Below are positions 1-23,055 of a stretch of DNA of 23,055 nt, one piece after another. Numbering within the stretch: the stretch's first letter is position 1; every line of letters starts with the position of its first letter. The position numbers and the translations under genes are program-made. The stretch comes from a virus: positions 1-23,055 of the IMG/VR virus record IMGVR_UViG_3300025543_000229, one strand, 5' to 3'. The notes beneath the pieces are model-generated. The model was not told where the DNA came from. It saw nothing but the letters and a program-made list of their open reading frames with translations, and did not search any database.

Positions 1-1
1 A

Positions 2-3000
2 GGCGGAGAAATCGTAGAGCGCACAGCTACAGACGTGCTTAAAGGGGCACCAAAAGAATTCTTAAAAGATGCTTTGGAAGAAGGTGCTACTGGTGCGGCA
101 CAAGAAGCCACTCAAATTGCGGGCAAGCGTGCTACCGGCGAGCAAGTAGGGGACTTACTTAGCGACGAAAATATTAAGTCCGTTATAGACTCAGCGGCGG
201 CTGAAGCGGCGGGTGGCATTGCAGGCAGTGGGATAAATGTAGCTACAGACGCCGGACGACAGCTTGTAGAGAAAAAGAAGAAAGAAATAATAACTCGTGT
301 ACTAGCCAACCAAGCGAAAGCAGCGGACTTTACCGAGCTAACAGAACAAGAGTTAATGGAGTTTGGTTCGCGTATTGACCAATATATTCGTGAGGGTAAG
401 AGCGAAGAAGAAGCGGTTAAACTAGCAGGTCAAGATTCTATTACAGGTGATGTAGGTGCGATTGAAGGGGCTTCTGCCCAAGCCGAAGAAGAAGTCGCTG
501 GTGCCCCAGAAAGTTTAGCCCCCGGTGAAAGTGTTGAAATAGACGAAACTGTAGACCTGCCCCAAGAAGAAAAGGAAGGCATCTTAGACATGGCGCGTAA
601 CGACGCGCAAAATAAGACAGAGTATGACGAAGAGATGAGTCAAAACCAAATGATCATCTTTGAAACTCTAGGCCCTAATGCCGCTGCGCTGTTTGAAAGT
701 ACAGCACGAGCTTTAATAGACGCTAAAAAACCTTCTGTTGCCGAGCCTGCTCTTGGAGAAATATCACAAGAGGAACTAGAAGACGGAAAGCCAGCCCCAG
801 CACTCAACTCTATAGACCAAAAGCTAGAAACAAAAGCACTGCAAGAAGAAGAGCAGGTGTCCCTAGACCTTGGGCCGGAAGTTAACACCATTAAGTCCAA
901 GGCGGTTAAAGGACGTAGCGGTAGGGGTAGACCCCCTACAATAAAGACTACAGCGCAAATAGCGCAAGCTGCTGCAAATACAAAACTCAGCAAGGAGCGC
1001 ACCGATAGAATTGCTAAGGCAAGGAAGAAAGCCGCCACTTCTATAAACCCGGTAAAACTTACTACCCTGCTTAAAAAGTTTGGGTTTGAGACCATCGAAG
1101 AATACGAAGCTTTTGACCCAAGACCTCAAGCTGCGCCCGAAGTGGTAGCTACAGAAGTCGTAGAAGATGAAGCAGGGCTTAGCAGGTTAGAAAGAATAGA
1201 AAGGGCCGTCCCTAAAGAAGAAACTTTAGAAACAGATGAGCTGACCCCCAAGCAAAAACAAGAATTAAAACAACGTAACGCAAAGGTTAGGAAGCATAAT
1301 GCCTTAACCGAAGAGCTTAAGAAGTATCAGACTAAGCGTATAGAAGCGCTTACCGGGCTTTACGAAGTGCTCAATGACCCCCAATACAGGGGTAACGGTG
1401 TTGCCCTTAACAACATAAAGAAGTTTATTGCCCGCGAGGATATTAGTCCTGACGAGCGGGAGTTAGCAAAACAACGAGCAGAGTCGAAGGGCACAACGAA
1501 ACGCTCTGATGTTATACCCGAGTCTACAAATAGTGAGACTAGGCCGGAGTATGCAGGGGCTACGCAGCCTGCTTCTTTGTTTGACGCCATAATCGAAAAC
1601 GGCAGTCCCTTTGAAAAGTTATTAGCCCGTAGGTTAAAACCATTTCTTGCTAACACACAGCTAGTTATAGTCAACGATATAGCTACAGACATCCCCGATA
1701 GTGCGATACAACAAGATTTTTACGGTGCGAGCGGTATATACGATTCGGTTAGTAACACCGTATTCCTAAACAACACCACTCAAGATGCGATGGAGTCGGG
1801 GCTAAACAACACTGTGTTCCTTCATGAGGCTGTGCACGCTGCTACCGTTGGGATAATGCAAGCCTACGTAGAGAACCCAGATTCCTTGTCACCTAAAGCT
1901 CAAGAAGCCGTGCGGCAGATATATGATTTAATGGGCGCAGCGCAAGGTGTTTACACTAAAAGAAAAGAAGCGGGACTTACTTCTCGTGCTCTTGACGCCC
2001 TTGCTGACGGAGAACAAGGTCTTGATGTCTTTAACGACCTCTACGAGTTTGTAGCTTACGGTATTACAAAGCCTGAGTTCCAAGAGTTCTTAACTTTTGT
2101 TGAGCCTACGTTTAGTTGGAAAGTAAGTACTGTACGTAATGGCCTCGGTAAGTTCTTTGATGCCGTCCGTAAGCTATTTAACATACCTGATAACCAGTTT
2201 AACGGGTTCCTATCCCTTGTTGACATAACGGACACGCTTTTAGACGAGAGCAAAGGGTTTCAAAACCCGAACCCCACTGTAGTAGCGCAAGCAAAGAAAC
2301 AAGTCCGCCGTGCTTCAGCAGCAGCAGCTAAGCTAGCCAAAAGTTCGCGTGAGGAGGCGATGGTTGATAGTTTATCAGAACTCGCAGCAGCGACTCGCAA
2401 CTCTACCGACGCTGTTAACTTACTTAAAAGTGTAAAAGACGCTATTAGCATTCCAGCCCTACGTAAGCTGCTTTATACCTATACTACTGATGGTATAAAT
2501 AGAATCTATGCAAGCAGTGTTAAAAACCTTACGAATATAGACAACGCTGTTATGGACATGGCTATATATCGGGGTAGAAGACTCCGTGATTTAGCAGACA
2601 AACTGCCCGAGTGGGATTCTTTTAACCAAGCGTTTGAGAAGGGGGCGATTATACTTGCGGATGTTATGCACCTTGCTACCCTGCACAACTTTGATCCCGC
2701 TGCGCATAAAAACCTAGCAATGGCCCTAAAAAATGACTCCCAGTTAAATTTGTTACGCCGAAAAGAAAGGCAGATAGCTGCCAACCCTTTGTTTAATAAG
2801 TTTGTAAAAAACTCTGCTCGCGCAAAAGTTACTACCAGAGAAAACCATATTAGAGAAGTCTATGAAGGCGCTACTATAGATGGTGATGTGTATGCTGGGT
2901 GGAATAACTTACAGAAAGAAGAAAACGGGGGTCAAAAAGGAGTAAAAATTTATAAGATGGCTCGTGATTCTTACAGAGAAACTCTGGAAGAACACCAACG

Positions 3001-5461
3001 TATACTACAGCGCAAGGTAGCTAGGTCAGGTTTACCCGATGAAGCTAAGAGAGTAATTTTGGCTGCTATCACACAAAACTTTCAAGAAGCTAAAAAGCTC
3101 GAAGTTTACTTCCCTCTAATGCGTTACGGCGATTACTGGTTGCGTGTTGGCAAAGGGAAGACGCGTGAGTTCTATATGTTTGAATCGGCAGTAGCTAGAA
3201 ACGCTTTTGCGCGTAAGCGAGCCAACGAACGTAGACAAACTTATGATGAGGCTCTTTCTTCTGGGGACATTCAAGTCGGAGACAACAAGCGTACAAATGA
3301 ATTCGAGAAAGAAGCAAACGACGCAAGTGGTACTTTAAAAACAGTCTTTGAACTCCTCGACGAAAACCCCGGTGGAAACACCAGCACCATAAAAGATAGT
3401 GTGTATCAGATGTACTTGATGACGTTATCTGGGCAAGATATGCGTAGACGCTTCGTGCATCGTAAGGGCGTTGCGGGCTTTAGTCCTGATGTCTTACGTA
3501 ACTTTGTTACCTCGCAGCATACTAGTGCAAACCAACTTGCTCGTTTGGAATACTCTGAGACTATACGCAACTACATTGCAGCGGCTTACGCCGAAATAGA
3601 AGGCAATCCAGATGCTGCTCGGCTAGAAGTTGCTATAGATGAGATTGCAGCTAGGGCGCTTGATGAGACTAAACCCGGTAAACAAGACAGTCCTTTGGAT
3701 AAGTTTGCTTCTGCGGGCAACAAAGTTGTTTTCTATTGGCTGTTGAGTGCTCCTAAGTCCGCAATTATTCAATTTACTCAGCTACCTATTGTTGGTTTAC
3801 CAGTGCTTTCAGCCGAGTTTGGAGTGGACGCATCTATAATAGCATCGCGCTACATGGCTACTTTAGCCGTAAACAAGTTTGGTACTTCTGAGTTTGATGC
3901 CGATGGGGTTTTAAAGACCCGCTTTAGTGAACCGTCGATGAGTAAAAGCTCTTACGTACTAGATAACCCCGATAAAGAGCTATCTAGGGCGTTACAAGAA
4001 GCGCACGCGTACGCAAATGACAGAGAATTTTTTATGCAAAGCTACGCTGCGGACTTAACGTCAAGATCACAGCAGTCTTTCAAAACCCGACAGGGGCTTC
4101 CTGATAGAGTAGTTAAGGGGGTGGCTAGCTTTATGAGCGGCGGGTTCCACCACATGGAACGCATTAACCGCGAAATTATGTTTATGTCCGCTTTTGAATT
4201 AGCTTATGCAGATGCTAAGAGCAGAGGACTAACGGGTAAAAAAGCGCAGCAGGAGGCACAAGAAAGAGCCTACCGTCTTTCTTTAAACGGGTTGTTTAAT
4301 TATTCTAACTATAACAAACCGCGTATAATGAAATCTACTCCTGCGGGGCGTTTAGCAACTCAATTCATGACGTTCCCTATGCAAATGACTTCTTACTTAA
4401 CTCGTAATTTCTTCAACATGCTTAACTTCTACAAGACTAGCGAAGAAAGAAAACAAGCAGCTACGCAGTTCTTTGGCACTATGGGTATGACTTTTATGTT
4501 TGCAGGCGCAGTTGGTTTGCCGGGCTACACTTTATTTTGGTCAACTATAGAAGCTATCCGCGAAATGGCGCGTCCTGATGGAGAAGATGATGATCCTTGG
4601 TACGACGAGGACGAGAACAATAATCCTTTAGGCTATCGAGATTTAGACCTTTGGTTCCGAGAAACTTTCTTACCCAAGTACTTTGGGGCGGACAGCAGCC
4701 TTGCTAATGTTTTAGGGTTAAGTGAAGAGCAAGCGGCGGTACTTCAACGTGGCATGGAGCTAGGGCCTATATCAGCTCTTACGGGCTTTGACTTTGCAGG
4801 TTCTACTTCTTTAAATGGTTTGTGGTTCCGCGACGATGTAAAGAAAGACAACTATGAAGAGGCATTGACGAATTGGTTATACAACACAGCAACGGGACCA
4901 TTTGGTAGTTTAGGGCGTAATGCCGCTCGCGGGGCTGAGGACTTAGAAAAAGGAAACTATAAGAGGGCAATGGAAGCTTTCTTACCTGCAATGTTTAGAA
5001 ACCCTGTTAAAGCGTTACGCCTATACGAAGAGGGCTACAAAACTAGACAGGGTGCTCCTGTAAGACCACAGGAGTACTACACTAAAACTAAGATAGCTGG
5101 ACAAATTTTGGGGTTCGGAGATACAGAAGTTTCGGAAACATTAGCTAGTAACTTCCTTGCGCTACAACTAAAGAACGATCTTGAAATGCAAAAAACTGAA
5201 TTGCTAGATGACTTAAATAGAGCAGTAATGAACTATGAAGTTTCTTTGAGCGACGAAGCGTATAGCGCAATTATGAAAATTAGCGACAAAATAGACAAGT
5301 ATAACCTAAGAAATCCGGGGGTGTTTATCTCCTCAGACACTATAGAAAAATCTTTAGAGGGTAAAGCGGAAAGAAGAGGGGCTGCGTTTGACGGACTAAA
5401 CATGTCTAAAGGCTTAGAGCCTTATATAATTCCATTACTAGATAGATACCGTAACCCTTAA
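2..5461 (+). CDS. Giant PLxRFG-type large polyvalent protein with HExxH motif (5' partial)
   Basis: The reading frame is open to the first base, so the true start lies upstream; the GTG at 35 is just an internal candidate. At least 1819 codons are present. Seen directly: an Ala/Glu-rich, probably helical N-terminal part; a HEAVH zinc-metallopeptidase motif at about residues 608-612 counted from base 2, with a possible third ligand Glu in YEFVAYG near 682; long helical charged stretches; a hydrophobic, Gly-rich segment near 1491-1515 followed by an acidic EDDDPW stretch and a C-terminal RNPVKALRLYEEGYKTRQG block. This C-terminal order matches what I know of phage PLxRFG-domain / LPD38-like large polyvalent proteins, which sit at the end of virion gene clusters and are thought to be carried in the capsid and ejected into the cell. 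The role as an injected internal virion protein with protease activity is inferred. It is the only + strand gene in the window. Confidence 0.85.
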   Translation, partial: GGEIVERTATDVLKGAPKEFLKDALEEGATGAAQEATQIAGKRATGEQVGDLLSDENIKSVIDSAAAEAAGGIAGSGINVATDAGRQLVEKKKKEIITRVLANQAKAADFTELTEQELMEFGSRIDQYIREGKSEEEAVKLAGQDSITGDVGAIEGASAQAEEEVAGAPESLAPGESVEIDETVDLPQEEKEGILDMARNDAQNKTEYDEEMSQNQMIIFETLGPNAAALFESTARALIDAKKPSVAEPALGEISQEELEDGKPAPALNSIDQKLETKALQEEEQVSLDLGPEVNTIKSKAVKGRSGRGRPPTIKTTAQIAQAAANTKLSKERTDRIAKARKKAATSINPVKLTTLLKKFGFETIEEYEAFDPRPQAAPEVVATEVVEDEAGLSRLERIERAVPKEETLETDELTPKQKQELKQRNAKVRKHNALTEELKKYQTKRIEALTGLYEVLNDPQYRGNGVALNNIKKFIAREDISPDERELAKQRAESKGTTKRSDVIPESTNSETRPEYAGATQPASLFDAIIENGSPFEKLLARRLKPFLANTQLVIVNDIATDIPDSAIQQDFYGASGIYDSVSNTVFLNNTTQDAMESGLNNTVFLHEAVHAATVGIMQAYVENPDSLSPKAQEAVRQIYDLMGAAQGVYTKRKEAGLTSRALDALADGEQGLDVFNDLYEFVAYGITKPEFQEFLTFVEPTFSWKVSTVRNGLGKFFDAVRKLFNIPDNQFNGFLSLVDITDTLLDESKGFQNPNPTVVAQAKKQVRRASAAAAKLAKSSREEAMVDSLSELAAATRNSTDAVNLLKSVKDAISIPALRKLLYTYTTDGINRIYASSVKNLTNIDNAVMDMAIYRGRRLRDLADKLPEWDSFNQAFEKGAIILADVMHLATLHNFDPAAHKNLAMALKNDSQLNLLRRKERQIAANPLFNKFVKNSARAKVTTRENHIREVYEGATIDGDVYAGWNNLQKEENGGQKGVKIYKMARDSYRETLEEHQRILQRKVARSGLPDEAKRVILAAITQNFQEAKKLEVYFPLMRYGDYWLRVGKGKTREFYMFESAVARNAFARKRANERRQTYDEALSSGDIQVGDNKRTNEFEKEANDASGTLKTVFELLDENPGGNTSTIKDSVYQMYLMTLSGQDMRRRFVHRKGVAGFSPDVLRNFVTSQHTSANQLARLEYSETIRNYIAAAYAEIEGNPDAARLEVAIDEIAARALDETKPGKQDSPLDKFASAGNKVVFYWLLSAPKSAIIQFTQLPIVGLPVLSAEFGVDASIIASRYMATLAVNKFGTSEFDADGVLKTRFSEPSMSKSSYVLDNPDKELSRALQEAHAYANDREFFMQSYAADLTSRSQQSFKTRQGLPDRVVKGVASFMSGGFHHMERINREIMFMSAFELAYADAKSRGLTGKKAQQEAQERAYRLSLNGLFNYSNYNKPRIMKSTPAGRLATQFMTFPMQMTSYLTRNFFNMLNFYKTSEERKQAATQFFGTMGMTFMFAGAVGLPGYTLFWSTIEAIREMARPDGEDDDPWYDEDENNNPLGYRDLDLWFRETFLPKYFGADSSLANVLGLSEEQAAVLQRGMELGPISALTGFDFAGSTSLNGLWFRDDVKKDNYEEALTNWLYNTATGPFGSLGRNAARGAEDLEKGNYKRAMEAFLPAMFRNPVKALRLYEEGYKTRQGAPVRPQEYYTKTKIAGQILGFGDTEVSETLASNFLALQLKNDLEMQKTELLDDLNRAVMNYEVSLSDEAYSAIMKISDKIDKYNLRNPGVFISSDTIEKSLEGKAERRGAAFDGLNMSKGLEPYIIPLLDRYRNP

Positions 5462-5655
5462 GCTATTCGCCATATACGAATGCCTCGCACCCCGTCTACA
5501 ATTACTACTTTAGTAGCTGTCTTGTAGCCGAGGCGCTTGGTTACATTCACAATATCTTTGCGAGACTTTCTGGGGTTAAGGCAAGGTATAAAAAAAGAAT
5601 ACCCCACCCTAAACTTTGACCAGTTAATCTCGTACGTCACCTTCTCTACTATCAT
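5458..5655 (-). CDS. Small conserved phage protein, unknown function
   Basis: 65 aa from ATG at 5655; a GTG at 5640 would give 60 aa. It overlaps the 3' end of the primase-helicase gene by 32 bases in another frame. The protein is basic and aromatic with the phrase WSKFRVGYSFFIPCLN, a Lys/Arg-rich helix and a C-terminal VRGIRIWRI strand. I recall similar short proteins (a 'W/S-K-F-x-V-G-x-S-F-F-x-P' opening and an 'x-G-x-R-x-W-R' end) next to replication genes of other phages, but cannot name a family. It is the last gene of the leftward replication unit, and its TAA interlocks with the TAA of the giant + strand gene (TTAA at 5458-5461). Confidence 0.6.
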   Translation of the reverse strand: MIVEKVTYEINWSKFRVGYSFFIPCLNPRKSRKDIVNVTKRLGYKTATKVVIVDGVRGIRIWRIA

Positions 5656-8515
5656 CAGTAACGTCTTCTGGTTCAGCCAAAGAATCCATCTCTATAAAGT
5701 CTGGGTTAGAGCAGTCCAATACAAGGCAGCGTACGCCTTTAGATGTTATCCCCATGCCTTTAGACAGACGCTTGTTAATAGTTTCCAAGTATATCCCAGT
5801 CTCTTGTAACTCTTTGGTTACTTCTTGGTAGTCTATCTGTGCATCTACGCAGTGTTTCCTAAAGTAATTAACGGGGATAAACAGCTTCTTGGTGTCAGGC
5901 TCGTACCGTTGCTTCAACCCCCCACTGCCCTTGGGTTCCATTATTGGGAACTTAGGCTTGTTGGTTCGTTTGTCTACTCCATCCTCTACAATCAACATGT
6001 GGCCTAACCAACGGTTAACATAGTCCCCTACAATAGAACTAGCAGGGCTAACGGGCGCTTTTGTTTCTGCTCTCATAGCTTTTATTACCGGTGTAATCTT
6101 ATTAAGTATTCTGCCTATATCCCAAGAGATAAGCCCCAAACGACGTGCGATTAAACCACCGGCTATGTTGGCAGCTATTACTGCTGACCAGTTTCTTTCT
6201 CGTTGAGTAAGCTCTAGTCTAGAGTCTATCTTTGCCTGTACCTCACGCACTAATTTTTTGCAGTCTTCTAAATTACAAACTAAATGCCTAGCATACGGCT
6301 CGATTGCAACTCCGTAGTTCTGGTTTAGTTGGTGGTCAAACATATCCTTACCCTCTTGAGTAGTTATGATATTTTTCTCAGGGTAGTCTATTCTGAACTC
6401 AAGCAGGCGCATCATTTCTCCATCAGGGGAGTCCTTCAGTGCAGTGAGTTTCTGGTAAAAAGAAGAGTTTGCACTAGCTAGGGTTATGGTTCTCCAAGTT
6501 GTGTTGTTCACTCTAAGCTTGTTAGTGGATGCCTCTGCCTTATCTTTTCCTCGTCCCTGCGATGCAGCGTACGCGTACTCTGAGAAAGCCTCTGCTTTCA
6601 TGTTAGTTATTTCATCAAAGGTGTTAACGATGTTATTCAGAAGACCGAGCTTAATAACTCTGCCTACGCTTGTATCATCGGGTGTACCCAACAAATGCTC
6701 AGGGTGCCCACATACGCTGTTAGCCATCCTAAGTACTGTAGTTTTACCCGTACCTGCAAAGCGGTGGATCATGTTTATAATCGCGCCTTTTTGACCTGTG
6801 AACTTAAGCAAGGGAGCACCAAAGCCGCTTAGCGCAGCAAAGGCTTGCACCTCTAGTCCGGGCCGGTCGTATAATGCGAACACTTCTTTCCATTTTTCTA
6901 ATGTGCCACTGCTGTGCAAGTGCTCTACTACCCCCTGAGTAACGCTAGCGGGCGGCGTATGGTACGTTCCGTCCTTTGTTATTTCTTTGTTACCGACAAT
7001 AAACTTGCTGTCGTTGTCGGCCCAACCGAATTGGACTCTCATAACTTCTGCTTTCCTTTTGTGTTGTAGCTCTCTAATAGAACTAATTACAAACTGTAGA
7101 ATTAATTTAAACTGTGGTTCAGGAGCCATTACTCCATACTTAGAAAGTTCTTTGCGTAGCTCCCTGAGTTCAGTCACTTTTGCATTAGGAACTACAAACT
7201 CCCTAAGCCCGTCCTTTGGTGTGTGTAGTTTAAATACGGCTACATCTCCAAGTTCGGGGTCGTGCATTCTTTTTTCAACATAGAAGTCATTCTCATACAC
7301 TAGCTTAGGTTCGTCTGCATCATCCCCTGTTAGCTCTAAGTAGATGCCCCCGTTCTTACCCCTGAAAAATGGAGCAGGGTACACAGGTACACGCACTTGG
7401 GTCGGTGGTAATATTTCTTCTGCTATAGTTTCTATGTCTACTATATTGTCAGCTTTTGAAGCTCTGAGTATCCCTTTGCCTAACGATATAGGGCTTGTCA
7501 TTGCTCCTTTGTGGGGGCACCCATCACAACCACCGGGATTGTTACGCTCGAATACTTCGCACGAGTGTGGCCCAAGTATATGCTCTATCTTTTTTTCTAC
7601 TACATCAGGGTCGTAGTCTGGGTGACCTGAAGACAATTTGTGGATAGCTTTGTCTTTGTCAGAGCAAAACTTAGCTATTGATAACGCGTCGAACCAACGT
7701 GGTTCAGCTAAGTCTTCTCTTTCTTTGTAGCAGGCGATTAGCTGTTGGCAACTTGTTTTGTCCTTCTCTCGCATCATTATCTTAGCGAATGAAGAATCCA
7801 TGTTGTCTGCTATTGCCTGCCCCAGTGCGGTTAACTTCCGTTTTGGGCGAGAGTTAGCTGCGATCTGCTCTATCTCTTCAACGCCAAGAACTTCCTTGAA
7901 ATCGTCAAAACCGACAGCAGCAGTTACCTTGCGTACCTGTACTTCTTTGGGAGGATCGTCTTTAAAGTTATAAGTATTGGGTATCCTAAGAATCCTAGAG
8001 ACTTCAAACACAACTGGGTCTACGTAGAAGTTTTGAGTTAAGCAGACATCCCGTAATCTAGCGGCTACAGGTTCCCACTCTTCTCGTGTAACTTCTTCGC
8101 TAAGCACCCAATATGCGTGTATGCCGCGCCCTGAGTTAACTATGGTAGGTAGGGGTAACCCTACGAAATCACAGAAAGTTTTTAGTGCGCGTAAGCCTTC
8201 CGCCTGAGATATATAGCCTTCAGGTCTTTTAGTTTTAGGGTTTACCTCGGCCTTTGTAGGGCCGCAATCAATATCAAGCCAGAAAGATTTTAAAGCGTGT
8301 ACGTTCTCTTTTACTCGGCCTCCGTCAATTGTTTTCAACTTAGCTACGGAGTAAAACACGTTTCGTTTTTCTTGTACGTACTTCTTAGTCCATCCGTCTA
8401 ACTCGGCTCTTGTGGCTACAACTTTTTGTTTAACGTCCTTTGGTCCCTTTATACCTAGTATGCAGAAGAATCCATCGCTGGGCTGCACGTAATCTAAAAG
8501 GTCAAAGTTAGTCAT
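5624..8515 (-). CDS. AEP-type primase fused to DUF927-like SF3/AAA helicase
   Basis: 963 aa. The N-terminal third shows an archaeo-eukaryotic primase core: FWLDIDCG with metal-binding D81 and D83, SGRGIHAYW with H133, then VDPVVFEVSRILRIPNTYNF (D166 and the conserved Arg of the third motif). A Cys/His knuckle at 317-335 (HSCE..C..C..H) is probably zinc-binding. The C-terminal half contains Walker A FAGTGKTT (586-593), Walker B NTFDEIT (D634, E635) and a GRGKDKAEAS...TWRTITLAS block as in DUF927-type phage and plasmid helicases. It would prime and unwind DNA at the replication fork. The ATG at 8515 is preceded by AAAGAG; the gene follows the small HTH gene after 11 bases and ends inside the next small ORF. 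It belongs to the transcript started at 10107-10134. Primase/helicase assignment is confident; details of origin loading cannot be seen. Confidence 0.9.
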   Translation of the reverse strand: MTNFDLLDYVQPSDGFFCILGIKGPKDVKQKVVATRAELDGWTKKYVQEKRNVFYSVAKLKTIDGGRVKENVHALKSFWLDIDCGPTKAEVNPKTKRPEGYISQAEGLRALKTFCDFVGLPLPTIVNSGRGIHAYWVLSEEVTREEWEPVAARLRDVCLTQNFYVDPVVFEVSRILRIPNTYNFKDDPPKEVQVRKVTAAVGFDDFKEVLGVEEIEQIAANSRPKRKLTALGQAIADNMDSSFAKIMMREKDKTSCQQLIACYKEREDLAEPRWFDALSIAKFCSDKDKAIHKLSSGHPDYDPDVVEKKIEHILGPHSCEVFERNNPGGCDGCPHKGAMTSPISLGKGILRASKADNIVDIETIAEEILPPTQVRVPVYPAPFFRGKNGGIYLELTGDDADEPKLVYENDFYVEKRMHDPELGDVAVFKLHTPKDGLREFVVPNAKVTELRELRKELSKYGVMAPEPQFKLILQFVISSIRELQHKRKAEVMRVQFGWADNDSKFIVGNKEITKDGTYHTPPASVTQGVVEHLHSSGTLEKWKEVFALYDRPGLEVQAFAALSGFGAPLLKFTGQKGAIINMIHRFAGTGKTTVLRMANSVCGHPEHLLGTPDDTSVGRVIKLGLLNNIVNTFDEITNMKAEAFSEYAYAASQGRGKDKAEASTNKLRVNNTTWRTITLASANSSFYQKLTALKDSPDGEMMRLLEFRIDYPEKNIITTQEGKDMFDHQLNQNYGVAIEPYARHLVCNLEDCKKLVREVQAKIDSRLELTQRERNWSAVIAANIAGGLIARRLGLISWDIGRILNKITPVIKAMRAETKAPVSPASSIVGDYVNRWLGHMLIVEDGVDKRTNKPKFPIMEPKGSGGLKQRYEPDTKKLFIPVNYFRKHCVDAQIDYQEVTKELQETGIYLETINKRLSKGMGITSKGVRCLVLDCSNPDFIEMDSLAEPEDVTDDSREGDVRD

Positions 8516-8526
8516 GAGTAATCTCT

Positions 8527-8754
8527 TTATAGTCCGTATAGAAACTTTTCTACCAGTGCAGTAAGCGGAGGCTTGGGGGTGTTAACCCCCTCAAACCAGT
8601 TGTAAACCGCCTGCCTACTTACACCCAAGGTATGTGCTACTTCCGAAACAGAGATGTCATTGCGTATGCAGTGCCGCCCGAGCTTTACGCCCAGTAAGCG
8701 GCCACTAGCCTCTTTGTTTTTTTGAATCAACCTTGCGGTATAGCCATAGCTCAT
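8527..8754 (-). CDS. Small HTH DNA-binding protein (Cro/XRE-like)
   Basis: 75 aa. Residues about 34-60 form a classic helix-turn-helix: ISVSEVAHTLGVSRQAVYNW, with the recognition helix starting at SRQAV. The N-terminus is basic. The start is fixed by a TAATG junction with the upstream ssDNA-binding protein gene (stop 8756-8754, ATG 8754-8752), so translation is probably coupled. It lies between the ssDNA-binding protein and primase genes, so it could regulate the replication unit or assist at an origin. No target can be assigned from sequence. It is one of three candidate readers of the palindromes at 18100, 20091 and 21299. Confidence 0.8.
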   Translation of the reverse strand: MSYGYTARLIQKNKEASGRLLGVKLGRHCIRNDISVSEVAHTLGVSRQAVYNWFEGVNTPKPPLTALVEKFLYGL

Positions 8755-9677
8755 TAGCTATCGTCGCCTCCCCATTCGTCGATAAGAGAAGCCATGTCGT
8801 CATCTTCGCTAACAACCTCTTCTTCTTTCTTAGTCTCACGCTTCTTAGGGGCTTCAACTACTGGTTCTTCAACAACAGCTTCCTCAACTACTGGTTCTTC
8901 AACAACAGCTTCTTGCTTTGGAGCAGCGATAGCAGCGGGTTTAACAGTTACCTTATCTGCTTCAGCTACAGTTAGATGAGTGTATCGCTTGGCTGTAGGG
9001 TCTTGCTGTGCTTTTAAAACGACCTCAAATTCCTCATCGCTAAGCTCGCGCAAAGGAGAGAACGTAAGCTCCATAGTCTCTGAGTTAGTGTTAAAAGAAA
9101 CAGTGGTAACAACCGTATCGGGGGAAAGGTCGTTGCTAACCAAAAAGTTAACGTAGCTTTCAAACGGGTGCTGATTACCTACGCCTTTACCGAACAGAGA
9201 CTTAGCAGGGATATTGAACTGGTATAGAGTTCCACTCGCATCGCCTTCTAAGATTAGGGCAACACGTCGTTGGTAACGACACGCTTTACCGCCCGTATCT
9301 CCTGACCCTTTTATATTCTGTGGGCAGTCCGCACAGTTAGTGTGCTGCGGGTCTTCTGCTCGCACTTCTGGCCTACTGCCTTCGTTAGACCAACAGTTAG
9401 GTAACGTAGCTTCTTTCTTAGGATCGAATTTCTCTTTGTAGAAGATACGAGATACACCCGGCAGCATATCTACAATAATAGCGTTGAACTCCCCTCTAAT
9501 AGGTTCGCCTACTTGATCGCCATTAACCATCTTCTTGAAGGTGCCATTTATGTTGGCTTGTATACGTCTGTTGTTGATGGTGCGCTTTTGTTTTAGCTGC
9601 GTGCTTAACCCTGTTACTCGGGGAGAAGACTTAACAACTTGAGTGTTGCTAGTAAATATTGATACATCGTTAGACAT
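8754..9677 (-). CDS. Probable single-stranded DNA-binding protein with acidic tail
   Basis: 307 aa. The N-terminal ~235 residues look like a single globular domain with four cysteines (C95, C115, C118, C133; pattern C-x19-C-x2-C-x14-C) that could hold zinc. Residues ~250-290 are a low-complexity Val/Glu/Pro linker containing a 10-residue duplication, and the last residues (EDDDMASLIDEWGGDDS) are strongly acidic with a buried Trp/Leu, the design of T7 gp2.5, T4 gp32 and bacterial SSB tails that recruit replication partners. The gene sits second in the replication unit, between a small ORF and the HTH/primase genes. The start has a good AGGAG 8 bases upstream. ssDNA binding is inferred from architecture and context; the fold was not recognised as a canonical OB-fold SSB. 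Confidence 0.65.
   Translation of the reverse strand: MSNDVSIFTSNTQVVKSSPRVTGLSTQLKQKRTINNRRIQANINGTFKKMVNGDQVGEPIRGEFNAIIVDMLPGVSRIFYKEKFDPKKEATLPNCWSNEGSRPEVRAEDPQHTNCADCPQNIKGSGDTGGKACRYQRRVALILEGDASGTLYQFNIPAKSLFGKGVGNQHPFESYVNFLVSNDLSPDTVVTTVSFNTNSETMELTFSPLRELSDEEFEVVLKAQQDPTAKRYTHLTVAEADKVTVKPAAIAAPKQEAVVEEPVVEEAVVEEPVVEAPKKRETKKEEEVVSEDDDMASLIDEWGGDDS
8854..8913 (-). repeat. Tandem 30-bp duplication encoding a 10-residue Glu/Val/Pro repeat
   Basis: Two adjacent 30-bp copies (8854-8883 and 8884-8913) differ at one base. They lie in frame inside the ssDNA-binding protein gene and duplicate a VVEEP/VVEEA segment of the flexible linker before the acidic tail. This is a slippage-type expansion that changes linker length, not a mobile element. 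Confidence 0.9.
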
Positions 9678-9686
9678 TTTTTGCTC

Positions 9687-10076
9687 CTATTTAGCAGTTG
9701 GTTTTCTTACAGATATAATGTACTTCTTATTAGATTGCAGTCCTATCGGGCATAAGTCTGGATTGTCCGATAAAAACTCTCTCATGTTTGCGTTGTGTAT
9801 GCGTTTTTCTAGCAGGTGAAAGGCTTCGTTGTCTCTTATGAACTTGTGCATTTGTTCCCAGTCACTAGTCCAGTAACTAGAGTTAACCCTGCGGCTAACA
9901 GTACCTTCAGGTGTCTTAAGGCCGTCTACATTTTGTTCATTGCAAAGGGAAAGAAGCTTGTCGGCTACTTGGTCTTGTTGTTCTTTGAAACGTTTTATCT
10001 CGTCTTCTTTTTCTTTAATAACGTTGCGTATCTTTATATAGATACTGACTAACTTGTCAGCGGTGAGTTCGGACAT
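9687..10076 (-). CDS. Unrecognised 129-aa coiled-coil protein of the replication unit
   Basis: 129 aa, first gene after the promoter at 10107-10134, with a strong AGGAGGAG ribosome-binding site. Residues ~10-50 are a charged heptad-rich helix (IKEKEDEIKRFKEQQDQV), followed by a compact domain with NSSYWTSDW and a LEKRIHNANMREFLSDNP stretch, ending in a basic SVRKPTAK tail. I do not recognise a named family, although similar short proteins accompany ssDNA-binding protein genes in other phages. First-gene position and coiled coil suggest a replication or recombination accessory factor; this is inference only. Confidence 0.75.
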   Translation of the reverse strand: MSELTADKLVSIYIKIRNVIKEKEDEIKRFKEQQDQVADKLLSLCNEQNVDGLKTPEGTVSRRVNSSYWTSDWEQMHKFIRDNEAFHLLEKRIHNANMREFLSDNPDLCPIGLQSNKKYIISVRKPTAK

Positions 10077-10106
10077 TTTGCTCCTCCTTTTGTTAACCGG
10101 AAGAGT

Positions 10107-10134
10107 AGTATAGTCCTGTAGTTTACATTGTCAA
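10107..10134 (-). promoter_or_regulatory. Strong sigma70-type promoter of the replication unit
   Basis: On the - strand TTGACA (10134-10129) and TATACT (10112-10107) are separated by 16 bases. The -35 box is a perfect consensus and the -10 box differs by one base. It lies between the SNF2 helicase stop (10131, overlapping the -35 box) and the AGGAGGAG site of the gene at 10076, so it would add an internal start for the genes at 10076 to 5458. Confidence 0.8.
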
Positions 10135-11690
10135 GAAGAAATGTCTAGTTCTTGACGATAGAGGTCAATAATTTTACTGTGGTTAGTAATGTTATTTCTC
10201 AGCATAGTGTATAGCTTTCTTTCAACCTCGCTGCCCTGTATATGTACTATAGTCATAGGGTTGTGTTGACCGGGCCTGTCTATGCGAGCATTAGCTTGCA
10301 AGTATGTCTCCACACTAGTTACTGGGGCATACCATATAATGGTGTTAGCAGCGGTAAGAGTAAGCCCATGCGAAGCCGCCTGCGGCTGAATGACTAACAC
10401 TCTAGGGTCTGCGCTTTCTTGGAACTCTTTGATGACCGAACTTCTTTTGTTTAGAGAAACTTTACCCGAAATAATTTCCGTACTTATTTTCTGCTTCTCT
10501 AGGAAGCTATAGAGCAGCTCAATGGTGTGGGTAAAAGGAACAAACACTAATACTTTATGGGTAGACTCTTGAATTACTTCGAGAATAATCTTTAGCCGGT
10601 TGCTTACATCAAACTCTAAAACTTGTTTATCGTCGGTGTAAACTGCACCCCCAGATATTTGAAGCAGCTTATTAAGGTTAGTGGCGGCATTAACAGAGGT
10701 GACTTGCTCTCCGTCCGCCTCCATCGTCATTTGCTTCCTTAGTATTTCGTAATACTGAGCTTGCTGTTTTGTTAAAGGTGCTTCTCTTTCTACGTGAGTT
10801 ACAGGAGGCAAGTCTAGGCATTGGTCTTTCTCGAACCGAATAGCCGGTTGCAAGGCGTCGTGAACTATTTTGTCTGCGTCTGCTTTCGGACGCCATATAT
10901 ACTGAGTAGCTTTATACATAACCTTGTCACGAAACTGCCCAAAATATTTAGGTACTTTTTCAGGGCTAACTAACTTTGCTAAACCGAACGCGTCTATAGG
11001 AGATTGTGCGGCGGGGGTTCCAGTTAGCATCCACAGCCACTCCACTCCAGCAGTTATAGCCTTTAAAGTTTTCCATCTGTTTGTTTGGGCATTCTTATAA
11101 GCACTGGCTTCGTCCACGACAATTATGTCGAACTTACCTTGCTTTATTTCTTCCTTAACAACCTCTACCCCATCGAAGTTTATAATCACAAACTCACAAC
11201 CTTCGGCTATTATTTTGCGTCGAGTAGTGGAAGAGCCGTGAGCCACAGAACAACTCCGGTGCATTGCGAACTTAAACAAATCTTGTTGCCATGCAGACTT
11301 CATAATAGACAACGGGCATATAACTAAGACACGCTTTATCAAACCGAGTTTCATTAAGTAATCCGTGGCCCATATAACAGATGCAGTCTTGCCAGTGCCT
11401 TGCTCATTAAAACAAAAAGCTTTCTTATTAAGGGTGAGGAAAGCCGCTGTTTCTTTCTGGTGCGCAAAAGGAGTTAGCTTGCCTGTCCACAAGTAGTCTC
11501 TATTAATAGGAGACGGCACGTTTTTAGCTTTTAACTCGGTTAAAACTTGAGCTTCTTTTAACTGCCACTCGATAGCAACTTTGTACAAGCCGTCTTCTTC
11601 GCTTATAACTTTGTACTTATCTACTTTTTCTGCAATCAAATGGGGCTTGCGCGTTTTAAAAACTATAAGTTTGTCTTTTACTATTTTCAT
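10131..11690 (-). CDS. SNF2-family superfamily 2 helicase/translocase
   Basis: 519 aa. Motifs in order: LTPFAHQKE (Q-motif-like, ~72-80), Walker A EQGTGKT (96-102), VLVICPLS (motif Ia), Walker B VVDEASAY (DEAS in place of DEAH, 192-199), LTGTP (motif III, 222-226), VLVFVPFTH (IV), and C-terminal SHGLTLTAAN and QANARIDRPGQ (V and VI). This is a complete SNF2-type ATPase core without extra domains. Phage members are thought to remodel DNA during replication, recombination or repair. Its ATG overlaps the HNH gene stop (ATGA at 11690-11687). The stop lies inside the -35 box of the next promoter, so no terminator separates the units. Confidence 0.9.
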   Translation of the reverse strand: MKIVKDKLIVFKTRKPHLIAEKVDKYKVISEEDGLYKVAIEWQLKEAQVLTELKAKNVPSPINRDYLWTGKLTPFAHQKETAAFLTLNKKAFCFNEQGTGKTASVIWATDYLMKLGLIKRVLVICPLSIMKSAWQQDLFKFAMHRSCSVAHGSSTTRRKIIAEGCEFVIINFDGVEVVKEEIKQGKFDIIVVDEASAYKNAQTNRWKTLKAITAGVEWLWMLTGTPAAQSPIDAFGLAKLVSPEKVPKYFGQFRDKVMYKATQYIWRPKADADKIVHDALQPAIRFEKDQCLDLPPVTHVEREAPLTKQQAQYYEILRKQMTMEADGEQVTSVNAATNLNKLLQISGGAVYTDDKQVLEFDVSNRLKIILEVIQESTHKVLVFVPFTHTIELLYSFLEKQKISTEIISGKVSLNKRSSVIKEFQESADPRVLVIQPQAASHGLTLTAANTIIWYAPVTSVETYLQANARIDRPGQHNPMTIVHIQGSEVERKLYTMLRNNITNHSKIIDLYRQELDISS

Positions 11691-11965
11691 GCTTTACCTG
11701 AATTCTTTTTATTTTTCATAGCACCGGTACTAGTACGCGCGTAAGCTAAGTTGTCTTTAGCCTTCTTAATCGAAAGGTTGCTAAGGTCCGCGCTTCCTCC
11801 TTGAGATAATGGCACTACGTGGTTAACGTGCTTGCCGTCTCCTTTAGAAACTTTACCCGCCGCTTCCATAAGCTTTCTACCCTTGTTACGAGCAGCGCGC
11901 CTTTTCTTTTGCTCTGGCGTGCCTTGGTAGTTGTCGTACTCTTTCCTATAATTGCGCGTAGTCAT
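11687..11965 (-). CDS. HNH endonuclease-like protein
   Basis: 92 aa. A very basic N-terminal helix (KKRRAARNKGRK, 20-31) leads into HVNHVVPLSQGGSADLSNL (46-64) and AKDN at 69-72, the beta-beta-alpha-metal core with N48-H49, N63 and N72. The usual Asp before the catalytic His is Asn, and the zinc-binding CxxC pairs of larger HNH proteins are absent. It overlaps the SNF2 helicase gene by ATGA. It could be a phage nicking or packaging-associated HNH enzyme, or a homing-type remnant. The fold call is good; the activity is not certain. Confidence 0.8.
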   Translation of the reverse strand: MTTRNYRKEYDNYQGTPEQKKRRAARNKGRKLMEAAGKVSKGDGKHVNHVVPLSQGGSADLSNLSIKKAKDNLAYARTSTGAMKNKKNSGKA

Positions 11966-11968
11966 AAT

Positions 11969-12199
11969 TTAGTGCCTCTGCTCGCCTTTTCCAGAAAATT
12001 TAAAAACTTCTTCGTTATACAGGTTAGTTAAAGAATGTAACCAATCTTGGAGTATATCTAACCGAATTATATCAGGGAGGTCAAAAATCTCTGCACTTAA
12101 TTCAATCTCGCCCTCTTCAGAAGAGTGGTTATAAATTAACATTCCGTGTTCGGTTATAGATATTTCTTCTTCAAATTCATAAGCTTCTAAGTTTTCCAT
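11969..12199 (-). CDS. Small strongly acidic protein, unknown function
   Basis: 76 aa with 19 Asp/Glu against 4 Lys/Arg and no Cys. Acidic residues cluster at the N-terminus (EAYEFEEE) and around SSEEGEIE. It starts directly after the TAA of the PD-(D/E)XK nuclease gene; its AGGAGA site is formed by the last codons of that gene. The composition resembles DNA-mimic or nuclease-inhibitor proteins of phages, and it lies between two nuclease genes, but there is no sequence motif to prove this. Treated as hypothetical. Confidence 0.7.
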   Translation of the reverse strand: MENLEAYEFEEEISITEHGMLIYNHSSEEGEIELSAEIFDLPDIIRLDILQDWLHSLTNLYNEEVFKFSGKGEQRH

Positions 12200-12871
12200 T
12201 TAATTTCTCCTGTTATGAGGGCATTTACTTACGGGGCACCAAGCGCAAAGGGGACTAGTAACTGCGTTCCAAACATTGGACTCCTCCGCTATAGCTAGCC
12301 TATCTAAGTCTGGATGGAACCCAGCGAAGTAGGATTTAATAAATTCCCGCTTATGCTCTTTGCGTATAAAGTCGTTACTAACTACGTACAAAAGTGCGGA
12401 CTTAATAGTTTGTACTTCGGGAAAGTGTAAAAAGGTAGCAGCAGCAAGGGCGTCAAGTTGCGCAGTGTCTGCGTATTTAGCATTCTTACCTGTCTTGTAG
12501 TCCACAAGAAAAGCTTTATCCCCGTTTACTATTACTAAATCGGCTATCCCTCTCCACCAAACTTCTTTCTTTTTGTCGAAGAACGTACAAGGGCTGTACT
12601 CAGTACCGTCGTAAGAGACGCCAAACCTAAGCTCACAATGTTTGTCGCCTTCTATCTTTGCTAAAGAATTTAAAGAACCGGTTATGAAATCAAACTTCTT
12701 GGGTATAGGTACTCCGTCGCGTATGTATAACTCTGCCGCTTTATGTACTTCATTACCGTACCGTAACGCCTCAGTAGAAGAGTCTTTCACATCCTTCGCT
12801 ACTTTTAGGTGGTAATACTTTTTAGGGCATTGTTTAAAAGTACTTAAACTGCTGTAAGACCAAGTTGTCAT
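12200..12871 (-). CDS. Cas4/RecB-like PD-(D/E)XK exonuclease with probable Fe-S cluster
   Basis: 223 aa. The opening SYSSLSTFKQCPKKYY with C15 is typical of Cas4/AddB-type nucleases. RYGNEVHKA carries H43; GIADLVIV gives D111 and FLVDYKTG gives D124-x-K126, the catalytic core; Q138 follows in TAQLDAL. Three cysteines near the end (C209, C212, C217) with C15 would make a 4Cys Fe-S site. Such phage enzymes process DNA ends for recombination or degrade host DNA. The gene overlaps the SNase gene by ATGA (12871-12868). Confidence 0.88.
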   Translation of the reverse strand: MTTWSYSSLSTFKQCPKKYYHLKVAKDVKDSSTEALRYGNEVHKAAELYIRDGVPIPKKFDFITGSLNSLAKIEGDKHCELRFGVSYDGTEYSPCTFFDKKKEVWWRGIADLVIVNGDKAFLVDYKTGKNAKYADTAQLDALAAATFLHFPEVQTIKSALLYVVSNDFIRKEHKREFIKSYFAGFHPDLDRLAIAEESNVWNAVTSPLCAWCPVSKCPHNRRN

Positions 12872-13275
12872 AGTAACCCTTTATCCTTTAATATTTGGTA
12901 GTTCGCTGCGTGTGCGTCTTGTACTTCTGTTTTGCTTTGTCCGTGGTACGCCACCGCTAGGTGTTCAGTAACTAAAGCAGCGTTTATTGACGTTTTATCC
13001 GATATAAATATCACTCCCAAGAATCTTCCAAACTTACCTTTTTCTCTGGTTTGGAGTTTGTAGGTTTTTCCAACGTGGAGGGCGTCCTCGACAAATTCCT
13101 TCGCCAAGAGTCCGGCAGCTTTCTCTTCTGCATCTCGTGTGCGGCACTCTGGAGTATCAATACCATAAAGACGTATGCGCTCACCGTAACGCCAAGTAGA
13201 CCAACCCAAATCAACGTCCACGTCCACGGTGTCACCATCAACCACTCTCCTTATCGTACATTCATACTCGTACAT
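12868..13275 (-). CDS. Staphylococcal nuclease-like (SNase/thermonuclease) protein
   Basis: 135 aa, about the minimal length of an SNase OB-fold. It shows VVDGDTV with D13 and D15, IRLYGIDTPE with R35, D40 and E43, and KFGRFLG with R84, matching the metal-binding and arginine positions of the family. There is no signal peptide, so it probably acts in the infected cell. The start is set by a TAATG junction with the SleB hydrolase stop (13277-13275). It may take part in host DNA breakdown and nucleotide recycling with the neighbouring nucleases. Confidence 0.9.
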   Translation of the reverse strand: MYEYECTIRRVVDGDTVDVDVDLGWSTWRYGERIRLYGIDTPECRTRDAEEKAAGLLAKEFVEDALHVGKTYKLQTREKGKFGRFLGVIFISDKTSINAALVTEHLAVAYHGQSKTEVQDAHAANYQILKDKGLL

Positions 13276-13682
13276 TAATTAACTCCAATATAAAAAATAT
13301 GCTTGTTAATCTTAGTAGTTATCTCACCGGTGTATGCCCACTGTGGAAACACCTTTGTACTATGGTAGTGGGTCGCGCCATCTGTAGTATCAGGTACGAA
13401 TCCACTTAAGTGCGCAATGTACAGCGAGTTAAACCATGCCTGTTTGTTCTTCGGGTCGTCCGACTTACCGTCACAATAAAAACTAAACTGGCACTTGTTT
13501 CTTACAGGTACACCGTTCCAGTAGTACCCCTGCTTAACCACGTCACACGCATTGTCTGGGTAACGTGGGTCTTCAATTCTGTTATGTATCACATGCGCTA
13601 CAGCAATCTGTCCTTCTGTAGGCTCACCCCGCGCTTCAAAGTACACTGCCATAGCAACGCACATCAAAGCGGGGGCAATCAT
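13275..13682 (-). CDS. SleB-type cell wall hydrolase (probable endolysin)
   Basis: 135 aa. It opens with AMAVYFEARGEPTEGQIAVA, giving catalytic E16, then VIHNRI, YPDNACDVV, QFSFYCDG and a C-terminal THYHS...IFYIG, the Hydrolase_2/SleB family order. It would cleave the peptidoglycan glycan backbone. There is no clear signal peptide or membrane anchor, and no holin-like gene adjoins it. It therefore either needs a holin encoded elsewhere or is not the main lysin. It is unusual that a lysis-type gene lies inside the leftward replication and nuclease chain. The ATG overlaps the stop of the upstream 57-aa ORF (ATGA). Confidence 0.85.
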   Translation of the reverse strand: MIAPALMCVAMAVYFEARGEPTEGQIAVAHVIHNRIEDPRYPDNACDVVKQGYYWNGVPVRNKCQFSFYCDGKSDDPKNKQAWFNSLYIAHLSGFVPDTTDGATHYHSTKVFPQWAYTGEITTKINKHIFYIGVN

Positions 13683-13852
13683 TTACGCCCCTTGTAACCA
13701 ACTTCAATATGGAAGTAATATTTTTGCATTCGGTGTTTAGGCATAACTTTAAACCGCTCCCCTTTGCGCCTTATGATATATACCTTCTGCTCGTTTTCCG
13801 CGCACCACTTAGCTTCTTCTAGCGCATCTGCAAGCGCATCAAACGTAATCAT
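13679..13852 (-). CDS. Small ORF, 57 aa, unknown function
   Basis: ATG at 13852 to TGA at 13681-13679. The 57-residue product begins MITFDALADALEEAKWCAEN and ends in a basic, aromatic stretch (KHRMQKYYFHIEVGYKGRK). It is joined to both neighbours by coupled junctions: TAATG with the 42-aa ORF upstream and ATGA with the SleB gene downstream. This spacing is the main evidence that it is a real gene. No family recognised. Confidence 0.65.
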   Translation of the reverse strand: MITFDALADALEEAKWCAENEQKVYIIRRKGERFKVMPKHRMQKYYFHIEVGYKGRK

Positions 13853-13980
13853 TAGTGAAGTTCCCCATCCTCAAACTCCTCAAGAATAGCTTCTAGCTTC
13901 TCTACCGCTTCGGTTGCACGTTGTATCATAGCTACAAGTTCTTCGGCATCAGCGCCATCTACTTCTATTGTTATCTTCAT
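13852..13980 (-). CDS. Small acidic helical ORF, 42 aa, unknown function
   Basis: ATG at 13980 to TAA at 13854-13852. The product starts with a short beta-like MKITIEVDG and continues as one long acidic amphipathic helix (AEELVAMIQRATEAVEKLEA), probably a coiled coil. The ATG overlaps the DUF3310 stop (ATGA) and its stop overlaps the next ATG (TAATG). The tight coupling on both sides supports it; no function can be assigned. Confidence 0.55.
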   Translation of the reverse strand: MKITIEVDGADAEELVAMIQRATEAVEKLEAILEEFEDGELH

Positions 13981-14234
13981 TCTACCTCGTGCAGCTCAAT
14001 CAGCAAGTCAATGCAGTGCTTAGCCTTGAGTAAGTCAGCTAGCGGTGCGCCCTTTAACTTCCATCTGGAAATGTATTTCACTACGTTACCTTCGAGTAAA
14101 GATAGACCGTTCTTCTCTGCGTACTCGGCAGGTTGGATAGCCATGCTCTTGTAGTGATTACCGCCCGTCTGTTTCGTCAGTGCGCTGTCCTTCTTTGGTT
14201 CCTTTGCCACTCTTGGTACGCTTGCTGTTAGCAT
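13977..14234 (-). CDS. DUF3310 protein (SaV-like nucleotide kinase family)
   Basis: 85 aa from ATG at 14234. The core TKQTGGNHYKSMAIQPAEYA followed by LEGNVVKYISRWKLKG and a helix ending HCIDLLIELHEVE is the full DUF3310 signature, common in phages and described as related to SaV-like nucleotide kinases. The frame is open further upstream to 14336, but that part is a frame-shadow of the GKGSKRRP gene. The ATG at 14234 has AGGAAGAAGA just upstream and gives the usual family length. The gene overlaps the preceding small gene by 77 bases in another frame. Confidence 0.85.
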   Translation of the reverse strand: MLTASVPRVAKEPKKDSALTKQTGGNHYKSMAIQPAEYAEKNGLSLLEGNVVKYISRWKLKGAPLADLLKAKHCIDLLIELHEVE

Positions 14235-14340
14235 TCTCTTCTTCCTTCTGTTTTGGTTTCTCAAAGATTTTTGCCCAGTTCTCCCCGAACTCGTGCATCG
14301 GTACGAACGTGGGTCTACGCTTGCTGCCTTTTCCATTCAT
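14158..14340 (-). CDS. GKGSKRRP small phage protein
   Basis: 60 aa. The N-terminus MNGKGSKRRP...FGENWAKIF matches a short protein type seen repeatedly in phage genomes (GKGSKRRP then a F-x-x-N-W-x-x-I-F helix); its function is not known. The second half is a Lys/Glu-rich disordered tail encoded over the start of DUF3310. A strong GGAGGAAG site lies 6 bases before the ATG. It overlaps the end of the XRE-sigma4 gene by 26 bases. The conserved part is outside the DUF3310 overlap, so the tail is probably free to vary. Confidence 0.75.
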   Translation of the reverse strand: MNGKGSKRRPTFVPMHEFGENWAKIFEKPKQKEEENANSKRTKSGKGTKEGQRTDETDGR

Positions 14341-15133
14341 CTAACTTCCTCCAATATTCTTGTGTTGGCTCTTTTCCTAGCTCTTTTTCTAGCTTCTTTT
14401 GTAACCGCTTTTCATCTAACCGCTTTTGTATTTCTTTTGCCCTATCTAGCCTTTCTTGTGCCCTTTTCGCCTCAAGCATAACTTGTCGTGCTTCTTGCCT
14501 AGCGACAGCCATCGCATTTTCAACTATTCTTTTTTCTGTATGTTCCCCTTCTTCATCGCTGTGTGCGTAAGCTAAAGAAGCTGTTGCACGGGATCTAAGT
14601 TTTCTTAAGGCTTTCTGTTCTATTTGCTGAATTCTAGTGCTGCCTACTCCTAGAATTTCTCCTATTTCGGGTAAAGTTTTAGGAGGCTCTTCGTTTAGTC
14701 CATAGCGTAAGTTCATTATCTGCTGCTCTCTGTCAGTTAGTTGCCCTACCGCTTGAGCCAAAAGGTCTGTCGCATCACCGTCGCTTAGTATTTGTAGCGG
14801 GTCAGTCCCACCGGCTAGTAAGTTACTAGAGGCTAATTCTTCCATGTTAGCTTCTACTGCACCGAAGTTAGTTTCTAGCGGGTCGTTTATATGTTGTGGG
14901 GGGAAAAGGTCGTATACGCTGCAAACAAAGAAATCGCAAAGAGTTTGTACTGGTGCAGTTACTTCTCCTTTTTTAGTAAGGGCCGGGGCTTTTAAATTAA
15001 GTACTTTGCCTATAGTCGTTTGGGCTAATCCGCTAGCTCTACTAAGTTCAGCCGCATTGTTTAGACCGTAAGACTGCATAAGCCTAAACAGGTAGTTGTT
15101 TTTTACTTTTACTTCTACTCTGTAGTCTTTCAT
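14315..15133 (-). CDS. Fusion of XRE-type HTH with sigma70 region 4 and coiled-coil tail
   Basis: 272 aa. Residues ~12-78 form an XRE/Cro-like domain (LFRLMQSYGL...AAELSRASGLAQTTIGKVLN...VYDLFP). Residues ~126-182 are a sigma70 region 4: LTDREQQIMNLRYGL, TLPEIGEILGVGSTRIQQIE and QKALRKLRSR, nearly the RpoD consensus. Residues 200-272 are a long charged coiled coil. Region 2 and region 3 of a sigma factor are missing, so it cannot melt a -10 element by itself. It may tether RNA polymerase through region 4 contacts while the XRE domain gives DNA specificity, or act as an anti- or co-sigma factor. GGAGGAAG precedes the ATG, which overlaps the upstream stop (ATGA). Domain calls are confident; the role is inference. 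Confidence 0.85.
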   Translation of the reverse strand: MKDYRVEVKVKNNYLFRLMQSYGLNNAAELSRASGLAQTTIGKVLNLKAPALTKKGEVTAPVQTLCDFFVCSVYDLFPPQHINDPLETNFGAVEANMEELASSNLLAGGTDPLQILSDGDATDLLAQAVGQLTDREQQIMNLRYGLNEEPPKTLPEIGEILGVGSTRIQQIEQKALRKLRSRATASLAYAHSDEEGEHTEKRIVENAMAVARQEARQVMLEAKRAQERLDRAKEIQKRLDEKRLQKKLEKELGKEPTQEYWRKLDEWKRQQA

Positions 15134-15474
15134 TGCGCTTCCTCCGTGTTATCTGCTCTTTCATAACTACCTATTACGTCTCCTCCATCTAACCAAACGC
15201 TTAAGGCTTTTAGTATGTTTTCTTTTCTACCACGCAACTTTTTTGCTTTTTCTATGCGCGCCGCTCTTATCGCAGGTAGCTTGGCTACTTCTGCTTTCCA
15301 CAATTCTTTTTGCCTTTTCTTTTGCTCAGGCGTCATTTTAAAAGCCGCTGTCCTTTGGGACAAAAAAGAAGCTAACCGTTGCGTGAGCGTAGGTGGTTTT
15401 AACGCTTTAGTATTTTCTATTATCGCTGCTTCTAACCGTGCTAAAGTTTTAAGCAAGTCTGCTTTAGTTGTCAT
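15130..15474 (-). CDS. Basic helical protein, unknown function
   Basis: 114 aa from ATG at 15474, which has GGGGA upstream. An in-frame GTG at 15525 would add 17 residues but lacks a ribosome-binding site. The protein has an N-terminal leucine-rich helix (KADLLKTLARLEAAI), a very basic middle (KKRQKELWKAE, RAARIEKAKKLRGRK) and an acidic end. It is the first gene after the 15475-15626 gap and is coupled by ATGA to the XRE-sigma4 gene. No family recognised. Confidence 0.65.
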   Translation of the reverse strand: MTTKADLLKTLARLEAAIIENTKALKPPTLTQRLASFLSQRTAAFKMTPEQKKRQKELWKAEVAKLPAIRAARIEKAKKLRGRKENILKALSVWLDGGDVIGSYERADNTEEAQ

Positions 15475-15626
15475 ATCTTTGTATCCCCTGTAGTTAAGGC
15501 CCGTAGCGTGGGCTAGCCGGTGCACACAAGAAGCGGAGAACGTGCCTATGAGCTGTCATTCTTCTTTGTACACTGCGGGTGTTTTTGGCTATGAATGAAC
15601 CAACCCACCGCCCGCTGGGGTGTTAG
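15475..15626 (-). other. 152-bp gap with no confident gene; possible leader
   Basis: This is the largest gap between genes in the window. On the - strand it holds a GC-rich run soon after the polymerase stop and several short inverted repeats (for example GGCTAGCC at 15511-15518). It also has a possible 21-codon leader ORF starting at the ATG preceded by AAAGAAGA (about 15563-15561) and ending just before the next gene. No convincing promoter pair or T-tract terminator was found. Confidence 0.35.
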
Positions 15627-17453
15627 TTAGCAAGCTCCGTATGAATCTGCGTAGCCGCCTTCACAATCTAAAGGTAAGTCTGATGCCCACTCTGGGCGTA
15701 TCTTCATGCAGTATTCTACGTACTCCATAGCACGGTCTATTTCTGCTATGGGGGCTATACAGCCTATCGCATCATGCACAGTCATAACAACTTTGTACCG
15801 CTTCGATACTCTAATCAACTGCTCACCAATTACAATCCTTGCCAATGCCTGACACAAATTCTCAATAACCTTACCGCCGTATATCCTGTTAGGGATGGTG
15901 GCGCGTCCGCGCTTGGTGTCGTAGACCATTTCTTTTCGACCGTCGTCTTCATTTATTTCTTTTCTTAGGTTGGGGTACTTAATATGTAAGCCATTGGGCA
16001 GCTTTATACCTGTCTCAACATCTACCTCTAGTACCCCTTCTTTGCCTATATCCTGTGCTCTACCCTGCATCATCCCCTCCAAGGCAACTCCTGCGGCACG
16101 CCACAGCCTCGGTATATTGGGGTAAGTCTCTCTATATACACGAATAATTCTGTCGCACTCGTCTTGGCTTAAATCAACTCCGAAAGTAGCCAACTGTGCT
16201 TTAAACTTGTTAGGCCCCATGCCATAACCCGCACCAAGAATCGTAGTCTTACCCACAAACCGCTCGTCTTTGGTTATCTCTTCTTTGGGCTTGTTGTAGA
16301 TGGCCGAGGCCATGATCTTGTATACATCGTCCCCTTTATCAAACGCCTCTACCAAGTCATCTTGTTCAGCTAACCATGCCAAAGTGCGAGCCTCAATCTG
16401 GGACAAATCGCAATCTACGAACTGGTAGCCCTCCGGTGCGCAAATAGCCTTCTTGAGTATGGAACCTCTAGGTAGGTTCTGCATGTTCACCTTGTCGTCC
16501 CCACCCCATCTGCCTGTGTGTGCAGCGTAGTACTTCAATGGTATGGGCAGCTTGCCCCTTTCGCCTATCGCAATGAGCCGTGCAGTTCTAGTCTCGTCGA
16601 TAGTTGACTTTACTCCCATGCGGGTAGCTACAAGAATCTGTACCAGTGGGTTGCTGTGTTCCTGTAGTGCCTTGAACCCCTCGTCAGTCTTGGCAAAAGC
16701 GTAAGTCTCTTTGCCTGTCGTAAGGCTAACCTTCTTGGGGGGTTTTACTCCGCACCTCGTCAATAGTTCCGCAAACTTGGGGTTACTCATGATGTCCTTA
16801 CGGTCTACTTTAGCCTTGGTTAGCAGCTTTTCTTTAGTATCGCGTATCTTAATTAAGTGCTCCGTTAGCAGGTCACGATCTATCTCTAATGCGGGTTCAG
16901 TAAACATCCGCAAAGTTAAGTCAATGAGGTCTAGCTCTAAACGTGGGAAGCCCCTTATAAGCACTTTAAATAGCTCATAGGTCAGCTCCACGTCATTAAT
17001 ACAATACCCTGCATAGGCTTCCATCTCTTCGGGAGTGAAGTCCAGTCGCTTCTTACCCAGTGCGTCCAGTACCTCTGTACCTTTGACTCCTAAGTTGTAG
17101 TGCTTAACCAATGCCGAGAGGCTACCGCCTACTTCTATAGTGTGTATAGCTCGTGCCATGCAAAGGGTGTCCGCTATTTTCTTGGGGCGTATATCGAAAT
17201 GCCAATTCATAATGGATAGGTCAAACCTAGCATTGTGGGCTACAGCCACAGAACTACTCCAGTCGTAGCTATCTAAAAACTTCTTTATCTTAGCTTTGGG
17301 GCCAGTAATGAACTTAGTCTCTCCGTTGTTTTTCTTGACCGCTACGCCAATAACCTCGAACTGTTTGTCACGTATATATTCTTCCGTCGTATACTTCTTA
17401 AGCCCAAAATCCTTGGCATAATAAGTTTCAAAATCTAGGGTCAAAATGTCCAT
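15627..17453 (-). CDS. Family A DNA polymerase with 3'-5' exonuclease, Leu at position 762 equivalent
   Basis: 608 aa. Exonuclease motifs: TLDFET (D7, E9), VAHNARFD (D78) and YCINDVELTYEL (D154). Polymerase motifs: TGRWGG (313-318), motif A DLSQIEARTLAWL (D349), motif B R398-x3-K402-x3-L406-x3-Y410-G, and motif C VMTVHDA (H560, D561). No 5'-3' exonuclease domain is present. Aligning motif B with E. coli Pol I (R754, K758, F762, Y766) puts Leu at 762, the variant reported as dominant in marine virus surveys. It is the replicative polymerase of the phage, working with the primase-helicase and ssDNA-binding protein encoded downstream. GAGAGGCGGAAGG precedes the ATG; a 63-bp gap separates it from the gene at 17517-17750. 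Confidence 0.95.
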   Translation of the reverse strand: MDILTLDFETYYAKDFGLKKYTTEEYIRDKQFEVIGVAVKKNNGETKFITGPKAKIKKFLDSYDWSSSVAVAHNARFDLSIMNWHFDIRPKKIADTLCMARAIHTIEVGGSLSALVKHYNLGVKGTEVLDALGKKRLDFTPEEMEAYAGYCINDVELTYELFKVLIRGFPRLELDLIDLTLRMFTEPALEIDRDLLTEHLIKIRDTKEKLLTKAKVDRKDIMSNPKFAELLTRCGVKPPKKVSLTTGKETYAFAKTDEGFKALQEHSNPLVQILVATRMGVKSTIDETRTARLIAIGERGKLPIPLKYYAAHTGRWGGDDKVNMQNLPRGSILKKAICAPEGYQFVDCDLSQIEARTLAWLAEQDDLVEAFDKGDDVYKIMASAIYNKPKEEITKDERFVGKTTILGAGYGMGPNKFKAQLATFGVDLSQDECDRIIRVYRETYPNIPRLWRAAGVALEGMMQGRAQDIGKEGVLEVDVETGIKLPNGLHIKYPNLRKEINEDDGRKEMVYDTKRGRATIPNRIYGGKVIENLCQALARIVIGEQLIRVSKRYKVVMTVHDAIGCIAPIAEIDRAMEYVEYCMKIRPEWASDLPLDCEGGYADSYGAC

Positions 17454-17516
17454 TAAGCCTTCCGCCTCTCGTATAAGAATTTCATGTTACACTACTATCA
17501 TCAGTATGGGGAAGGG

Positions 17517-17750
17517 TTAACGAACAACTACGGATTCGACAACGCGTCTGTGGAAATCTTCGCGCTGTAATTTGCGGTACGCCTCGATCATCGCGGCTTT
17601 CTCTTCGGGGGTGAACCAAAATATAGTACATTCTCCCTGCGCCATAGCAGACAGCATCTCGGTTGCCCACTCCCAACGAGGGTCATACTGTAAGAACTCC
17701 TCTGGAACTCGCTCCATTCTTTTTATTAATAGCTTCACGCCTTCATTCAT
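17517..17750 (-). CDS. Small unrecognised protein, 77 aa
   Basis: 77 aa: MNEGVKLLIKRMERVPEEF, then WEWATEMLSAMAQGE, CTIFWFTPEEKAAMIEAYRK and a basic end. It is mostly helical with aromatic residues. I recall small phage proteins with a similar 'LLIxRMExNPEEF' opening but no function. It overlaps the VRR-NUC gene by 8 bases, so it is translated from the same message, and it is followed by the polymerase gene. Confidence 0.7.
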   Translation of the reverse strand: MNEGVKLLIKRMERVPEEFLQYDPRWEWATEMLSAMAQGECTIFWFTPEEKAAMIEAYRKLQREDFHRRVVESVVVR

Positions 17751-18030
17751 TTATTAGGTTCTCCACTTCGTGTATGTTGTCTTCATTGATAACCATTGAT
17801 ATGCCACCTGCTGTTCGTATGGCTTCAAGCTCGCGTAGTTGTAGGGGGGTGGGTTTGTTCTTCCCTGCTTTACATTCAATACCTATGAATGCGCCTTTGC
17901 AGCAGCAGATAATATCGGGTACGCCACTGCGCCCCATGCCGTAGGTAGCGGGAAAGAAATAGTAAACGCCTTTTAATTTCAGCAGCTTAACTATTTTGTC
18001 TTTTACTTTTTTCTCAGGAGTGCTTGCCAT
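17743..18030 (-). CDS. VRR-NUC domain nuclease
   Basis: 95 aa, a stand-alone VRR-NUC domain of typical phage length. Seen: early E6 (PEKKVKDKIV), RSGVPDIICC with P38-D39, IGIECKAG with E52-x-K54, and PTPLQLRELEAI with Q64, giving the PD-(D/E)XK catalytic set. Phage VRR-NUC proteins are thought to be Holliday-junction or structure-specific nucleases. A GTG at 18081 would lengthen it, but that codon lies in the terminator stem upstream of the promoter, so ATG 18030 is chosen. The predicted transcription start is only one or two bases before this ATG and no Shine-Dalgarno is visible, so the message may be leaderless. Confidence 0.88.
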   Translation of the reverse strand: MASTPEKKVKDKIVKLLKLKGVYYFFPATYGMGRSGVPDIICCCKGAFIGIECKAGKNKPTPLQLRELEAIRTAGGISMVINEDNIHEVENLINE

Positions 18031-18037
18031 GCGTGGT

Positions 18038-18065
18038 AAGGTATCACATACATGGACTTTGTCAA
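18038..18065 (-). promoter_or_regulatory. Sigma70-type promoter with extended -10 for VRR-NUC and polymerase genes
   Basis: On the - strand TTGACA (18065-18060) is a perfect -35 box. After 16 bases comes TACCTT (18043-18038), preceded by TGA, an extended -10 TGn. Transcription should begin near 18031-18032, next to the VRR-NUC ATG at 18030. It follows the terminator T-tract by three bases, so it restarts transcription for the 18030 to 15627 genes. Confidence 0.72.
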
Positions 18066-18068
18066 GGC

Positions 18069-18093
18069 AAAAAAAAGCCACCCGAAGGTGGCT
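18069..18093 (-). terminator. Rho-independent terminator
   Basis: On the - strand AGCCACC (18093-18087), loop TTCG (18086-18083), GGTGGCT (18082-18076), then a run of T to 18069. The 7-bp perfect stem with a stable UUCG tetraloop and T-tract works only in the leftward direction. It closes the operon containing the genes from 21285 or further upstream down to 18126. Confidence 0.92.
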
Positions 18094-18099
18094 CTAAGT

Positions 18100-18136
18100 G
18101 TTGTAAATCATCTAACAGTGTTAGGTCATTTACAAC
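18100..18136. promoter_or_regulatory. Palindromic element copy 1 (16 of 18 arm positions symmetric)
   Basis: A 37-bp dyad centred on 18118: arms GTTGTAAATCATCTAACA and TGTTAGGTCATTTACAAC around a single G. Sixteen of 18 arm positions pair. The core is CTAACA-G-TGTTAG. The right arm contains the last codons and stop of the ribbon-helix-helix gene, and the left arm ends seven bases before the terminator stem. It shares 24 of 27 invariant bases with copies at 20091 and 21299. It could be an operator for a dimeric regulator, or an RNA hairpin at the operon end. Confidence 0.85.
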
Positions 18137-18290
18137 CTTCGCTATCTACATACTCGCCAAGAACCTTGCGTATCTCCGCGCTGTAGTTTGTCTTAGCTTT
18201 GAAGTACTCCACTACATACTCAGGCAATCTTACATTTATTTTAACCAATGCTTTTGGGTTACCCTCGTGGTCTTTATCTAATGCTTTCAT
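18126..18290 (-). CDS. Ribbon-helix-helix (BrnA/CopG-like) DNA-binding protein
   Basis: 54 aa, ATG 18290 to TGA 18128-18126. After a short polar N-terminus comes the ribbon KALVKINVRLP (13-23), helix 1 EYVVEYFKAKT (24-34) and helix 2 YSAEIRKVLGEYV (36-48), the order of ribbon-helix-helix proteins such as BrnA antitoxin and CopG repressors. No toxin partner (BrnT-like) is adjacent, so an antitoxin role is doubtful. The ATG overlaps the upstream stop (ATGA), making it the last gene of that operon. Its stop lies inside palindrome copy 1, which makes it a natural candidate to bind the three palindromes and regulate its own operon. Confidence 0.8.
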   Translation of the reverse strand: MKALDKDHEGNPKALVKINVRLPEYVVEYFKAKTNYSAEIRKVLGEYVDSEGCK

Positions 18291-19222
18291 GTTTCGTCCT
18301 TTATATAAAAAGAATTACGGTTCAGTCTAAAGCCCACATTGAATAAGAAACTTCCATCTTCTAGCAGCTTTAACATACCAACACCTGCGCGTATGTTGTC
18401 GGGTACATCAGAAGATCTATAAGAGTCCACAGGTAGTGAAGTCCGATGCCCATCACTCTTCCCTTGGTAGCGGTCGTACCTCTGCGTGTAGTAGCACCCG
18501 TCGTCGCCAATAAAGACTATAGTTCCTTGTAGCTTTGGTGGGTTGAAACGTTTGTCCGTTACCACAGAGCTAATAGTCTCGTACTCCTCCATACCTGCTC
18601 TATATTTTTCTACCTCTTTTTCTTCCAAGCCTTCGTCAGCTAATAGTTGTAAGAGGGTTTTAGTACCCGCAGGGCTTATACTATTTAACAAAGCAGGCTT
18701 AAACACGCGGACAATATTCCACACCGTCTGCAAGTACTGTGGCAGAACAACTACGATTTTTTCATGCGCCTCCTCCAATAGCTCTACTTGGCTTGGTGGC
18801 TTAAAGTCCCCCTTAAATATCTGTAGCGCACGATTAAGGTCACCTGTCTTCCTAGAATGCCCACGCTTCAGCTTCTTATCTATGCGTTGATTACTCAGCT
18901 CATATTGTCCTCCTATGGAGAGGTGCACCTTGCCCAAGTAGGTGTCTTTTTGCCACGCTACTATTGTGTTGCAGTTATGTTTTGCTTGGTGGTCGGGTTC
19001 AAGGTTATGCGTCCTAGGTGCTAACTCAAATTGAAACTTTGGGTTTTGAGTACACAGACTCACTACAAGGTTCGAGAAGTCAGGACTTAAAATATTAGCC
19101 GCCATAAATTTAGCCGCATCTAAGTCTTTCAGCTCGTTCGCATGAACATCTAGGTAATAGCTACGAAATTCACTAAAGTCTATTGTACCCCTAAAGTTAG
19201 GCAAAGAAAAAAGTTGCTGCAT
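18287..19222 (-). CDS. Unrecognised 311-aa protein
   Basis: 311 aa from ATG 19222, which has GGTG upstream; GTG 19231 (314 aa, GTGA overlap with the upstream gene) is an alternative. The sequence opens MQQLFSLPNFRGTIDFSEFR, carries a Cys/His-containing ELAPRTHNLEPDHQAKHNCN segment near 70-90, a helical middle (LLQLLADEGLEEKEVEKY) and a C-terminal region rich in Tyr and Arg (GCYYTQRYDRYQGKSDGHR). No catalytic motif recognised. It lies between the 282-aa gene and the ribbon-helix-helix gene in the operon with the VWA module. Confidence 0.75.
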   Translation of the reverse strand: MQQLFSLPNFRGTIDFSEFRSYYLDVHANELKDLDAAKFMAANILSPDFSNLVVSLCTQNPKFQFELAPRTHNLEPDHQAKHNCNTIVAWQKDTYLGKVHLSIGGQYELSNQRIDKKLKRGHSRKTGDLNRALQIFKGDFKPPSQVELLEEAHEKIVVVLPQYLQTVWNIVRVFKPALLNSISPAGTKTLLQLLADEGLEEKEVEKYRAGMEEYETISSVVTDKRFNPPKLQGTIVFIGDDGCYYTQRYDRYQGKSDGHRTSLPVDSYRSSDVPDNIRAGVGMLKLLEDGSFLFNVGFRLNRNSFYIKDET

Positions 19223-19227
19223 AGTAA

Positions 19228-20076
19228 TCACCAGTCAAAAGTTTTTAGGATTAAGTCAACCTTACCCTTCAAGTTTGCTCGCACTATTGGCGAGTCCTTG
19301 ATGGAATCTATATCAGTACCTCGCATGGCGTCCTCCAGTGCAAGCCTTGCAGACTCTAACTGCGGGTCTTGGTTTACATTAAAATGCTTGAGCAATTTGC
19401 AAAGCTCTACTGGGTCATCAACAAACGCATCGTGCCAACGACGTTTCTTGTCGGGTTCGTCAACGAGCCGTTCGCTCATATCCTTGAGCTTGTCGTATAG
19501 TTTCTGCCATGAGAGTTTGTGTGCTTCTGCTACGCGCTCTTCGATAAGTTTGTCACACGAGCGCTTTGTCTCTTCGAGTTCTTCCGCTGCTAAATCAATA
19601 GCAAAATGCCCAGACTCAGGCACAGGTGTGAAGTAGACTTTGAACGAATACTTAGCGCGTACTTCTTCGGCAGTTGGGTAGTCCTCCTCACAATACATAG
19701 AACCCAAGGTATGCTTAGCTGTCTCCTTTAGAGCGGCGTAGTTCTCAGCAATGTTATCTGCCCGTCCTTCCAGATCAGCTTTGCGTTTGTTCCAACCTTG
19801 CTTGAACTCCATAAACAAACTGGTCGGTAAGTAGTTAGCACCTCTGTGTTCCCAAGGCATTGTTTGCTTGTCGCACCAGTGGCGTACTCTGGTGACCTCG
19901 TTGTTTAGTTCTTTAACGAGCTTCGATCCTGACATCAGGTTCTTCTTAAACTTACCTGCGTCTCTCTCCGCGTTGTTATCTTGCAGTACCCGTTCGGTCT
20001 GCTCCTTGTCCAATTTCTCGGCTGTCCAAGTAGTTATATGTAGTCGTACTAACATTCCGCTTGATGCAATACTCAT
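19228..20076 (-). CDS. Unrecognised 282-aa helical protein, possible DUF3150-like partner of the MoxR/VWA module
   Basis: 282 aa. The N-terminus SGMLVRLHITTWTAEKLDKE leads into a long helical, Lys/Glu-rich protein with RVRHWCDKQTMPWEHRGANY at about 64-83 and coiled-coil stretches (AAEELEETKRSCDKLIEERV). The general layout, an N-terminal beta segment followed by a substrate-like 'P-W-x-x-x-G-x-x-x-L-P' region, reminds me of DUF3150 proteins that accompany MoxR/CobS ATPases and VWA proteins; this is a weak resemblance. The start is fixed by GGAGAACGACA-ATG, a site almost identical to that of the gene starting at 21285 and placed directly after palindrome copy 2. Confidence 0.75.
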   Translation of the reverse strand: MSIASSGMLVRLHITTWTAEKLDKEQTERVLQDNNAERDAGKFKKNLMSGSKLVKELNNEVTRVRHWCDKQTMPWEHRGANYLPTSLFMEFKQGWNKRKADLEGRADNIAENYAALKETAKHTLGSMYCEEDYPTAEEVRAKYSFKVYFTPVPESGHFAIDLAAEELEETKRSCDKLIEERVAEAHKLSWQKLYDKLKDMSERLVDEPDKKRRWHDAFVDDPVELCKLLKHFNVNQDPQLESARLALEDAMRGTDIDSIKDSPIVRANLKGKVDLILKTFDW

Positions 20077-20090
20077 TGTCGTTCTCCAGT

Positions 20091-20127
20091 GTTGTAAGTA
20101 ATCTAACAGTGTTAGGTGTTATAAATT
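20091..20127. promoter_or_regulatory. Palindromic element copy 2, directly before the 282-aa gene
   Basis: Core CTAACA-G-TGTTAG at 20103-20115, centre 20109, flanked by GTTGTAAGTAAT and GTGTTATAAATT. The first 27 bases differ from the other copies only at positions 8, 10 and 19 of the unit. On the - strand it runs into ACAACACTGGAGAACGACAATG, so it occupies nearly the whole 49-bp gap between the gene ending at 20126 and the start at 20076. The outer arms are less symmetric than in copy 1. Confidence 0.85.
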
Positions 20128-20404
20128 ACATATTGTCTTTCCAGTGTTCGTACAAAGCCTTTGTTGCTTGCCTGCGCTTTATATACCTACGCGTTTTATC
20201 ATTTACTTTTTCTCCTTCCAGATAGCATTCAAAATAACTGGGGCTAGCGTTTGCTTGCTTGTCCTTGTTCTCTCCGGCTTCTATGCAGGTAGCGTACACG
20301 CGCCCCTCTTCCACTTTGTCTAGGCGATACCTAGACATGTTGCGGTCGCTAATTATATCCCCTGCTTCCACTACTTTATCGGTGGCTATCTTGTACAACT
20401 TCAT
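20126..20404 (-). CDS. Unrecognised 92-aa protein
   Basis: 92 aa, basic. It opens with MKLYKIATDKVVEAGDIISD and YRLDKVEEGRVYATCIEAGE, which look like a small beta-barrel, then has a basic helix (DKTRRYIKRRQATKALYEHW). Small barrel plus basic helix could bind nucleic acid or a partner protein, but there is no named family. The ATG overlaps the upstream stop (ATGA at 20404-20401), and the TAA touches palindrome copy 2. Confidence 0.7.
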   Translation of the reverse strand: MKLYKIATDKVVEAGDIISDRNMSRYRLDKVEEGRVYATCIEAGENKDKQANASPSYFECYLEGEKVNDKTRRYIKRRQATKALYEHWKDNM

Positions 20405-21285
20405 CGCATGAACCTCGCGTTAGTATCTTTAACAAATTTACCTAGTGGTGCGGCTTCTGCTACGAATAGATCAGTCGCATATAGCTGCTTTAATGTGGCG
20501 TCTAAGAGTTGTTTTACTTTTTTCGGGCAGATAACATTCCTCCAGTTCCAAGTGTTTCCGTGATTTTCATATTGCAGATCAAGCGCACCCAACGCGTACA
20601 TTTGTATAAAGCCCGCTTGCATTTCATCGCTAAGCCCGCGAAGTAAGGCTGCCTTCGTTTTCTCTTTATCGTGGAGTAGTTGTATATTAAGTTTGTTGTA
20701 CTCATTCTTTATAGACCAGTAGTCTGTGTTCGACAGTATGCAGTCTGCGTCCATAAGTTTAGTCATGCCAGTCATCGTAGTTCTGAACTCCTTGTGCTTT
20801 TTATTAAGCGCGTTCCATTCTTTGCGCTTCAGCTTGTGCTGCATGATAGTTGTCGGGTTCTGTACCGTTACCGTGCCTTCTTGGCTTACGTCCAATATAA
20901 GAGCCGCGTGATTCTTTAGCAGCCAGTAACCGTCTTTGGTAACGACCCAAGACTCACCGTTCCTAGTCTTTGCTTCTACCCCAACGCGCCACAGGAGGTC
21001 GGTAATCACACCGTGTGTAGAACTTGTAGCCCACCCACCGTTATTCAGCTCTAGGGTGTTGTTGTTGTGGAACGTCACCACGTCTGTCTCGTATAGCTGT
21101 ATTGCATAGGAGTTCCCCTCGTTACGCTCCACTATTTGTATGTGTTTCTTCCTTCTTCCATTAGGAGTCTTGCAGGCAGGGCGCAGGTTGTCTGAACCCC
21201 TGATGGGTTTAATTGATTCATAGTGGCGTTTAGCCTCTTCAAAGCTGCTGATTGAAGGTATATCTGTAAAGTTGTTTCCAAACAT
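20401..21285 (-). CDS. Unrecognised 294-aa phage protein
   Basis: 294 aa from ATG 21285. An ATG four codons upstream (21297) overlaps the GGAG that matches the ribosome-binding site of the gene at 20076; the shared GGAGAACGACA then ATG makes 21285 the likely start. The N-terminal half contains KPIRGSDNLRP, GRRKKHIQIVER, YAIQLYETDVVTFHNNNT and GGWATSSTHGVITDLLW, a strand-rich pattern I have seen in other phage proteins of unknown function (basic 'GRRKHxxI' then 'YAIxLYxTDVVTxxxxG'). The C-terminal half is helical. It is the first gene after palindrome copy 3. Confidence 0.75.
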   Translation of the reverse strand: MFGNNFTDIPSISSFEEAKRHYESIKPIRGSDNLRPACKTPNGRRKKHIQIVERNEGNSYAIQLYETDVVTFHNNNTLELNNGGWATSSTHGVITDLLWRVGVEAKTRNGESWVVTKDGYWLLKNHAALILDVSQEGTVTVQNPTTIMQHKLKRKEWNALNKKHKEFRTTMTGMTKLMDADCILSNTDYWSIKNEYNKLNIQLLHDKEKTKAALLRGLSDEMQAGFIQMYALGALDLQYENHGNTWNWRNVICPKKVKQLLDATLKQLYATDLFVAEAAPLGKFVKDTNARFMR

Positions 21286-21298
21286 GTCGTTCTCCATT

Positions 21299-21335
21299 GT
21301 TGTAAATGATCTAACACTGTTAGGTGTTGTGAATT
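21299..21335. promoter_or_regulatory. Palindromic element copy 3, directly before the 294-aa gene
   Basis: Core CTAACA-C-TGTTAG at 21311-21323, centre 21317, flanked by GTTGTAAATGAT and GTGTTGTGAATT. The central base is C instead of G. On the - strand it continues ACAACAATGGAGAACGACATG, matching the copy 2 leader over about 42 bases with four substitutions and one single-base gap. It fills most of the 62-bp gap after the gene ending at 21348. Confidence 0.85.
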
Positions 21336-21347
21336 TGAATTAAGTGC

Positions 21348-21593
21348 TTAATCCTCCGGCTTACCGCGTAGTTTACCCAAGGCGTACAGGTCGTCAGTCA
21401 GTACCTGAATGGACTGCACCCCAAGATCACCGGCGCTAACAGCGTACACATGATGCGTCTCTTCCTTAGTGCGCCAGTTAGTCTTGTGCTCGTACACCTC
21501 CTCCGCGCTACGGTTGATAAGGTTTATTATTTCTTCCGCTTTGCTAGCGTCCATAATAAGTTTCTTGTCTGCCCACTCGAATAGTATTTTCAT
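21348..21593 (-). CDS. Unrecognised 81-aa protein
   Basis: 81 aa: MKILFEWADKKLIMDASKAE, a helix EEIINLINRSAEEVYEHKTN, and a beta-like HHVYAVSAGDLGVQSIQVLT. The alternating strand-helix-strand pattern suggests a small alpha/beta domain. It is joined to the VWA gene by TAATG (stop 21595-21593, ATG 21593-21591), so it is probably co-translated with it. Function unknown. Confidence 0.7.
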   Translation of the reverse strand: MKILFEWADKKLIMDASKAEEIINLINRSAEEVYEHKTNWRTKEETHHVYAVSAGDLGVQSIQVLTDDLYALGKLRGKPED

Positions 21594-22789
21594 TACGCTG
21601 CCTCTTGAATGTTGATTGTCTTACCCACTGGTGCGGTTATCTTGTTCTGATTAGCGATAGCCCATAGCACTGGTACATTCCACACGCCCCAGTTATTAAC
21701 CTCGCCATCGGTCAGCATCAACACGAACTCTGGGTCGATGCCCTTCTCTTTAAGGTACGCAGGTACACAGGCAGGGTCAGTACCACCCCCACCTATCGGC
21801 TTGGTCTCATGCTCGAAGTTACGAAAGGACTGAGCGTCATACTCCTCGTGCGCCCCCACTACTCCGTCCCAATACAGCACGTGCACCTTGTCGATGTTCA
21901 GGGTCAGTGCGATCTTCTTGACCTCACCCACCACGCGCCCCATCGCGTTCTCGAAGAACATAGAACCCGAAGCGTCCAATGCAAACACCGCCTCGCGTAT
22001 GCTCTTGCCCTCTAGGGTAGGCATGATGATCCCCATGTGCAGGAATCTCCTGTTGGGTCTACGCCATGTACTCACCTCCTTAGCTGCACAGCTAGACCGA
22101 AAGAACTCTGCCATCTCGTTCTCCCATCGAACCTTACTCTGGAGTAGTTCATTAATACCTAGAGGGGAGTTCTTACCCCCAGCACCCGCCTTCTTTGCTG
22201 CCATCTGCCCCTGTCTAAGAGCTTGCTTAACGTCCTGTTCCAGTTGTTGTGCTTCTTCCTTGCTAAGCTTCGCGCCCGAATCCCAATCGTGCTCATCGAA
22301 GTTGTCTCCGCTTGGGTCTTTACCGTCCTCTTGCTGCTGCTGTAGGTCTTTGAATATCTTGGGCACAGTCCACCCATCGTATTTGGAGTCGTGCAGACCT
22401 ATGGTGTTACCCTCTGCATCTCTAGGCATAGCAACAAGCCTACCGCTAGGGTCAGCCGCAAGTATCTTGCCGTTAATCCAGAAGTCACACGCCATGTTCG
22501 CTAGTTTGGCGTCCAACAAATACAACGGACGATAAGTAGTCGGGTGTCGTGCCGCCTTGTGCATGTTCTCGTGGATGATTACGAACCCAACATAGAGCTT
22601 GTTGAACCCTAGCGTCTCGGTGAGAAACTCCACACCGTAAGTCTCGTTACGCCCATCGGTACATGCACTGGGGAACCCCTCCTCAAGAACAGTCTTGCCC
22701 ATCATCATGACGCCGCTAAGCTCAGCGAATTCCTTACTCCGCATAAGAGCTATCTTTGTGGCTTTGAATTTACGCTCAAGTGTTTGCAT
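21593..22789 (-). CDS. VWA-like protein with N-terminal HExxH metallopeptidase-like domain (DUF2201 type)
   Basis: 398 aa. The N-terminal domain has VIIHENMHKAARH with the H73-E-x-x-H77 zinc motif and a downstream ACDFWIN (D102), as in DUF2201 N-terminal regions. A Gln/Lys-rich linker (145-200) follows. The C-terminal VWA domain has an intact MIDAS: DASGS (272-276), GGGGTDP (T337) and LMLTDGE (D361). Such proteins work with MoxR-family AAA+ ATPases, the pair acting as a metal-dependent remodelling or insertion device. In this phage the partner would be encoded just upstream, where the gene running off the window lies. TAATG junctions join it to both neighbours. Confidence 0.88.
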   Translation of the reverse strand: MQTLERKFKATKIALMRSKEFAELSGVMMMGKTVLEEGFPSACTDGRNETYGVEFLTETLGFNKLYVGFVIIHENMHKAARHPTTYRPLYLLDAKLANMACDFWINGKILAADPSGRLVAMPRDAEGNTIGLHDSKYDGWTVPKIFKDLQQQQEDGKDPSGDNFDEHDWDSGAKLSKEEAQQLEQDVKQALRQGQMAAKKAGAGGKNSPLGINELLQSKVRWENEMAEFFRSSCAAKEVSTWRRPNRRFLHMGIIMPTLEGKSIREAVFALDASGSMFFENAMGRVVGEVKKIALTLNIDKVHVLYWDGVVGAHEEYDAQSFRNFEHETKPIGGGGTDPACVPAYLKEKGIDPEFVLMLTDGEVNNWGVWNVPVLWAIANQNKITAPVGKTINIQEAA

Positions 22790-23055
22790 TACAGTAAGTC
22801 CTCGTTGTCTCGCGCCCAGTCAGTGAACGCTCGGTTAGTGAATGCGATCTTGCTCTTGGTCTTGTGTCGCGCAAGGTTGATGCAGAATATGCACTGCCAC
22901 TCCTCGTCTGCTCGGCGTAGGTAAGTAAGGATTGCACCGAGGTTCTCCGCTGTAACTCGCTCTAGTAATCCGAAGGTCAACACTGCGAGTGCGCCGGGGT
23001 CTTCCGGTATGCGTGTTGTACTGGGTTTACTCTCAATATCAGCAAAAGGAGGCAG
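22789..23055 (-). CDS. C-terminal part of a gene running off the window, possibly the MoxR-like AAA+ ATPase
   Basis: The frame is open from the right edge (23055) to TAA 22791-22789, giving at least 88 residues; the true start is outside. The visible end contains a polar TTRIPEDPGALA linker, helix LLERVTAENLGAILTYLRRA, the Cys-bearing EEWQCIFCIN and KIAFTNRAFTDWARDNEDLL. No Walker motifs fall in this part. Gene order next to a DUF2201-type VWA protein suggests a MoxR-type ATPase or an accessory of it, but this piece alone does not show it. Confidence 0.6.
   Translation of the reverse strand: MPPFADIESKPSTTRIPEDPGALAVLTFGLLERVTAENLGAILTYLRRADEEWQCIFCINLARHKTKSKIAFTNRAFTDWARDNEDLL

Follow-up and report, generated by a model that had tools for sequence, protein, structure and literature searches.

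An XRE-type domain joined to sigma-70 region 4 in an accessory phage protein, a putative two-headed transcription factor

Architecture of the fusion protein

The window analysed here, that is, the whole stretch of DNA under study, is a 23,055-base IMG/VR fragment from a phage. Its replication cluster includes, after polA and a conserved RNA, an open reading frame of 272 aa on the minus strand (14315-15133, ATG at 15133). The original prediction had placed an XRE helix-turn-helix (HTH) and a sigma region 4 in this one protein, and the ORF, the Pfam matches, the structural models and the family alignment all agree with that description. The XRE/Cro-C1-type HTH domain occupies aa 13-79 (14897-15097, minus strand) and includes a recognition helix at aa 38-45 (14999-15022, minus), which appears as a helix over the same residues in the model and varies among close alleles. 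It is followed by a linker (aa 80-122; 14768-14896, minus), by the sigma-70 region 4 domain, hereafter sigma4 (aa 125-182; 14588-14761, minus), and by a long C-terminal helix (14378-14548, minus). The recognition-helix positions of sigma4 fall at aa 164-170 (14624-14644, minus), corresponding to E. coli residues 583-589; they are hypervariable among close alleles, and the residues that read specific bases are replaced.

The sigma4 assignment is strong. The Pfam model Sigma70_r4 matches aa 129-180 with an E-value of 1.4e-14 (score 53.8 bits, cut-off 24.1), and the structural model of the domain superposes on SigA region 4 (7kuf) with Z 11.7 and 1.8 Å over 71 residues; in the fold match, identity to domain 4 of S. 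aureus SigA is 47%. The structure of lambda cI, sigma4 and DNA (1RIO) is also among the structural matches of the sigma4 model. For the N-terminal domain, the Pfam model HTH_26 (Cro/C1-type) covers aa 17-77 with an E-value of 0.003; in the window protein this match does not reach the Pfam cut-off. Across 11 diverse family members, every protein is hit by both models, and the best E-values are 7e-19 for Sigma70_r4 and 8e-5 for HTH_26. When aa 1-85 were modelled alone with AlphaFold (AF2), an XRE-like domain with a pLDDT of 85.5 was obtained. The PDB structures nearest to it come for the most part from XRE proteins (SaPI Stl, 434 repressor, C.AhdI, SinR), and every match has a Foldseek E-value of 0.07 or worse, so that none is significant by that measure. 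Profiles and fold together support the XRE/Cro-C1 assignment with moderate strength. A chance combination of the domains can be excluded, because the whole architecture is conserved across independent contigs.

Of the three segments that were compared, the linker is conserved best (its mean identity inside a class is 86-89%), yet it is predicted to be mostly flexible, with low pLDDT from aa 88 onwards. The long coiled coil that had been expected may correspond to a confidently predicted helix at aa 196-252 of the window protein (pLDDT about 85), but this part is variable and is missing in L034 and L036, whose proteins terminate shortly after sigma4; the coiled coil is not part of the family core. 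The C-terminus of the fusion protein consists of sigma4 and this helix, with no dimerisation or S24 peptidase domain of the lambda-CI type, and the protein has no Pfam match to AsiA or MotA.

Region 2 is absent, as predicted: neither the fusion protein and its relatives nor the rest of the window nor 38 further records gave a match to Sigma70_r2. A region 4 lacking region 2 might be one half of a split sigma factor, with region 2 provided by a separate phage protein in the manner of T4 gp55 and gp33 (PMC2988020). The 39 records searched, including the window, extend up to 64 kb and none yielded Sigma70_r2, although most are fragments and a divergent, gp55-like region 2 could escape Pfam; we consider a split sigma factor very unlikely.

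Distribution of the family and its relatives

The search for the same fusion in other phages was productive: about 25 further uncultured viral contigs carry the order XRE-linker-sigma4, at identities from 99% down to 27%. No fusion gene was found in INPHARED phages, in plasmids or in two scans of GTDB contigs. Those phage hits from human-faecal and cyanophage records that were inspected are full-length sigma factors, and the inspected plasmid hits (Pseudomonas, Cupriavidus, Virgibacillus) are either ordinary sigma factors or, in one case, part of a sigma factor. The invariance of the N-terminal MKDYR was partly imposed by the search pattern, and its conservation carries no weight as evidence; L075-L077, which were recovered with other patterns, retain MKDYRLE. 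The window phage is a distant relative of the Pseudomonas phages Rollin and KPP25 and of Rhizobium phage RHph_TM3_14A. A profile search of the records of these three phages and of Parlo found no fusion gene in them, and the lone weak hit among cultured relatives, in RHph_TM3_14A, covers the coiled-coil part only.

A conserved RNA and an accessory slot behind polA

Between polA and the slot that holds the fusion gene lies a conserved structured RNA of 122 nt (15498-15619, minus), which is also found in relatives. In the alignment, 98.3% of cells are paired and 9 of 23 pairs covary with changes on both sides, eight of them within a 13-bp helix, and the slid controls collapse. The element has no Rfam match, and its folding energy as a single sequence lies within the ordinary range (z -0.11). 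Inspection by eye suggested a possible pseudoknot, GUGGGU/GCCCAC.

An exact-pattern scan with the RNA core returned 49 viral stretches, most of which have polA upstream and a DUF3310/nucleotide-kinase-like gene downstream. The fusion gene is found between these two genes in only about a quarter of the stretches, while the others have unrelated small genes or nothing in the slot. In the window, synteny identifies a 131-aa ORF (15130-15525, minus) as the companion of the fusion gene; the order of the two is reversed in class B phages. With a covariance model, six contigs that have polA elsewhere also yielded weaker copies of the RNA, located upstream of the 131-aa/fusion pair, but the score is identical in five of the six, so that there are few independent cases.

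Among 20 related records searched whole, 18 lack the fusion gene in the available sequence, with no sigma4 match above the Pfam cut-off. The gene is thus dispensable accessory cargo, and its absence from most related records argues against a core switch factor. The slot itself may be a hotspot at which genes for host takeover or anti-defence collect. Alternative cargo downstream of the RNA, seen in L081-L126, includes a 63-aa protein (MTTIDSLNAYIQ), a 288-aa protein beginning MSNLKTIVRG and a 320-aa protein (MKQQTVRGIPQW). In contig L015/L028, about 526 bp (L015 2717-3242) interrupt the fusion gene; this insert, real or chimeric, contains an XRE gene and the start of an ORF resembling the ImmA/IrrE type.

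Elsewhere in the window, a 75-aa Cro-like HTH protein (8527-8754, minus), present in several relatives, is a candidate core regulator, and a giant 1808-aa PLxRFG/DarB-like protein (35-5461, plus strand) converges on the replication cluster. T7-type RNA polymerase (PF00940) gave no match, but the control genomes likewise gave none, so that this negative carries no weight.

Diversified recognition helices on a conserved sigma4 surface

Residues 38, 39, 40 and 43 of the XRE domain are presumably the base-contacting positions, judging from an alignment by eye with the 434 repressor. For sigma4, the recognition-helix positions were taken from the E. coli lists in PMC4943231 and PMC2613000. When the allele of the window and its two closest other alleles, those of L002 and L003, are compared over aa 1-182, 6 of the 9 recognition-helix positions are variable against 5 of 173 others (Fisher 8e-7), and with five clades pooled the figures are 18 of 45 against 118 of 862 (2e-5); these p-values are only descriptive, because the positional variability had been noticed before testing, and the statistics rest on few substitutions. 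The signal is clear in class A1, points the same way but weakly in class B after two more sequences were included (p 0.02), and is not seen as excess variability at recognition positions in clades A2 and C. Between the window and L003, the nine recognition positions show nine nonsynonymous and no synonymous changes. Over whole genes, the fusion gene has a dN/dS of 0.68 against L003, while polA and the RecB-like gene have 0.07 and 0.02. Diversification of the recognition helices suggests that both heads read DNA and that their specificity is changing.

The window sigma4 reads G-S-T-R-I-Q-Q at aa 164-170, where E. coli has T-R-E-R-I-R-Q. The E. coli residues R584, E585 and R588 are the base readers of sigma4 at -31/-33 (PMC2613000), and in the window protein they have become S, T and Q. 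R584 is retained in only one of 11 members, whereas R586 and Q589 are invariant; the window sigma4 also keeps K593 and R596. With its three specific readers lost, this domain should not read TTGACA as sigma70 does. The description of sigma4 as near-consensus misleads where its DNA-reading part is concerned.

The positions implicated in core binding have fared differently. In E. coli, E555, R562, F563, I565, G577 and L598 are listed for binding to the RNA polymerase core (PMC4943231). The window protein has E, R, Y, L, G and L at these six positions, identical or conservative in each case, and they are mostly kept in relatives; the same positions are also structural, so that their retention is weak evidence for docking. 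Core-binding residues kept while -35 readers are lost is also the pattern of a host RNA polymerase inhibitor, in which sigma4 would compete for the beta flap and shut off the host while the XRE domain spares phage DNA or autoregulates, and T4 gp33 and AsiA provide precedents (PMC2988020, PMC2988021). A general inhibitor, however, has no need of diversifying DNA-recognition residues in both heads, and we regard this explanation as improbable.

Exchange of whole alleles and of single heads

The alleles of the fusion gene have been swapped independently of polA, and the discordance runs in both directions. For L029 and the window, polA is 93% identical but the fusion protein only 42%, while for L002 and the window the values are 70% and 97%; L002 and L010 (98% and 72%) and L029 and L076 (100% and 83%) again show the closer agreement in polA. 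The two heads have also been swapped independently of one another around the conserved linker. L076 and L127 share 97% identity in the XRE domain but 55% in sigma4, L009 and L012 share 91% and 72%, and in L004 and L012 the relation is inverted (78% and 93%); in all three of these head-discordant pairs, linker identity is 86-100%. A comparable organisation is found in HsdS, the specificity subunit of type I restriction systems, in which two separately exchanged DNA-reading domains surround a conserved spacer. HsdS is unrelated in protein and function, and the likeness is an evolutionary analogy only.

Heads that are exchanged as target-recognition domains are in a specificity subunit, recognition helices that diversify in both, and an accessory gene with swapped alleles would also fit a bipartite repressor. 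Here, sigma4 would serve as a second HTH only, making no contact with RNA polymerase, and the protein would bind a composite operator, for example in superinfection immunity or phage competition. This is the main rival to a two-headed factor that docks on RNA polymerase. It has to contend with a sigma4 whose closeness to primary sigma factors far exceeds what a generic HTH would require, as the identity to SigA indicates, with the retention of the core-binding positions, and with the lack of an integrase or a classical repressor neighbourhood in the window. We judge a pure repressor to be rather unlikely, while taking it seriously.

Candidate target sites

Two kinds of site in the window had been put forward as targets. 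TTGACA boxes are found at 10134 and 18065 (minus), upstream of a 129-aa gene and a VRR-NUC-like gene. In front of the 129-aa gene, the TTGACAnTGTAAA promoter is conserved in many relatives; of the relatives examined that have no fusion gene at the slot, 9 of 9 carry it. Since this motif is kept whether or not the fusion gene is there, and since the three TTGACA-reading residues are lost, these promoters were rejected as targets. The second kind consists of near-identical palindromic leaders with the core CTAACA-S-TGTTAG, at 18100-18136, 20091-20127 and 21299-21335. L001, whose XRE domain is identical to that of the window, has the palindrome CTCAGAAATCTGAG at the matching place before the same gene, which rules against the leader as the XRE operator. 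Other palindromes at matching places are CTAACAATTGTTAG in L010 and TGCGGACACGTGTCCGCA in L026; the palindromes are uniform inside one genome and differ from genome to genome. Neither set of sites is likely to be a specific target of the fusion protein, and our searches identified no operator or target promoter for it.

The same observations bear on the idea that the protein is an essential factor for the switch from early to late expression, with the window's TTGACA promoters or palindromic leaders as its targets. A gene adjoining polA in the replication cluster would suit such a role. Against it stand the 18 of 20 related records without the gene, the TTGACAnTGTAAA promoter in all nine slot-negative relatives examined and the different palindrome that accompanies an identical XRE domain in L001. 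The accessory nature of the gene weakens the proposal further, and we give it hardly any credence.

Proposed mode of action and relation to known systems

Our tentative preference is for an accessory two-headed phage transcription factor, in which both heads read DNA and sigma4 probably docks on RNA polymerase. The XRE domain would read one DNA site, and the flexible, conserved linker would carry sigma4 to a second, altered "-35-like" site. Sigma4 would probably dock on the beta flap of the host RNA polymerase, either replacing host region 4 or lying beside it; the protein lacks region 2, so that promoter opening would be left to host sigma. RNA polymerase would in consequence be recruited to sites set by the XRE and sigma4 heads, or blocked there, much as AsiA/MotA or gp33 achieve in T4 along other routes. 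Docking on RNA polymerase, simultaneous binding of DNA by both heads and the direction of the effect are what we infer here, and for the direction we somewhat favour activation. The original prediction of a redirected host RNA polymerase survives in part: a specificity chosen by the XRE domain fits the kept core-binding positions and the diversifying helices, while the target sites proposed for it are unsupported. A more far-reaching version, to which we assign a rather low probability, holds that shuffled and diversified heads supplant host region 4 and create a private composite promoter/operator code, an optional weapon against the transcription of the host or of rival phages.

Several known systems share single aspects of such a factor. 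T4 gp33 is considered to fill the position of sigma4 on the beta flap while lacking region 2 (PMC2988020); the fusion protein is likewise a phage protein without region 2 and may dock on the flap. However, gp33 does not discernibly resemble sigma in sequence and recognises no DNA sequence (PMC2988020), whereas sigma4 of the fusion is clearly homologous to sigma and both recognition helices diversify. As with T4 AsiA and MotA (PMC2988021), the fusion protein would replace the contact between host region 4 and the -35 element while host region 2 opens the promoter; in T4, two unrelated proteins remodel host sigma4, whereas here a single protein would bring its own. The N-terminal domain of lambda cI has been seen bound beside sigma4 on DNA at a -35 site (1RIO; PMC4496699), which places an XRE-type repressor domain next to region 4 as in the fusion. 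Lambda cI contacts a sigma4 supplied by the host, and does so non-covalently, while the fusion unites both domains in one polypeptide. Full-length phage sigma factors, such as that of Synechococcus phage S-B68, have a homologous region 4 but also possess region 2. A fusion of XRE and sigma4 was not found described in the literature of a limited open-access library. Each of the single domains is well known, and the evidence suggests that their fusion is a previously undescribed kind of phage transcription factor.

Conclusions

AsiA, gp33 and other phage proteins that target sigma region 4 or the flap are classic tools in the study of promoter choice. If the proposed mode of action is true, region 4 would be detachable from sigma and could be reused as a programmable targeting head, and a series of natural specificity variants would be at hand with which to decode the two domains. 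Other host-takeover genes could be sought by way of the adjacent conserved RNA and the cargo slot.
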